Program-made: the position numbers and the translations under genes | The notes under the pieces: generated by a model | The model's database searches: none | What the model saw: the letters and a program-made list of their open reading frames with translations, nothing else | What the model was told of the DNA's origin: nothing | Shown here: piece by piece, positions 1 to 64,000 of the stretch | Numbering within the stretch: the stretch's first letter is position 1 | How the letters are laid out: every line of letters begins with the position of its first letter | From: Parahaliea mediterranea | GTDB lineage: Bacteria; Pseudomonadota; Gammaproteobacteria; Pseudomonadales; Halieaceae | Assembly: GCF_003402235.1 (NCBI RefSeq) | Contig: NZ_QEWO01000002.1 | Coordinates: 620,001 to 684,000, forward strand | Length of the DNA: 64,000 nt | Direction: 5' to 3'

Positions 1-1412
1 GCGATGACGTACTCGTAACGCCGGCCGTCCCCCACCACGCCGACGGACTTAACCGGCAGGAACACGGCGAAGGCCTGGCTGGTTTTGTGGTACCAGTCGG
101 CGGCATGGAGTTCTTCGATGAAGATGGCATCGGCGCGGCGCAGCAGATCTGCATATTCTTTTTTCACTTCGCCCAGGATGCGCACGCCAAGCCCCGGCCC
201 CGGGAAGGGGTGGCGGTAAACCATGTCGTAGGGCAGGCCAAGCTCCAGGCCGATCTGGCGCACTTCGTCTTTGAACAGTTCGCGCAGGGGCTCTACCAGT
301 TCCAGCGCCATGTCGTCGGGCAGGCCACCCACGTTGTGGTGTGATTTGATCACGTGGGCCTTGCCGGTTTTGGCGCCGGCGGATTCGATCACGTCGGGGT
401 AGATGGTGCCCTGAGCCAGCCATTTCACATCGGTGATTTTGGCGGCCTCTTCGTCGAACACTTCGATGAAGGTGTTGCCGATGATCTTGCGCTTGGCTTC
501 CGGGTCATTTTCGCCCGCCAGTTTGCCCAAAAAGAGCGCTTCCCTGTCGGCGCGGATGACCTTCACACCCATATTGTCGGCAAACATTTTCATGACCTGG
601 TCACCTTCGTTCAGGCGCAGCAGGCCGTTATCCACGAACACGCAGGTGAGCTGGTCGCCAATTGCCTTGTGCAGCAGGGCCGCCACCACAGAGGAATCGA
701 CACCACCAGAGAGGCCGAGCAGTACCTTGTCGGTGCCGACCTGCTCGCGCACGCGCTGCACGGCGTCTTCAACGATATTGGCCGGGGTCCACAGGGCCTC
801 GCAGCCGCACTGCTCCAGCACAAAGTGCTCAAAAATGCGCTTGCCCTGCAGGGTGTGGGTCACTTCGGGATGGAACTGGATACCAAAGAAGGGCTTGCTC
901 TTGTGGGCCATGCCGGCAATGGGACAGGAGTCGGTCTCGGCGATCAGCTCAAAATCCGGCGGCAGCACGGTGACCTTGTCGCCGTGGCTCATCCACACGT
1001 CCAGCAGGGCAGTGCCCTGGTCGGTAATGTGGTCGCAGATGTCGTGCAGCAGGCCGCCATTGCCCACCTGGCGAATCTGGGCGTAGCCAAATTCGCTGGT
1101 GTCGGAGGGGGTCACCGCGCCGCCGAACTGCTCGGCCATGGTCTGCATGCCATAGCAGATGCCAAGCACCGGGATGTCCAGTTCAAACACCAGTTGCGGG
1201 GCCCGCGGCGAAGCATCCGCGGCCACGGATTCGGGGCCACCGGAGAGGATGATGCCGCTGGGCGCGAAGTCGCGAATCTCGTCGTCGCTCATGTCCCAGG
1301 CGCGAATTTCGCTGTACACACCCACTTCCCGCACGCGACGGGCGATGAGTTGGGTGTACTGGGAACCGAAATCGAGAATGAGGATTCTGCTGGCGTGAAT
1401 GTTGGCGGTCAT
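1..1412 (-). CDS. guaA: GMP synthase (glutamine-hydrolysing), C-terminus cut by window edge
   Basis: Converts XMP to GMP using ATP and glutamine in the cytosol, the last step of guanine nucleotide synthesis. The visible part is about 470 residues. The N-terminal class I amidotransferase domain shows the nucleophile motif GICYGMQ and the catalytic pair in HPEVTHT. The ATP pyrophosphatase domain follows with the P-loop GLSGGVDSS, and then the GMPS dimerisation domain. The family is about 525 residues, so roughly 55 C-terminal residues lie outside the window. The ATG start gives [20 protein letters not shown], as in homologues. It follows guaB on the same strand after a 78-base gap holding a GC-rich hairpin. 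Identity is certain; only the left end is missing. Confidence 0.97.
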
Positions 1413-1458
1413 GTTGATCCTGTTCAGTCTGCGGCGCCCCCGCCGCGGTTAAACCAGA

Positions 1459-1478
1459 GCGGGGCCCGAAGGCCCCGC
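1459..1478 (-). terminator. GC-rich hairpin between guaB and guaA (possible partial terminator or attenuator)
   Basis: On the minus strand, just after the guaB stop, the sequence folds as GCGGGGCC-TTCG-GGCCCCGC, a stable stem capped by a TTCG tetraloop. There is no run of T after it, only CTCTGGTTTAA, so it is a poor intrinsic terminator. It may instead reduce read-through into guaA or stabilise the guaB 3' end. Confidence 0.5.
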
Positions 1479-1490
1479 ACCGTGTTCTGT

Positions 1491-2960
1491 TTAGCGCACC
1501 GGGTAGTTCGGCGCTTCCTTGGTGATCGATACGTCGTGCACGTGGCTTTCCGACATGCCGGCGTTGGTCACCCGCACAAATTCCGGTCGGGTGCGCATCT
1601 GGTCCATGGTGGTGCTACCGGTGTAACCCATGGCGGAGCGCACGCCCCCCATCAGCTGGTGAATGATGGCAGACACCGGCCCTTTGTAGGGCACGCGGCC
1701 TTCGATGCCCTCGGGCACCAGCTTTTCGGCGCCCTTGCTGGCGTCCTGGAAGTAGCGGTCGGAGGAGCCCTGGGTTTTGGACATGGCTCCCAGCGAACCC
1801 ATGCCGCGGTAGGCCTTGTAGGTACGCCCCTGGTACAGCTCCACCTCGCCGGGGGCCTCTTCGGTGCCGGCGAACATGCTGCCCATCATCACCGCGTGAG
1901 CGCCGGCGACGATGGCCTTGGCAATGTCACCGGAGAAGCGAATGCCGCCGTCGGCAATCACCGGGATGTCGTGTTCCTGCAACGCCTCAATCACGTTGGC
2001 AATGGCGGTGATCTGCGGCACGCCGGTGCCGGTGACGATGCGGGTGGTGCAGATGGAGCCGGGGCCGATGCCCACCTTCACGCCATCGGCGCCAGCCTCC
2101 GCCAGGGCCAGGGCGGCGGCGCCGGTGGCGATATTGCCGCCGATCACCTGGATGGACGGGTATTCCGCCTTGATTTTGCGCACCCGCTCAATCACGTTGC
2201 GGGAGTGGCCGTGGGCGGTGTCCACCACCAGCACGTCCACACCCGCACGCACCAGGGCGGCCACGCGGTCGTCGGTGTCGGGGCTGGTGCCGACCGAGGC
2301 GCCTACGCGCAGCTGGCCGTAGGAGTCCTTGCAGGCGTGGGGGAAGCTTTCGGCCTTGTCGAAGTCCTTGACGGTGATCATGCCGCACAGGTCAAAGTTG
2401 TCGTTCACCACCAGGATTTTTTCGATGCGGTGCTGGTGCAACAGGCGCTGCACTTCCTCGGCGCTGGCGCCCTCCTTCACGGTGACCAGTTTGTCCTTGG
2501 GAGTCATGATGCTGGAAACCAGCTTGGTGGGGTCGGACTCAAAGCGCACGTCGCGGCGGGTGACGATGCCCACCAGATCCTCGCCGTTCAGCACCGGCAC
2601 GCCGGAAAAACCGTGGGCGGTGGTGAGTTCGTGCAGCTCGGCAATGGTGGCGTTCTGCTGAATGGTGATCGGGTCCTTCACCACGCCACTTTCGAACTTC
2701 TTCACCCGGCGCACCTGGTCGGCCTGCTCGGCGATGGTCATGCTCTTGTGGATGATGCCGATGCCGCCCTCCTGGGCCATGGCAATGGCAAGGCGAGCCT
2801 CGGTGACGGTATCCATGGCGGCAGACACCAGGGGGATGTTAAGCTCGATCTCCCGGGTGAGGCGGGTCTTCAGCGACACATCGGTCGCCACCACCTCGGA
2901 GTAGCCCGGAACAAGCAGAACATCATCGAAAGTCAGGGCTTCCTGGGCAATACGCAGCAT
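1491..2960 (-). CDS. guaB: inosine-5'-monophosphate dehydrogenase
   Basis: Oxidises IMP to XMP with NAD+, the committed step toward GMP. The product is 489 residues, the usual bacterial length. It starts [20 protein letters not shown], has two CBS domains inserted around residues 90-205, and carries the catalytic cysteine C304 in GPGSICTTR followed by the flap region GMGSLGAM. The open frame runs upstream past this ATG toward xseA, but the conserved N-terminus fixes the start here. A TATAAT box lies 41 bases upstream. It is divergent from xseA and is followed by guaA, the common gammaproteobacterial arrangement. Confidence 0.98.
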
Positions 2961-3000
2961 AGGGTTGCTCTCCGGCTGGCGGGTGAAAGTTAAACGTGCA

Positions 3001-3030
3001 ATTATAAATCCTCCGCCTCCCCCAGGTAAA
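3001..3030 (-). promoter_or_regulatory. predicted guaB promoter
   Basis: On the minus strand a perfect TATAAT (3001-3006) is preceded 18 bases upstream by TTTACC (3025-3030). The predicted transcript start is about 35 bases before the guaB ATG. The same short interval must also carry the xseA promoter on the other strand. Assigned by eye only. Confidence 0.55.
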
Positions 3031-3051
3031 CAAAAGTAAGCGCCTCCCCTT

Positions 3052-4518
3052 GTGTCCAGTACCCGCTTTCCCCCCCAATTCCCGTCGTCCGGCGCACCCG
3101 CCGACACAGCCACCCGGCCCGAACCCGCCACACTCACCGTAACCCAGCTCAACAGCCAGGTGCGGCGCCTGCTGGAGTCGAGCTTTGACTTCGTGTGGGT
3201 CGAGGGGGAAATCAGCAACTTTGCCGCTCCCTCCTCCGGACACTGGTACTTCTCGCTGAAGGACAGCGGCGCCCAGGTGCGCTGCGCCATGTTTCGCAAC
3301 CGCAACCAGCGGGTGCGCCTGCAACCGAAGAACGGCGACCACATTCGCCTGCGCTGCCGGGTATCCCTGTACGAGGGCCGCGGCGAATTCCAGCTGATCG
3401 CCGAGTTTATGGAACCCGCCGGGGCCGGCGCCCTGCAGGCGGCCTTTGACCAGCTCAAGGCCAGGCTGCAAGCCGAGGGCCTGTTCGCACCGGAGCGCAA
3501 ACGCCCCCTGCCCACGCCCATTCACCACCTGGGCATTGTGACCTCCCCCACTGGCGCCGCCATTCACGACATGCTCACCGTGCTGGAGCGGCGCTGGCCG
3601 GCCATGCGGATTTACCTGCTGCCGGTTGCTGTGCAGGGGGTGGCCGCGGCGGGGGAGATTGCCGCCGCCATCAAGCGCGCCAACCAGCTGGCCGCCAGCG
3701 GTGAGGTGCCGCTGGATGCCATTATCGTCGGCCGTGGCGGCGGCTCCCTGGAGGACCTGTGGGCCTTCAACGAGGAAGCGGTGGCCAGGGCCATTGTCGC
3801 CAGCGCCCTGCCGGTAGTCAGCGCCGTGGGCCACGAGGTGGATTTCACCATTGCCGACATGGCCGCCGACGTGCGCGCCGCAACGCCTTCGGCGGCGGCG
3901 GAGCTGGTCAGCCCCGATCGCGAGGAGTGGCTGGCCCGCCTGCAGCAACTGGAAGGCCGCCTGCAGCGCGCCATGGCCCACAGGCTGGCCGAGGCCCAGG
4001 GCCAGCTGGTGCAAATGCGCAAGCGCCTGCGCCACCCCGGCCAGCAATTGCGGGAGCAGGCCCAGCGGCTGGACGATCTGGAACAGCGCCTGGTGCGCGC
4101 CCAGCGCCACCAGTTGCAGCGCCGCCGCGCCGAGCTGGCCCTGCTGGAGAGCCGCCTGCAGGCCCGCTCTCCCCTGGCCCGCCTGCGGCAGCTGCAGCAG
4201 CAACTGGCTTTGCTGGAACAGCGCCTGCAGGGCGCCATTCAGCGCCAGCTGGGGCGGGCCCGCGACCGCCTGGGCCAGCTGGGTCAGCTGCTGGATTCGG
4301 TGAGCCCCCTGGCCACCCTGGGCCGGGGTTACAGTGTGCTGAGCAGCGAGACGGGCGGGGTGATCCGCAATGCCGATGAGGTGGCGATTGGCCAGCGCCT
4401 GAACGCCCGGCTGGCCCGGGGCCGGCTGGCGCTCAGGGTGGAGAGCAAAAGCCTTGAGGAGACGGCGGCGCCATCAGATGCCGATGACGGCCACCAGGAT
4501 CAGCACCGCCGTGAGTGA
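3052..4518 (+). CDS. xseA: exodeoxyribonuclease VII large subunit
   Basis: Large subunit of exonuclease VII, which degrades single-stranded DNA together with XseB. The product is 488 residues, slightly longer than the roughly 455 of E. coli. It has an OB-fold at residues 30-125 ([23 protein letters not shown]), the catalytic domain with [11 protein letters not shown] and [11 protein letters not shown], then [12 protein letters not shown] long Gln/Arg/Leu-rich coiled coil spans about residues 290-430, and the C-terminal motif LGRGYSVL follows. A GTG start is used; the first 25 residues are Pro/Ala-rich and not conserved, so the true start could be slightly further in. xseB is not in the window. 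The 3' end overlaps a small gene on the other strand. Confidence 0.96.
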
Positions 4519-4566
4519 GGCGGTGCCCAGCAGAACGGTTTCTGCCACGTCGTATTTTTGCGCCAT
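4474..4566 (-). CDS. 30-residue single-helix membrane protein
   Basis: A complete short frame encodes 30 residues beginning MAQKYDVAETVLLG and ending in a Leu/Val/Ala/Ile-rich helix to the C-terminus ([10 protein letters not shown]). A GGGAGGG ribosome site lies six bases before the ATG, better than that of many neighbours. The last 45 bases run antisense to the end of xseA. The layout (short polar N-terminus, one transmembrane helix, no C-terminal tail) fits a small inner-membrane regulatory or accessory subunit. I recognise no family. It could be chance, but the ribosome site and the clean hydrophobic profile argue for a real gene. Confidence 0.6.
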   Translation of the reverse strand: MAQKYDVAETVLLGTASLTAVLILVAVIGI

Positions 4567-4684
4567 GGTGCGCCCTCCCGCCGCCTGATACAGACAAGCC
4601 TAGCAAGGCGCGGCAATGCTGCCGGGATCTTTGGGTGAAGAATTGCCGCCGGTGCCGCCTTGACAGCGGCGCCCGCGGAGACGG

Positions 4685-5332
4685 TCAGTACTTCGCCGGT
4701 AAGCGAGTATTAATTATGATGTGGCGTCCCTCGAAGCGGATGTACTCGCCGATGGTGAGATCCTTGAGGATGCGCGCCACCATCTCGCGGGAGGCGCCAA
4801 CGCGATCGGCGATATCCTGCTGGGTGAGCTTCTCGGGAATGTAAAGGGTGCCATCGCCGCGCTCTTCCGACAGGTCCATGAGCACATTGGCCACCCGGCC
4901 GTACACATCCTGCAGGGCCAGGCTTTTCACATCCGCAGTGAGCTTGCGCACACGCTGGGCCAGGTTGCGAATCAACTGTCGGGAGATGTTCGGGTACTGG
5001 TCCAGCACCCGGTTGAAGTCTTCCTTGTAGATGATGCAGAAGCTGGACTTCTCCACCGTGCGCACGGAGGCGGAACGCACCGAGTCATCAAGCAGGGCCA
5101 GCTCGCCGAAGTAATCGCCGGCGCCCTGGGTGTTCATGATGAACTCCTTGCCGTTCTTGTCGCTGCAGTACACCTTGACCTTGCCGCTCTCGATAATGAA
5201 CAGCGAGTCTGCCGGATCGTTCTCGTGGATCACCACGGTATTTTTGGGGAACGATCGGCTGGTACTGCTGGATGACAGTGCATCCAGTTCTTCCCGAGAC
5301 AACCCCTGGAAGATTTCTACTTGTTGCAACAT
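4685..5332 (-). CDS. Crp/Fnr-family transcription regulator, probably cyclic-nucleotide binding
   Basis: Dimeric cytosolic regulator of 215 residues. An N-terminal cyclic-nucleotide-binding beta-roll holds the phosphate-binding cassette FGELALLDDSVRSAS; the Glu and the Arg-Ser pair match the residues that hold cAMP in E. coli CRP. A long C-helix follows, then a winged helix-turn-helix with LTQQDIADRVGASREMVARI. There is no N-terminal cysteine cluster, so it is not an oxygen-sensing Fnr. The start at MLQQVEIFQGLS matches the family; the frame is open for another 27 codons upstream. It is divergent from a cyclase / receiver / kinase operon, which makes that cyclase a plausible ligand source. 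Confidence 0.9.
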   Translation of the reverse strand: MLQQVEIFQGLSREELDALSSSSTSRSFPKNTVVIHENDPADSLFIIESGKVKVYCSDKNGKEFIMNTQGAGDYFGELALLDDSVRSASVRTVEKSSFCIIYKEDFNRVLDQYPNISRQLIRNLAQRVRKLTADVKSLALQDVYGRVANVLMDLSEERGDGTLYIPEKLTQQDIADRVGASREMVARILKDLTIGEYIRFEGRHIIINTRLPAKY

Positions 5333-5429
5333 GCGTTCTGTACCTGCCCCGTGATTAGCCTTGTCCCTTAAGCTACGCCGCCAATAGTAACCCAAACTTT
5401 GCGGGATGCGCACCCGTAGGGTCCAAAAC

Positions 5430-5462
5430 GCGGCACAGTTGTTGCCGCATTGTTACTGTAAC
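5430..5462. promoter_or_regulatory. two inverted repeats in the divergent Crp/cyclase promoter region
   Basis: The first repeat has arms GCGGCA and TGCCGC separated by seven bases (5430-5448). The second is an 11-base perfect palindrome, GTTAC-T-GTAAC (5452-5462). Both lie in the 207-base gap between the divergent genes, upstream of a TATACT box at 5501. They are candidate operators; neither matches the classic CRP or Fnr consensus. Confidence 0.45.
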
Positions 5463-5500
5463 GAATGAATTGGCCGTTTCCACACTCCCCTGGCCCTCGT

Positions 5501-5506
5501 TATACT
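5501..5506 (+). promoter_or_regulatory. predicted -10 box of the cyclase operon
   Basis: TATACT lies 34 bases before the GTG start of the cyclase gene, with no convincing -35 box, as expected for an activator-dependent promoter. It lies downstream of the alternative ATG at 5465, which favours the GTG at 5540 as the true start. Confidence 0.45.
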
Positions 5507-5539
5507 CGCCCCACACCCCCAAGCAGACCCGAACCCCCT

Positions 5540-6985
5540 GTGACCAGCACTTTGCAACAGGCCGCCATACTCTGGAGCGATGCCCTCCTGCGTACGTTGA
5601 TAGAGCTGCGCGCCCTGTATGAGCGCGACGGCCCGACCCTCAACGACATGGCGCAGGAGGACTTCGGCAAGCTGTTTATTGCCGGCGAGCGCCTGGAGCG
5701 TTGCCTGGGCGCCGGGCAGGACAGGGAGGCGCGCCACGAGCTTATGAACGTGCTGGCCGCCATCCGCGGCTACGCCGAAATGCTGCAGGAGGACCTCGCA
5801 GCCAGCCACGGCGAACTGTCCGACTCCCTCAGCCGGCTGCTGAAGGCGGTGCAGACCGCCGACGCCGGGGGCGAAACCTCCTCCCGTGGCCGCAGCGCCA
5901 GCGTCACTTCCGAGCCGGGCTTTATCCTGGCCGTGGACGACCGCCAGGAAAACCGCGAGCTGGTGGCCCGCTACCTGTCACGCTCCGGCCACCTGGTGGT
6001 GACCGCCGCCAGCGGCGAGGAAGCCCTGCGCACCCTGGAGCAGGCCGACGTGGACGTGGTGCTGCTGGATCTGGTGATGCCGGGCATGGACGGGCGCGAA
6101 GTGCTGCGACGCATCAAGGAGCACGAAGACTGGCGCGCCACGCCGGTCATTGTTATCTCCGGCCACCAGGACATGGAGGACATCATCGAATGCATTGAAG
6201 CGGGCGCCGACGACTACCTGTTCAAGCCCTTCAACCCGGTGTTGCTGCAGGCCCGCATCAAGGCGGGCATCGAGCGCAAGCGCTGGCACGACCGCGAGGA
6301 ACTCTACCGCCAGCAACTGGAGCGCAACGAGAAGTTCATCCGCGCCACTTTCGGCCGCTACCTGTCGGACGAGATCGTCACCGACATCCTGGAGCGCCCC
6401 GAAGGCCTGGAACTGGGGGGCGATTTGCGGGAGGTGACCATCATGATGTCCGACATCCGCGGCTTCACCACCCTCAGCGAGCGGCTGCCCCCCGATGCGG
6501 TGGTGAAAATGCTCAACCGCTACCTGGGCACCATGACCGACATCATCATGGCCCACCAGGGCACCATCGATGAATTCCTGGGCGATGCCATTCTGGCCGT
6601 GTTCGGCGCGCCACTGGCACGGGAGGACGACGCCGACCGCGCCGTGCGCTGCGCCCTGGCCATGCAGGCGGCCATGGCGGACATCAACGCCCAGAACCGG
6701 GCCGAGGGGCTGCCCGAGGTGGAAACCGGCATCGCCCTCAATACCGGCGTGGTCATTGCCGGCAATATCGGCTCCGAGCGGCGCAGCAAATACGGCTTTG
6801 TGGGCCACCCGATGAACGTCACCTCGCGCATCGAGGACCACTGCGCCGGCGGCGAAACCCTGATCTCCCGCAGCACCCTGGACAAACTCGACGGCCACTA
6901 CCGGGTGGCCGAGCCCCTCACCCTGAAAGTGAAAGGCATCGACCAGGAAGTGGAAGTCTATCGCCTGCAGGGGGATGCGCCATGA
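5540..6985 (+). CDS. response regulator with class III nucleotide cyclase output domain
   Basis: Two-component output protein of 481 residues from the GTG start (an ATG at 5465 would add 25). Residues 1-115 form a helical region, possibly an Hpt-like or dimerisation segment. The receiver domain spans 127-245 with acidic pair DD near 132 and phospho-acceptor D177 in LLDLVMPGMDG. A coiled linker follows, then a class III adenylate/guanylate cyclase domain (295-475) with metal ligands D305 (MSDIRGF) and D349 (FLGDA) and transition-state residues N426 and R430. The base-selecting lysine position is Glu (E345) and its partner is Gly (G419), so cAMP versus cGMP cannot be called. Four-base ATGA overlap with the next gene. 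Confidence 0.93.
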   Translation: MTSTLQQAAILWSDALLRTLIELRALYERDGPTLNDMAQEDFGKLFIAGERLERCLGAGQDREARHELMNVLAAIRGYAEMLQEDLAASHGELSDSLSRLLKAVQTADAGGETSSRGRSASVTSEPGFILAVDDRQENRELVARYLSRSGHLVVTAASGEEALRTLEQADVDVVLLDLVMPGMDGREVLRRIKEHEDWRATPVIVISGHQDMEDIIECIEAGADDYLFKPFNPVLLQARIKAGIERKRWHDREELYRQQLERNEKFIRATFGRYLSDEIVTDILERPEGLELGGDLREVTIMMSDIRGFTTLSERLPPDAVVKMLNRYLGTMTDIIMAHQGTIDEFLGDAILAVFGAPLAREDDADRAVRCALAMQAAMADINAQNRAEGLPEVETGIALNTGVVIAGNIGSERRSKYGFVGHPMNVTSRIEDHCAGGETLISRSTLDKLDGHYRVAEPLTLKVKGIDQEVEVYRLQGDAP

Positions 6986-7356
6986 GCGCCGCGCGCCCCG
7001 TCCTGCTGGTGGAGGACAACGAACTCAACCGCGACATGCTGGTGCGCCGCCTGAAGCGCGCAGGCATCGCGGTGATCAGCGCCGGCGACGGGGCCGAAGC
7101 CCTGCGGCTGATGGCCGAGGAGCAGCCGGCGGTGGTGCTGATGGACATGAACCTGCCGGTGATGGACGGCTGGACCGCGGTGCGCACCGCCCGCGCCGAT
7201 GCGAGCCTGTGTGATATCCCCATCATCGCCCTCACCGCCCACGCCATGGACGCCGACCGCCAGAGCGCCATCGACGCCGGCTGCGACGACTACGCCACCA
7301 AGCCCATCGACTTCCCCGGCCTGCTGGCCAAAATCGAGAAACTGGCCAGCGCATGA
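6982..7356 (+). CDS. single-domain response regulator (CheY-like)
   Basis: A stand-alone receiver of 124 residues. The acidic pocket is in VEDNELNRD, the phospho-acceptor is D55 in [12 protein letters not shown], Thr/Ser and Lys switch residues are in IIALTAHAM and DYATKPID. No output domain is attached, so it acts by protein contact or as a phosphate relay or sink. It sits between the receiver-cyclase and the kinase, overlapping each by four bases (ATGA), which implies translational coupling and shared stoichiometry. The cognate kinase is very probably the next gene. Confidence 0.94.
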
Positions 7357-8882
7357 GTCTTCGCCGCCGACTGACCCTGTCGCTGTTTGCCATCCTTATC
7401 CTGTTTGCGGCCAACGTGGGCACCCACTTCTGGGGCAGCTACGCGCGAAACGAGAGCATGATCGCCTACCGCAACTCGGTGAATGCGGCGCGCCTGTCCA
7501 CCGACCTGGAACAGCAGCTGGACAACCAGCGCCAGCAGATTCTGGTGCTGGCCACCCTGCGTGAAACCACCGGGGAGCCATTGGAGGCCCAGGAGCTGGC
7601 CCGGGCCGAGACCGACATTGCCGACATTCGCGGCAAGGTCAGCCAGCTGGGGGAACTCAGCCACGAAGTCACCCAGCTGCATTTCCAGAAGCTCAAGGAC
7701 AGCAGCGACGACCTGCTGGATAGCTGGCTGGCCTACTACCGCAACTACAACGACGCCAATTACCAGGCGGACATGGACGACCCCATCCCCTACCTGGAGG
7801 CGGTGCAGCGCCTGAAGGAGCTGGAACAGCGCCAGGCCTTTATCTCGGTGCAGCGGGCCAACGTGATCGACCGCACCATCGCCCTCACCGACCGCATTAC
7901 CGTCATTGGCTTTCTCGGCTCCATCCTGCTCACCGCCATCCTTGGTTTTTTCCTGGTGCGCTACACCAACCGCTCCCTCAAGCGGCTGAAAACCGGCACC
8001 CAGCGCATTGGCAGCGGCGAGCTGAACTACCGCATCAACAATATCGATGACAGCGGCGAGCTAGGCGACCTGGCCCAGGCCTTTAACGACATGGCCGACA
8101 AGTTGCGCAAGGCAATCTACGAGGTGCGCCAGGCCAAGGAGGATGCCGACGAGGCCAACGCCGCCAAGAGCATCTTCCTGGCCAATGTCAGCCACGAGTT
8201 GCGCACCCCGCTGAACGCCATCATCGGCTACAGCGAAATGCTGCACGACGAACTGGACGACGACACCGAGGTGGACCGGGCGCAGTTCCAACGCGACCTG
8301 GACAAGATCGTCCTGTCCGGCCGGCAGCTGCTGTCGCTGATCAACGACATTCTCGATTTGTCCAAGATCGAAACCGGCAAGATGGACCTGCACAGCGAGC
8401 AGTTCAGCCCGGCGGAGGTGCTGCAGCAGGTCTGCGACTCCATCCAGCCCCTGCTGAAAGAGCGCAACAACACCCTCAGCCTCACCGGCCTTGGCAAGTT
8501 GCCGCTGCTGCACAACGACGCCACAAAATTCCGGCAGATATTCATCAATCTGCTCAGCAACGCCTGCAAATTCACCGAGAACGGCGACATCAGTGTCAGC
8601 GCCGCCCCGGTGGAAGGGCGCGAAGGCTGGTACCAGTTCGGGGTCAGCGACACCGGCATCGGCATGGATGACGAGCAGCAGGCAAGGGTGTTCGAGGCCT
8701 TTGTGCAGGCGGAATCATCCACCAGCGCCAACTACGGTGGCACCGGCCTCGGCCTGGCCTTGTGTCGGGAATACAGCGAGTTGATGGGGGGCGGGATCAG
8801 CGTGCGCAGCCAGCCCGGCCAGGGGGCGACCTTTACTGTCGTGCTCCCCGCTGACCCAGCGTCAGTTCGCGCAGCCGCTTGA
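7353..8882 (+). CDS. membrane-bound sensor histidine kinase
   Basis: Inner-membrane kinase of 509 residues. One transmembrane helix lies at about 6-24, a mostly helical sensor of about 155 residues follows with no obvious ligand family, and a second helix lies at about 182-204. A HAMP linker, a HisKA domain with phospho-acceptor H281 in [20 protein letters not shown], and a HATPase domain with N box (LLSNACKF), DTGIGMD and GGTGLGLAL follow. It has no attached receiver; two separate receivers are encoded just upstream with four-base overlaps. Its final 50 bases overlap the end of the convergent lipoprotein gene on the other strand. Confidence 0.95.
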
Positions 8883-9444
8883 GGGCTTCCTCGCGCTTCT
8901 GCAGGTCTTCCTGCAGCATGCTGTTATTGCTTTCCAGCTCCGAGATGTGGCGGTCCATCATGGCGAAGGACTCCAGCGCATCGCGCATGATCAGGCTGGT
9001 GGGATGCACCTTCATGTCCGGGGTCAGTTCCTTGTTCAGGCGGCGCCAGCTCTTGCGCGACGCCTCCGGGTCCAGAAAGGGGCTGCTGGACACCATGCTG
9101 ACAAAGGCAATACCAATGCCCGCTTCCCACTCCGCTTCCGGCGAAGATTCCAGCCGCTGGTAACGCTGGAAGTACTTCACCGCCTCGATGTGATCCCCCC
9201 GGGATAGGGCGTCGTAGCCGCGCTCCAGAAAGGTCTGGTCGCGCGTTGCGGCCTGCGCTTCGCTCCCACCGCAGTCGCAGGGCGCCGGGGCGGCCTGCTG
9301 CGGCAGGTTGAGGGTCAACTCCGGCACTGTTTGCGCGTCAGTCGGCGCCGCCGCGCTGACGGGTTGCTCCGGCACCGGCGCGCAGGCCGCCAGGCCCGCG
9401 CTCAACAGGACAATCGGAAGGGTTCGCGAAATCAGTTGCGGCAT
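8833..9444 (-). CDS. predicted lipoprotein with C-terminal coiled coil
   Basis: A 203-residue secreted protein. The signal peptide ends in the lipobox LAAC, giving a lipidated cysteine at about residue 21. A Pro/Ala-rich linker follows, then a helical region with the spacing of a tetratricopeptide-like repeat ([21 protein letters not shown]). A coiled coil at about 165-195 ends in basic residues. I cannot assign a family. Some kinase operons carry a lipoprotein partner, but this gene is on the opposite strand, tail-to-tail with the kinase and overlapping its last 50 bases, so co-expression is not implied. Confidence 0.8.
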
Positions 9445-9503
9445 CGCCTTGGGTCAGGTTGGAAAGTGGCCACAGTGTAGCACTTTTCCCGCCGGTGACT
9501 GGC

Positions 9504-10991
<1,488 letters not shown>

Positions 10992-11003
10992 GCTTGTCGT
11001 TCC

Positions 11004-12102
11004 TTACAGCCCGCTTTTCAGCGAGGCTTCAATAAAGTCGTCCAGGTCGCCATCCAGCACCGACTGGCAGTTGCTGGTCTGCACCCCTGTGCGCAGGTCC
11101 TTGATGCGCGAATCGTCCAGCACGTAGGAGCGAATCTGGCTGCCCCAGCCAATATCGGACTTGCTCTCTTCCATGGCCTGCTTTTCGGCGCTGCGCTTGA
11201 GCATCTCCTGCTCGTACAGGCGCGCGCGCAGCATTTTCCAGGCCTTGTCGCGGTTCTGGTGCTGCGAGCGCTCGCTCTGGCAGGCCACCACAATGCCGCT
11301 CTCGATGTGGGTCAGGCGCACCGCGGAGTCGGTCTTGTTGACGTGCTGCCCGCCGGCGCCCGACGCCCGGTAGGTATCTTCACGCACCTGGGACTTGTCC
11401 ACTTCAATTTCGATGTTGTCGTCGATTTCCGGCGACACGAACACCGAGCTGAAGGAGGTGTGGCGTCGGTTGCCGGAATCGAAGGGCGACTTGCGCACCA
11501 GGCGGTGCACGCCGGTTTCGGTGCGCAGCCAGCCGAAGGCGTATTCCCCGGCAAAATGGATGGTGGCGCTCTTCACCCCGGCCACCTCGCCAGCGGAGAC
11601 TTCCTCCAGCGTGGTTTTGAAGCCGTGGGCCTCACCCCAGCGCAGGTACATGCGCAGCAGCATCTCGGCCCAGTCCTGGGCCTCGGTGCCGCCGGAGCCG
11701 GCCTGGATGTCCAGGAAGGCGTTGTTGGGGTCGTTCTCGCCGCTGAACATGCGCCGGAACTCCAACTGCTCCAGCGATTTCAGCAGGTTGTCGATATCGG
11801 CGGCAACTTCGGCAATTGTGCCCTCGTCGTCTTCCGCCGCGGCCATCTCCAGCAGGTCGGCGGCATCGCTGGTGCCGCCTTCCAGCTGCTCGATGGTGTG
11901 CACCACGGCCTCCAGCGAGGCCCGCTCGCGGCCCAGTTCCTGGGCCCGGTCCGGGTCGTCCCAGACGCTGGGCTCGGCCAGTTCTAATTCAACTTCTGCC
12001 AATCGGTCTTTGCGATTGGCGAAGTCAAAGATACCCCCTAAGCACGTCAGTGCGTGCCTCGATGTCCTTGAGGGTGTTCAGCAGCGGATTGATCTCAGCC
12101 AT
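11004..12102 (-). CDS. prfB: peptide chain release factor 2 with programmed +1 frameshift
   Basis: Recognises UAA and UGA stops and releases the finished peptide. The first 25 codons run from the ATG at 12102 to an in-frame TGA at 12027-12025. Translation continues in the +1 frame, which encodes the rest of the protein. The signal is complete: an internal AGGGGG ribosome-pairing sequence, then TAT, then CTTTGAC at the slip site. The merged protein has about 365 residues, with the anticodon-like SPF motif ([13 protein letters not shown]) and the catalytic GGQ loop ([13 protein letters not shown]). The residue before SGAGGQ is Ala, the common bacterial form. Autoregulation by RF2 level is the established role of this site. 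Confidence 0.97.
12024..12040 (-). promoter_or_regulatory. RF2 programmed frameshift site
   Basis: Minus-strand reading gives AGGGGG, TAT, CTT, TGA, C. The slippery CTT before the UGA and the purine-rich stimulator three bases upstream match the known RF2 autoregulatory element. When RF2 is scarce, ribosomes slip +1 and make more RF2. Confidence 0.97.
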
Positions 12103-12149
12103 GGTTGCGGTTCCTGTCAAAAAAGGCGCGCAGTTTACCTGAAAACCCT

Positions 12150-12165
12150 GCCCGCCTGCACGGGC
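12150..12165 (-). terminator. weak hairpin after the CueR-like gene
   Basis: GCCCG and CGGGC arms enclose six bases, followed on the minus strand by AGGGTTTTC. The stem has only five pairs and the T run is short, so this is a weak candidate terminator between the regulator and prfB. Confidence 0.3.
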
Positions 12166-12174
12166 GCCGTGGCG

Positions 12175-12567
12175 TCAACCCGCCCCGCTGAGGTCATCCA
12201 GAATGGCGCAGTCGGGGCCGTCGTCACCGCGGCAGCGCCGCGCCATATCGTCCAGCTGGCGCTGCATGGCCTTCAGCTGGGCGATGCGCTCACGCACCTG
12301 GCGGCTCTTCTGCTGCACCAGGTCGCGGGCCTGGGCGCTGTGGCGCCCCTGATCGCGCAGCAGCCCCAGCAGCTGGCGGCATTCGTCTAGGTCGAAGCCC
12401 ACCTGGCGGGCCCGGGACAGGAACTGCAGCTCTTCCAGATCGGCCGCGCGGTACTTGCGGTAACCGTTGTCGGCACGCTGGGGCGGCACTACCAGGCCAA
12501 TCTGCTCGTAGTAACGGATGGTTTTGGCGCTGAGGCCGCTGGCGCGGGCGGCCTGGGAGATATTCAT
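12175..12567 (-). CDS. cueR: MerR-family regulator, CueR-like copper sensor
   Basis: Cytosolic activator of 130 residues that would twist promoters with long spacers on binding Cu(I) or a related monovalent metal. The N-terminal winged helix reads MNISQAARASGLSAKTIRYY; a long dimerisation helix follows. The metal loop has two cysteines with seven residues between them (CRGDDGPDC), as in E. coli CueR, and a serine in HSAQA where CueR has its selectivity serine, so a +1 ion is expected. The ATG at 12567 has a strong GGAGGGG site; nine upstream codons are open but unlike the family. No copper ATPase, oxidase or chaperone is in the window. It follows recJ on the same strand. Confidence 0.85.
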   Translation of the reverse strand: MNISQAARASGLSAKTIRYYEQIGLVVPPQRADNGYRKYRAADLEELQFLSRARQVGFDLDECRQLLGLLRDQGRHSAQARDLVQQKSRQVRERIAQLKAMQRQLDDMARRCRGDDGPDCAILDDLSGAG

Positions 12568-12622
12568 AAGCCCCTCCAGAGTCAGTAGCAGCAAGAGGAT
12601 AAACCTTCCCGCTACGGGAGGG

Positions 12623-14380
12623 TCAAGGGGCGCGCTGCAGGAATTCGATCACCAGCTGCACATTGTGCTGGCCGCGAAATTCGTTGACGTCCAAGCGGTA
12701 GGCGGCCTCGATGGTATCCACCGTGGCATCCGGCCACTGCTCGGTATCCACGTTGAAGGCGATGGCGTCCACCACCGAGTCACTGCCCGGCAGGCCCAGC
12801 ACCAGCTTCAAGTGGCGCTCGCCCACAATGCGCTGGGACACCACCCGGAAGTGGCCGTCGAACAGGGGCTCTGGAAAGTGCTGCCCCCAGGGGCCGGCGT
12901 AGCGCAGGGCGGTGGCGGCCTCAAGGTCAAAATCCGCCGGCGCCAGCTCGCCGTCGGATTCCACAATGGCCTGCAGATCCACGGCGCTGGCGTGGCGCGC
13001 CACCTCCTCGACGAAGGCCCGGCTGAAATCCTCGTAATGGGCCCGGGGCAGGCTGAGGCCCGCGGCCATGGCGTGGCCACCGAACTTGCTGATCAGCCCC
13101 GGGTGGCGGGTCGCCACCGCGTCCAGCACATCGCGAATATGAATGCCCTGGATGGAGCGGGCAGAGCCCTTGATGTCCGCCCCCGCCGCGTCGGCGTTGG
13201 CAAAGGCAATGGTGGGCCGGTGCAGCCTGTCCTTTACCCGCGAGGCGAGAATACCGATCACCCCCTGGTGCCAGTCGGGGTCGAACAGGGTCATGGCCAG
13301 CGGCGGCTCGCCGCCGGCATCCAGGTCCAGCGCCGCCAGCATCTCCAGGGCCTGGCGCTCCATGCCGCGCTCGATGGTGCGCCGGTCCTGGTTGAGCTGG
13401 TGCAACTCGGCGGCGATGCGCCGGGCCGCGTGGGCGTCTTCGCTGAGCAGGCATTCAATACCGATGCTCATGTCGTCCAGGCGCCCGGCGGCGTTAAGGC
13501 GCGGCCCGGCGGCAAAGCCGAGGTCCGAGGCCACCACATTGTGGTAACGGCGGCCCGCCACTTCCAGCAGGGCGAGAATACCCGGGCGCGCCTCGCCGGC
13601 GCGAATGCGCCTGAGGCCGGCATCCACCAGAATGCGGTTGTTGTGATCCAGCGGCACCACGTCGGCCACGGTGCCAAGCGCCACCAGGTCCAGCGCCTCT
13701 GCCATGTTGGGCTCGCGCATGCCGCAGCGGGTGAACCAGTCCCGCCGGCGCAGTTCCGCCCGCAGCGCCAGCATCACATAGAAGATCACGCCAACACCCG
13801 CCAGCGCCTTGCTCGGGAAGCCGCAACCTGGCTGGTTGGGGTTGACGATAACCGCCGCGGCCGGCAACGCCCTGCCCGCCAGGTGATGGTCGGTGACCAG
13901 GGTGTCGATGCCGTGGGCGCTCGCCGCGGCAACGCCCTCGATGCTGGAGATGCCGTTGTCCACGGTGATGATCAGGTCGGGCTGGCGCTGGGCCGCCAGT
14001 TCGACGATTTCCGGGGTCAGGCCGTAGCCGTAGTCGAAACGGTTGGGCACCAGGTAGTCGACAAAGGCGGCGCCGAAGCGGCGCAGGGTTGTCACCGCCA
14101 GGGCGGTGCTGGTGGCGCCATCGGCGTCGAAGTCGCCCACAATCAGCAGCTTTTTGCGTGCGGCAATGGCATCCGCCAGCAGGGCGCCGGCGGCCTCGGC
14201 CCCCTGCAGGGCGGCGGGCGGCAGCAGGTGGGCCAGGCCAAGCTCCAGCTCCCAGGCGGATGCCACGCCGCGATTGCGATAGACCCGCCCCAGCAGGGGG
14301 TGCAGGCCCGGCGCGCTGAAGTCCGCCCCCGGCGCGCGGCGGCGAATCTGGCGCTGGGCGCGACTGGCGGCGCTACTCAC
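12623..14380 (-). CDS. recJ: single-stranded-DNA-specific 5'-3' exonuclease RecJ
   Basis: Degrades 5'-ended single-stranded DNA in recombination and mismatch repair. The product is 585 residues from a GTG start four bases past the thrC stop; E. coli RecJ has 577. The DHH phosphoesterase core shows DFDADGATS, TVDNGISS and VTDHHLAG. The DHHA1 domain contains the GGHAMAAG motif. The frame is open 14 codons further upstream inside thrC, but that segment is not conserved. It ends a dsbC-alaC-hom-thrC-recJ run seen in related genomes. Confidence 0.96.
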   Translation of the reverse strand: MSSAASRAQRQIRRRAPGADFSAPGLHPLLGRVYRNRGVASAWELELGLAHLLPPAALQGAEAAGALLADAIAARKKLLIVGDFDADGATSTALAVTTLRRFGAAFVDYLVPNRFDYGYGLTPEIVELAAQRQPDLIITVDNGISSIEGVAAASAHGIDTLVTDHHLAGRALPAAAVIVNPNQPGCGFPSKALAGVGVIFYVMLALRAELRRRDWFTRCGMREPNMAEALDLVALGTVADVVPLDHNNRILVDAGLRRIRAGEARPGILALLEVAGRRYHNVVASDLGFAAGPRLNAAGRLDDMSIGIECLLSEDAHAARRIAAELHQLNQDRRTIERGMERQALEMLAALDLDAGGEPPLAMTLFDPDWHQGVIGILASRVKDRLHRPTIAFANADAAGADIKGSARSIQGIHIRDVLDAVATRHPGLISKFGGHAMAAGLSLPRAHYEDFSRAFVEEVARHASAVDLQAIVESDGELAPADFDLEAATALRYAGPWGQHFPEPLFDGHFRVVSQRIVGERHLKLVLGLPGSDSVVDAIAFNVDTEQWPDATVDTIEAAYRLDVNEFRGQHNVQLVIEFLQRAP

Positions 14381-14384
14381 CCTC

Positions 14385-15782
14385 TCAGGCGCTGAGGTTG
14401 CCCGCCATAAAGCCCTGCACATCCGCCAGGGTATTGGGCAGGACTTCGCAGCGTTCCGGGCGCTCGAACAGGTCCGCCAGGTGCAGGGGCAGGCTGGGTG
14501 CCTGGGTAACGCCGGCCTTGGCCACGGCGTCGGGGAATTTGGCGGGATGGGCTGTTGCCAGGGTCACCACCGGCACCGCCGCCGGCAGGCCGGCGTTCAG
14601 CGCGGCGTTGACGCCAATGGCGCTGTGCGGGTCCAGTAGGTATTCGCACTGCTGCCAGGTGGCGGCAATCTGGGCGCAGGTTTCGTCGTCGGAAACCCGG
14701 TGGCTGCTGAACAGGCCCGCCGCGCGCTGCATGGCGCTGTCGGAAAAGCGGATATCGCCACTGTCAAAGCGCTGCATCAAATCGGCGATGGCCGCGCCAT
14801 CCCGGTCGTAGAGATCAAACAACAGGCGCTCAAAATTGCTGGATACGGTGATGTCCATGCTCGGCGACAGGGTGTGCTCCAGCGGCTGGCGGCCGTAGGT
14901 GCTGGTGGTCATCACCCGGTGCAGTACGTCATTGCTGTTGGTGGCAATGATCAGGCGCTCCACCGGCAGCCCCATGTTGCGCGCCAGGTAGCCTGCAAAG
15001 ATGTCGCCGAAGTTGCCGGTGGGCACGGAAAATGCCACCGAGCGAGCCGGCGCCCCCAGGGCGAGACCGGCGTAAAAGTAGTACACAATCTGGGCCATGA
15101 TGCGCGCCCAGTTGATGGAGTTTACCGCCACCAGGCTGCGATCCGCCGGCAGGAAGGACTTGTCGGCAAAGCTCGCCTTGACCATGGCCTGGCAGTCGTC
15201 GAAGTTACCCTGCACCGCCAGGTTGTGGATGTTGTCGCCGACCACGGTGGTCATCTGCCGGCGCTGCACGTCCGACACCCGCTGGTGCGGGTGCAGGATG
15301 AAGATATCGATGTTCTTGCAGCGCTTGCAGCCTTCGATGGCGGCGGAACCGGTGTCACCGGAGGTGGCGCCCATAATCACCACCTTCTGGTGGCGGCGCT
15401 CCAGTACGTAGTCAAGCAAGCGCCCGAGCAATTGCAGGGCGAAGTCCTTGAAGGCCAGGGTCGGGCCGTGGAACAGTTCCAGCACCCACTGGTTGGCGCC
15501 GATCTGCACCATGGGCGCCACCGCGTTATGGCGGAACTCGGCATAGGTGTCGTCAATCAGGGCTTTGAGGTCATCCGCCGGGATGCTGCCGGCCACGAAG
15601 GGCTCGATAATGCGCAGCGCCAGCGCCGGGTAATCCAGCGCGGCCATGTCGCGCAGCTCACTGGCGCTGAAGGTGGGCAGGGATTCGGGCACATAAAGGC
15701 CGCCGTCGCTGGCCAGGCCCGTCAGCAGGACCTCTTCAAAACTGAGTGCGGGGGCCTGGCCCCGGGTGCTGATGTACTTCAC
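14385..15782 (-). CDS. thrC: threonine synthase
   Basis: PLP enzyme that converts O-phosphohomoserine to threonine. It has 465 residues from the GTG that begins MKYISTRG, the standard family N-terminus. The PLP lysine lies in TLAFKDFALQ, and the phosphate-binding and activity motifs MGATSGDTGSAA and VPTGNFGD are clear. An alternative TTG at 15827 overlapping the hom stop would add 15 unconserved residues. It is followed four bases later by recJ and preceded by hom after a 41-base gap, so hom and thrC are probably co-transcribed. Confidence 0.97.
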   Translation of the reverse strand: MKYISTRGQAPALSFEEVLLTGLASDGGLYVPESLPTFSASELRDMAALDYPALALRIIEPFVAGSIPADDLKALIDDTYAEFRHNAVAPMVQIGANQWVLELFHGPTLAFKDFALQLLGRLLDYVLERRHQKVVIMGATSGDTGSAAIEGCKRCKNIDIFILHPHQRVSDVQRRQMTTVVGDNIHNLAVQGNFDDCQAMVKASFADKSFLPADRSLVAVNSINWARIMAQIVYYFYAGLALGAPARSVAFSVPTGNFGDIFAGYLARNMGLPVERLIIATNSNDVLHRVMTTSTYGRQPLEHTLSPSMDITVSSNFERLLFDLYDRDGAAIADLMQRFDSGDIRFSDSAMQRAAGLFSSHRVSDDETCAQIAATWQQCEYLLDPHSAIGVNAALNAGLPAAVPVVTLATAHPAKFPDAVAKAGVTQAPSLPLHLADLFERPERCEVLPNTLADVQGFMAGNLSA

Positions 15783-15823
15783 GTCTGCTACCTGTCTTGT
15801 TCGCTGCGTCGGCGCTGGCCGGC

Positions 15824-17131
15824 TCAACCGTCCAGCTCTTCCACCCGGATACGGGAAATACTGTTGCTGATGCTGTCGAGGGCTTCCATGCGTGTTACCG
15901 CCTCGTCGACCTTGCCCTGGGCGGCGTGGCTGGTGAGCACAATCACCGGCACGCGGGTGGCCCCGGGGGGCGGCGCCTTCTGGATAATGGCCTCGATGCT
16001 GATGCCGAGGTCGCTGAGTATGGTGGCTACTTTTGACAGTACACCTGGCTTGTCTTCCGCCTCGATGCGCAGGTACCAGGGGGTCACCACATCGGCCATG
16101 GGCACAATGGGCAGGTCGCGCAGGGCATCGTCCGCCACCGACAGCGACGGCACGCGGTTTTCCTGCTCGGCGCTGATATCCCGGGCTAGGTCCACCAGAT
16201 CCGCCACTACCGCAGAGGCGGTGGGCGCGGCGCCGGCGCCGGCACCGTAGTACAGGGTCGGGCCCACGGCGCTGCCTTCCACCAGCACGGCATTCTTGAC
16301 GCCGTTGACGTTGGCCAGCAGGCGCTCTTTGGGGATCAATGTGGGGTGCACGCGCAGCTCCACACCGGCGGCGCTCTGCTTGGCCACCCCCAGGTGCTTG
16401 ACCCGGTAGCCAAGCTCCTCGGCATAGTCCATGTCCTGGGGCGTCAGGCGGGTGATGCCCTCGGTGTACACCGACTCGAACTGCAGGGGAATACCAAAGG
16501 CCAAAGAGGCCAGAATCACCAGCTTGTGGGCGGCGTCGATGCCCTCCACGTCAAAGGTGGGGTCGGCCTCGGCGTAACCCAGGGCCTGGGCCTCGGCCAG
16601 CACGTCGGAGAATTCGCGGCCGTGGTCGCGCATTTCGCTGAGAATGAAGTTGCCGGTGCCGTTGATAATGCCCGCCAACCACTCAATGCGGTTGCCCGCC
16701 AGGCCCTCGCGCAGGGCCTTGATGATGGGAATGCCACCAGCCACGGCCGCCTCGTAGCGCACGGCGACGCCGTGCTCTGCCGCCAGGGCGAAAATGTCGT
16801 TGCCATGCTCGGCAATCAGGGCCTTGTTGGCGGTGACAATGTGCTTGCCGTTGCGGATAGCGGTTTCCACCAGCTCCCGCGCCACGGTGGTGCCGCCGAT
16901 CAGCTCCACCACAATGTCCACGTCTTCGTCGCGGGCGACATCAAAGATATCGCGGCTGACCCGAGTGGTGCTGAGGTCGCACAAGGGGTTGTCGCGACGC
17001 GCGCCCACCAGGCTCACTTCCAGCGGCGCCTGGGCGCGGGCGGCGATTTCCGCGGCGTTTTCACGCAGTACATTGAAGGTACCGCCACCGACGGTACCCA
17101 GGCCACACAGGCCGATTTTTACAGGTTTCAA
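15824..17131 (-). CDS. hom: homoserine dehydrogenase
   Basis: Reduces aspartate semialdehyde to homoserine, the branch point toward threonine and methionine. The product is 435 residues. It contains an NAD(P)-binding motif GLCGLGTVGGGT, the catalytic domain with GIINGTGNFIL and EADPTFDVEGIDAAHK, and a C-terminal ACT domain (about 350-430) for threonine feedback. It is monofunctional, with no aspartokinase domain. The start is a TTG preceded by AGGTG; the protein begins MKPVKIGLCGLG, identical in style to pseudomonad Hom, which supports the unusual codon. Confidence 0.97.
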   Translation of the reverse strand: MKPVKIGLCGLGTVGGGTFNVLRENAAEIAARAQAPLEVSLVGARRDNPLCDLSTTRVSRDIFDVARDEDVDIVVELIGGTTVARELVETAIRNGKHIVTANKALIAEHGNDIFALAAEHGVAVRYEAAVAGGIPIIKALREGLAGNRIEWLAGIINGTGNFILSEMRDHGREFSDVLAEAQALGYAEADPTFDVEGIDAAHKLVILASLAFGIPLQFESVYTEGITRLTPQDMDYAEELGYRVKHLGVAKQSAAGVELRVHPTLIPKERLLANVNGVKNAVLVEGSAVGPTLYYGAGAGAAPTASAVVADLVDLARDISAEQENRVPSLSVADDALRDLPIVPMADVVTPWYLRIEAEDKPGVLSKVATILSDLGISIEAIIQKAPPPGATRVPVIVLTSHAAQGKVDEAVTRMEALDSISNSISRIRVEELDG

Positions 17132-17167
17132 GCTACACCTACTTACTCGTGATCACAGGGCCGGCCA

Positions 17168-18364
17168 TCAGGCCGGGATGGCGCCGTCCTGCTTGAACAT
17201 GCGCCGGATATTGCGAATGGCCTGGCGGGTGCGGTGCTCGTTCTCGATCAGGCCAAAGCGTACATAGCCTTCACCGTATTCACCGAAGCCGACACCGGGC
17301 GATACCGCCACCTTGGCTTCTTCCAGCAGTTTTTTGCTGAATTCCAGCGAGCCCATTTCGCGGTAGAACGCCGGCAACTGCGCCCACACAAACATGGTGG
17401 CCTTGGGCGGGGTCACCGGCCAGCCGGCGGAGTTCAAGCCGCCGCACAGCACGTCACGCCGCGATTTGTACATGGCGTTGATCTCGGCAACGCAGCTCTG
17501 ATCACCCTCCAGCGCGGCGATGGCCGCCACCTGGATGGGGGTGAACATACCGTAATCGAGGTAGGACTTCATCCGCGCCAGGGCCCCCACCAGCTCCGGG
17601 TTGCCGCAGCAGAAGCCCACCCGCCAGCCCGGCATGTTGTAGCTTTTGGACATGCTGAAGAATTCAACCGCGATGTCCCGCGCGCCTTCCACCTGCAGGA
17701 TGGAGGGGGCCACGTAGCCATCGAAACACAGGTCGGCATAGGCCAGGTCGTGCACGACCCAGATTTCGTGCTCGCGGGCAATGGCCACGACCTTCTCGAA
17801 GAAGTCCAACTCCACACAGTGGCCGGTGGGGTTGGAAGGAAAACTCAGCACCAGCATCTTGGGCCGGGGCCAGCTGTTGCGAATGGCGTTTTCCAGCTCT
17901 TCAAAGAAGGCCTGTTCGCTGTCGGCCATGGGCACGTGGCGAATGTCGGCACCGGAAATCACAAAGCCGTAGGGGTGAATCGGATAGGCCGGGTTCGGCA
18001 CCAGAATCGCATCGCCCGGGCCGGTGGTGGCCAAAGCCAGGTGGGCCAGGCCCTCTTTCGAGCCAAGGGTGACAATGGCTTCGCTGGCGGGGTCAAGCGT
18101 CACGCTATAGCGGCGCTGGTACCAGTCGCAAATCGCCTTGCGCAGGCGGGGGATACCCTTGGACTGGGAGTAGCGATGGGTGTCGCCGCGGCGGGCGGTT
18201 TCCACCAGTTTGTCGACGATGTGGGACGGCGTGGGCTGGTCGGGGTTGCCCATGCCAAAATCGATGACGTCCTCCCCCGCCGCGCGCGCCTTCTGCTTCA
18301 GCTCGCCGATAATATTGAACACATAGGGGGGCAGGCGCTGAATGCGCTGAAACTGGCTTTCCAC
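17168..18364 (-). CDS. alaC: alanine transaminase (AlaC-type, class I/II aminotransferase)
   Basis: PLP-dependent transaminase that makes alanine from pyruvate and glutamate. The catalytic lysine is in [17 protein letters not shown]. The N-terminal signature [14 protein letters not shown] and the segment [15 protein letters not shown] match E. coli AlaC closely, as do the motif [12 protein letters not shown] and the total length. The start is uncertain: the GTG at 18364 gives [16 protein letters not shown] (398 residues), while a TTG at 18412 would add 16. It lies between dsbC and hom on the same strand, 36 bases before hom, and is probably part of that amino-acid operon. Confidence 0.92.
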
Positions 18365-18516
18365 GTCGACAGGGTCCGATCGAATGCCGCCCTCAGGCGG
18401 CGGGGTTGTCAAAAAAGGTGGGAAACAGTACTGAGTCCACCGGGGGCTGTCAACGCGCCCGGTGGCAATAGCGACAAAAGCCAGTTATTTGAGCCGCGAC
18501 GCCTCGCAGCCCGGCC

Positions 18517-19266
18517 TTACTTGAGCCCCAGGGTCACCATCAGTTCATCCGCACTCTGGTAGCCGGGGATCATCTGCCCGGTCTGGGTGATGATGGCCGG
18601 CGTGCCGCGCACCCCCAGTTCCTGGCCCAGGGCGTACTCCGCGGCAATCGGGTTACCGGTACAGACGTTGTCCGGCACCGCTTCGCGGTTTTTCAGCTTG
18701 GTGAGGGTGTCCTGCGGGTCGTCGGCGCACCAGGCGCTAGCCAGTTGGCGAAAGCCCGGGGAGCCGATACCGGCCCGCGGGTAGGCCAGGTAGCGCACTT
18801 CCACGCCGCGCTTGTTCAGCTCCGGCACCTCTTTGTGCAGCTTCTGGCAGTAAAAACAGGTGACGTCGGTGAACACGGTAATGTGCGCCCGGGCCTCACC
18901 CTCGGGTGCAAAAATGATCATATCGTCGGGGCTGACCTCCGCCAGGCGCTCCAGGCGCAGGCTGTCGCGGCGCTTCTCGGCCAGGTTCACATAGCCCTGG
19001 GGGCCGACGGTAAACAGGTCGCCCACCACAAAGTAATCGCCCTTGGCGGTGGCATAGACCAGCGGGCCGTTGGCGAACTGCACTTCGTACATGCCGGGCA
19101 GCTCGCTGGTGGAAACCGACTCGATCCTGAGTCCAGTGGACTGCACTTCCATCGTGGCGCGCAGTTTGTCGGCCACCGCCTTGTCCACCGGCTCGCCCGC
19201 CTGGACCCCACCGGCAATCAGCGTGCTGGCAGCGGCCACAAAAGCGGCGATTTTTCGTAAGGTCAT
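18517..19266 (-). CDS. dsbC: thiol:disulfide interchange protein DsbC
   Basis: Periplasmic disulfide isomerase of 249 residues. A signal peptide ends near VQAGEP (residue 23). A dimerisation domain follows, then the thioredoxin fold with active-site pair C137-C140 (CFYC, where E. coli has CGYC) and the cis-proline motif RGTPAII. A second, structural cysteine pair (SAWC ... DNVC) is kept. It is the first gene of the dsbC-alaC-hom-thrC-recJ run. A 276-base gap separates it from rplS, where I see only the rplS terminator and no further gene. Confidence 0.96.
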   Translation of the reverse strand: MTLRKIAAFVAAASTLIAGGVQAGEPVDKAVADKLRATMEVQSTGLRIESVSTSELPGMYEVQFANGPLVYATAKGDYFVVGDLFTVGPQGYVNLAEKRRDSLRLERLAEVSPDDMIIFAPEGEARAHITVFTDVTCFYCQKLHKEVPELNKRGVEVRYLAYPRAGIGSPGFRQLASAWCADDPQDTLTKLKNREAVPDNVCTGNPIAAEYALGQELGVRGTPAIITQTGQMIPGYQSADELMVTLGLK

Positions 19267-19494
19267 AGTCGTTCCCCTGTTCGCCCACAGGCGGTTGTCA
19301 TAGTGCGCAGGCTTTGAGCCCGCTATCGCTTATTAGTTCCTCACTGCCGGCGCCACAGCGCTCAGGCCCGGGTTGAGGGGTAAAAGGCGCCGCAACAGCG
19401 CCCAGTAAAAAAGAACCGAGAGTGCAAAGAGTGTAATACGAAGCACTGGGAAAATCTCGGCGTCGCCCGGCGAAACGCTGCCCCGCCACACAAC

Positions 19495-19519
19495 GAAAAA
19501 GCGGCCACAGGGGCCGCTT
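19495..19519 (-). terminator. rplS intrinsic terminator
   Basis: Minus-strand stem AAGCGGCC / GGCCGCTT around a five-base loop, followed directly by TTTTTCG, 24 bases after the rplS stop. A classic rho-independent terminator closing the rpsP-rimM-trmD-rplS operon. Confidence 0.85.
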
Positions 19520-19542
19520 GAGATACTGCTTTGGATACCGGC

Positions 19543-19899
19543 TTAGTTGGCCAGCTTTTCCTTGATGCGCGCCGCCTTGCCGCTCAGCTCGCGCAGGTAG
19601 TACAGCTTGGCCTGGCGCACGTCGCCGCGACGCTTGACGCTGATGCTGTCCACCAGGGGGCTGTAGGTCTGGAAGGTACGCTCAACGCCCACACCGTGGG
19701 AGATTTTGCGCACGGTGAACGCGGAGTTCAGGCCGCGATTGCGCTTGCCGATAACAACGCCTTCAAACGCCTGCAGACGCTCGCGGTTGCCTTCCTTTAC
19801 CTTCACCTGCACAACCACGGTGTCACCCGGGCTGAACTCAGGCAGTTCTTTTTGCATCTGTTCAGCGTTCAGCTGAGAGATAATCTTGTTGGTGCTCAT
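19543..19899 (-). CDS. rplS: 50S ribosomal protein L19
   Basis: Component of the large ribosomal subunit near the 30S interface. The product is 118 residues, the standard length, starting [15 protein letters not shown] after an AGGAG site. The motif [20 protein letters not shown] and the tail [15 protein letters not shown] are typical. It is the last gene of the rpsP-rimM-trmD-rplS operon, 44 bases after trmD, and a strong terminator follows. Confidence 0.98.
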
Positions 19900-19943
19900 G
19901 GTGCGCTCCTGTCGTATCAAACTCGTAGCTTCACAGCTAGCGA

Positions 19944-20714
19944 TCAATTAAAACCGGTATCAACGGCCGTCCGCTCTGCGCGGTACTGGGCCAGTAGTTC
20001 CTCTTCCTCGGGCGTCATCGCCCTGCCCTTAAGCAGGTCCGGGCGACGCTCCAGTGTGCGTCCCAGTGCCTGCTTCAGGCGCCAGCGGCGGATCTTCTCG
20101 TGATCCCCGCTGAGCAATATTTCCGGCACTGCCCTGCCCGCAAACTGCTCGGGCCGGGTGTAGTGCGGGCAGTCCAGCAGGCCGTTGGCGTAGGAATCCT
20201 CCTCCGCCGAGGCCTCGTGGCCCAGCACTCCGGGCAACTGGCGTGTCACCGCATCGATGACCACCATGGCGGCCAGTTCGCCGCCACTCAGTACGTAGTC
20301 GCCGATGGAGAGCTCTTCATCCACCTCGGTCTCTATCAGGCGCTCATCCACGCCCTCGTAGCGACCGGCGACCAGAATCAGGGCGTCCTGCTGCGCCAGT
20401 TCCACCGCCCGGCGGTGATCAAAGCGCCTGCCCTGGGGCGAGAGATAGATAACACGGGCCCTGCCCCTGTCACCCTGCTCCGCCACCGCCCTTGCAGCGG
20501 CAATGGCCTGCTGCAAGGGGTCTATCTTCATCAACATGCCCGGGCCGCCGCCGTAGGGCCTGTCATCCACCGTGCGATGCCGGTCCACGGTGTAGTCGCG
20601 CGGGTTGCTGTGGCTCACTGCCACCAGCCCCTGCTTCACTGCCCGACCGGTCACACCGTGCTCGGTCACTGCACTGAACATCTCCGGGAACAGGCTTACC
20701 AGTGCAATATGCAT
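19944..20714 (-). CDS. trmD: tRNA (guanine-N1)-methyltransferase
   Basis: Adds a methyl group to G37 next to the anticodon, which prevents frameshifting. The product is 256 residues and begins [20 protein letters not shown] after GGAGCGGGG. The SPOUT knot appears in YLSPQGRRF and [12 protein letters not shown], with [14 protein letters not shown]. It stands 46 bases after rimM, in the conserved order. Confidence 0.98.
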
Positions 20715-20760
20715 TGTGCCCCGCTCCCTGCGCTCATCCGTGGCGGGACTGGGCACCCGG

Positions 20761-21303
20761 TCAATCGTCCAGGAACCAGTCCACGGTTATTCTGCCTGTT
20801 TCTACATCCACCCGGGTCACCACGTCGCCGGGCAGGTAGGGAATCAGGCGCTCCCTGTCGTCGATGCTGTCATCGGTGGCCTTCACCACCAGCACATCGT
20901 TGGCGCCGGTCTCGATTAGGTAGTCGACCCTGCCCAGCAGAACCTCTCCCTCATCGGTGGCGCACCACACCGCCAGGCCTTCCAACTGATGCCAGTAGAA
21001 GTCGCCCTCTTCCAGCACCGGCAGACTGTCTGCGGCAACCGCCACTTCCAGGCCGCGAAAGCCCTCCGCGGCAGTGCGGTCATCAACGCCGCGGATATGG
21101 GCAACCAGGCCCTTGCCGTGACGCTTTCCGGCGTCGAACTCGATGGGCTCATCGGCCCCGCGACGCCGCAACACCCACCCCGGGTAATTCAGGAAGTTTT
21201 CCTGGGGGTCGGTGTAGGCGTGAATCTTGACCCAGCCCTTGATGCCATAACAGCCGGTAATCTTGCCGACTGTCAGCAGCGCGCTGGCCAAGCCTTCACT
21301 CAC
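20761..21303 (-). CDS. rimM: 16S rRNA processing protein RimM
   Basis: Assists maturation of the 30S head near ribosomal protein S19. The product is 180 residues. The N-terminal beta-barrel has [18 protein letters not shown], and the PRC-barrel has [11 protein letters not shown] and the tail [14 protein letters not shown]. The GTG at 21303 starts 13 bases after the rpsP stop; a TTG at 21315 is an alternative that adds four residues. Same operon as rpsP and trmD. Confidence 0.96.
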
Positions 21304-21316
21304 GCGCCCAGCCAAC

Positions 21317-21562
21317 TCAGGCTGCGGCGTTTTCCTTCAGCAGGCGGGCTACGCGCTCAGAGACCTGCGCGCCCTGGCCACGCCAGTACTCAACGCGGTC
21401 GGTGTCGATGCGCAGGCGCTCTTCCTGGCCGCGAGCCACCGGGTTGAAGAAACCCACGCGCTCAATGAAGCGACCGTCGCGAGAAGTGCGGCTGTCGCTC
21501 ACAGTCAGGTGGTAGAAGGGGCGCTTCTTGGCACCGGTACGGGACAAACGAATAGTTACCAT
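21317..21562 (-). CDS. rpsP: 30S ribosomal protein S16
   Basis: Small-subunit protein of 81 residues, beginning [19 protein letters not shown], with the usual [10 protein letters not shown] segment. The frame is open 19 codons upstream, but the conserved N-terminus fixes this ATG. First gene of the rpsP-rimM-trmD-rplS operon, with a well-formed promoter about 95 bases upstream. Confidence 0.98.
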
Positions 21563-21655
21563 ATTCCGTAAATTCCTGAAAAATAAGGGGGAATTCGGGC
21601 TATCCGGCCAAAATTCCACGGCGTATACCCGGCACCGGGGCCGGAAAGGTGGCGT

Positions 21656-21683
21656 ATCATACGGAAAAAGGGACTTTAGTAAA
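21656..21683 (-). promoter_or_regulatory. predicted rpsP operon promoter
   Basis: Minus-strand TTTACT (21678-21683) and TATGAT (21656-21661) are separated by 16 bases, between ffh and rpsP. Both boxes are close to the sigma-70 consensus. It gives a leader of roughly 85-90 bases before rpsP. Confidence 0.6.
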
Positions 21684-21730
21684 AGCCCCTCTCAGGGAAA
21701 TTTTGCAGCAATTCCGCGGGCTTAGGCAGA

Positions 21731-23125
21731 TCAGCGGAAGGGGAAGCCGCCGCCGGGGGGCATCATGCCACCACCACCGCCGCCACCGAGCATCCCGCCC
21801 ATGCCGCGCATCATTTTCTCCATGCCGCCGCCCTTCATTTTCTTCATCATCTTCTGCATCTGCTTGTGCTGCTTCAGCAGGCGATTGAGGTCCTGCACCT
21901 GGGTGCCGGAGCCCTGGGTGATGCGGCGCTTGCGAGAACCAGAAATCAGCTCCGGCTTGCGCCGCTCCAGCGGGGTCATGGAGTTGATCATCGCCTCCAT
22001 GCGGGCGAACATTTTCATGTCCAGGTTCTGCTGGGCCATCTGCGCCATGTTGCCCATGCCTGGCAGCTTGTCCAGCATGCCGGTGATGCCGCCCATGTTG
22101 TTCATCTGCTGCAGTTGGTCGCGGAAGTCCTCAAGGTCGAACTTCTGCCCCTTCTTGACCTTGCGCGCCAGTTTCTCGGCTTTGGCGCGGTCGACCTTCT
22201 GCTCCGCCTCTTCGATCAGCGACAGCACATCGCCCATGCCCAGGATGCGCGAGGCCAGGCGATCCGGGTGGAAGGGGTCCAGGGCGGCGGTTTTCTCGCC
22301 CACCCCGAGGAACTTGATCGGCTTGCCGGTCACCGTGCGCACCGAGAGCGCGGCACCGCCGCGGCTGTCGGCATCCACCTTGGTGAGGATGACGCCCGTC
22401 AGGGGCAGGGCCTCGCCAAAAGCCTTGGCGGTATTGGCGGCGTCCTGGCCGGTCATGGCGTCTACCACGAACAGGGTTTCCGCCGGGTTCAGCACCTTAT
22501 GCAGTTCGGTGATCTCGGCCATCATGGCCTCGTCCACCGTCAAGCGGCCGGCGGTATCCACAATCAGCACATCGGAAAACTTCACTTTGGCGTGATCGAT
22601 GGCGGCGCGGGCGATGTCCACGGGTTTCTGGTCCGGCTGGCTGGGGAAGAAATCGACCCCGACCTCACCCGCCAGGGTTTCCAACTGCTTGATGGCCGCC
22701 GGGCGGTACACGTCGGCACTCACCACGGTAACCGACTTTTTGTCGCGCTCTTTGAGCAGCTTGGCCAGCTTGCCAACCGAGGTGGTTTTACCGGCGCCCT
22801 GCAGGCCGGCCATGAGGATCACCGCCGGCGGCTGCACCGCCAGGTTGAGCCCCTCGTTGGCGCTGCCCATGACCGCTTCCAGCTCGGCCTGCACGATCTT
22901 GAGGAAGGCCTGGCCCGGGCTCAGGCTTTTCAGTACCTCCTGACCCAGGGCGCGCTGCTTCACGGATTCAACAAACTGCTTCACCACCGGCAGGGCCACG
23001 TCGGCCTCCAGCAGCGCCATGCGCACCTCGCGCAGGGTGTCCTGGATATTGTCCTCGGTCAGCTTGGCTTTGCCGGTGACATTGCGCAGGCTGTTGGACA
23101 GGCGATCAGACAAACTCTGGAACAT
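21731..23125 (-). CDS. ffh: signal recognition particle protein Ffh (SRP54)
   Basis: GTPase that with 4.5S RNA targets nascent membrane proteins to FtsY. It has 464 residues. The N domain (1-85) is followed by the G domain with G1 GLQGAGKTT, VSADVYRPAA, DTAGR and TKVDAD, then the methionine-rich M domain (about 300-440) that binds RNA and signal sequences. The C-terminus is Gly/Met-rich, as is common in gammaproteobacteria. It is divergent from ypjD, the same neighbour pair as in E. coli. Confidence 0.98.
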   Translation of the reverse strand: MFQSLSDRLSNSLRNVTGKAKLTEDNIQDTLREVRMALLEADVALPVVKQFVESVKQRALGQEVLKSLSPGQAFLKIVQAELEAVMGSANEGLNLAVQPPAVILMAGLQGAGKTTSVGKLAKLLKERDKKSVTVVSADVYRPAAIKQLETLAGEVGVDFFPSQPDQKPVDIARAAIDHAKVKFSDVLIVDTAGRLTVDEAMMAEITELHKVLNPAETLFVVDAMTGQDAANTAKAFGEALPLTGVILTKVDADSRGGAALSVRTVTGKPIKFLGVGEKTAALDPFHPDRLASRILGMGDVLSLIEEAEQKVDRAKAEKLARKVKKGQKFDLEDFRDQLQQMNNMGGITGMLDKLPGMGNMAQMAQQNLDMKMFARMEAMINSMTPLERRKPELISGSRKRRITQGSGTQVQDLNRLLKQHKQMQKMMKKMKGGGMEKMMRGMGGMLGGGGGGGMMPPGGGFPFR

Positions 23126-23229
23126 GGGGAAAACTCTTTACTAAACGCTGCTTGCAGGAAGCCGCAGGAAGCTGCCGCGGCACGCTGGCGCTATTGATTC
23201 CGCGGGGACAAGTCGGTACAAAGGGGCGC

Positions 23230-23257
23230 AGTATACGCCACCCGGGCCCATCCTAAA
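23230..23257 (-). promoter_or_regulatory. possible ffh promoter
   Basis: Minus-strand TTTAGG (23252-23257) and TATACT (23230-23235) are spaced 16 bases apart, about 105 bases before ffh. The -35 box is weak. It lies at the edge of the divergent gap and must be close to the ypjD promoter. Confidence 0.35.
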
Positions 23258-23262
23258 AACCC

Positions 23263-24063
23263 ATGCCACTTCCTCTGATTGCCACCCTGGCCGCCCTGCT
23301 TTACCTGGTGGCGACCGGGATGCAACTGGTGTCTCTCGCCCAGCGCGGAGCCACCGCCAGCCGCATGCCGGTCACCGTTGCGGTGCTGGCCATGGCCTGC
23401 CACGCGGTGGTGGCCTGGGACAGCATCAGCGCGGCCGACGGCGTCCACCTGGGCTTTTACCGGGTGGCTGCCCTGGTATTCCTTGCGGTTAACACCGTCT
23501 GCGTGGCCGCCATCCTATTAAAGCGCCCGCTGCACAACCTGCTGCTGGTGATTTTCCCCCTGTCGGCGGTGGCGGTGATGGTATCCAGCCTGGGCCCGCA
23601 GACGGAAAGCGGCAGCCAGCTCGGGCACGGCCTGCTGGTGCATGTAGCCAGCTCCATTCTCGCCTATGCCGTACTGACCCTGGCCGCGGTGCAGGCGGGT
23701 GTGCTGGCGGTGCAGGACCGCCAGTTGCACGAACGCCATCCGGGGGGCATTGTGCGCTGGCTGCCGCCCCTGCAGCGCATGGAAAGCATGCTGTTTGAGC
23801 TGCTGTGGGTGGGCGTGATCCTGCTGAGCGTGGCCATTGTCACCGGCTTTCTCTTTGTCGAGGACCTGTTCGCCCAGCACCTGGTGCACAAGACCGTGCT
23901 CAGCCTGGTCGCCTGGCTGACCTTTTCCACCCTGCTGTGGGGCCACTACCAGCTCGGCTGGCGCAGCCAGACGGCCGTGCGCCTGACCCTGGCGGGTTTT
24001 CTGTCGCTGATGCTGGCCTTTTTTGGCTCCAAGCTGGTGCTGGAGCTGATTTTGCAGCGCTGA
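23263..24063 (+). CDS. ypjD: YpjD-like cytochrome c assembly family membrane protein
   Basis: Inner-membrane protein of 266 residues with about eight predicted helices. It belongs to the CcsA/CcmC-like cytochrome c assembly family. Conserved features include the HGLLVHVASSILAYAVLTLA helix, the cytoplasmic segment with PLQRMESMLFELLWVG, and HLVHKTVLSLVAWLTF with its paired His. It lacks the full WxWD haem-handling motif of CcmC. Role unproven; in E. coli ypjD sits between ffh and yfjD as here and has been linked to divalent-metal tolerance together with CorB-type proteins. Confidence 0.88.
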   Translation: MPLPLIATLAALLYLVATGMQLVSLAQRGATASRMPVTVAVLAMACHAVVAWDSISAADGVHLGFYRVAALVFLAVNTVCVAAILLKRPLHNLLLVIFPLSAVAVMVSSLGPQTESGSQLGHGLLVHVASSILAYAVLTLAAVQAGVLAVQDRQLHERHPGGIVRWLPPLQRMESMLFELLWVGVILLSVAIVTGFLFVEDLFAQHLVHKTVLSLVAWLTFSTLLWGHYQLGWRSQTAVRLTLAGFLSLMLAFFGSKLVLELILQR

Positions 24064-24128
24064 CGCCGCCTTCGGGCCCCTGACTCCACCCGTCTATGGG
24101 TGCCGCGAATAGACGCCATACAGCGCTT

Positions 24129-24149
24129 GCCCCGCCCGGGGTTTTTCTT
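24129..24149 (+). terminator. short hairpin with T run after ypjD
   Basis: CCCC-GCCC-GGGG followed by TTTTTC. The stem is short but GC-only and the T run is clean, so it is a weak to moderate terminator between ypjD and yfjD. Confidence 0.4.
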
Positions 24150-24190
24150 CAAGATAGCCGTTTGCTCATTACCAAGGGTTTTTTCCTGAC

Positions 24191-25444
24191 TTGAACGAAG
24201 CACCGCTGGGTCTTTTAAGCTCAGTTCTGGTAGTCCTCATTTTGCTCTCCGGTTTCTTTTCCAGTTCCGAGACCGGCATGATGTCCCTCAATCGCTACCG
24301 GCTGAAACACCTCAGGAAAAACAAGCATCGCGGAGCGCGCCGGGCCAGCAAACTGCTGCAGCGGCCCGATCGGCTGATCGGCCTGATCCTGATTGGCAAC
24401 AACCTGGTCAACATCCTGGCCTCCGCCATCGCCACGGTGATTGCCATTCGCCTGTGGGGTGACGCCGGTATCGCCATCGCCACCGGCGGCCTGACGCTGG
24501 TCATCCTCATCTTCGCGGAAATCACCCCCAAGACCATCGCCGCCCTGTATCCGGAGAAAGTCGCCTTCCCGGCCAGCATTGTGCTGTTGCCGCTGATGAA
24601 ACTCATGTATCCGGCGGTGTGGCTGATCAACACCGTGACCAACGGCCTAATGCGGCTGATGGGCGTGGACCCGTCCAAAGGCGGCGACGAGCACGTCTCC
24701 ACCGAGGAACTGCGCACCATCGTTACCGAGGCCGGCCAGCTGATTCCCACCCGCCACCGCGGCATGCTGCTGAACATCCTCGACCTGGAGGAAGTGTCGG
24801 TGGACGACATCATGGTGCCGCGCAATGATGTTTACGGCATCGACCTGGACGACTCCGACGAAGAAATCCTCAGCACCATCCAGGCAAGCTCCCACACCCG
24901 CCTGCCAGTCTGGCGTGACGACATCAACAACATCGTCGGCGTGCTGCACATGCGTAACATCAGCCGCGTGATCGACAAGCAGGGCCTGGACCGCGGTGCC
25001 CTGGAGCGGGAGATGGAGGCGCCCTATTTCATCCCTGAAAACACGCCCCTGCACACCCAACTGTTCAACTTCCAGAAGAACAAGCTGCGCCTGGGCGTGG
25101 TGGTGGATGAATACGGCGATGTGATGGGCCTGGTGGCGCTGGAGGATATCCTCGAGGAAATCGTGGGCGAGTTCACTTCCAACCTGGTGGATACCGCCGA
25201 CACCATCTTCCCCCAGCGCGATGGCAGCTACATCATCACCGGCAACGCCAACATTCGCGAAATCAACAAATCCCTGGACTGGGAACTGCCCACCGACGGC
25301 CCCAAAACACTGAGTGGCCTGATTCTGGAGTACCTGGAGTCCTTCCCGGATGGCAACGCCGGGCTGGCAATTGACGGCTACCGACTGGAAATCCTCGAAC
25401 TGCAGGGCAACGTGGTACAGGCAGTGCGCGCGTCCGCTGCCTGA
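24191..25444 (+). CDS. yfjD: CNNM/CorB-type CBS-domain membrane protein
   Basis: Inner-membrane protein of 417 residues, linked in its family to magnesium/cobalt export or resistance. The N-terminal DUF21 domain (about 1-190) has four helices and the signature FSSSETGMMSLNRYRLKHL and GNNLVNILASAIATV. A CBS pair follows (about 205-330, including DIMVPRNDV and VVVDEYGDVMGLVALEDILEEIVGEF), then a CorC_HlyC domain. The start is a TTG with weak context; the family N-terminus fits it. It follows ypjD, as in E. coli. Confidence 0.93.
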   Translation: MNEAPLGLLSSVLVVLILLSGFFSSSETGMMSLNRYRLKHLRKNKHRGARRASKLLQRPDRLIGLILIGNNLVNILASAIATVIAIRLWGDAGIAIATGGLTLVILIFAEITPKTIAALYPEKVAFPASIVLLPLMKLMYPAVWLINTVTNGLMRLMGVDPSKGGDEHVSTEELRTIVTEAGQLIPTRHRGMLLNILDLEEVSVDDIMVPRNDVYGIDLDDSDEEILSTIQASSHTRLPVWRDDINNIVGVLHMRNISRVIDKQGLDRGALEREMEAPYFIPENTPLHTQLFNFQKNKLRLGVVVDEYGDVMGLVALEDILEEIVGEFTSNLVDTADTIFPQRDGSYIITGNANIREINKSLDWELPTDGPKTLSGLILEYLESFPDGNAGLAIDGYRLEILELQGNVVQAVRASAA

Positions 25445-25540
25445 ATTTGCCTGGGGCAACTGTCACGCTGGCGACAGAGCCAGCCACCCGCGAACAGTAA
25501 AATCGGCCTCCCTCAAGACCTATAACACGATGAGGTTGTT

Positions 25541-26332
25541 ATGCTTACCGCAGAACTGCGCCAGTCCATTGCTGCGCGTATATCCCGCTGCTTCGCCGAA
25601 GGCGGGCAGATTCCCCTGCTCAGCACCGAATATCCCGAGCTGGAAATGGAAGACGCCTACCGCATCCAGGAGCAGGTTGTCGCCGCCTTCAAAGCCCAGG
25701 GACGACGCGTGAAAGGCTACAAGATTGGCCTGACCTCCAAAGCCATGCAGGAAATGGCCGGCACCACCGAGCCGGACTACAGCGCCATGCTGGATCACAT
25801 GTTCCTGCCCGAGGCGAGCCGCACGCCGCGCGCCAGCTGGCAGACGCCGCTGGTAGAAATCGAACTGGCCTTCGTCATGAAGCAACGCCTGGCGGGCCCC
25901 GGCATCAACGTGGCGGATGTCATCCGCGCCACCGAGTGCGTGTTGCCGGCCATTGAGATTGTGGACTTTCGTGTGGCCATGACGCCGGGTATGACCGTGC
26001 GCGACACCATCGCTGATCTTGCCGCGGTGGGCGGCGTGGTGCTGGGCGGCAATCCGCGCAAGCTCACGGACATTGACGTGCGCGCGGTGCGAGGCGACCT
26101 CTTGATCAACGGCGAAGTGCGTGAATCCGGCGCTGCAGATGCGGTGCTCGGCAACCCCCTCACTGCCGTGGCCTGGCTGGCCAACAAACTCAGCGAGTTC
26201 GACGTGGCCTTTGAGCCGGGGGACGTGATCCTTTCCGGCTCCTTCCTGCGCGCCCTGCCGGTGCAGGCCGGCGATGAAATCATCGCCCGCTTCGACAGCG
26301 GCTTTGGCGACGTCCACCTGGCCTTCGACTGA
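25541..26332 (+). CDS. 2-oxo-alk-4-enoate hydratase (HpaH/MhpD family)
   Basis: Fumarylacetoacetase-superfamily hydratase of 263 residues that adds water to a 2-oxo-4-enoate, typically late in meta-cleavage of aromatics. Key residues are visible: lysine in KGYKIGLTSKAMQ, the metal pair ExE in LVEIELAFVMK, and a further Glu in ECVLPAIEIVDFR. The segment DIDVRAVRGDLLINGE and the tail VHLAFD complete the fold. It starts at an ATG after TGAGG. It is the first gene of an operon with the aldolase, 48 bases downstream, which would cleave its product. The natural substrate is unknown; no ring-cleavage dioxygenase is in the window. Confidence 0.9.
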   Translation: MLTAELRQSIAARISRCFAEGGQIPLLSTEYPELEMEDAYRIQEQVVAAFKAQGRRVKGYKIGLTSKAMQEMAGTTEPDYSAMLDHMFLPEASRTPRASWQTPLVEIELAFVMKQRLAGPGINVADVIRATECVLPAIEIVDFRVAMTPGMTVRDTIADLAAVGGVVLGGNPRKLTDIDVRAVRGDLLINGEVRESGAADAVLGNPLTAVAWLANKLSEFDVAFEPGDVILSGSFLRALPVQAGDEIIARFDSGFGDVHLAFD

Positions 26333-26380
26333 ACCCATTCGCCGGCACGTACCTAACTCGCCCTCCACAGGAACCACGTC

Positions 26381-27166
26381 ATGATCAACCAGGCACTGCA
26401 ACACTGGCGCGTCGGGGAGAGCTCCCTCGGCGTGTGGTCCAACCTTCCGGACATCCACCTGGCGGAAACCCTCGCCCGCATGGGCTTTGACTGGATCTGC
26501 TTTGACCTGCAGCACGGGCTGATGGACTACAGTGACCTCACCCGCCTGCTGCCGGCCATCTGCGGCCAGCCACTGACACCGCTGGTGCGCGTTGCCGCCA
26601 ACCAGAGCGACCAGATCGGCAAAGTGCTGGACGCCGGCGCCCACGGGGTTATTGTGCCCATGGTCAATACCGCCGACGACGCCCGCCGGGCCGCCGCAGC
26701 CTGCCGCTACCCACCGGCGGGCAATCGCTCCTGCGGGCCATTGCGCGACGCCATGATCGAGGGCTTCAACTACCTCGCCACTGCCAACGAACAAATCGCC
26801 TGCATCGCCATGATAGAAACCGAGGAAGGCCTGGCCAACGTGGAGGCCATCGCCGCCACTACCGGCATCGACGCCCTCTTCGTTGGCCCCATGGACCTGT
26901 GCTACGGCCTGGGCCTGCCTCCCGGCGATTTTGACAGCCCGCCGTTCCGGGCCGCCATCGAGCGCATACTGAAAGCGACCGGCGATGCCGGCATTGCCAC
27001 CGGCATGTTCGGCTACACTGCGCAGATGGCAAACTCTGCCTTGGAGGGAGGATTCGACTTTGCTTCCGCCGGCACTGATATCAGTTTTTTCCGCAGCGGT
27101 GCCCAACAGGCCCTGGCGATCGCCAGTGGAGACAATGAAAACAACCCGAGTGAGGCCGTGTACTAA
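26381..27166 (+). CDS. HpcH/HpaI-family class II aldolase
   Basis: Metal-dependent aldolase of 261 residues that splits a 4-hydroxy-2-oxo acid into pyruvate and an aldehyde. The general-base His is in FDLQHGLMDYSD, the oxyanion Arg in PLVRVAANQ, the metal ligands Glu and Asp in MIETEEGLANV and FVGPMDLCYGLG, and the phosphate/carboxylate loop in GAHGVIVPMV. An AGGA site precedes the ATG. Its TAA stop overlaps the ATG of the PQQ dehydrogenase by one base, so the aldehyde producer and the dehydrogenase are translationally linked. Confidence 0.92.
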   Translation: MINQALQHWRVGESSLGVWSNLPDIHLAETLARMGFDWICFDLQHGLMDYSDLTRLLPAICGQPLTPLVRVAANQSDQIGKVLDAGAHGVIVPMVNTADDARRAAAACRYPPAGNRSCGPLRDAMIEGFNYLATANEQIACIAMIETEEGLANVEAIAATTGIDALFVGPMDLCYGLGLPPGDFDSPPFRAAIERILKATGDAGIATGMFGYTAQMANSALEGGFDFASAGTDISFFRSGAQQALAIASGDNENNPSEAVY

Positions 27167-29307
27167 TGAAAGCCCTTTCCACTATAAGAACGATTGCCCC
27201 CCTGCTTCTGAGTTCCTGCCTGGCCGCTACCAGCCAGGCCGCAGAGGTCACTGGCAAGCGCCTGGTGGCCGCCGACCAGGAGCCCGGCAACTGGATGAGC
27301 ACCGGCCGCAATTACGGTGAGGAGCGCTTCTCTCCACTGGCCAGCATCAACGACGAGAACGTGGATGATCTGGGTCTGGCCTGGACCTACAAGTACGAAT
27401 TGGATCGCGTCGTAGAAGCCACCCCCATCGTGGTCGACGGGGTGATGTATACCACCGGCGCCTACAGCATGGTGTACGCGCTGGATGCGAAAACCGGCAG
27501 GGAACTGTGGCGCTACGATCCCAAAGTGTGGCGCGGTATTCAGGGGCGCGGCTGCTGTGACGCCGCCAACCGCGGGGTGGCCGTGTGGGGTGGCAAGGTG
27601 TTCGTTGGCGTTTACGATGGCCGCCTGGAAGCCCTCGACGCCAAGACCGGCGAGCGTGTGTGGTCAGTCAATACCCTGATCGACCCGGACCGCAACTACA
27701 CCATCACCGGTGCGCCCCGCGTCGTGAAGGGCAAGGTGATTATTGGCAACGGCGGCGCAGAGTTCGGCGTGCGCGGCTATATCACCGCCTACGACGTCGA
27801 TAGCGGCAAGCAGGCCTGGCGCTTCTTTACCGTGCCAGGCGACCCGGCCCAGGGCGACGAAACCGACACCATCACCATGATCCGTAAAACCTGGCACGGC
27901 GACGACTACTGGAAACAGGGTGGCGGCGGCACTGTGTGGGATGCCATGGCCTACGATGCAAACCTCGATTTGCTCTACATTGGCGTTGGCAATGCCTCAT
28001 TCTGGAACCCGGCGCTGCGCTCCGAGGCCAAGGGCGACAACCTGTTCGTGTCCTCCATCGTGGCACTGCGGCCAGAGACCGGCGAATACGTCTGGCACTA
28101 CCAGACCACCCCTGGCGACGCCTGGGACTACACCGCCACCCAGCACATCATCGTGACCACCCTGCCCATTGACGGCGAACCTCGCCGGGTGGTGATGCAG
28201 GCACCCAAGAACGGCTTTTTCTATGTGCTGGATGCTGCCACCGGTGAATTCCTGTCCGCCGAAAAATTCGGCCATGTCACTTGGGCCAAGGGTATCGACC
28301 CGCAGACCGGCCGCCCGATTGTCGACTGGGAAGCGGCCGACTACTGGACCAACGGCGAGCCCAAGGTGGTCTTCCCCGGCTCCCAGGGTGCCCATAACTG
28401 GAACCCGATGAGCTACAGCCCCGACACTGGGCTGGTGTACATCCCCCAGCAGGTGACGATGGAGTACTTCGAGCCTCTGGAGAAACCGCCGGTGACACGC
28501 CCGGGCGTGCCCAACCTGGGCCTGGTAGTACCCAAGGTGCCAGAAACCCTGGACGCCGTTGAAGAGTTGGCCGGTGTGTACCGTGGCAAACTGCAGGCCT
28601 GGGATCCGGTCAAGCAGGAAGAGCGCTGGAGCCAGCCCTACGAGCACATCGCCAATGGCGGCACGCTGAGCACCGCCGGTAACCTGGTATTCCAGGGCAC
28701 CGCGGATGGCCGGGTGCTGGCCTACGCGGCGGATACCGGCGAGCAACTGTGGGAACAGAGCGTATCCAGCGGGGTAGGAGCAGGCCCGATCTCCTACGAA
28801 GTGGACGGCGAGCAATACGTGGCCTTCAACGTCGGCTGGGGCGGCGCCTTCCCCATTACCTTCGGAGCCCTGGCCTACCGCACCCACGTGGTGAATGACT
28901 CACGCCTGTACGTGTTCAAGCTGAACGGCAAGGCGGAACTTCCCCCCATCAAGCGCCGCAAGATCGAGCTGCCCAACCCGCCACCAGTGGAAGCCGACGA
29001 GGCCACACTGGCCGAAGGCGCCGAGCTGTTCGCCCTGCACTGCGGGGTGTGCCACGGCCTGTCGGCGATGAGCGCCGACATTATCCCCGACCTGCGCTAC
29101 CTCACCCCCCAGGAGCACGAAGACTTCCTGCCCATCGTATTTGGCATCCGCGCCAACAAGGGCATGCCGCCCTTCGGCGGGATTCTCGAGCCCAAGCAGG
29201 TTGAGTCCATTCACCAGTACGTGATTGAGCGCGCCCACCATTGGCGTAGCGAACTGCTCAAACAGGACGCCAAGCGCAGCGAGGCGGACAAAGCCGGCGC
29301 CCAGTAG
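27166..29307 (+). CDS. PQQ-dependent quinohaemoprotein alcohol dehydrogenase
   Basis: Periplasmic type II alcohol dehydrogenase of 713 residues. A signal peptide ends near SQAAEV. The eight-bladed PQQ propeller (about 30-600) has the vicinal cysteine pair C130-C131 (RGCCDAAN) that caps PQQ, and catalytic base D321 in WDYTATQ. Residue 323, two after the base, is Thr rather than Asp, so calcium rather than a lanthanide is expected. A C-terminal cytochrome c domain holds C626-C629-H630 (CGVCHG), with a probable Met ligand in KGMPPFGG. Electrons pass from the alcohol through PQQ and haem to the respiratory chain. The substrate is unknown. PQQ synthesis genes are not in the window. Confidence 0.94.
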   Translation: MKALSTIRTIAPLLLSSCLAATSQAAEVTGKRLVAADQEPGNWMSTGRNYGEERFSPLASINDENVDDLGLAWTYKYELDRVVEATPIVVDGVMYTTGAYSMVYALDAKTGRELWRYDPKVWRGIQGRGCCDAANRGVAVWGGKVFVGVYDGRLEALDAKTGERVWSVNTLIDPDRNYTITGAPRVVKGKVIIGNGGAEFGVRGYITAYDVDSGKQAWRFFTVPGDPAQGDETDTITMIRKTWHGDDYWKQGGGGTVWDAMAYDANLDLLYIGVGNASFWNPALRSEAKGDNLFVSSIVALRPETGEYVWHYQTTPGDAWDYTATQHIIVTTLPIDGEPRRVVMQAPKNGFFYVLDAATGEFLSAEKFGHVTWAKGIDPQTGRPIVDWEAADYWTNGEPKVVFPGSQGAHNWNPMSYSPDTGLVYIPQQVTMEYFEPLEKPPVTRPGVPNLGLVVPKVPETLDAVEELAGVYRGKLQAWDPVKQEERWSQPYEHIANGGTLSTAGNLVFQGTADGRVLAYAADTGEQLWEQSVSSGVGAGPISYEVDGEQYVAFNVGWGGAFPITFGALAYRTHVVNDSRLYVFKLNGKAELPPIKRRKIELPNPPPVEADEATLAEGAELFALHCGVCHGLSAMSADIIPDLRYLTPQEHEDFLPIVFGIRANKGMPPFGGILEPKQVESIHQYVIERAHHWRSELLKQDAKRSEADKAGAQ

Positions 29308-29394
29308 GGCCGCCCCTACCCCACTCCCGGCAAGCGCCGCACACGCTGCGGGCCTGCCGGATTCGGGTTGTTCTTCAGACAAATTTTCTGCATG

Positions 29395-29410
29395 TGTCGC
29401 GCTTGTGACA
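29395..29410. promoter_or_regulatory. 16-base Crp/Fnr-style inverted repeat upstream of a TonB receptor
   Basis: TGTCGC-GCTT-GTGACA, about 100 bases before the receptor start. On the other strand it shares the pattern TGTCA-N4-CGCGACA with the site at 47255-47270 upstream of another receptor (12 of 16 positions identical). Half-site and spacing resemble those of Crp/Fnr-family operators. Candidate only. Confidence 0.45.
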
Positions 29411-29452
29411 CTGCGCAAATTGCCCCCTGACGTAGCATTCACTCTCCCCTGA

Positions 29453-29480
29453 CCAGGCGGGGCATACGCACTCCGCCTGG
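29453..29480 (+). promoter_or_regulatory. inverted repeat in the TonB receptor leader
   Basis: Perfect 8-base arms CCAGGCGG and CCGCCTGG enclose 12 bases, 28 bases before the receptor ATG and 18 before its GAGGG ribosome site. It could be an mRNA leader hairpin or an operator; there is no T run after it. Confidence 0.4.
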
Positions 29481-29508
29481 CTGAACTAACAATTAAAGAG
29501 GGAATGAG

Positions 29509-32022
29509 ATGAACTCTGTCATCAGCAATGTTGTTAAACCTGCGTCATCACTGTCTGCCATAGCGCTGGGGCTGTTGCTTGCCCAGGGTAGCCAGGCACA
29601 GCAACTGGAAGAAGTCGTGGTCACCGCCACCCTGCGCGCCGAAAGCCTGCAGGACGTACCGATCTCGATGATCGCCATGAGCGGTGAATCCATCAAGGAC
29701 ATGAACATTACCCGGGCGGAAGACTTCGCCGTCGATATGCCGGCGGTGACCATCTCCCAGAACCCGATCTACAACTTCATCTTCATTCGCGGCGTGGGAA
29801 CGCCCGGCGCCAACCAGGGTATGGAGCAGTCGGTGTCGATCTTCCACGACGGGGTCTACATGGGCCGCCACCAGCTCTCGCGGGCGCCCTTCATGGACCT
29901 GGAGCGGGTCGAGGTTCTGCGCGGACCCCAGTCCATCCTGTTCGGCAAGAACACCATTGGCGGCGCCATCAGCCTGATTACCGCCAAGCCCACCGAAGAA
30001 TTCGAAGGCATGGTGAACGCCAGCTACGGCAGCTATGGTGAAAAAGAACTGAACGGCTACCTCTCCGGCCCTATCACCGACAACCTGCGCGGCCGTATTG
30101 CCGCCCGCGGCTACGAAATTGACGGCTATCTGGACAACGTGATGACCGGCGACGATGGCCCCTCGCGCGAGGACACTACCGTGCGCGCGCAACTGGCCTG
30201 GGACGCCACCGACAACCTGACCATCACCGGCAAATGGGAAAACAGCCAGTTCGACGCCACCCAGACCACCACCCAGCTGGGCGTGTTCAACCCCTTTAAC
30301 GCTGGCGCAGTAGCCTTCAACAACCTCAACCAGGCCCTGGTGGCCGCCGCTACCGGCGGCAACGGCCGGGAGAGATACGACGACGAGCGCGCCGTGGTCA
30401 ACGATGGTGGCGCCCTGCTCGGGCAGGTACTGCCCGAGTTCGCCGGCCTGCCGGGCTTCCCCGACCTGGAAGAAGGCAGCCAGAACGACATGGATGTGGG
30501 CAGCCTGACCCTGGACTGGGCCATCGGCGACCACACCCTGACGGCCATCACAGGCTATGCCCAGTACGAGTACCGCGACATCTGTGACTGCGACTTTGCC
30601 GCCCTGCCCCTCACCCAGGCCGACGCCCGGGAGGACTACGACCAGTTCAGCCAGGAAATCCGCCTGACCTCTCCCGGTGGTGAGAAACTCGACTACATCG
30701 TGGGGCTTTACTACCACCAGAGCGATTTGACCTACAACGCCCGGGACGCCTTCGGTACCTCCATGGCCTACCAGATGGTCGGCGCCCCCAGCCCCCTGCT
30801 GGTGCCCAACCTGTCCCGTGAATACACCCTGGATCAGGAGCAGGACATGTGGGCGGTGTTTGGCTCCACCACCTACAGCTTTACCGACGCCACGCGCCTG
30901 ACCCTTGGCCTGCGCTACTTCGAGGAACAGAAAACCGCAGACCACCGCCTCGACAAGTACTTTACCGGCGGTTGGGACTACAGCGCACTGGCGGGCCTGC
31001 CCGCCGGCTCATTGGCCTACGGTGACAGCGCCGCCGACTATGACGACTTCCTGGCAGGCTTTGGTGCGGTGGACCTCGGCGGTGTTAGCGCGGGGCAAGT
31101 CACCGAGCTGATCTACGGGCAACTGCTGGGTACCTCCGAGCACGACATCCGCGGCCGCGACCGCAAAGAGCAGGACTGGAACTGGCAGATTACCCTGGAG
31201 CACGACATCACCGAGGACGTGATGGTGTTTGCCACCGCCTCCACCGGCACCAAGGGTGGCGGCTTTGACGGCCGCTTCCTGTCCACCAACGATGACCCGC
31301 TGTTCGAGTACGAAGAGGAAACCGCGGAAAACTACGAACTGGGTGTAAAGGCCTACCTGCTTGATAACACCATGACCCTGAACGCCACGGCCTTCTACGT
31401 TGCGGTGGAAGACTACCAGGTGAACATCTTTGACGGCGCCACGGGCTTTTTTGTGCAGAACGCCGCGGAGATCGAGTCCCAGGGTGTGGAGGTGGACATC
31501 AACTGGGCCGCCACCGAAAAGCTCACCGTGCGCTTTGCCGGCAGCTACCTGGATGCCACCTACGCCTCCTGGCCCAATGCGCCCTGCTGGGCCAGCCCGG
31601 CAGACGATGTGCGCGGCGGCTGTATGAACTTTGGCACGCCAGATGCCTACCGCGACGCGGGCGGCAGCACCAACGTGTTCTCGCCCGAATGGGCCTACAA
31701 CCTGAACCTCAGCTATGTGCAGCCCGTGGGCAATACGCTGGAAGCGCGTTTTGTGCTGAACGTGAACTACGCCGACGAGCAGTACACCGCCTCCGATCTC
31801 GACCCCATCTATGCCTACCAGGAGTCGTACACCAAGTACGACGCCCGCGTGAGCCTGGGCAGCGTGGCGGGCAACTGGGAACTGGCGCTGGTCGGCAAGA
31901 ACCTCACCGACGAATACACCAGCACCGCCAACGCCAATGACCAGCCCCTGGTCGCCGGCAATGGCTTCAAGCTGCTGGACCGCCCGCGCAGCTACCTGCT
32001 GCAAGCCACCTACCGCTTCTGA
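29509..32022 (+). CDS. TonB-dependent outer-membrane receptor
   Basis: Outer-membrane beta-barrel of 837 residues. A signal peptide ends near GSQAQQ. The TonB box EEVVVTATL is at about residues 36-44, the plug domain at about 50-165 (FIRGVGTPGANQG, VEVLRGPQSILFGKNTIGG), and the barrel ends in the aromatic C-terminus ATYRF. It belongs to the broad group used by marine gammaproteobacteria for large or hydrophobic organics rather than the siderophore type. It follows the hydratase-aldolase-PQQ dehydrogenase operon after 201 bases and has its own terminator, so it may import that pathway's substrate. Substrate unknown. Confidence 0.93.
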   Translation: MNSVISNVVKPASSLSAIALGLLLAQGSQAQQLEEVVVTATLRAESLQDVPISMIAMSGESIKDMNITRAEDFAVDMPAVTISQNPIYNFIFIRGVGTPGANQGMEQSVSIFHDGVYMGRHQLSRAPFMDLERVEVLRGPQSILFGKNTIGGAISLITAKPTEEFEGMVNASYGSYGEKELNGYLSGPITDNLRGRIAARGYEIDGYLDNVMTGDDGPSREDTTVRAQLAWDATDNLTITGKWENSQFDATQTTTQLGVFNPFNAGAVAFNNLNQALVAAATGGNGRERYDDERAVVNDGGALLGQVLPEFAGLPGFPDLEEGSQNDMDVGSLTLDWAIGDHTLTAITGYAQYEYRDICDCDFAALPLTQADAREDYDQFSQEIRLTSPGGEKLDYIVGLYYHQSDLTYNARDAFGTSMAYQMVGAPSPLLVPNLSREYTLDQEQDMWAVFGSTTYSFTDATRLTLGLRYFEEQKTADHRLDKYFTGGWDYSALAGLPAGSLAYGDSAADYDDFLAGFGAVDLGGVSAGQVTELIYGQLLGTSEHDIRGRDRKEQDWNWQITLEHDITEDVMVFATASTGTKGGGFDGRFLSTNDDPLFEYEEETAENYELGVKAYLLDNTMTLNATAFYVAVEDYQVNIFDGATGFFVQNAAEIESQGVEVDINWAATEKLTVRFAGSYLDATYASWPNAPCWASPADDVRGGCMNFGTPDAYRDAGGSTNVFSPEWAYNLNLSYVQPVGNTLEARFVLNVNYADEQYTASDLDPIYAYQESYTKYDARVSLGSVAGNWELALVGKNLTDEYTSTANANDQPLVAGNGFKLLDRPRSYLLQATYRF

Positions 32023-32040
32023 TCTGCCCATGCAGATCCT

Positions 32041-32077
32041 GCGCCGGGGAGATTCCCTCCTCCCCGGCGCTTTTTTT
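32041..32077 (+). terminator. strong intrinsic terminator
   Basis: GCGCCGGGGAG and CTCCCCGGCGC pair perfectly (11 bases) and are followed by seven T. It ends the TonB receptor transcript, 18 bases after the stop, just before the convergent regulator gene. Confidence 0.92.
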
Positions 32078-32091
32078 ACTGCAGCAGCCAG

Positions 32092-32808
32092 CTACTCGGG
32101 CGCATCATAGGCTGTGGTGATCTGCTCCATGCCGGTGAGATACCCGTAGTTCTTCGCCAGTTTTTCCAGGTCGTTCACGTAAATGCGGCCGTAACGCAAC
32201 TCCACCACCCCGGCCTTGCGCAGGGCCTGCAACTCACGATTGATACTCTGCCGGGATGCCCCCATCAGGCGCGCCAGTTCCTCTTGTGAGAGATCCACAT
32301 AACGGGCGTTATCCTCGTCGTAGCGGCCGTGGGTAAATGCCAGCCGGTGAATGGCCCGCGCCACCCGCTGATGCAGATTAAGCCCGCCCTCTTCATGCAG
32401 CGCGTAGAGCGCTCGCAGGCGCCTGCACAGTGTCAACAGCAGGGTCTGGTTCAGCTCCGGGAACTCCGCCACCAGGGCCTCGAACTGGCGCCGGCCCAAC
32501 ACACGCAGCACACAGTCCTCCAGGGCCAGCGCATGGCTGACGCGCGGCAGGCCATCGATCATGCCCATCTCGCCAATACAATCGCCCGCGCGAAACTGGG
32601 CGGTGATGATTTCGCGGCCATCCTCGGTGTAGTTGCATAGCTGCACCACCCCCGCCACCAGTTGGTAGACCTCATCGGAGGAATCACCCTGGCGATACAC
32701 CGCGCTACCCGCGGCCACCTGGCGCAAACTGCTCATGCGTTCAAAGGCCTCACGCCCCGCCGGAGGCAGGCCGCTGACAAAGTCGTGCATGTGGGGAATA
32801 ACGCGCAT
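32092..32808 (-). CDS. Crp/Fnr-family transcription regulator (non-cAMP type)
   Basis: Regulator of 238 residues. The N-terminal sensor barrel has CIGEMGMIDGLPRVSHALA; the Arg-Ser/Thr pair that holds cAMP is altered (RVSH), so cAMP is unlikely. The helix-turn-helix reads LSQEELARLMGASRQSINRE. There is no N-terminal cysteine cluster. The ATG at 32808 has GAGGCAGG upstream; the frame stays open to 32997 but that part looks non-coding. It is divergent from a TonB receptor with a perfect inverted repeat in the 234-base gap, and its other neighbour is another TonB receptor. The signal sensed is unknown. Confidence 0.88.
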   Translation of the reverse strand: MRVIPHMHDFVSGLPPAGREAFERMSSLRQVAAGSAVYRQGDSSDEVYQLVAGVVQLCNYTEDGREIITAQFRAGDCIGEMGMIDGLPRVSHALALEDCVLRVLGRRQFEALVAEFPELNQTLLLTLCRRLRALYALHEEGGLNLHQRVARAIHRLAFTHGRYDEDNARYVDLSQEELARLMGASRQSINRELQALRKAGVVELRYGRIYVNDLEKLAKNYGYLTGMEQITTAYDAPE

Positions 32809-32952
32809 TGCCTGCCTCGCTGATTTTCTTTCCATAGCAATTGCGGTTCCGGCATTCTGCACACTACGCAGGCAAACCGGGTCCGGGCAAAAAATCATAC
32901 CAGTACCGGCCCGCAGGTGCGATGCAAGCCCAGGCGAACGCACCGCCCCCGC

Positions 32953-33000
32953 CGCATCAAACGATGCGACAACGTGTCGCATCCCCCTGCGATGCAACCC
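32953..33000. promoter_or_regulatory. cluster of GATGCG half-sites with a perfect 21-base inverted repeat
   Basis: Between a Crp/Fnr regulator and a divergent TonB receptor. A perfect repeat with 9-base arms (GATGCGACA, then ACG, then TGTCGCATC) spans 32963-32983. Just before it, CGCATC (32953-32958) pairs with GATGCG (32963-32968). TGCGATGCAA occurs at 32988-32997 and again at 32918-32927. The repeat centre is about 43 bases before the start predicted from the TATACT at 33005, the usual place for a class II activator. Confidence 0.55.
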
Positions 33001-33004
33001 TCCC

Positions 33005-33010
33005 TATACT
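33005..33010 (+). promoter_or_regulatory. predicted -10 box of TonB receptor gene
   Basis: TATACT, 33 bases before the receptor ATG. No good -35 box is visible; the palindrome lies where an activator would sit. Confidence 0.5.
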
Positions 33011-33042
33011 TTCCGCCCCTGCATATCGACCGGAACCACACC

Positions 33043-35163
33043 ATGTTGTTGCTTGCTTTGCGCTCTCCCCTTCATGCCGCCCTTCTCGCCACAGCCGCCA
33101 TAGCCGCCAGCGGCTCCGCAGCCACTGCACAGAGCGAGGAAAACCGGTTGGAAACCGTGGAAGTGCGCGCCAAGCAGTTGCAGATGGACCTGCTCAAGCA
33201 ACAGTCGCTGACGCCGGGTGGCCTTTCGCTGATCGACGGTGAAGCGCTGTACCAGCGCAACGTCAGCAACCTGGCGGACATGCTGCGTTACGCGCCCGGC
33301 ATCTGGAGTGACAGCGCCAGCGGCGGCGACAGCGTGTTTCTCTCCAGTCGCGGCTCCAACCTGGACGCCACCGACTACGATGCCAACGGCATCAAACTGC
33401 TGCAGGACGGGCTGCCCGTCACCACCGCCGATGGCAACAACCACAACCGCTTTATCGACCCCCTGGCCGCGCGCTATGCCAGTGTGGCGCGCGGCGCCAA
33501 CGCCCTCACCTACGGCGCCGCCACCCTCGGTGGCGCCATTAACTTCCAGACCCCCACCGCCCGCGACAGCGCCCCTGTGCAGGCCTTTTTCAGCGGCGGC
33601 AGCGACGGCCTTCTGAACGCCCGCGCCAGCATTGGCGGGGTGGGCGACAACGGCCTGGACGGCCTGCTGAGCGTGGAGCACAAGGCCTTCGACGGCTACC
33701 GCGAGCACAGCGCCCAGCGCCGCAACGGGCTGTACGCCAACGCCGGCTGGCAGTTCAGCGAGCGGGGTGAAACCCGGCTGTTCTTTAACTGGCTGGACAA
33801 CGACAGCGAACTGCCCGGCAACCTGAGCGCCGAGCAGGTGGCAGACGACTCCAGCCAGGCCACCGCCGATGCCCTGCGCGGCAACTACAGCCGCGACGTA
33901 AAAAGCTGGCGCCTGGCCAGCACCACCCGGTGGAACCTGAACGACAACAGCGACCTCTCCTTTGGCCTGTCCTGGGAAGAACAGTCCCTGCACCACCCCA
34001 TCGTTGATGTGGCGGTGGATTTTGACGGCCCCGGCCCACAGCCACCCACCCAGGTTTTCAGCCTGCTGATTGATACCGACCACCGCAATATCGGCGCCAA
34101 CGCCCGCTACAACCTGCGCGCCGGCAACCACGACGTGCTGCTGGGTATCGACCTGGGCGACAACGCCGTGACCGGCGGCAACTACAGCCACCGGGGCGGC
34201 GAACGCACCCGGCTGGATACCCGCGTGGACAACAGCGCCCGCAGCGTCGAAGCCTTTGCCGTTGACCGCTGGCAGCTCGCCAGCAACTGGACCCTGGTCT
34301 ACGGCCTGCAGGCCCTGTGGACCGAGCGCGAAATCTGGAACGAGACCGTGGCCAGCGGCGCCCTGCGCAACCCCGAGGGCAGCTACGACAGCGTGAACCC
34401 GCGACTGGGCCTGATTTACGACGTGAGCGACAACGTGTCCCTATTCGCCAACCTTAGCCGCACCTACGAGGCGCCCACCAACTACGAGCTGGAGGACGAC
34501 GTGAGCGCCAGCAACGCCCTGCTGGACGCCATGAGCGGCACCGTGCTGGAGGTGGGCAGCCGGGGCCAGCAGGCGCTGGGCAACGCCAGCAACTGGCACT
34601 GGGACGTGGCGCTCTATTACGGCGAGATCAACGACGAGATTCTTTCGGTGGACGACCCGGCCGCCCCCGGCACCAGCCTGTCGGCCAACGTGGACAACAC
34701 CATTCATGCCGGCATCGAAGCCCTGGTGGGCGCCAGCTTCGCGCTGGATGCCGCCGGCGTACACAGCCTGCAGCCCACCCTGAGCGTGACTGTGAACGAA
34801 TTCAGCTTTGATGACGACGCCCTGTACGGCGACAACCAGCTGCCGGCAGCCCCCGGCTATGCCCTGCGCGGCGAGGTGCTGTACCGCCACGCCAGCGGCT
34901 TTTACGCCGGCCCCACCTTTGATGTGATTGACGAGCGCTACGCCGACTTTGCCAACACCTACCAGGTTGAGAGCTACCAGCTGCTGGGCCTGCGCGCCGG
35001 CTACAGCAGCGAGCGCTGGGAGCTTTTCGCCGAAGTGAAGAACCTGCTGGATGAGGATTACATCGCCACCGTCAAAGTGCGCGACGTGGCGGCGCCAGAC
35101 GCCGCCGTGCTCGCGCCGGGGGCCCGCCTGTCCGCCTTCGCCGGGGTGCGCTTTGCCCTATAG
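33043..35163 (+). CDS. TonB-dependent outer-membrane receptor (FecA-like)
   Basis: Outer-membrane receptor of 706 residues starting MLLLALRSPLH; the frame is open upstream to 32917 but runs through the operator region. A signal peptide ends near SAATAQS. The TonB box is LETVEVRA; the plug (about 50-165) contains DMLRYAPGIWSD and YGAATLGGAINFQTP; the barrel ends in FAGVRFAL. The layout resembles iron-chelate receptors (FecA/PupB style) but lacks the N-terminal signalling domain, so it does not talk to an anti-sigma factor. Divergent from the Crp/Fnr gene. The ligand could be an iron chelate or another small metal complex. Confidence 0.92.
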   Translation: MLLLALRSPLHAALLATAAIAASGSAATAQSEENRLETVEVRAKQLQMDLLKQQSLTPGGLSLIDGEALYQRNVSNLADMLRYAPGIWSDSASGGDSVFLSSRGSNLDATDYDANGIKLLQDGLPVTTADGNNHNRFIDPLAARYASVARGANALTYGAATLGGAINFQTPTARDSAPVQAFFSGGSDGLLNARASIGGVGDNGLDGLLSVEHKAFDGYREHSAQRRNGLYANAGWQFSERGETRLFFNWLDNDSELPGNLSAEQVADDSSQATADALRGNYSRDVKSWRLASTTRWNLNDNSDLSFGLSWEEQSLHHPIVDVAVDFDGPGPQPPTQVFSLLIDTDHRNIGANARYNLRAGNHDVLLGIDLGDNAVTGGNYSHRGGERTRLDTRVDNSARSVEAFAVDRWQLASNWTLVYGLQALWTEREIWNETVASGALRNPEGSYDSVNPRLGLIYDVSDNVSLFANLSRTYEAPTNYELEDDVSASNALLDAMSGTVLEVGSRGQQALGNASNWHWDVALYYGEINDEILSVDDPAAPGTSLSANVDNTIHAGIEALVGASFALDAAGVHSLQPTLSVTVNEFSFDDDALYGDNQLPAAPGYALRGEVLYRHASGFYAGPTFDVIDERYADFANTYQVESYQLLGLRAGYSSERWELFAEVKNLLDEDYIATVKVRDVAAPDAAVLAPGARLSAFAGVRFAL

Positions 35164-35230
35164 GGCCCGCTCGTGACACTGCATGGCCGCCAGCGGCACC
35201 TTGCCGCCACACCAACAGGTGGATGCTGGC

Positions 35231-35236
35231 TATAAT
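35231..35236 (+). promoter_or_regulatory. predicted -10 box of DUF3592 gene
   Basis: A perfect TATAAT, 27 bases before the GTG start; no clear -35 box at the usual distance. Confidence 0.5.
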
Positions 35237-35262
35237 TGAGTGCAGGCAACAGGGAGGTTCCC

Positions 35263-35964
35263 GTGAACGCACTCAAAATTGTACCCACCATATTCGCCGT
35301 TACCGGACTGCTGATGCTGGGCGGCGCGGTGTGGGGATACCTGAATACACAGGACTTCATCGCCCATGCGACCAGGGCCGAGGGCGAGGTGATCGACCTG
35401 GTGCGCTCGCGCTCGTCGGATTCCACCACCTACCGCCCGGTGGTCACCTTCACCAGCGCCGATGGCAGGAAGGTGGAATTCACCTCCAGCAGTGGCAGCA
35501 ACCCGCCGTCGTTTCACCGGGGAGAAAAGGTAACCGTGCTGTATCGGCCAGAAACGCCAGAGAGGGCGCGCATCGAGAGCTTTTTCTCGCTGTGGGGCCT
35601 TGCGCTGATTCTCGGCGGCATGGGCACCATTTTCACGCTGGTGGGCGGCGGCATTATCGCCACCCTGCTGTACCGTAAACGCCTGCATGGCCACCTGCGC
35701 CAGCAGGGCACGCCGGTGAAGGCAGAACTGCAATCGGTGGCGCTGGATACTTCGTACAAATCCAACGGCCGCAGTCCCTTTCGCATTTTTGCCCAGTGGC
35801 AGGACCCGCGCACACGCAAGGTCTACGTTTTCAAGAGCGAACCCATCTGGTACGACCCCAGCGAGTTCGTCACCACAGAATCCATCACCGTGTATATCGA
35901 GCGGGATGACCCTTCCCGCTATTACATGGATACCGCCTTCCTGCCGCCAGCGGGCAACAGCTAG
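35263..35964 (+). CDS. DUF3592-family membrane protein
   Basis: Membrane protein of 233 residues. One helix lies at about 8-26 and a second at about 108-132 (LWGLALILGGMGTIFTLVGGGIIATLL). Between them is the DUF3592 beta domain (AEGEVIDLVRSRSSDS, YRPVVTFTSADGR, VTVLYRPETPERARIESFF), and a second similar beta segment follows the second helix. The GTG has a strong AGGGAGG site. Function is unknown for the family. It stands alone between the TonB receptor and the convergent DUF1289 gene. Confidence 0.82.
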   Translation: MNALKIVPTIFAVTGLLMLGGAVWGYLNTQDFIAHATRAEGEVIDLVRSRSSDSTTYRPVVTFTSADGRKVEFTSSSGSNPPSFHRGEKVTVLYRPETPERARIESFFSLWGLALILGGMGTIFTLVGGGIIATLLYRKRLHGHLRQQGTPVKAELQSVALDTSYKSNGRSPFRIFAQWQDPRTRKVYVFKSEPIWYDPSEFVTTESITVYIERDDPSRYYMDTAFLPPAGNS

Positions 35965-35977
35965 GGGGCACAAGCAC

Positions 35978-36169
35978 TCAACTCAGGCGGATGGGGTTAT
36001 CCGCCAGCATGCGCTCGCGCGCGCGCTGGATGATGGCGCGCTTCTCCTGCGCACTGGCCATGAACCAGTCGGTAATTTCGGCGGCGCTGCGGTAACAGCC
36101 GATGCACACATCCTCGGTGTTGAGCACGCACACGGAAATGCAGGGCGATTTGGGTTCGCCTTCGTTCAC
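35978..36169 (-). CDS. DUF1289 small cysteine-rich protein
   Basis: A 63-residue protein with the DUF1289 pattern of four cysteines ([19 protein letters not shown]), which looks like a metal or Fe-S site, followed by an Arg-rich helix. The GTG start overlaps the carbonic anhydrase stop by four bases (GTGA), so the two are coupled. It is the last gene of the queA operon. Function unknown. Confidence 0.85.
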
Positions 36170-36690
36170 GCCTGTTCCTTGAGCAGCGCGTTGAAGTTGG
36201 CGGCATTGTTCACATAGTGACTGGCGTTAAGTGCCAGCATGGCGATGGCGTCCTCGCCCAGCGCCTTTTTCACCTTGGCTGGCGCGCCAAGCACCAGGCT
36301 GCCGTCGGGAATGTCCATGCCCTCGGTCACCAGGGCGTTGGCGCCAATCAGGCAGTTTTTGCCGACCTTGGCGCCGTTCAGTACCACCGCGCCAATGCCC
36401 ACCAGTGAGCCGTCGCCAATGTGGCAGCCATGCAGCATGGCATTGTGGCCAACAGTCACGTTAGCGCCCACCACACAGGGAAACCCGGGATCCGCGTGAA
36501 TGACGGTGCCATCCTGAATGTTGCTGCCGGCGCCGACTTCAATGCGCTCAACATCGCCGCGCAGCACGCAACTGAACCAGACGCTGGCGCTGTCTTTCAG
36601 TGTCACATCGCCGATCACCGCCGCGTTGGGGGCGATAAAGTGGTTCTCGCCTTCCAATGCGACCTGTTTGTCGCCCAGCGAATATTTCAT
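36166..36690 (-). CDS. gamma-class carbonic anhydrase-like hexapeptide protein
   Basis: A 174-residue left-handed beta-helix protein of the YrdA/PaaY group. Metal-binding histidines are visible in GTVIHADPG and in [10 protein letters not shown]. The hexapeptide repeat runs about 20-130 and a C-terminal helix follows. Members bind zinc or iron; some hydrate CO2 and others are thioesterases, so activity is not certain. The ATG at 36690 overlaps the nudL stop by four bases (ATGA), and the stop overlaps the DUF1289 start. Confidence 0.92.
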
Positions 36691-37289
36691 GGCAAATCCT
36701 CCCAGTTGCGTTTTAAATCGAGCCCGGCATCGTAGACCAGGTTCACAATGCGGGCCAGTACCGCGGCCGTCACCCCCCACACATTGTCATCACCCACTTG
36801 ATAGTGGGGTACGTAAACCTCACTACCGCCGTAGGGCATGCGCTCCAGGCGAAAACCCTCGCGCCCGTCGAACTGACAGAGGGGCGGCATAAAGGCGCTG
36901 TCGAATTCCGCCGGGTCCACCTCGGGCACCACGCTAGCTGGCACCAGGCCAACACAGGGCAGCACCTGATAGCGCGAGCGGGTCAGCAGGGGCGGCATCT
37001 GGGCAACGGCGCGCACCGCCTGCGGCGCCAGTGCCACCTCTTCCTGTGCTTCCCTGAGGGCGGTATCCCAGGGGCTGCGATCAACCGCCTCGCGCTTGCC
37101 GCCGGGAAAGGCCACCTCCCCCGGATGCAGGGGCAGGTGATGGGCGCGGCGCCCCAGAATCACCCGTGGCTGCGCTTCGTCCGTCAACGCCACCAGCACA
37201 CCAGCCTGGCGACCCTCGCCCTGCCAGGGCGCATCGCTGACCGGGAAGGCCGCCGCCAGGGGCTTGAGCAGGGCATCGGCGGCGCTCAT
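36687..37289 (-). CDS. nudL: NUDIX hydrolase, NudL-type
   Basis: A 200-residue hydrolase expected to act on CoA or related nucleotide diphosphates. The NUDIX box appears as [25 protein letters not shown]; the UPF0035-type upstream motif ([20 protein letters not shown]) marks the NudL/CoAse group. It starts directly after the NIF3-like gene stop (TGA followed by ATG) and overlaps the carbonic anhydrase start by four bases. Confidence 0.92.
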
Positions 37290-37610
37290 TCAGCTATCGA
37301 ACTCCGTCACCACCTGCAGCACGTCGAAGGCCGGCTCCTCGTAAGGGTGAGCCAGGCGCAGGGCGGCGATCACCCCGCGAATGTGCGCTTCATCCACCAC
37401 CAGTTCCACCCGGTATTCGTCCACCTGCTCCACTTCGCCCGCGCTGCCGATAAAGGGCCTGGCGCCGGCCAGCGGCCGGAACTGCCCCTGCCCCGCCACC
37501 TGCCAGCAGCAGCAGTCGTAATCGCCAATGGTGCCGCCACCGGCCTCGAATACCGCCTGTTTTACCGGCTCAAGGTGGGATTGCGGAACATAAAAGCAGA
37601 GCTTGTACAT
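37290..37610 (-). CDS. NIF3-like stand-alone domain (YqfO insert type)
   Basis: A 106-residue protein corresponding to the PII/CutA-like domain inserted in some NIF3 proteins. It begins MYKLCFYVPQSHLEPVKQAVFE and contains the signature AHPYEEPAFDVL. An unusual CCC triplet occurs in DYDCCCWQ. The molecular role is unknown; trimeric metal binding has been suggested for the fold. It lies two bases after tgt and touches nudL, so it is clearly part of the queA-tgt operon. Confidence 0.88.
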   Translation of the reverse strand: MYKLCFYVPQSHLEPVKQAVFEAGGGTIGDYDCCCWQVAGQGQFRPLAGARPFIGSAGEVEQVDEYRVELVVDEAHIRGVIAALRLAHPYEEPAFDVLQVVTEFDS

Positions 37611-37612
37611 TG

Positions 37613-39813
<2,201 letters not shown>

Positions 39814-39832
39814 ACAATGTCGGTATTCAAAA

Positions 39833-39864
39833 ACAAAAAAGCCGGCACAGGGCCGGCTTTATGA
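39833..39864 (-). terminator. intrinsic terminator after the small acidic-tail gene
   Basis: AAAGCCGGC and GCCGGCTTT arms around five bases, followed on the minus strand by TTTTTTGTTTTTG. It separates the 77-residue protein gene from queA. Confidence 0.85.
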
Positions 39865-39879
39865 TAGCGCGAAAAGCCC

Positions 39880-40113
39880 TTACTCAGCGGCTTCTTCACC
39901 GCCTTCTTCAGCGGCGGCGTCTTCGGCCGGGGCTTCCTCTTCCGCCGGTTTCTCGGCGGGCTGGGTCAGCTTGATCAGGCCTTCTGCCAACAGAATGCGG
40001 GCTTTCTCTTCGCCGTTAACGGGCTTCTTCGCTGCGTTTTTCACCGCGTAGCGCTCATCGCCACGTTGGTAAATGCTGTACTCGTCGGTTTTCTTAACCA
40101 GTTTCATAGCCAT
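39880..40113 (-). CDS. small protein with basic N-terminus and acidic Ala/Glu tail
   Basis: A 77-residue soluble protein. The first 50 residues are mixed and conserved-looking (MAMKLVKKTDEYSIYQRGDERYAVKN ... LLAEGLIKL). The last 27 are almost only Glu, Ala, Pro and Gly. The ATG at 40113 follows a GGAG site at good spacing; a TTG two codons earlier is less likely. It has its own terminator, so it is a monocistronic gene, probably well expressed. I know no function; the charge asymmetry suggests a binding or chaperone-like role. Confidence 0.8.
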   Translation of the reverse strand: MAMKLVKKTDEYSIYQRGDERYAVKNAAKKPVNGEEKARILLAEGLIKLTQPAEKPAEEEAPAEDAAAEEGGEEAAE

Positions 40114-40228
40114 GCTCAATCTCCTTGGGTACTCATAACGGGCCGCCTGGCAGCAACCCGCCGTTTTCCGCCATGGGCGGGACGGCGCGGAGTGTACAGG
40201 GATTTGCCACCCAGGTTAAGGCCAGCGA

Positions 40229-40256
40229 TTGCAGTTTGGCCGGCGGTTGCTATAAT
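40229..40256 (+). promoter_or_regulatory. tRNA-Leu promoter
   Basis: TTGCAG (40229-40234), a 16-base spacer and a perfect TATAAT (40251-40256), then a GC-rich discriminator, as expected for a stringently controlled stable-RNA promoter. The predicted start is about 34 bases before the mature tRNA. Confidence 0.8.
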
Positions 40257-40296
40257 CGCGCGCTTCTCCCGGGGCCCTTAAAGCCCCAACTCCTGT

Positions 40297-40383
40297 GCCG
40301 GAGTGGTGAAATTGGTAGACACAGGGGATTCAAAATCCCCCGCCCTTAAAAGCGTGCCGGTTCGAGTCCGGCCTCCGGTACCA
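40297..40383 (+). tRNA. tRNA-Leu (anticodon CAA)
   Basis: The 87-base class II tRNA has acceptor arms GCCGGAG and CTCCGGT, a D-arm with TGGTGAAATTGGTAGACA, anticodon stem GGGGA/TCCCC with loop TTCAAAA, a long variable arm, and the T-arm GCCGGTTCGAGTCCGGC. The CCA end is encoded. The variable arm and the CAA anticodon identify leucine. Confidence 0.97.
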
Positions 40384-40409
40384 CTCAATCAGCGCGGCAC
40401 GCTTGCGCC

Positions 40410-42755
40410 CTACTCTTTCAAGCTGACTGTGACTTTCTCTATCTGCCCGGTAAAGGAGAATGGCAGGTCGTAGCTGAAGTCGATGGCGGAGCCTGAATCG
40501 GTACCCACGTCGACCCCTTCACCCAGGGAGAACTGCAGCGGCACGGTTCGGGCCAGTTGGCCTTCACCAACTTTTTTACCGTTGGCGGTGAGGGTGACCG
40601 CCGCAGCCTTGCCTCGCTCGCCGTTTTTGCCCTGGTAGGCAACGTCGGCCACCAGCGATACCCGGCCGGTGGGCAATGGCGCACTGGAGATGGTGTAGCG
40701 ATCAATCGCCAGCATGTTGTAGACGAAGTGTGCCTTGCCATCGCGCAGGTAAATGCCATAGCCACCGGTGAGGCCGCCGTGGGTGAAGATCATGCCTTCT
40801 GCGCCGGCTTCAGGAATGGTGATGTCCATGGCGACGGAGAAGGATTTGTTCAGCACCGGCGGTGACGCACCGTCGGGCAGTGCGATCTGCCCGGGGTAGT
40901 ACACGTACTGGTTGCGCTTGCCGGCAAGGCTGGGGCGACCCTGCAGTTCGGCGTTCAGGCGCACGGTGCCGCGCCAGTCGAGAGGCAGTACGTTGTACTT
41001 CTCTGCCTCGTCCCAGAACATGGCTTCCAGCTCGGCAACTTTGTCGGGGTGCTCATCGGCCAGGTTGTGCGCCTGGGAGAAGTCCTCGTCGATGTTGTAA
41101 AGCTCCCACTCGGCGGTCATCGGGTCGAACTCGCCACGGGTGGGGCTCCAGGGAACGAAGCTGCGGCTGGAAGCCATCCAGCCGTCGTGGTACATGCCGC
41201 GATTCACCAGCAGTTCGAAGTACTGGCTATGCCGGGTTTCTGCCGCATTTTTGTCATTGAAGGTCTGCAGGAAGCTGGTGCCTTCTATCGGCTTCTGCTC
41301 GACGCCATTGAGCACGGTCGGCGGTGTGATGCCAATCGCCTCGTAGAGGGTCGGGACGATGTCGATAACATGCAGAAACTGACTGCGCAGCCCGCCCCTG
41401 TCGTCGATCTGCGCCGGCCAGGAGATAATCATCGGGTTACGCGTGCCACCGAAATGACTGGCTACCTGCTTGGTCCACTGGAAGGGGGTGGACATAGCAT
41501 GGGCCCAGGCACTAGGGAAGTGATTGAACCACTTGGGCCCGCCCAGTTCGTCGATGTGCTGGATATTGTCCTGCCATTTTTCGGGGAAACCGTTAAAGAA
41601 CAGGTTTTCGTTCAGGCTGCCCTCTAGCCCGCCCTCTGCGCTGGCACCGTTGTCGCCAACGATGTAGATGAACAGGGTATTGTCCGCGGCGGGGGTTGCT
41701 TTCACCGCATCGATGATGCGGCCCATGTGATGATCGACATGGGCGGCGTAACCGGCGAAGACTTCCATCATGCGCGCGTACAACCGCTTCTGGTCGTCGT
41801 TAAGGCTATCCCAGGCCGGCAGGCCGGCGCTGCGCTCGGTCAGTTCGGTACCCGCTGGCACGACGCCCAGTTCAAGCTGGCGCGCCAGTGTAGCCTCGCG
41901 GTAGGCGTCCCAACCCTCGTCGAACTGGCCGGCGAATTTGTCGATCCACTCCTTGGGTGCGTGGTGGGGCGAATGGTTGGCCCCGGGAGCCACATACAGG
42001 AAGAACGGTTTGTCCGGGGAGATACTGGTGCTGCGGCGCACCCAGTCGATGGCCCGGTCGGCGATGTCTTCGGTCAGGTGGTAGTCCGGGTCTTTGCTGC
42101 GGGGTACCAGGTTGCGGTTTTCGTAGAGCAGCGGATCCCAGTGGTTCATGTCGCCGGCATTGAAGCCATAAAAGTAGTCAAAGCCCAGGCCGTTGGCCCA
42201 GCGATCGAAGGGCCCAACCGCGCTGGTCTCCCAGGCGGGTGTGTTGTGGTTCTTGCCGATCCAGGCGGTCATGTAGCCGTTCTGGCGCAGCACTTCGGCA
42301 ACACTGCCCGTACTGCGCGGAATAATGCTTGTATAGCCGTCGTAGCCGGTGGCGGCTTCGGTAATCACACCGTTTGCCGCTGAATGGTGATTGCGGCCGG
42401 TAATCAGCGCCGCCCGTGTGGGGCTGCACAGCGCTGTGGTATGGAAGCGGTTGTACTTCAGGCCTTCGGCGGCCAGTTTGTCCAGCGTCGGCGAGGGAAT
42501 GCCGCCGCCAAAGGCGGTGTACTGTCCAAACCCGGTATCGTCAAGCATGATAAGCACGACGTTGGGCGCACCTTTGGGTGCCTGCGCGGGCTGGGGAAAC
42601 TGCGGGGGATCGGACTCCTTGTAGGTTTTGCCAACGTGCCCTTCAAACTGGAAGTCTGGCCGCGGCAGCACCTGGGGAGTATCCGCCTGGATGCCCGCCG
42701 AAAAAAACACCGCTGGCAGCAAAACGGCGGCCCAGTGACTGAAAAATCGAAGCAT
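40410..42755 (-). CDS. secreted arylsulfatase
   Basis: Sulfatase of 781 residues with a signal peptide ending near AGIQADT. The formylglycine motif is C110-S-P-T-R followed by AALITGR. Metal ligands are in VVLIMLDDTGFGQ and VGDNGASAEGG, and a histidine-rich NHSPHHAP segment lies near 270. A C-terminal beta-sandwich of about 200 residues is probably a binding domain. Activation needs a formylglycine-generating enzyme, not in the window. The ATG follows GAGGGG; a GTG five codons upstream is less likely. It lies 22 bases after a DUF3604 gene and downstream of a TonB receptor on the same strand. Substrate unknown. Confidence 0.93.
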   Translation of the reverse strand: MLRFFSHWAAVLLPAVFFSAGIQADTPQVLPRPDFQFEGHVGKTYKESDPPQFPQPAQAPKGAPNVVLIMLDDTGFGQYTAFGGGIPSPTLDKLAAEGLKYNRFHTTALCSPTRAALITGRNHHSAANGVITEAATGYDGYTSIIPRSTGSVAEVLRQNGYMTAWIGKNHNTPAWETSAVGPFDRWANGLGFDYFYGFNAGDMNHWDPLLYENRNLVPRSKDPDYHLTEDIADRAIDWVRRSTSISPDKPFFLYVAPGANHSPHHAPKEWIDKFAGQFDEGWDAYREATLARQLELGVVPAGTELTERSAGLPAWDSLNDDQKRLYARMMEVFAGYAAHVDHHMGRIIDAVKATPAADNTLFIYIVGDNGASAEGGLEGSLNENLFFNGFPEKWQDNIQHIDELGGPKWFNHFPSAWAHAMSTPFQWTKQVASHFGGTRNPMIISWPAQIDDRGGLRSQFLHVIDIVPTLYEAIGITPPTVLNGVEQKPIEGTSFLQTFNDKNAAETRHSQYFELLVNRGMYHDGWMASSRSFVPWSPTRGEFDPMTAEWELYNIDEDFSQAHNLADEHPDKVAELEAMFWDEAEKYNVLPLDWRGTVRLNAELQGRPSLAGKRNQYVYYPGQIALPDGASPPVLNKSFSVAMDITIPEAGAEGMIFTHGGLTGGYGIYLRDGKAHFVYNMLAIDRYTISSAPLPTGRVSLVADVAYQGKNGERGKAAAVTLTANGKKVGEGQLARTVPLQFSLGEGVDVGTDSGSAIDFSYDLPFSFTGQIEKVTVSLKE

Positions 42756-42777
42756 GATAGGTCCCCTCACGTTGGCG

Positions 42778-44649
42778 TTATTGCGCTGGATGTGAATCCG
42801 GGTAATACCAAACTGCGGAGCTGTAGCCCCGCTCCTGCGCCGTCAGCACCGCCCCTTCCGGCAGCGGCCGGCCATAGCGCACGGCGTCGTAGACGGGCCA
42901 GCGCGGCGTCGGTATCTCCAGCACACGCAGGTAGTAAAAAGCCGGCACCTTGGGGTTGAAATCCGGGTCGCGCCAGGTGGTGGCCAGGGCCTGCGTACCA
43001 ATGCTGTTCTGCCAGGTGGCGGTGTCCAGGTCCACCGTATTGCCTACCGCAGGCAGTTTGCCATCGCTGCCGGGCGCTCGATCGCCACTCCAAGCTACAT
43101 CGTAGACCTTCTCGCGGGCATTGCCATCGGCATCCACCCAGCCTTTTACGATTTGCAGGCGATCGAGGTTGGCGCCAATCGGGTCGCGCTGGGCGGCCAC
43201 CAGTAATGTTGGTGCTTCCGCGGCGGCCGGGGCCGGTGGCAGCACGGCACCCATAGGCACACCTCCTGCGTAGCCGATGGCGGCAATATCGGGTGAGTTT
43301 GCGTCGGCTGCCTCGAAGTCCCAGCCAGCGAACAGGCGCAGGGTCATGCGGGTGCCGGTGGTGCCGTACACTTCACGCCGCTTGAGGGCGTCCCACAGGG
43401 CCTCGCGGGTATTCTCAGTTGCCCACACGGCGGCATAGCCAGAGGACACCTGCTGCCAACGCATGAGATGGATGCTGCCCGCCGATTTGTAAGCACCTTC
43501 AGCCCGTCCCGGCGCGGGCTCAAACACCTTGTGCTTGCCAAAGAAATTATTCTCCTCGGCACTGGCCAGCGAGGTATGGGAGTCAGTACTGCCGATTACG
43601 CCGAACTCGAAGGGGTTTTCGCCTTGCGCGGCCTGGAACTCAAGGCCCTGCTTCAGCGCTTCCCGGGCATACTCGTAGCGCAGCATGTCGTCGGTCTTGG
43701 CCTGGCTGAAGTCCAGGTTGCCCACATCCCAGCTTTCGTAGTCGGCGAACTCATCGTCTGGCGACAACAGTGGGTGTGTTTCGCTGTCACCCTTGATCTG
43801 GGTGATCTCGTAGAGCGGTTCCCAGCGCCGCCGCTCTGCCATATAGGCAGGGCTAAACTTTTGCCCACTGCCGGTAACGGGCGCAAACATTTCGCCGTTG
43901 GACAGGTTGCCGTTATGGGGTATGGCCAGCACCTGACCGCCGGTAGACGCTTCGTATTCAGCGAGGTGATCCCAGAGTGCTTCGGGGTCGATGCTGGTGC
44001 TGGCATTAAACGGCAGGTAGTCCCGTAGCCGGTCGGCGCCATCGCGGTAAAGCACTACGCGGTGCAGGTTATTGCCGGCATCCAGCGCGGTCCATTCGTA
44101 ACCGATAAAGGCCGTGAACTTTCCCGGGTCATTGAAGCGCTCAGCGGTGTCCACCACTTGGTGCCACACCGGCGTGGCGAGTGCCGGGTCGACGATATCG
44201 AAACTCAAATCATCGTTGGAAAAGCGATTGATCATCTCTTCAGCCACACTTTTGTTTTTACCCTGGCGCAGCATTTCGTGCCAGCGCCGGGCGTCGGGGT
44301 ATTGGGTGAGCGAAGGGTCGCCACTGGCCAGCAGGCCGAACAGCCCGGCCCCATCGGAGTGATCTGCCGCCACCAGGAAATCCAAGGGCCTGGAGAGCCG
44401 AACCGGCTGCCCGGAACTGGATTCCACCGTTTCGCCGCGCGCGAACCGGTAGGCTTCCTCCAGACCCAGGCGGTTGCCAAAGGCCGCGGCATCCATCGAC
44501 AGGTTGGTATGCAGGTGGGTATCGCCCCAGAAAACTTCCGTAGGATAGTCACGCTTGGCGTAGGGAGAATAGTCAGCGGCGTAGACTGTGGAGCAAGCCA
44601 GCAGACCAGCCAGCAGATGCTTGCGACGGGGTTTAAAGGTACTGCGCAT
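42778..44649 (-). CDS. DUF3604 (PHP-like metal hydrolase), secreted
   Basis: Exported protein of 623 residues. The N-terminus has a signal peptide (KHLLAGLLACSTVYA); the LLAC could be a lipobox. The DUF3604 core shows metal-type motifs: H45 and H47 in WGDTHLHTNLS, D96-H97 in AADHSDG, a lone His in AIPHNGNLSNG, and STDSHTSLAS. These resemble the PHP phosphoesterase set, so a metal-dependent ester hydrolase is likely. It sits between a TonB receptor and an arylsulfatase gene, which suggests the three handle one compound. The family's activity is not well established. Confidence 0.86.
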   Translation of the reverse strand: MRSTFKPRRKHLLAGLLACSTVYAADYSPYAKRDYPTEVFWGDTHLHTNLSMDAAAFGNRLGLEEAYRFARGETVESSSGQPVRLSRPLDFLVAADHSDGAGLFGLLASGDPSLTQYPDARRWHEMLRQGKNKSVAEEMINRFSNDDLSFDIVDPALATPVWHQVVDTAERFNDPGKFTAFIGYEWTALDAGNNLHRVVLYRDGADRLRDYLPFNASTSIDPEALWDHLAEYEASTGGQVLAIPHNGNLSNGEMFAPVTGSGQKFSPAYMAERRRWEPLYEITQIKGDSETHPLLSPDDEFADYESWDVGNLDFSQAKTDDMLRYEYAREALKQGLEFQAAQGENPFEFGVIGSTDSHTSLASAEENNFFGKHKVFEPAPGRAEGAYKSAGSIHLMRWQQVSSGYAAVWATENTREALWDALKRREVYGTTGTRMTLRLFAGWDFEAADANSPDIAAIGYAGGVPMGAVLPPAPAAAEAPTLLVAAQRDPIGANLDRLQIVKGWVDADGNAREKVYDVAWSGDRAPGSDGKLPAVGNTVDLDTATWQNSIGTQALATTWRDPDFNPKVPAFYYLRVLEIPTPRWPVYDAVRYGRPLPEGAVLTAQERGYSSAVWYYPDSHPAQ

Positions 44650-44716
44650 AACAGATTCCCGGTAATTGAAGGATTGGCGATTGGCGGCCGTCAAGGTGGC
44701 ATGCCTTGCAAGCCTG

Positions 44717-44749
44717 GCCCGCGCCTGGCGTGCAGGGCCAGGCGCGGGC
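44717..44749 (-). repeat. 13-base perfect inverted repeat between the TonB receptor and DUF3604 genes
   Basis: Arms GCCCGCGCCTGGC and GCCAGGCGCGGGC enclose seven bases. The hairpin would be very stable in RNA but has no following T run. Likely an mRNA 3'-end stabiliser or partial terminator that lowers expression of the downstream hydrolases relative to the receptor. Confidence 0.6.
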
Positions 44750-44789
44750 GCGCCGTTTGCGGCGGTGGCAAAGGCAGCTCACGAACCAT

Positions 44790-47108
44790 TCAGAACAGGT
44801 ATTTTACACTGACGCCATAGGTACGTGGCGCTGATACATAATTGCGCATGACGGTCTCGCCGGTGGAGGTATCCAGCAGGCCCAGCGCCCCACCGAGCAC
44901 CTGGGTAAAATACTGGATAGCATAACGCTCATCGGTGAGGTTCTCACCAAAGGCACTGACCTCCCAGTTGGCGTTGCTGCCGCGCAGCGTCAGGCGCGCG
45001 CCAAACAGGTTGTACGCATCGACAGTGGTCTGGGGACTGAGGTCGGAGCCGCCCGCCAGGAAGTCATCAACGTACTGCCAGTCACCGCGGGCAACCAGGC
45101 TCATGCCGCTGTCAAAGTCGAAGGTGTATTCCAGTGCTGCCGCCAGTTCCCACTCGGGGGAGTAGGAGTTGCGCTTGCCGGTATTGTCCTGCGGATTGGG
45201 GCACTGCGGCGTGCCGGGGGGCGGCAACACGGCACAACCGGGCAAGGGCGATGCATTCTTGAAGTCGGTGAACTCCGAATCCAGGTAGGCCAGCGACAGG
45301 TCGAAGCTCAGGTTGTCGGTAGGCAGCATCTTGAGTTCCATTTCCAGGCCCTGCTGACGCAGGGAACCGGCGTTGGTAATCAGGAAGCTGGCGTCACGGA
45401 AGGAGCGGTCCTGGAAGTCGTCAATCTCCATGCGGTAGGCGGTGGCATTCAGCTGCATGGCGCCGCCCATCCAGGTGCTCTTAATGCCAAGCTCCAGGTT
45501 GTCCACCGACTCGGAGTCAAACACACGCTGGCCAATCAGGGGTGTGGCCACGCCGGACGAATTGATACCGCCGGATTTGTAGCCAGTGGAATAGTTGGCA
45601 AACAGCATCATGTCGTCATTGAGGAACCAGGAAAGCACCACGCGATAGGTAAACTGATCGTCGTCGAAGTCGTAATCGCCGGTTTCGGCAGCACGCACTG
45701 CCGCGCCAAAGGGGTTGGCCAGTTCCTGGTTGAAGCGGGCGCGCTTTTCGTCTTCGGTATAACGCCCGCCAAGTGTCAGCTCCAACGAATCGCTCAGGCG
45801 CCAGCGGGTTTCGATAAAGGCAGCGGTACTTTCGGCGCTCTGGTCGAAACGCAACTGGGTGGCCCCCTGCTGCGGGAACGACTGGCACGCAGGCACCTGT
45901 GCAGGCGGCAGCAGCGCGCTGCAGAACGCGGAGCCAAAATTAAGGTCTTCGCCAATTTCGTAGTCTTCATCGAAGTAGTAAAGACCGGCCACAAAGTCCA
46001 TGCGTTCGCCGAACAGGGCATCTTCCGGTGAAATGAACTGTAGTTCCTGGCTCATGGCGTCGGAATCATACAAGCCACGGCGGGTAAGCAAGTCCACACC
46101 GGTGAAAATGACATCGCCGTCCAGTTGGTCGTTCTTCCAGGTGCGCTGCGCGGCAATCCAGCGCAGGTGATAACCGGAGGACAGTGTCCAGTTGAAGTCG
46201 CTGGACAGGCCCCACTGTTCATCGTCCAGGCCACCCACCAGGCGCTGGCTAACGGTGCCGTCGAAGGGGTCGCCAATGTCCGGCGACAGCGGCCCAAAGG
46301 CGTTGCCCAAGCGGTTCACCAAATCCGGAGGGGAATTTTTGCTGGAGACCTCCGCCGGCAAGATGCCGTCGCCGCCCATCTCGGCGTAGTCGTAGCGCAC
46401 AATCCAGTCGATACTGTCGCTGGGCTGCCAGCGGGCAGCCGCGCGGCCCACGTTGACATCGCGATCGCCCCAGTCCTTGCCGTCCAGTTTGTTGTCGTAG
46501 AGACCATCGTGCTGATCGGTCATGCCGGCAAAGCGCAGGGCGAAGGTATCAGACACGGGCACGTTGACGATGCCCCGCAGGCGGTAGGCATCGTAATTAC
46601 CCGCCTCCGCAAATACCTCGCCTTCAAGCCCATCAAACTGCGGCGCCACGGTGCTGATCTGCAGGGCCCCGGTGGTGGCGTTGCGACCAAACAGGGTGCC
46701 CTGCGGCCCGCGCAGCACCTCAACATTTGCCACGTCTAGGAAGCTGCTGAGGATTGCACCGGGGCGCGGGATGTACACCCCGTCGATGAAGGGCGCCACG
46801 CTGGGGTCAATGGCGCTGTTGCCAGAGGCACCCACACCACGCATGCGAATCACCGTTGCCGACGCCTGGGCCTGGCGGTTAATGCGCAGGTTGGGCACCA
46901 CGCGGGTCAGGTCGTCGGCACTGCCGATACCGGCGCTTTCCAGGGCCTCGCCCCCCATCGCCATAATGGACAGGGGAACATCCTGCAGGCTCTCGGTGCG
47001 CTTTTGGGCGGTGACAACCACCTCTTCAAGAGCGGACTGGGAAAGTGCAGGCTGGGCGGTAAGCAGGGCAGCGGCCAGGGCACTAAAAGCACGTAGACGT
47101 GGGGGCAT
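44790..47108 (-). CDS. TonB-dependent outer-membrane receptor
   Basis: Receptor of 772 residues. The signal peptide ends near QPALSQS. The TonB box EEVVVTAQKR is at about 28-37. The plug (about 40-155) has VIRMRGVGASGNSAIDPSV and VEVLRGPQGTLFGRNATTG. The barrel ends in VSVKYLF. It resembles receptors used for bulky organics. It is the first gene of a leftward set with DUF3604 and arylsulfatase, with a GAGGA ribosome site and a TATAAT box just upstream. Ligand unknown; a sulfated or phosphorylated organic compound would fit the partners. Confidence 0.93.
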   Translation of the reverse strand: MPPRLRAFSALAAALLTAQPALSQSALEEVVVTAQKRTESLQDVPLSIMAMGGEALESAGIGSADDLTRVVPNLRINRQAQASATVIRMRGVGASGNSAIDPSVAPFIDGVYIPRPGAILSSFLDVANVEVLRGPQGTLFGRNATTGALQISTVAPQFDGLEGEVFAEAGNYDAYRLRGIVNVPVSDTFALRFAGMTDQHDGLYDNKLDGKDWGDRDVNVGRAAARWQPSDSIDWIVRYDYAEMGGDGILPAEVSSKNSPPDLVNRLGNAFGPLSPDIGDPFDGTVSQRLVGGLDDEQWGLSSDFNWTLSSGYHLRWIAAQRTWKNDQLDGDVIFTGVDLLTRRGLYDSDAMSQELQFISPEDALFGERMDFVAGLYYFDEDYEIGEDLNFGSAFCSALLPPAQVPACQSFPQQGATQLRFDQSAESTAAFIETRWRLSDSLELTLGGRYTEDEKRARFNQELANPFGAAVRAAETGDYDFDDDQFTYRVVLSWFLNDDMMLFANYSTGYKSGGINSSGVATPLIGQRVFDSESVDNLELGIKSTWMGGAMQLNATAYRMEIDDFQDRSFRDASFLITNAGSLRQQGLEMELKMLPTDNLSFDLSLAYLDSEFTDFKNASPLPGCAVLPPPGTPQCPNPQDNTGKRNSYSPEWELAAALEYTFDFDSGMSLVARGDWQYVDDFLAGGSDLSPQTTVDAYNLFGARLTLRGSNANWEVSAFGENLTDERYAIQYFTQVLGGALGLLDTSTGETVMRNYVSAPRTYGVSVKYLF

Positions 47109-47598
47109 CGGGCGATCCTCGGTTATTATAGCTGTGGTTTTTCTAATGATTTTAAGCGGGCCTTTATTGGGGCCTTCTTGTTTTTTTTAAGCCGCTCTTG
47201 GCTATTTTTAGATCATCGATTATTGCGACACTAATCCGCCGCCCGAAACCAGTCTGTCATCTACGCGACAATTTACCAGCACGGCACATACACCCTTCTT
47301 TAATAGCACTTTGGCGAAATAGAAAAAATAAACGAAAAAAATAGCCCGCGGAAAATGCGCTTGTACAGGCAGCCCCTAAAAAAGCTTCCCATAGCACACA
47401 CCATTATTTCTACGGTGAATAATGAAGTATTCATAGAATTGAGTTTTTATCCCTGAAAACCGGGTATAGTCTGCGCAAAAGCGGCTGCCGGCCCCACCGG
47501 GCGGGTTATCAACGCATCGCCAAGGCGCGATGCGGAGCAAACGCCCCGGGCCGCCCGCACCAACCACCTTCAGACCAACACAGTCATAAAACAACCCC
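47109..47598. promoter_or_regulatory. 490-base AT-rich divergent control region
   Basis: No gene seen here. It separates the TonB receptor operon (left) from the acyl-CoA synthetase operon (right) and is visibly richer in A and T than its surroundings. On the minus strand TATAAT (47125-47130) lies 17 bases before the receptor ATG. On the plus strand TATAGT (47465-47470) could serve the synthetase, leaving a leader of about 120 bases. A 16-base inverted repeat lies at 47255-47270. Confidence 0.6.
47255..47270. promoter_or_regulatory. 16-base Crp/Fnr-style inverted repeat in the divergent region
   Basis: TGTCAT-CTAC-GCGACA. It shares TGTCA-N4-CGCGACA with the reverse complement of the site at 29395-29410. 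It lies about 147 bases before the TonB receptor start and 328 before the synthetase start. Another GCGACA half-site is at 47225-47230. Confidence 0.45.
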
Positions 47599-49509
47599 AT
47601 GCCTTTATCTTCTGAATGTTTAAATATCCGCATTGTTACCATCGACGACATCCGCCAGATCGAATCCATCCCCATTGAACAACGCGGCCTGCCGACCAAT
47701 ACCTATGCATTGCTGCGCGCCAGCGCGGCGCGTTTTGGCAACAGGCCCGCCTTGCGTTTTCTGGCAAGCGCCAGGAAGGGCGAGCAAAGCCACGCCCTGA
47801 GCTACAGCGACCTGCTCGCAAAGGTGACCCAGGCGGCCAATGCCTTCCACCAGCTGGGGGTAGGCACGAGCAACGTAGTGTCATCCATGCTGCCCAACCT
47901 GCCACAGACCCACTACACAATCTGGGGCGCAGAGGCAGCGGGGATCTACAATCCCATCAACCCTATGCTGGAGGTGGAGCATGTAGCCGCCATCCTCAAC
48001 GAGGCAAAAACGCGTGTTCTGGTGACCCTGGGCCCCGCCAGCGACCCGCTGCTGTGGCAAAAAGCCCTGCAATTGCAGGCCAGCGTGCCCAGCCTGGCCT
48101 ATGTGCTAACTGTGAACCTGCCCGGCGTGACCGACCCCGGTGAGCACCTGAATGATAAGGTGCTGGACTTCGATGCGCTGCTGGCCGGCCAGGCGGCCGG
48201 CGCCCTTGTCTCTGAACGCGCCATTGACGGGACGGACATCGCATCTTACTTCCACACCGGCGGCACCACCGGAACGCCCAAACTGGCACCACACACCCAC
48301 TTTAACGAGGTGGTCAGCAGCTGGCAGATTGCCTGCGCGGCGGACTTCAAAAGCAGCAGCAAGGGCCTGTGCGGGCTGCCGCTATTTCATGTCAATGCCG
48401 TCTTCGCCACGGGCCTTTCGCTGTGGCTGGTGGGTGGCGAGGCGATACTGGCCACCGCCGCGGGCTATCGCACACCCGCTGTCATCGAGAACTTCTGGCA
48501 TGTGGTTGAAGCCTACCGCGTCACCTACTTCAGCGCCGTACCCACCATCATCAGCGCCCTGCTGGAAGTGCCGGTGGAGGGCTACGACCTGTCGTCACTG
48601 GAGGTCGCCTTCTGCGGCGCCGCGCCGCTCGCCACAGAGCTGATTCGCAAATTCGAAGCCAGAACCGGCCTGGTGCTGGTGGAAGGCTACGGCCAGACCG
48701 AGGGCACCGCGGCCAGCACGCTCAACCCGCGCTACGGCGACCGGCGGGTGGGCTGCGTGGGCTTGCCCCTGCCCTACTGCCACATCCGGATTGTGGAAGT
48801 CGATGCCGAAGGCCGCGCCGTGCGCGAATGCGCAACAAACGAAACCGGCGTTATCGCCATCAGCGGGGCGAACGTTTTCCAGGGCTATAAACAGGCGGCG
48901 CAGAACGTGGGGCAATGGGTGGACGATGGCTGGTTCAACACCGGCGACCTGGGCAGGCTGGATGAAGACGGCTACCTCTGGCTGACCGGGCGCAGCAAGG
49001 ATCTGATCATCCGCGGTGGCCACAATATCGACCCGCAGATGATTGAAGAGGCCTACTACACCTGCGACAAAGTCGCCCAGGCTGCCGCCATCGGCCAGCC
49101 CGACCGGCGCGTGGGCGAGTTGCCGGTGGTGGCCATTCAACTCAAGGCCGGCACCCAGGCCACCGAAGAGGAGATGCTGGCCTTTGGCGCGGCGCACATC
49201 CACGAGCGGGCGGCGGTGCCAAAGGCGGTGATTTTCGTGGATACCATGCCGATGACCGCGGTGGGCAAAATCTTCAAGCCGGCCCTGCGCAACGACCTGA
49301 TTCACACTCTGGTGAGCGGGGAACTCAACGCTGCACTGGGTGCCGACAGTGCGTTTTCCGTCACCGTGGATATCGACAAACAATACGGGCAGCGCGTGAC
49401 GGTGAGGGCAGCGCTCGCCTTGCATGCCGACATCAAGCAGTGCCTGGGTGACTATCCCTTCGCTCTGCATATTGAGGGCGAAGCCAATGCACGCCGCACG
49501 ACGACATAG
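47599..49509 (+). CDS. acyl-CoA synthetase (AMP-forming)
   Basis: Adenylate-forming ligase of 636 residues that joins a carboxylic acid to CoA with ATP. The P-loop-like motif is YFHTGGTTGTPKLAPHTH, followed by the acid pocket and AMP site VEGYGQTEG, the hinge region TGDLGRLDEDGYLWLTGRSKDLIIRGG, and the catalytic lysine in MTAVGKIFKPALR. A C-terminal extension of about 70 residues follows that lysine. The substrate may be a fatty or aromatic acid. The aldehyde dehydrogenase 90 bases downstream would supply the acid. No good ribosome site precedes the ATG. Confidence 0.92.
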   Translation: MPLSSECLNIRIVTIDDIRQIESIPIEQRGLPTNTYALLRASAARFGNRPALRFLASARKGEQSHALSYSDLLAKVTQAANAFHQLGVGTSNVVSSMLPNLPQTHYTIWGAEAAGIYNPINPMLEVEHVAAILNEAKTRVLVTLGPASDPLLWQKALQLQASVPSLAYVLTVNLPGVTDPGEHLNDKVLDFDALLAGQAAGALVSERAIDGTDIASYFHTGGTTGTPKLAPHTHFNEVVSSWQIACAADFKSSSKGLCGLPLFHVNAVFATGLSLWLVGGEAILATAAGYRTPAVIENFWHVVEAYRVTYFSAVPTIISALLEVPVEGYDLSSLEVAFCGAAPLATELIRKFEARTGLVLVEGYGQTEGTAASTLNPRYGDRRVGCVGLPLPYCHIRIVEVDAEGRAVRECATNETGVIAISGANVFQGYKQAAQNVGQWVDDGWFNTGDLGRLDEDGYLWLTGRSKDLIIRGGHNIDPQMIEEAYYTCDKVAQAAAIGQPDRRVGELPVVAIQLKAGTQATEEEMLAFGAAHIHERAAVPKAVIFVDTMPMTAVGKIFKPALRNDLIHTLVSGELNAALGADSAFSVTVDIDKQYGQRVTVRAALALHADIKQCLGDYPFALHIEGEANARRTTT

Positions 49510-49599
49510 ACCCGTGCGGCGGGCAGGCAGCCTGGTGCCAGTAACAAACTGGCCCAACCTTCCGCAATCTTCCCAACCACATCGCAAAGGACAATTGCC

Positions 49600-51027
49600 A
49601 TGACCAATAATGACAGCAACGCCATTGCCGAACTGCACCGGATATTCGACGCCCAGCGCGCCGCCTACTTCAACCAGCCTGAGCCAACGCTGGCCGAGCG
49701 CATCGACAGGCTGCAACGGGTGCCGGCCATGCTGGCCAGCCGCCACGACCGCGTGGTGGAGGCCATGCACGCCGACTACGGCAACCACCCGGCCCTTACC
49801 ACTACCCTGTTTGACTATCTTGCGGTGTTCGAGCGCGCCCAGCAGGCACTGGAGAATGTGGAACAGTGGATGCAGCCCGACCCGCGTCCGCTGCCCGATG
49901 CGCTGTATGGCAGCTCCAAGGCCTATATCCGCCACCAGCCCAAGGGCGTGATCGGCAATCTCTCGGCCTGGAACTTCCCCTTTGATATCTCCTTCGGGCC
50001 GATGATCGACATGCTGGCGGCCGGCAACCGGGTGATTATCAAACCCTCGGAGCAGGTACCCGCCTGTGGCGAGGCAATGCGCGAGATGATCACCGACGCC
50101 TTCGCGGAGGACGAGGTGGCAGTGGTCACCGGCGGGCTGGAACTGGCTCGCCACTTCAGCACCCTGCGCTGGGATCACCTGGTGTATACCGGCAACACCC
50201 GCATTGGCCGCGAGGTGGCTCTGAAGGCGGCCGAGAACCTGGTGCCGGTCACCCTGGAGTTGGGCGGCAAGAACCCGGTGATCTTTACCGAAAACGCGGT
50301 CACCGCGGACAACGTGCGCAAAGTCCTGGCCGTCAAGATCACCAAAAACGGCCAGATCTGTATCAACGCCGATCATGTGTACGTGCCCTTCGAGCAGCGC
50401 GAGCGCTTTGTGGAACTGGTGCGCCAGCAGATTGCCGACTGGTTCGAGGATTTCACCCTCAGCGACGATGTGTGCAACATTCTTAACCGCCGCCAGTGGT
50501 CGCGCCTACAGGGTCTGGTGGACGAGGCCCGGGACCACAACCCGGCCAGCGTTATTGAACTCGGCACCCCCGCCAACACCGATAATGGCTGCCGCATGCC
50601 CTTCACCCTGGTTTGCGACCCGGCGCCCGAGTTGGGCGTATCCACAACGGAGATTTTTGGGCCGATACTGCCCGTATACAGCTACGTGTCGCTGGACGAC
50701 GTCATCGGCCGCATCCAGGCCGGCGAGCGCCCCCTGGGCATTTACATGTTCTCCGACGAACCCGAGAAGATAGAGCGCGTACGCAGCCGCACTTCATCCG
50801 GCGGTTTTACCGTGAACTGTGTGGCGCTGCACGGTGCCCAGTCCAACCTGGGCTTTGGTGGCGTGGGCCACAGCGGCACCGGGCGCCACCACGGCATTGA
50901 AGGCTTCCGCGAATTCTCCAACCCGCGCGCTTACCTGGAACTGGCGGACGACGCCCGGGTGGAGCCCCTGCTGGGGCCGCACCGGGAACAGACCGCCGAG
51001 TTTATCCAGCAGTTGATGGGGGCCTGA
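49600..51027 (+). CDS. coniferyl-aldehyde-type NAD(P)+ aldehyde dehydrogenase
   Basis: Aldehyde dehydrogenase of 475 residues. The nucleophile is the Cys in KNGQICINADHVYVP; the general-base Glu is in TLELGGKNPV. The N-terminus is short, as in the coniferyl aldehyde dehydrogenase (CALDH) group, which also includes fatty-aldehyde enzymes. Cofactor and catalytic motifs WNFPFDISFGP and VYTGNTRIG are intact. An AAGGA site precedes the ATG. It follows the acyl-CoA synthetase, a natural aldehyde-to-acid-to-CoA order. The last 26 bases overlap the convergent glutathione transferase gene. Confidence 0.92.
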   Translation: MTNNDSNAIAELHRIFDAQRAAYFNQPEPTLAERIDRLQRVPAMLASRHDRVVEAMHADYGNHPALTTTLFDYLAVFERAQQALENVEQWMQPDPRPLPDALYGSSKAYIRHQPKGVIGNLSAWNFPFDISFGPMIDMLAAGNRVIIKPSEQVPACGEAMREMITDAFAEDEVAVVTGGLELARHFSTLRWDHLVYTGNTRIGREVALKAAENLVPVTLELGGKNPVIFTENAVTADNVRKVLAVKITKNGQICINADHVYVPFEQRERFVELVRQQIADWFEDFTLSDDVCNILNRRQWSRLQGLVDEARDHNPASVIELGTPANTDNGCRMPFTLVCDPAPELGVSTTEIFGPILPVYSYVSLDDVIGRIQAGERPLGIYMFSDEPEKIERVRSRTSSGGFTVNCVALHGAQSNLGFGGVGHSGTGRHHGIEGFREFSNPRAYLELADDARVEPLLGPHREQTAEFIQQLMGA

Positions 51028-51646
51028 CCGCGGCGGGCCCGGCAATGTCCATGGCCTTGCGGTAAGCCGGACGCGCGGTCACCCGCTCCACATAGGCTTT
51101 GGTGGCCGGCAGGCTGTCGTCGATGGCCCGCGCGCCCAGCATGCCGAGGGAGGTCAGGTTGAATATCGACATAATGTCGGCACAGCTGAAGTCGGGCCCG
51201 CCCAGGTAATCCGATACCGCCAGCCGCGCTTCCAGGGCGCGGTACAGGCCGTCCTCGCGCCGCCGTGCGGTGGTGACTATCTGGCTGTCGGGGTCCGCAT
51301 TGGGGCCCGCCGCCAGCTTCACAAACAGGGCGCTCTGGAGGTTGTTGTTGAACTGCATCCAGAACAGGTAGTGGGGGTAGTCGGGGCTGCCTGGGTCCAC
51401 CGACAGGCGGCCGCCGCCGTGGCGCCGGGCGATGTACTCTACAATGGCCGTGGACTCGGCCAGCACCAGGTCGCCATCGGTGATGATGGGCGCGGTGCCC
51501 GCCGGGTGCAGGGCGCGGTACTCGGGCGGGGCGAGAAAGTCCTCGCCGCGGTCGTACCACTTGAGTTCATAGGGCAGGCCGAGTTCTTCCATCAGCCACA
51601 CAATCCGGTCGGACTGCGATACACCGAGATGGTGAATGGTAATCAT
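51002..51646 (-). CDS. glutathione S-transferase family protein
   Basis: A 214-residue GST. The N-terminal thioredoxin-like domain has SQSDRIVWLMEELGLPY and the GSH-binding segment AGTAPIITDGDLVLAESTAIVEYI. The helical C-terminal domain follows. The start after GGAGG uses the ATG at 51646. Bacterial GSTs of this class act in detoxification, dehalogenation or ether cleavage; the exact reaction cannot be read here. It is separated by 13 bases from the amidohydrolase gene on the same strand and converges on the aldehyde dehydrogenase. Confidence 0.92.
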   Translation of the reverse strand: MITIHHLGVSQSDRIVWLMEELGLPYELKWYDRGEDFLAPPEYRALHPAGTAPIITDGDLVLAESTAIVEYIARRHGGGRLSVDPGSPDYPHYLFWMQFNNNLQSALFVKLAAGPNADPDSQIVTTARRREDGLYRALEARLAVSDYLGGPDFSCADIMSIFNLTSLGMLGARAIDDSLPATKAYVERVTARPAYRKAMDIAGPAAVRPPSTAG

Positions 51647-51659
51647 CAAAACCTCCTGG

Positions 51660-52952
51660 TCAGTGGGCGCCGGGAACGAGGCCCTTGGCCACCTTACCGC
51701 CCTTCATCACAAAGTTCACCGACTCCAGCACCGTGACATCCGCCAGGGGGTCGCCATCCACCGCGATGATGTCCGCCAGGTAACCGGCCTTGATGGCCCC
51801 CAGATCATCCCGCTTCATCAGCGCCGCCGCATTCACGGTGGCGGCCTGCAGGGCCTGCGCGTTGCTCATGCCGTATTCCACCATGCGCGCAAACTGGCGG
51901 GCATTGTCGCCGTGGGGGTAGATGGCGGCGTCGGAACCAAACACCATGTTCACACCGGCCTCCACCGCCGCGCGAAAGCTGTCGCGCTGCACCTGGGCGA
52001 TGGCGGCATCTTTTTTCAGGTTTTCCTCGGGCACGCCATTAGCGCGGCCCTGGCTCTGGGTGTAGTCGGTGTTGTAGATATCCATGGACAAATAGGTGCC
52101 GCGCCGCTTCGCCAACTTGATGGCCTCGTCATCAAGAATGCTGGCGTGCTCCACACTGTCCACACCGGCCTCGATGGCGGCCTTGATGCCCTCGGTGCCG
52201 TGGGCGTGGGCGGCCACGATTTGCGCCCGGTGATGGCCCTCTTCAACAATGGCTTTCATTTCTTCAGGCGTGTACTGGATGGCGCCGACCTGGGTGCCAC
52301 GGGAGAACACCCCGCCGGTGGCGCAGAACTTCACCGTGTCGGCCCCGTACTTGATGTTCTTGCGCAGGGCCTCGCGCACGGCCCAAGGGCCGTTGGCAAC
52401 GCCTTCGGACTGGTAGTTCATTTCCGGCGGGTAGAAGTTGTTGTCGCAGTGGCCACCGGTAATGCTGAGGGGGTGCCCGGCACTCCAGATGCGCGGCCCC
52501 TCGATATCGCCGGCGTTGATGGCATCGCGCACGGCCACCACCGCGTAGCCGTCGTCACCCAGGTCGCGCACCGCGGTAAAGCCGGCCATCAGGGTGGCGC
52601 GAGCGTTGCGCACGGCATTGATGGTCTGGCGCGGGGTGGACTGCAGCATCTCCTCCAGAAAGGGCACGCCTTCGGCCGCGGAGGACAGGTGCACGTGCAT
52701 GTCCATCAACCCGGGCACCAGGGTCTTGTCACCGAGGTCCAGGTGCTTGGCGCCGGCAGGGGCCTGCAACTGCCCCTGTCGCCCCACCGCCGTGATGCGC
52801 TCGCCAGACACCACAATGGCCGGCGCGTCAATGCGCTTGCCGCGCTCGGTATCGATCATGGCGGCGGCGGTGATGTAATAGTCCTCGGCCGCGGCGGCCA
52901 GTGGCAGCACAATCAGAGTGAGCAGTGCGCCAAGGCGTGACAGTCTGGCCAT
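51660..52952 (-). CDS. secreted imidazolonepropionase-like amidohydrolase
   Basis: Metal-dependent amidohydrolase of 430 residues with a signal peptide (LTLIVLPLAAAAEDYY). Metal ligands are HVH in GLMDMHVHLSSA, the carbamylated Lys in DTVKFCATGG, His residues in VAAHAHG and SVEHAS, and Asp in FGSDAAIYPHG. The family includes prolidase-like and other secreted dipeptidases or amide hydrolases. The start ATG follows GGAG; upstream codons are not conserved. It lies between the GST and the thioesterase, same strand. Confidence 0.92.
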   Translation of the reverse strand: MARLSRLGALLTLIVLPLAAAAEDYYITAAAMIDTERGKRIDAPAIVVSGERITAVGRQGQLQAPAGAKHLDLGDKTLVPGLMDMHVHLSSAAEGVPFLEEMLQSTPRQTINAVRNARATLMAGFTAVRDLGDDGYAVVAVRDAINAGDIEGPRIWSAGHPLSITGGHCDNNFYPPEMNYQSEGVANGPWAVREALRKNIKYGADTVKFCATGGVFSRGTQVGAIQYTPEEMKAIVEEGHHRAQIVAAHAHGTEGIKAAIEAGVDSVEHASILDDEAIKLAKRRGTYLSMDIYNTDYTQSQGRANGVPEENLKKDAAIAQVQRDSFRAAVEAGVNMVFGSDAAIYPHGDNARQFARMVEYGMSNAQALQAATVNAAALMKRDDLGAIKAGYLADIIAVDGDPLADVTVLESVNFVMKGGKVAKGLVPGAH

Positions 52953-52984
52953 CAGAAACTCTCCATTTATAAATTCCATACGGA

Positions 52985-53401
52985 CTATTTGCGCCGCACC
53001 AGCTTGGCGGTGGATGAAGAACGGGCAGATACTTCGCCCGCGCCGTTGACAAGGGTGCCTTCAAGGAAGGCGGTGCTGCCGCCCAACTTCACCACTTTGC
53101 CAAAGGCTTTCACCGGCCCCGCCAGCGTGGGCGCCAGGAAGCTGACCTTGATTTCCAGCGAGGGCAGCGCCACCACATCGTCTGCCATCATGAAGGCGGC
53201 ATTGGCCATGGCCGCATCCAGCATGACGGTGACATTGCCGCCCTGCACCACATTCACTGAATGGCAGAACTGCTCGGACACTTCAAAGTGCATCTCGCAC
53301 TCACCCGCTTCGGGGTCGATATCGGCCACCTGCCCATGGAGCACCTGGATACAGGGGGGAAGCTGTTCGTTGATGTACGCGATGCGCGCTGCCTTGTCCA
53401 T
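52985..53401 (-). CDS. hotdog-fold thioesterase (PaaI-like)
   Basis: A 138-residue cytosolic acyl-CoA thioesterase. The hotdog helix region SVNVVQGGNVTVMLDAAMANAAF carries the Gln-Gly-Gly and Asp positions of the PaaI group. The strand LEIKVSFLAPTLAGPVKAFGKV is typical. The frame extends upstream but the ATG MDKAARI fits the family. It might remove CoA from dead-end products of the nearby acyl-CoA synthetase. Next gene on the strand is the amidohydrolase, 32 bases on. Confidence 0.9.
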   Translation of the reverse strand: MDKAARIAYINEQLPPCIQVLHGQVADIDPEAGECEMHFEVSEQFCHSVNVVQGGNVTVMLDAAMANAAFMMADDVVALPSLEIKVSFLAPTLAGPVKAFGKVVKLGGSTAFLEGTLVNGAGEVSARSSSTAKLVRRK

Positions 53402-53567
53402 CGGGGTTCCTTGTTGCGAATGAAAGCCGGTGATCATAGCACCGCTGGGAAAATCAGCTCCAGCGCAGCGGCGTTGTGGTATCGGCAGCGACGTCCCGCC
53501 CTCGCTTGTGCTTTCGCCGGGCCTGTGATCAGCTTGGCGCACCTTACACAGGACGCGCGAGGCCGGC

Positions 53568-54410
53568 ATGTTGCACTTTCTGAAAATCAGCGCCTTGACG
53601 CTGCTGGCAGCACTGGTGCTGCTGATCATCGGCCTGAACCTCTGGGGCGCGGCCACCCTTGGCAGCCACTCACCCCAGGCCAGCGCCAAGCGCGACGGGC
53701 AGGCCAACCGGGTGGTCATGGTGTTCGGCGCCACCGGCTCGGTGGGAGATGGCCTGCTAAAGGCGGCGCTGCAGGACCCGGAGGTGACAACCGTTTACGC
53801 CGTAACCCGCCGCCTGTCGCCCCGGCTGCAGGCCGCCCAGGCGGCGGGACAAGTGCAGGTGATACTGCATGAAGACTTCACCGACTACCGGGGCATGGAG
53901 GACGTGCTGGCCACGGTGAATACCGTGCTGTGGGGGCTGGGCACCACGTCCATCGGCATGGACCCAGAGACCTACCGGCACATTCACGAGGACTTCCCCA
54001 CCGCCTTTGTGGCTGCCTGGCTTGCGGCGCGCAAGGCCGGCCCGATGGCCTTTCACTACGTGACCGGCATGGGTACGGGGGAAGCAGAAAGCGCCCAGTG
54101 GGCACAGGCCAAGGGGCGCGCGGAACGGCGGGTGGCGGAGATGGCCGAGGGCACGGGCCTCCGCACCTTTGGCCACCGCTCAGTCTGGATACGCCCCACC
54201 GATGAAAACGCCCACCTTGGCACGCGGCTGCTGGAGCCGCTGCTGCAGCCGGGGCATCTGGTGATTCGCGCGGTTGACCTGGGCCGTGCGATGCTGGAAA
54301 TCAGCGCCCGCACGGCCGAGCTGCCAAACGGCACCCTGATCGACAATCGCGATGCGCTGGAATACGCCCGGGTCTATCGGCAACACACGGGGCTGGGCGA
54401 GGCGGGCTGA
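53568..54410 (+). CDS. membrane-anchored atypical SDR (NAD(P)-binding Rossmann protein)
   Basis: Protein of 280 residues with one N-terminal transmembrane helix (about 5-27), then a Rossmann fold with MVFGATGSVGDGLL and VYAVTRRLSPRLQ. The region VTGMGTGEAESAQWAQAKGRAERRV carries a Lys but no classical YxxxK catalytic pair, so it is an atypical SDR (NmrA/NAD(P)H-binding type), perhaps a sensor or a reductase. A GAGG site precedes the ATG. It is divergent from the thioesterase and convergent with acnA. Confidence 0.82.
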   Translation: MLHFLKISALTLLAALVLLIIGLNLWGAATLGSHSPQASAKRDGQANRVVMVFGATGSVGDGLLKAALQDPEVTTVYAVTRRLSPRLQAAQAAGQVQVILHEDFTDYRGMEDVLATVNTVLWGLGTTSIGMDPETYRHIHEDFPTAFVAAWLAARKAGPMAFHYVTGMGTGEAESAQWAQAKGRAERRVAEMAEGTGLRTFGHRSVWIRPTDENAHLGTRLLEPLLQPGHLVIRAVDLGRAMLEISARTAELPNGTLIDNRDALEYARVYRQHTGLGEAG

Positions 54411-54458
54411 CCCTTCACCTTGCGCCCATGCCCGCGCCCTTGCACACGCCCGGGCCTA

Positions 54459-57182
54459 TCAGGCCGCCGCCAGGCGGCGCAGCACGTAGTGCAGAATGCC
54501 GCCGTTTTCGTAGTAGGCGTATTCGTTGGGGGTATCGATGCGCACCCGGGCGGTAAATTCCAGTGTCTCGCCGTTGCCACGGGTAACGCTGACGGTGACC
54601 TCTTCCTGCCCTTTGGCAACGGCGGGAATGGCAAAGGTTTCACTGCCATCCAGGCCCAGGCTGTCGGCGCTGTCATCCCCCTGGTATTGCAGCGGCAGAA
54701 TGCCCATGCCCACCAGGTTGGAGCGGTGAATGCGCTCGTAGCTGCGGGCAATCACCGCGCGTATGCCCAGCAGCGACGGCCCCTTGGCTGCCCAGTCGCG
54801 GGATGAGCCGGTGCCATACTCGGCGCCGGCCAGCACCACCAGCGGTATGCCCTGCTGCTGGTAGGCCATGGAGGCATCGAAGATGGATTCCTGCTCGCCG
54901 TTCAGGAAGTTGGTGGTCCAGCTGCCCTCGGTGCCCGGCGCCAGCTGGTTCTTCAGCCGCACGTTGGCAAAGGTACCGCGCATCATGACCTCGTGATTGC
55001 CCCGGCGCGAGCCGTAGGAGTTGAAGTCCTTCACATCCACCCCCTGGGCCTGCAGGTACTGGCCGGCCGGGCTGTCTGGCGCGATGGCCCCGGCGGGGGA
55101 GATATGGTCGGTGGTCACGCTGTCGCCCACCTTCACCAGGCAGCGGGCGCCCTCGATGGCGGCCACCCCCGGCTCGGTGCTGGCAATGCCCGCGAAGAAG
55201 GTCGGCTTGCGCACATAGGTGGATTCCGGCCAGGGGTAGCGCTCACTGCCATCCACCGGCAGGGCATTCCAGTCCTCGTTGCCGGTGTACACATCGGCGT
55301 ACTTGTCGCGGAACATGGCGGTATCCAGCGCGCCGGACAGAATACCGTTGATCTCCTCGCTGCTCGGCCAGATGTCCGCCAAAAAAACCGGCTTGCCGTC
55401 GGGCCCCTGCCCCAGCGGCTCCTTGAACAGGTCGATATCCATGCGCCCGGCAATGGCGTAGGCCACTACCAGCGGCGGTGACGCCAGGTAGTTGGCGCGC
55501 ACGTCCTGGTGGATGCGCCCCTCAAAGTTGCGATTGCCCGACAGCACCGAGGTCACCAGCAGGTTGCCGGCGCGAATGGCGTCGGTGATGTCGTCCGGCA
55601 GCGGGCCGGAGTTGCCAATGCAGGTGGTGCAGCCATAGCCCACCAGGTAAAAGCCCAGGGCTTCCAGATCGTCCATCAGCCCGGTTTTTTCCAGGTAGCC
55701 GGTAACCACCTTGGAGCCGGGGGCCAGGCTGGTTTTTACCCAGGGCTTGGCCTGCAGACCCAAGGCCTGGGCCTTACGCGCCACCAGCCCGGCAGCCACC
55801 AGCACGGCGGGGTTGGAGGTATTGGTGCAGCTGGTGATGGCGGCGATAACCACCGCGCCATGGCGCAGTTCAAAGCTGCCCTCGCCGCGCTCCACATGAA
55901 TGCCCTTGAGGGCCTCTTTGTGCTCGTCGAGCTGGCCGCCCTCGTCTTCCCAGCCCTCTTCCGGCGCCGGCACCAGGGCCAGTTCATCAAACTCCCGCAG
56001 CACGCTTTCAAAACTGGGCTTGCTCTCGGTCAGGGGAATGCGGTCCTGGGGGCGCTTGGGCCCGGCCAGGGAGGGCACCACATCGCCAAGGTCCAGCTCC
56101 AGGGTGGCGCTGTAGCGGGCCACCGGGGTGCTGTCGTCGTGCCACAGGCCCACGGCTTTCATGTAGTCCTCCACCAGGGCGCGCTGCCGCTCGTCGCGAC
56201 CGGTGAGGGCCAGATAATCGATGGTGCGCTGATCCACCGGGAAGATGCCACACGTAGCACCGTACTCCGGCGCCATGTTGGCTATGGTGGCGCGATCCGC
56301 CAGGGTCAGGTGCTTGAGGCCGGGGCCAAAAAACTCCACGAACTTGCCCACCACGCCGTGCTGGCGCAGCATCTGGGTCACGGTCAGCACCAGGTCGGTG
56401 GCGGTGGCGCCCTCGGCCATTTTGCCATCCAGGCGGAATCCCACCACCTGGGGAATCAGCATGGTCACCGGCTGCCCCAGCATGGCGGCTTCCGCCTCGA
56501 TGCCGCCCACACCCCAGCCCAGTACCCCCAGGCCGTTGATCATGGTGGTGTGGGAATCGGTTCCCACCAGGGTATCGGGGTAGGCCACCGCCTCGCCGCC
56601 CTGTTCGGCGTGGAACACACCGCGGGCCAGATACTCCAGATTCACCTGGTGCACAATGCCGGTGCCCGGCGGCACCACGCGGAAGTTGCTGAAGGCCTCC
56701 TGCCCCCAGCGCAGAAAGCGGTAGCGCTCCAGGTTGCGCTGCAGCTCGATGTCGGTGTTCTTGCTCAGGGACTGCTCGCTGCCGTAGTAGTCCACCATCA
56801 CCGAGTGGTCGATCACCAGTTCCACCGGCGACAGGGGATTGATCTGCCCGGCCTCGCCGCCCAGCTCCACCATGGCGTCGCGCATGACTGCCAGATCGAC
56901 AATGGCCGGCACGCCGGTAAAGTCCTGCAGCAGCACCCGCGCCGGCACAAAGGCAATCTCCTGGCTGGGCTCGGCGCCGGGGTCCCAGTTCACCAGCGCT
57001 TCCACGTCGTCGTCGGTGACATAGTCCTCGGCGCCGTGACGCAGCAGGTTTTCCAGCAGTATCTTCAGCGAAAAAGGCAGGCTGGCCACATCGCCCAGCG
57101 ACGCGAGGTGATCCATCGGGTAGATGCGAAATTCACGGCCGGCGCTGGTCAGGTTGGCGGTTTTGCTGTGGCGGGTACTCAT
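54459..57182 (-). CDS. acnA: aconitate hydratase A
   Basis: TCA-cycle enzyme, citrate to isocitrate, of the AcnA/IRP type. The product is 907 residues. The [4Fe-4S] ligands are C452 (SCTNTSNP), C518 and C521 ([11 protein letters not shown]). Substrate-binding motifs include [15 protein letters not shown] and the C-terminal swivel domain [17 protein letters not shown]. The start ATG follows GGAGAC; the open frame continues upstream without conservation. It stands alone between the SDR and trkH. Confidence 0.97.
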
Positions 57183-57295
57183 GGCAGTCTCCGTAGCGGC
57201 AGGTTGAACGCCGGGCGTCTTGGCGCCCGGATCCAATTCACTATAGCAGTTGGCGGGCCGATGTGCGTGCCGGCACAGGCTGCGGCCAGCGCCCG

Positions 57296-58747
57296 TCAGT
57301 AGCGCCAGAAAACCGGGAAAAACAGCGCCAGCACTGTGAAATATTCCAGCCGGCCGATAATCATGGCCGCCGACAGCAGCCAGATGCCGGTATCGCTCAC
57401 CACCTGGAAGTTGCTGCCCACTTGCCCAAGCCCGGGGCCCAGCACGTTGAGGCAGGCGGCCACGGCGGAAAAGGCCGACAGCAGGTCAAGGCCGGTGGCC
57501 ATCAGGGCCAGTGTGAACAGCAAGCTGCTGGCGGCCACAAAGGAGAAAAAGGCCATCACGGCGTGGCGCACATCCGGCGCCACAATCTGGCGCTGGAAGC
57601 GGATTTCCTTCACCGCCGACGGGTGCAGCAGGCGCTGGGCGTCGCTGCGCACGGTTTTGAAGGCGATGATGTTGCGGATGAATTTGCTGCCCCCGGCGGT
57701 GGAACCGGCGCAGCCCCCCAGGTAACCCGCCAGTATCAGGGCCACCGGCGCCGCCACCGGCCAGGTGGTCAGGTCCTGGTCGCCAAAGCCGGTGCTGGTG
57801 ATAAAGGACACCAGGTGGAAGGTGGCAAAGCTCAGGGCCTCCCAGAAGCTGTGGTAACGCTGGTGCCACAACAGGTACAGAGCCAGTAGCAGGGAGATGG
57901 CCGCCACGCTCAGCAGGAACACGCGGGTTTCTTCGTCGCGCCAGTAGCGGCTCACTTCGCGGGTGAGCAGGATGCGGTAGTGCAGCCCGAAGCTGATGGC
58001 CCCCAGCAGCATAAAGAGGTTGGCGATATTCAGGATCAGGTGGCTGTCGAAGTGGCCGAGGCTGGCATCATGGGTGGAAAACCCGCCGGTGGAGACGGTG
58101 CTGAAACTGTGGGCAATGGCGTCGAACACGCTCATGCCACCGAGAAAAAACGCCACCGCGCAGCCCAGGGTAATCAGGATGTAAACCAGCCACAGGCTGT
58201 GGGCGGCGTGGGTCACCCGCGGTGACAGCTTGTCGTCCTTTATCGGCCCGGAGGTTTCCGCCTTCAGCAGCCGCATGCCGCCCACGTTCAGCATCGGCAG
58301 CACCGCCACCACAAAAATCACCACCCCCAGCCCGCCCATCCACTGCAAAAACTGGCGGTACATGAGGAAGGTGGACGGCATGTCGTCCAGGCCATTGAGC
58401 ACGGTGGCACCGGTGGTGGTGAGGGCGCTGATGGACTCGAACACCGCGTCGGTAAAGCTGACCCCGGTTACCGCCCGGATGGGCAGCGCGCCCAGCACGC
58501 CGGTGAGCACCCAGGTGAGGGTGGCAAACACGAGGGCATCGCGGTAGGAAATCTGGTGGATGCGGGTACGCAGCACCAGGTGCACAGTGCCGGCAAGCAG
58601 CACGGTTACCGCACCGGGTATTAGGAAGGATTCGGCAATGCTGTCGTCGTGCAGCACCAGGGCCACCGCGCCAAACAGAAACTGCACAGCCCCCATCCAC
58701 AGGGCGGGCATGGCAAGCAGCCTGAGCGTGTTGGGGGTGTTCACCAT
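57296..58747 (-). CDS. trkH: Trk potassium uptake protein, membrane subunit
   Basis: Inner-membrane K+ transporter of 483 residues, the same length as E. coli TrkH. The four selectivity-filter repeats are visible: [33 protein letters not shown] and [12 protein letters not shown]. It needs TrkA, the cytosolic NAD-binding gate, which is not in the window. It is divergent from the FMN protein, with 128 bases between. Confidence 0.97.
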
Positions 58748-58875
58748 CCCGTTGCGGGTATCCGGTCAATCCGGCCGCCAGGCGCGCCGGGTGAAAGATC
58801 AGGGGGCAGTATACTTGCTTGCGTACTGTGCCAGAATAGGCGCCATTGAAAAGCCACGCGGAATGGAGAGCGCCA

Positions 58876-60411
58876 ATGAACCCGCTGCAGCAGTTTACCC
58901 TGGGTTTTGTTGAAGTCCTTGCGGTGGTCACCGCCCTGGCCATCACCATCGGCCTGCTGGTGCTGCTGTGGATGTACGTGGTGGATGTCACCCAGACCCG
59001 CCACGCCATTCGCCGCAACTACCCCATCATCGGCCGCTTTCGCTACTTCTTTGAGCACCTCGGGGAGTTCTTCCGCCAGTACTTCTTCGCCCTCGACCGG
59101 GAGGAGCTGCCCTTCAACCGCGCCCAGCGCAGCTGGGTGTACCGCGCGGCCAAGAATATCGACTCCACCGTGGCCTTTGGCTCCACCCTGCCGCTGAACC
59201 AGCCGGGCGACATTCTGTTTCTCAACAGCCTGATCCCACCGCTGGAGGAAGACATCAAGCCCCGCAGCCACCTGAGTTTTGGCGAGGGCTATGCCCGCAC
59301 GCCCTACACCACCGATGCCTTTTTCAATATTTCCGCCATGAGCTTTGGCGCCCTGTCCGAGCCCGCGGTGCGGGCCCTGTCCCGGGGCGCCGCCAAGGCG
59401 GGCATCTGGCTCAACACCGGCGAGGGCGGGCTGGCGCCCTACCACCTGGAGGGCCATTGCGATGTGGTGTTCCAGATCGGCACCGCCAAGTACGGGGTGC
59501 GCGATGACCAGGGCCGCCTCAGCGACGAGCGCCTGCGCCACATTGCCGGGCATGAGCAGGTGCGCATGTTCGAGATCAAGCTGTCCCAGGGGGCCAAGCC
59601 CGGCAAGGGCGGCATTCTGCCGGGCGTCAAGGTGACCGAAGTGATCGCCTCCACCCGCGGCATTCCGGTGGGGCAGGATTCCATCAGCCCCAACCGGCAC
59701 CGGGAAATTCACGGCATTGACGACTTGCTGCACCTGATACACCACGTGCGCGATGTATCCGGCAAGCCAGTGGGCATCAAGGCCGCCATCGGCCAGACCG
59801 CCTGGCTGGATGAGTTCTGCCAGCGCATTCACGAGCTGGGGCTGGATTACGCACCGGACTTTTTCACCGTGGACAGCGCCGACGGCGGCACCGGCGCCGC
59901 GCCCCAGAGCCTGATGGATTTAATGGGGCTGCCAGTGCGGCGCAGCCTGCCGATTGTGGTCAACAAGCTGGTGGAGTACGGCCTGCGCCAGCGCATCCGG
60001 GTGATCGCCTCGGGCAAGATGATCAACCCGGCCGGGGTCGCGGCGGCCCTGTGCCTGGGGGCCGACTGCGTGAACTCGGCCCGGGGTTTTATGTTTGCCC
60101 TGGGCTGCATCCAGGCCCTGCAGTGCAACCGCAACACCTGTCCCACCGGCGTGACCACCCACAACCCGGACCTGCAAAAAGGGCTGGACCCGACCGACAA
60201 GGCCGAACGGGTGGCCCACTATGCGCGCAACCTGATGCACGAGGTGGAGATCATCTCCCACTCCTGCGGCGCCACCGAGCCCCGCCTGCTGAACCGCAGC
60301 CACGCCCAGATCATCAGCGACCGGGGCCTGCCGGAACCACTGATGGATTACTACCCCCTGCCGGAGACGCGGGCCGAGTACCAGGCCGGCGCGCGCAGCC
60401 ACCCGGGCTAA
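58876..60411 (+). CDS. membrane-anchored glutamate-synthase-like FMN/Fe-S protein
   Basis: A 511-residue protein with one N-terminal transmembrane helix (about 10-37), then the central FMN-binding and synthase domain of GltB. Features include FNISAMSFGALSEPAV, GGLAPYHLEG, GAKPGKGGILPG, TVDSADGGTGAAP and the [3Fe-4S]-type cysteine set CIQALQCNRNTCPTG. It has no glutaminase domain and no GltD partner nearby, so it is not a full glutamate synthase; members are called FMN-binding glutamate synthase family protein and their reaction is unknown. The ATG follows GGAGAG; ten codons upstream are unlike the family. Confidence 0.92.
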   Translation: MNPLQQFTLGFVEVLAVVTALAITIGLLVLLWMYVVDVTQTRHAIRRNYPIIGRFRYFFEHLGEFFRQYFFALDREELPFNRAQRSWVYRAAKNIDSTVAFGSTLPLNQPGDILFLNSLIPPLEEDIKPRSHLSFGEGYARTPYTTDAFFNISAMSFGALSEPAVRALSRGAAKAGIWLNTGEGGLAPYHLEGHCDVVFQIGTAKYGVRDDQGRLSDERLRHIAGHEQVRMFEIKLSQGAKPGKGGILPGVKVTEVIASTRGIPVGQDSISPNRHREIHGIDDLLHLIHHVRDVSGKPVGIKAAIGQTAWLDEFCQRIHELGLDYAPDFFTVDSADGGTGAAPQSLMDLMGLPVRRSLPIVVNKLVEYGLRQRIRVIASGKMINPAGVAAALCLGADCVNSARGFMFALGCIQALQCNRNTCPTGVTTHNPDLQKGLDPTDKAERVAHYARNLMHEVEIISHSCGATEPRLLNRSHAQIISDRGLPEPLMDYYPLPETRAEYQAGARSHPG

Positions 60412-60439
60412 TGCGCTGCCACCCCGGCTAGTGCGCTGA
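60400..60439. repeat. 20-base tandem duplication spanning two convergent stop codons
   Basis: Two adjacent 20-base units starting at 60400 and 60420 differ at three positions. The first supplies the TAA stop of the plus-strand FMN protein; the second supplies the TAG stop of the minus-strand decarboxylase. Confidence 0.75.
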
Positions 60440-61900
60440 CAGCAGTTCCTCGCCCAAGGCTTCGCAGGCCGCCAGTAGCGCCTGCAAATCGCGCCAGCGC
60501 GTGCGGTGGTTGGTAATCGCCACGCGAATGGCCACCGCGCCATGCAGCACAGTAAAAGAAGGGGCGGCAATGCCCCGGCACTGCAGCTCCACCACAATGC
60601 GCCGGTTCAGCTGATCCAGCACCGGCGCGGTAAGGCCCCCCTTGCGATAACGAAAACACACGATATTCAGCGACACCGGCGCCAGCAGTTCCAGCTGCGC
60701 GCTGGCCACCACCGCCTCGCCCAGCGCCGTTGCCTGCAGGCAGTTGCGGTGGATGGCCCGCCCCAGCCGGCGGGTGCCCATCTCGCGCAGCTGGAACCAC
60801 ACCCCCAGGGCGGCAAAGCCCCGGGACAGTTCCAGCCCGAAATCGTTGGGCCAGGGCGAACCGCCGGCAATGCCCTGGCGCTCGCCCTGCAGGTAGGCAT
60901 GGGAGGTCTGGAAGGTCTGGCGGTGCAGTTCGCCATCGGCCACCAGCAGGCAGCCGGCGGAATAGCCCACGTGCATCCATTTGTGGAAATCAAAGGCGAT
61001 GGAATCGGCCGCCTCGATGCCGGCCAGGCGCGGCTTGAGTGCGTCGGACAACATGCACAGGGCGCCGAAGGCGCCGTCCACGTGGTGCCACAGGCCGTGG
61101 GCTGCACACAGGGTGTTAATGGCCGCAAGGTCGTCGATGGCGCCGGTGTTCACGCTGCCCACCGATGACACCACGGCAAAGGGGCGCAGGCCGGCGGCGA
61201 TATCGGCTTGTACACAGCGCGCCAGGGCGGCAACGTCCATGCTGAAATCCGCCGCCACCGGCACGCTGCACAGGGCCTGGCTGCCAAGGCCCATCATCTC
61301 CAGCGCCTTGTCTACCGACACGTGGGCCTGGGCGCTGGCGTAAACCCGCAGGCCCGGCAGCACCGCATTGCCGCCGCTGCGCACCGCGCCGCCGGTGGCC
61401 CGCTGGCGGGCAATGGCCAGCCCCAGCAGGGTGGCGGTGGAGGTGCCGCTGCAGATCATGCCGCTGGCACCGGCGGGCAGGCCGAACAGGGTGTACAGCC
61501 AGTTGAGCACCTGGCGCTCCAGGTAGATGGGCGCATGGTCGCGTCCGCCCATGTTGGCGTTGATGGCGCCGGTCAGCATTTGCGCCACAATGCCGCTGGC
61601 GGTGCCGGTGCCGTTCACCCAACCCCAGAAGCGCGGGTGAATGTTGCCCAGGGTATAGGGCAGCACCCGCGCCTGCAGCTCTGCCACCAGCTCCGGCAGC
61701 GGCGCGCCCTGCTCTGGCAATGGTGCGTCGGTGCGCCGGGCGGCGGCGGGCAATTCCTGCCAAACCCCTTGGGCCTGGCGCTGGCGCACGTGGCCCAGCG
61801 CCACATCCAGGGCGGCGTGGGCCTGCTCGCAAAAGCCGGTCCAGTCGGCTGGGTCCAGCAGGGAGGGGGCATCGATATCGGGAAGGTCGGGGCTGCTCAT
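60428..61900 (-). CDS. PLP-dependent amino-acid decarboxylase (group II)
   Basis: Cytosolic decarboxylase of 490 residues, similar to aromatic-amino-acid, glutamate and 2,4-diaminobutyrate decarboxylases. The PLP lysine is in AFDFHKWMHVGYSAG, the Asp/Ala of the cofactor pocket in HHVDGAFGALC, and the substrate-entry segment is PRFWGWVNGTGTASG. The amino acid used cannot be read from the sequence. It is the last gene of a minus-strand set with the DUF3144-like protein, the GATase-like hydrolase and the amidoligase (112-base gap before it). It converges with the FMN protein gene. Confidence 0.92.
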   Translation of the reverse strand: MSSPDLPDIDAPSLLDPADWTGFCEQAHAALDVALGHVRQRQAQGVWQELPAAARRTDAPLPEQGAPLPELVAELQARVLPYTLGNIHPRFWGWVNGTGTASGIVAQMLTGAINANMGGRDHAPIYLERQVLNWLYTLFGLPAGASGMICSGTSTATLLGLAIARQRATGGAVRSGGNAVLPGLRVYASAQAHVSVDKALEMMGLGSQALCSVPVAADFSMDVAALARCVQADIAAGLRPFAVVSSVGSVNTGAIDDLAAINTLCAAHGLWHHVDGAFGALCMLSDALKPRLAGIEAADSIAFDFHKWMHVGYSAGCLLVADGELHRQTFQTSHAYLQGERQGIAGGSPWPNDFGLELSRGFAALGVWFQLREMGTRRLGRAIHRNCLQATALGEAVVASAQLELLAPVSLNIVCFRYRKGGLTAPVLDQLNRRIVVELQCRGIAAPSFTVLHGAVAIRVAITNHRTRWRDLQALLAACEALGEELLSAH

Positions 61901-62012
61901 CAGGTCACTTTTGCCCGTTTTGTCGGCCCGCTATTGTCGGCCCGGCGCTGGCGAGCGGGCACGCACGGTGGGCGGCGGGGCAGGCCCGGGGGGCCTGCGT
62001 GCTGACAGGGGC

Positions 62013-62288
62013 TTACTGCGATTGCTGTTGTTGCTGAACTTCTTCGCGCTTGGCGTCCTGGATGTTCTTCAGGTTCTGGCGATAGGCCTCGACCACCTTG
62101 TCGATGCCGGTGGCGTTCAGGCCGCCGCTGTTGCCGGCGAAGGCGTAGGTGGTGTACACGCCGGAGGCGGTCATCAGGGCGGCGGAGATCAGGCGGGTCT
62201 GCACGCCTTCGTTTTTCATGGTGTTGGCGAGGTCAATGAATCGCTGCATGCATTTCTGGTGCTGTTCGGCTTCTTCCGGGGTTGCCAT
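62013..62288 (-). CDS. DUF3144-like small protein
   Basis: A 91-residue helical protein. [35 protein letters not shown] fits the DUF3144 pattern, and the end is Gln-rich (VQQQQQSQ). A strong AGAGGG site precedes the ATG. Function unknown. It lies 39 bases after the GATase-like gene. Confidence 0.78.
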   Translation of the reverse strand: MATPEEAEQHQKCMQRFIDLANTMKNEGVQTRLISAALMTASGVYTTYAFAGNSGGLNATGIDKVVEAYRQNLKNIQDAKREEVQQQQQSQ

Positions 62289-62327
62289 GGCTCGGCCCTC
62301 TTTATCTGGAGTAAACGGCCGCCAATT

Positions 62328-63008
62328 CTAGCACTCACCGCCCCCCGCTGTGGAAGCGGCTTGTACCAGGGCGCGAAACAGGTTGAGGTGGGCGGCTCGC
62401 GTGGGCAGGTATTCCGGGTGCCACTGCACCCCCTTCAGGAAGCGTTTGCCGGGGGATTCCACCGCTTGCACAAAGCCGTCCAGGTCGCGCCCGCTGACCA
62501 CCAGCCCTTCTCCCAGGCGGTCGATGGCCTGGTGGTGCAGACTGTTGATGCGCAGGCGCCGGCCGCCGAGTATGGCCTCCAGGGCGGTATCCGGCTCCAC
62601 CAGCAGGGTTTTGCGCGCCAGCGGCGTGCGCCGGTTGGAAGTGCGCCGGCGCAGGGGGCGTAAGTCCGGCAGCAGGCTGCCCCCCAGCACCACGTTCAGC
62701 AACTGGGCGCCGCGGCAGATGCCCAGCACCGGCAGGTTGGCCGGCAGCGCGGTTTCCAGCACGGCAATCTCGAAGCGGTCGCGCTCGGGGTTCATGGGCG
62801 CCCGCTCCGGGTCGTGGGGCAGGTACAGGCCGGGGTCGATATCATCACCGCCACTGATAATCACACCGTCGAGCACGGCCGTTGCATCGCGCCGTGGCGT
62901 CATGCGCACCGCTTTCGCGCCGCAGCGCCACAGGGCCCAGCGAATAAACCACCAGGCCACCGGCAGGTGGCCGTCGGCCCCGGTCACCCCGATCACCGGC
63001 CGCTTCAT
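62328..63008 (-). CDS. class I glutamine amidotransferase-like hydrolase (PuuD type)
   Basis: Cytosolic enzyme of 226 residues related to gamma-glutamyl-GABA hydrolase (PuuD). The nucleophile Cys is in GICRGAQLLNVVLGG; the His and Glu are in KGVQWHPEY; GGDDIDPGLY is the family signature. It would cut a gamma-glutamyl amide. The ATG at 63008 is preferred; nine upstream codons are open. It begins 27 bases after the amidoligase stop, so an amide-forming and an amide-cutting enzyme are paired. Confidence 0.92.
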   Translation of the reverse strand: MKRPVIGVTGADGHLPVAWWFIRWALWRCGAKAVRMTPRRDATAVLDGVIISGGDDIDPGLYLPHDPERAPMNPERDRFEIAVLETALPANLPVLGICRGAQLLNVVLGGSLLPDLRPLRRRTSNRRTPLARKTLLVEPDTALEAILGGRRLRINSLHHQAIDRLGEGLVVSGRDLDGFVQAVESPGKRFLKGVQWHPEYLPTRAAHLNLFRALVQAASTAGGGEC

Positions 63009-63035
63009 TGGCGGCCTGTTCGCAGGCGCTGGCAA

Positions 63036-64000
63036 CTACAGCAGTTCCGGCAGCAGCCAGCGGCTCATGGCCTCTGGCCAGTCGTGGAAAAGGCCCCCGG
63101 CGGGCGCATCAAAATGCTGGCGATAGGCGCGGCACATGCGGGCCAGGCGGCGCTCGTCGCAGGCCAGGGTTTCCACCTGCAGCCAGTTGCGCCAGGGTGA
63201 GGCCAGGCTCCAGTTGCCCTCGTCAATCTGGCAGTTGGGCAGGCGGTAGTGCAGGGTCGGGCGGCTGCCCACCCGCTTGTCGGCCACGGCCTTTTTCACC
63301 CGCGCGGCATCCAAGTGGGTAAACAGGGGCAGCATGTCCAGCGCCCGGTTGCGGGTGGGGTTGTGGGCCAGGTAGTCATCAATGAGGGTGGCAAGGTCGG
63401 GCGCGTAGTCGGCATCCAGCACCTTGTGCACGTACTTGCGCGGGAACGGGGCGATATAGGGCGTGATGCGCCGGCTGAGGTCCACCTGCTCGCGCTCCAC
63501 CAGCCACTCGTACAGACACAGGAAACTGCGCAGGTAGGCCAGGATGGTTGGCGCGCCAAGGTCCGGCAGTTCCGGGTTGAAGTGCAGGCCAAAGGCATAC
63601 ACCGCTGCGTGACGGGTGCCCTTGGCGCCCGCCTGGCGCAGGCGCTGCAGCAGCGCGCCCAGGCGCCACAGCTGCTGCATGGGAATGGGCGGGCTCACCA
63701 CTTCGTGGGGCACCACCTGCTCCGCCACCAGCTTGAGCAGGGATTCCCCGAACTGCTCCAGCTCGCTCTCCTCAGCCAGGTTGCGCTCGCGCCCCAGCTG
63801 CTTCAGGTAGGTGTAATCCAGCTCCAGGCCAAAGGTGCCAAAGGCGGTGTTGTGGAGCTTCTGCTCGTAGGCGGAGATCACCTCGGCCTCGCCGCCCAGT
63901 TCCGAGAGCACCGCGCCGGCAATGGCCTCGATATCCAGTCCGGAAAACTCCAGCTCCACCCCCATGCGGCGCGGCTGGCCCTGGGCGGTGCGGGTGGCTG
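63036..64000 (-). CDS. amidoligase family enzyme, N-terminus cut by window edge
   Basis: ATP-dependent carboxylate-amine ligase of the glutamine-synthetase-like amidoligase family (PF12224). The motif MGVELEFSGL normally lies a few residues into the protein after Arg residues (here QPRR), and the frame stays open to the window end, so the true start is outside. Acidic and basic catalytic-type residues appear in GVELEF, FGLELDYTYL, HEVVSPPI and AFGLHFNPEL. The stop is at 63036. It is the first known gene of a set with a GATase-like hydrolase. These enzymes are predicted to make small amide-linked metabolites or tag peptides. Confidence 0.88.
   Translation of the reverse strand, partial: ATRTAQGQPRRMGVELEFSGLDIEAIAGAVLSELGGEAEVISAYEQKLHNTAFGTFGLELDYTYLKQLGRERNLAEESELEQFGESLLKLVAEQVVPHEVVSPPIPMQQLWRLGALLQRLRQAGAKGTRHAAVYAFGLHFNPELPDLGAPTILAYLRSFLCLYEWLVEREQVDLSRRITPYIAPFPRKYVHKVLDADYAPDLATLIDDYLAHNPTRNRALDMLPLFTHLDAARVKKAVADKRVGSRPTLHYRLPNCQIDEGNWSLASPWRNWLQVETLACDERRLARMCRAYRQHFDAPAGGLFHDWPEAMSRWLLPELL

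Follow-up and report, generated by a model that had tools for sequence, protein, structure and literature searches.

We identified, in a 64,000-nucleotide stretch of the Parahaliea mediterranea genome (hereafter the window), a four-gene locus whose best overall explanation, to which we give about an even chance, is a kinase-driven phosphorelay that would control cGMP synthesis and, through it, a Crp-like transcription factor. From gene order, domains, active-site residues, conservation and joint gene loss we infer the following scheme. A membrane HAMP sensor kinase would autophosphorylate on His281 and pass the phosphoryl group to Asp55 of a free receiver, from which it would move to His66 in the N-terminal segment of a cyclase protein and then to Asp177 in the receiver of the same protein. 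The phosphorylated receiver would turn on the class III domain to produce cGMP, which would bind the divergently encoded Crp-like regulator and alter its DNA binding, and would possibly also be bound by an unlinked Vfr-like protein. Bacteria mostly use cyclic AMP for Crp-type switches, and a switch that reads cGMP would matter; few cases of cGMP as a bacterial transcription signal have been studied.

Organization and conservation of the locus

The Crp-like gene (4685-5332, minus strand; 215 aa; Pfam cNMP_binding, E 8e-27, and HTH_Crp_2, E 2e-12) is divergent from three plus-strand genes. These encode a putative relay-His/receiver/class III cyclase protein with a GTG start (5540-6985; 481 aa; Response_reg, E 6e-32, and Guanylate_cyc, E 5e-24), a free receiver (6982-7356; 124 aa; Pfam Response_reg, E 2e-25) and a HAMP-HisKA-HATPase histidine kinase (7353-8882; 509 aa; Pfam HAMP, HisKA, E 9e-21, and HATPase_c, E 1e-29). 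Both plus-strand junctions are four-base ATGA overlaps (6982-6985 and 7353-7356). Open reading frames, Pfam domains and these junctions bear out the layout given in the original prediction, and FGEL and RSAS in the Crp-like protein and Asp177 in the cyclase (numbered from the GTG at 5540) are present as it described. It had also proposed a survey of related genomes, in which we found that the kinase, receiver-cyclase and Crp-like genes remain neighbors: 51 of 55 other Halieaceae loci have the four genes in the same order and orientation, three of the exceptions being cut by contig ends and the fourth having its Crp gene 9 kb away. Because order and orientation are common to so many loci, the arrangement is more than chance.

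The Crp-like gene more likely starts at ATG 5332 than at the longer ORF start at 5413, since homology begins there, and for the cyclase GTG 5540 is the more likely start, as ATG 5465 lies upstream of a promoter-like TTATACT box (5500-5506). The putative promoter of the cyclase operon consists of TTTCCA and TATACT with an 18-base spacer (5477-5506, plus strand), and a TATACT-class box was detected in 86 of 117 intergenic regions, compared to 9.1 in base shuffles. A conserved block that may serve as promoter of the Crp gene (5382-5399, minus strand; CAATAGTAACCCAAA when read on the plus strand) had its pattern in 65 of the 117 regions, compared to 1.1 in base shuffles. The TGTGA-N6-TCACA site through which the Crp-like factor might have regulated its own gene showed no enrichment between the divergent genes (9/117 regions with no more than 2 mismatches, 10.6 expected), and autoregulation by this route was rejected. 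A scan of 117 intergenic regions for exact 5-base gapped palindromes revealed none common to more than 9.

The N-terminal His66 segment and the kinase branch

The N-terminal part of the cyclase protein, where the original prediction mentioned no phosphoacceptor-like segment, contains a helical segment of this kind (5567-5890, plus strand) with His66 (codon 5735-5737) in the context H-E-L-M-N...G-Y-A-E. HisKA matched this end of the protein with E 1.2e-4 and 22.4 bits, under the Pfam cut-off of 26.9, and the protein gave no HATPase_c match at E values up to 1. Among 113 distinct sequences, the His was conserved in 112, [DE] in 111 and the Asn in 112; the segment is variable apart from its conspicuous His, Asn, Gly and Tyr. 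When modeled alone, the segment formed four helices (pLDDT 91), in disagreement with the full-length model (pTM 0.50), which had three, one of them 48 residues long. Foldseek returned generic helical bundles and nothing with E <= 0.001, and a second fold search returned unrelated bundles up to Z 13.8, approximately the level at which the tool is uninformative for helical bundles. No HPt, Spo0B or DHp chain was present among the 50 fold matches listed. In two distant relatives (L139 and L145), a HELRTP hairpin occurs in tandem and the second copy has lost its His (z 20.8 and 23.4 against shuffles). We do not propose an origin by such a hairpin duplication for the segment of the window, since neither the window (z 0.6) nor L136 (z 1.0) showed a trace of it.

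The His, the free receiver and the kinase were all present for 110 of 122 distinct cyclases and all absent for 7, and each of the 7 cyclases without both kinase and free receiver was also without the N-terminal segment. On a 43-row tree, the state lacking all three requires 4 changes, at least 3 of which are forced by supported branches; L063 and L216 belong to one genus and therefore represent one loss event. The cyclase's own receiver in these two loci retains the acidic residues, the Asp and the Lys. The free receiver of the window has E11, D12, D55, T85 and K107 (read from the window translation alone), and the kinase contains His281 and is predicted to be membrane-located from hydrophobic stretches judged by eye. 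Since a relay-type His is co-conserved with the kinase and free receiver, the pattern suggests the order kinase, free receiver, His66, Asp177, with the free receiver as an intermediate; passage of a phosphorelay through His66 is plausible, if a little short of an even chance. The free receiver had been proposed as a branch or sink, and the co-conserved His favors an intermediate without being decisive against a branch. The published sequence profile in PMC9981736 is not fitted by all intermediate receivers, and we dropped a sequence-based split of intermediate and terminal receivers, as the profile misses some intermediates.

Another possibility, which we consider substantial although below an even chance, is direct phosphorylation of the cyclase receiver by the kinase. 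In this reading, the free receiver would act as a branch or sink, and the segment around His66 would be a kinase remnant serving as a phosphatase or in dimerization. The conserved [DE]-x-x-N beside His66 resembles the phosphatase motif of HisKA kinases, and in distant relatives HELRTP-type segments persist with no ATPase domain detected. Several loci were also mixed for the presence of His, receiver and kinase (L060, L146, L147, L149 and L150), and L148 had receiver and kinase nearby with the His segment absent. However, a phosphatase or dimerization role alone leaves unexplained both the near invariance of the His and its joint loss with the kinase and free receiver in L063 and L216, where the cyclase receiver keeps the residues named above.

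The cyclase product and its candidate receptors

The receiver domain of the cyclase protein (5924-6259, plus strand; Pfam Response_reg, residues 129-240) has the phosphoacceptor Asp177 (codon 6068-6070), which was invariant in 63/63 aligned cyclase sequences, window included. The class III cyclase domain was assigned by Pfam to residues 297-477 (6428-6970, plus strand). Its metal-binding residues (Asp305 and Asp349) and transition-state residues (Asn426 and Arg430) were each conserved in 63/63 aligned sequences, and so was a Glu (Glu345) at the ATP-selecting Lys position; the second base position (Gly419) was Gly in 61 and Ala in 2. In contrast, Lys occupied the Glu345 position in 16 of the 17 usable control class III cyclases, which came from 20 of the better-scoring PF00211 matches, the other 3 having yielded no translation. 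A K-T or K-D pair dominated these controls, suggesting that class III cyclases in the order are usually of the adenylyl type. The closest solved cyclases were a Cya2 chimera (6fht, which has K at the E position), Cya2 itself (2w01, E 3.7e-53) and then CyaB (E 2.2e-31), and the cyclase domain was identical to Cya2 at 91/186 residues, compared to 65/183 for P. aeruginosa CyaB. The Cya2 structure paper reportedly doubts that Glu alone sets selectivity. Cya2 is described as an E-G guanylyl cyclase whose GTP activity is raised by a Tyr (PMC4215837), a position occupied by Ser in the window cyclase, and its E488K variant is described as having adenylyl cyclase activity (PMC5995499). Because it has the E-G pair of Cya2 at its substrate positions, the window enzyme is probably a guanylyl cyclase with cGMP as the likely product; the same pair argues against cAMP, the messenger originally named.

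We further checked other cyclases in these genomes; class I, class III (PF00211) and CYTH proteins were surveyed. Class I adenylyl cyclases were found in 0/40 Halieaceae genomes versus 14/23 other genomes of the order. The locus cyclase was the only PF00211 match in 17 of the 40, and 21 had two or more. A second PF00211 match in the genome of the window is without both metal Asp residues (translation read by eye). Three extra Halieaceae PF00211 cyclases that we read (L195-L197) have the K-D pair of the adenylyl type, and cAMP may therefore occur in part of the family. CYTH (class IV) proteins were absent from the genome of the window and matched in 7/40 Halieaceae genomes, a count that adds little because the group also includes non-cyclases.

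The linked regulator was classified as Crp-like rather than CRP because its score against the NCBIfam CRP equivalog (131.5 bits) was below the cut-off of 266. Its pocket contains G76, E77, R86 and S87, with the C-helix residues L131-T132 at CRP positions 127/128. In 117 rows (86 distinct sequences by the last 150 residues), G, E, R, S and T were invariant and L was present in 116, with Ile in one. The cAMP-contact motif of CRP ascribed to this protein is thus retained on the phosphate/ribose side but not at the base contact, where Leu-Thr replaces Thr127/Ser128. Median identity to the window protein was 93.1% over 52 Halieaceae loci, the value for LysS being 79.4% over 31. Outside Halieaceae, a Crp-like match (E <= 1e-45) was detected in 7/7 genomes carrying the cyclase and also in 4/29 genomes without the cyclase (G076, G081, G088 and G092; 50-57% identity). 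In Spongiibacteraceae (family f24), 6/6 tested genomes had an unlinked Crp-like match. We slightly favor the view that the linked Crp-like protein reads the cyclase product.

It is also conceivable, although rather unlikely, that an unlinked Vfr-like protein senses cGMP and the linked factor is nucleotide-independent. A Vfr-like protein with a T-T C-helix pair occurs in most Halieaceae genomes and, as L156, elsewhere in the genome of the window. A T127L/S128A change in E. coli CRP is said to loosen ligand dependence; given its loss of Thr127, the Crp-like regulator could be nucleotide-independent, and the Vfr-like protein could be the real cyclic-nucleotide reader. The T-T pair is that of S. 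meliloti Clr, described as responding to both cAMP and cGMP (PMC10127613), and the lack of an enriched Crp site at the locus points the same way. However, the phosphate/ribose contacts of the linked protein were invariant (117/117 rows), and the Crp-cyclase pair is what remains in four loci of two lineages that lack the kinase and free receiver (L063, L216, L217 and L218). In addition, one genome (G007, 99% complete) has the locus cyclase as its only PF00211 match and, apart from the linked Crp, gave no Vfr-like match at E <= 1e-20. The closed circuit of the original prediction is thus not supported, given the Vfr-like receptor encoded at another place in the genome and the lack of Crp-site enrichment in the divergent intergenic region. 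An ordinary cAMP module, with cAMP as the product and the Crp-like protein as its receptor, is improbable: the Crp fold with FGEL/RSAS, the prevalence of adenylyl-type pairs among the controls and the missing Tyr of Cya2 would agree with it, but the E-G pair of the cyclase and the Leu where the regulator would contact adenine do not.

The only recognized class III cyclase in Halieaceae, a family of abundant coastal bacteria, often looks like the guanylyl type; such a family would be well suited to asking to what extent cGMP can take the place of cAMP, and for what reason the Crp pocket has Leu-Thr. As a doubtful but broader proposal, Halieaceae may have swapped cAMP for cGMP as the Crp messenger, controlling it by a four-step phosphorelay that joins relay His, output receiver and guanylyl cyclase in a single protein, with the L-T Crp-like protein as a global cGMP receptor. 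Lineages that have the cyclase and Crp without the kinase branch would be natural controls for the contribution of the relay.

Comparison with known systems

We likened the window locus by published description to the Rhodospirillum centenum system, to which the name GcyA also belongs. The gcyB-gcyC-cgrA cluster of that organism, involved in cyst formation, likewise links guanylyl cyclase genes to a cGMP-using Crp homologue, and CgrA is described as acting via TGTGA-N6-TCACA upstream of the cluster (PMC4681086). Because a Crp-type site was not enriched before the cyclase genes, the window locus was not assigned to the CgrA system. Synechocystis Cya2 shares the E-G pair and about half of the cyclase-domain residues; it is described as natively CHASE2-regulated (PMC5995499), whereas the window cyclase is receiver-linked and has Ser for its Tyr. 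The proposed relay resembles the Sphingomonas Pak-SdrG-PhyT-PhyR and Spo0F-Spo0B type relays, described as comprising a kinase, a single-domain receiver, a degenerate-kinase His and an output receiver (PMC5898713). Compared to these, a single protein of the window would carry the relay His and the output receiver together with the effector, which is a cyclase, and its motif is H-[DE]-x-x-N rather than HRxxN. Anabaena CyaC is another cyclase for which phosphorylation and activation by a kinase, AphC, have been proposed (PMC4284465), but it makes cAMP instead of the cGMP proposed here. Finally, Sinorhizobium meliloti Clr is a Crp-like regulator described as activated by cGMP, and also by cAMP (PMC10127613), with T-T at the C-helix pair where the window protein has L-T.

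Organization and conservation of the four-gene unit

Translation and Pfam matches placed a Crp-like protein of 215 residues on the minus strand (4685-5332) and, divergent from it on the plus strand, a receiver-cyclase (5540-6985), a lone receiver (6982-7356) and a HAMP kinase (7353-8882), with ATGA overlaps at both plus-strand junctions (cyclase/receiver and receiver/kinase), in a genome of 5.1 Mb. Coordinates, strands and overlaps agree with the original prediction, which had joined these genes in a closed cyclic-nucleotide circuit. A small minus-strand gene (8833-9444, weak TPR match) was convergent with the kinase gene, their ends overlapping by 50 bases (8833-8882); this overlap was ~20-60 bases in the family loci checked (L075, L076, L077, L082, L088 and L121).

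The cyclase was present in 57 of 61 Halieaceae genomes (E ≤ 1e-60, own genome counted), the other four being 66 to 86% complete, and, at this threshold in the same set, in 7 of 36 other Pseudomonadales genomes. Wider draws, each including the own genome, detected it in 67/390 genomes of the order and 7/369 of the class. Gene order was surveyed at 55 of the 56 non-window family loci, those with flanks (G040, a fragment only, was left out), and order and orientation of all four genes were identical in 51 of them; the expected conservation of the neighbourhood among relatives was thus borne out. Three exceptions, two without the Crp gene (L008, L010) and one with a cut kinase (L049), stop at a contig end, and in the fourth (L050, genome G029) the Crp gene lies ~9 kb off on the same contig. 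Among the six proteins compared, the Crp-like protein is the most conserved, with a median identity to the window of 93.1% (n = 52), followed by LysS (79.4%, n = 31), the receiver (70.2%, n = 55), the cyclase (69.0%, n = 55), the kinase (69.0%, n = 54) and XseA (54.0%, n = 49). Outside Halieaceae, four loci (L083, L085, L089, L118) encoded kinases of 732-784 residues, which, judged by score to the receiver-cyclase profile, seem to hold a receiver of their own besides the free one.

A relay-type histidine segment on the cyclase

Residues ~1-110 of the cyclase include the sequence H-E-L-M-N-V-L-A-A-I-R-G-Y-A-E-M-L, which resembles the kinase's own segment, [17 protein letters not shown] (12/21 identical, E 5e-5 in a single comparison), and a domain profile search detected no ATPase domain in the cyclase protein. 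The alignment started from 132 rows and came down to 113 distinct sequences once 6 rows with no locatable receiver and all duplicates had been removed; 11 distant loci had been excluded beforehand. His was kept in 112/113 and Gly in all 113; the residue after His was Asp/Glu in 111, and the Asn and Tyr were kept in 112 and 110. Other columns were mostly variable. More remote relatives from other phyla (L136, L139, L145, L146, L149) had HELRTP-type segments, again with no ATPase domain detected. Two of these, L139 and L145, carried tandem hairpins of this type before the receiver-cyclase, with His replaced in the second copy, an arrangement that looks like a single-chain version of the normally dimeric phosphoacceptor domain.

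Occurrence of the His, the free receiver and the kinase was compared for those 122 of 148 distinct cyclases whose downstream sequence reached 2.3 kb or more; no probability is attached to these counts because they span related, non-independent genomes. All three were present in 110 and none in 7: L063 and L216 (one genus), L144, L151 and L152 (other groups), and L217 and L218 (family f221). The f221 cyclases had lost the receiver acidic pair as well as the relay His, and no kinase or free receiver was found nearby. Genome G091, which carries L063 and is 97% complete, had no full-length match to the window-type kinase. The remaining five were mixed: His and receiver without kinase (L060, L149), His and kinase without receiver (L146), receiver only (L147) and kinase only (L150). 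L148, whose flank was too short for inclusion, had receiver and kinase nearby and no His segment. Mapped onto a tree of 43 selected rows, the loss required 4 changes, at least 3 of them forced by supported branches. This pattern of co-loss fits a relay that would run from the kinase through the free receiver and His66 to the receiver Asp177 of the cyclase, and the same relay chemistry has been reported for Pak-SdrG-PhyT-PhyR (PMC5898713). The His66 segment may instead be a phosphatase or dimerisation part; structure models of it disagreed and favoured neither reading.

Probable cyclase product and candidate nucleotide receptors

Judged by its residues, the window enzyme is a probable guanylyl cyclase. 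The closest solved structures were a chimera of Cya2 (6fht) and Synechocystis Cya2 itself (2w01), with the adenylyl cyclase CyaB behind. The window cyclase shares its E-G pair with Cya2 (PMC4215837), whose E488K variant is described as having adenylyl cyclase activity (PMC5995499). Glu345 occupies the position of the adenylyl cyclase Lys, and Glu was found there in 63/63 aligned sequences, window included; the second base position held Gly (61 sequences) or Ala (2), and the catalytic Asp, Asn and Arg were invariant. A cruder pattern count gave Glu in 146 of 148 distinct cyclases, Lys in 0 and 2 unread. Among 20 control cyclases picked from better-scoring class III (PF00211) matches, 17 could be translated usably (L198, L199 and L213 could not), and 16 of these had Lys; the remaining one, L214, had Glu-Ala. 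This E-A cyclase (G076:C33) shares its genome with a Crp-like protein that has 57% identity to its window counterpart, and G076 had no match to the window cyclase at E ≤ 1e-60. Against the guanylyl reading, the Cya2 structure paper reportedly doubts that Glu alone sets selectivity; also counting against it, the Tyr that raises the GTP activity of Cya2 (PMC4215837) is Ser in the window cyclase. The original prediction allowed cAMP or cGMP; the E-G pair favours cGMP.

Searches for class I, class III and CYTH proteins gave little sign of a cAMP supply in the family. Class I adenylyl cyclase (PF01295) was found in 0/40 family genomes versus 14/23 others of the order, and CYTH was absent from 33/40, with none in the own genome. 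The window-type cyclase was the sole PF00211 match in 17/40; G031 had one match, but to a different protein, G011 had none and 21 had two or more. Three extra cyclases that we read (L195, L196, L197) were all K-D, adenylyl type, so some family members may contain cAMP. The own genome's second match (L002) lacked both metal Asp residues in translation.

In the Crp-like alignment (117 rows, 86 distinct by the last 150 residues), phosphate and ribose contacts were invariant, and R, E and R, at positions we take to be those of the CRP recognition helix, were kept in 117/117. The cAMP-contact motif of CRP claimed for this protein therefore holds for these phosphate and ribose contacts but not for the C-helix, where the ligand contacts of CRP are Thr127 and Ser128 (PMC10127613) and the pair was Leu-Thr in 116/117 rows and Ile-Thr in one. 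Vfr-like proteins had Thr-Thr (30/30). We name the protein Crp-like rather than CRP because it did not reach the NCBIfam CRP cut-off. TGTGA-N6-TCACA was not enriched between the divergent Crp-like and cyclase genes. Four loci that have neither relay nor kinase (L063, L216, L217 and L218) still have the Crp gene next to the cyclase; in two of them, L217 and L218, this divergent Crp-like gene encodes a Met-Thr C-helix pair. In family f24 (Spongiibacteraceae) it was not beside the cyclase, and a Crp-like protein of 63-68% identity was encoded elsewhere in 6/6 genomes tested. Elsewhere in the window, a second Crp/Fnr-type gene (L154; about 32464-32724, minus; G000:C22:652464-652724) was without the R-S pocket motif in translation. 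Because the own genome also encodes a Vfr-like protein, the locus does not form the closed circuit that had been proposed. Among 40 family genomes, the search for Vfr-like proteins matched at most the linked Crp in G006, G007 (99% complete), G023, G029 and G031.

Relation to known systems

In the open-licence literature covered, which is weak evidence of absence, we found no publication on cyclic GMP in Halieaceae and, among titles and abstract starts, no title matching such a module. Elsewhere, cGMP-Crp control with linked genes is already known in Rhodospirillum centenum (PMC4681086), a Crp-like protein of S. meliloti is reported to answer both cAMP and cGMP (PMC10127613), Xanthomonas has a non-Crp cGMP pathway (PMC3770947) and an Anabaena cyclase is thought to be kinase-activated (PMC4284465). 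The unit is best called a variant on known systems, in which a single protein combines a relay-type His, a receiver and a putative guanylyl cyclase, and its partner is a Crp-like protein with Leu-Thr.
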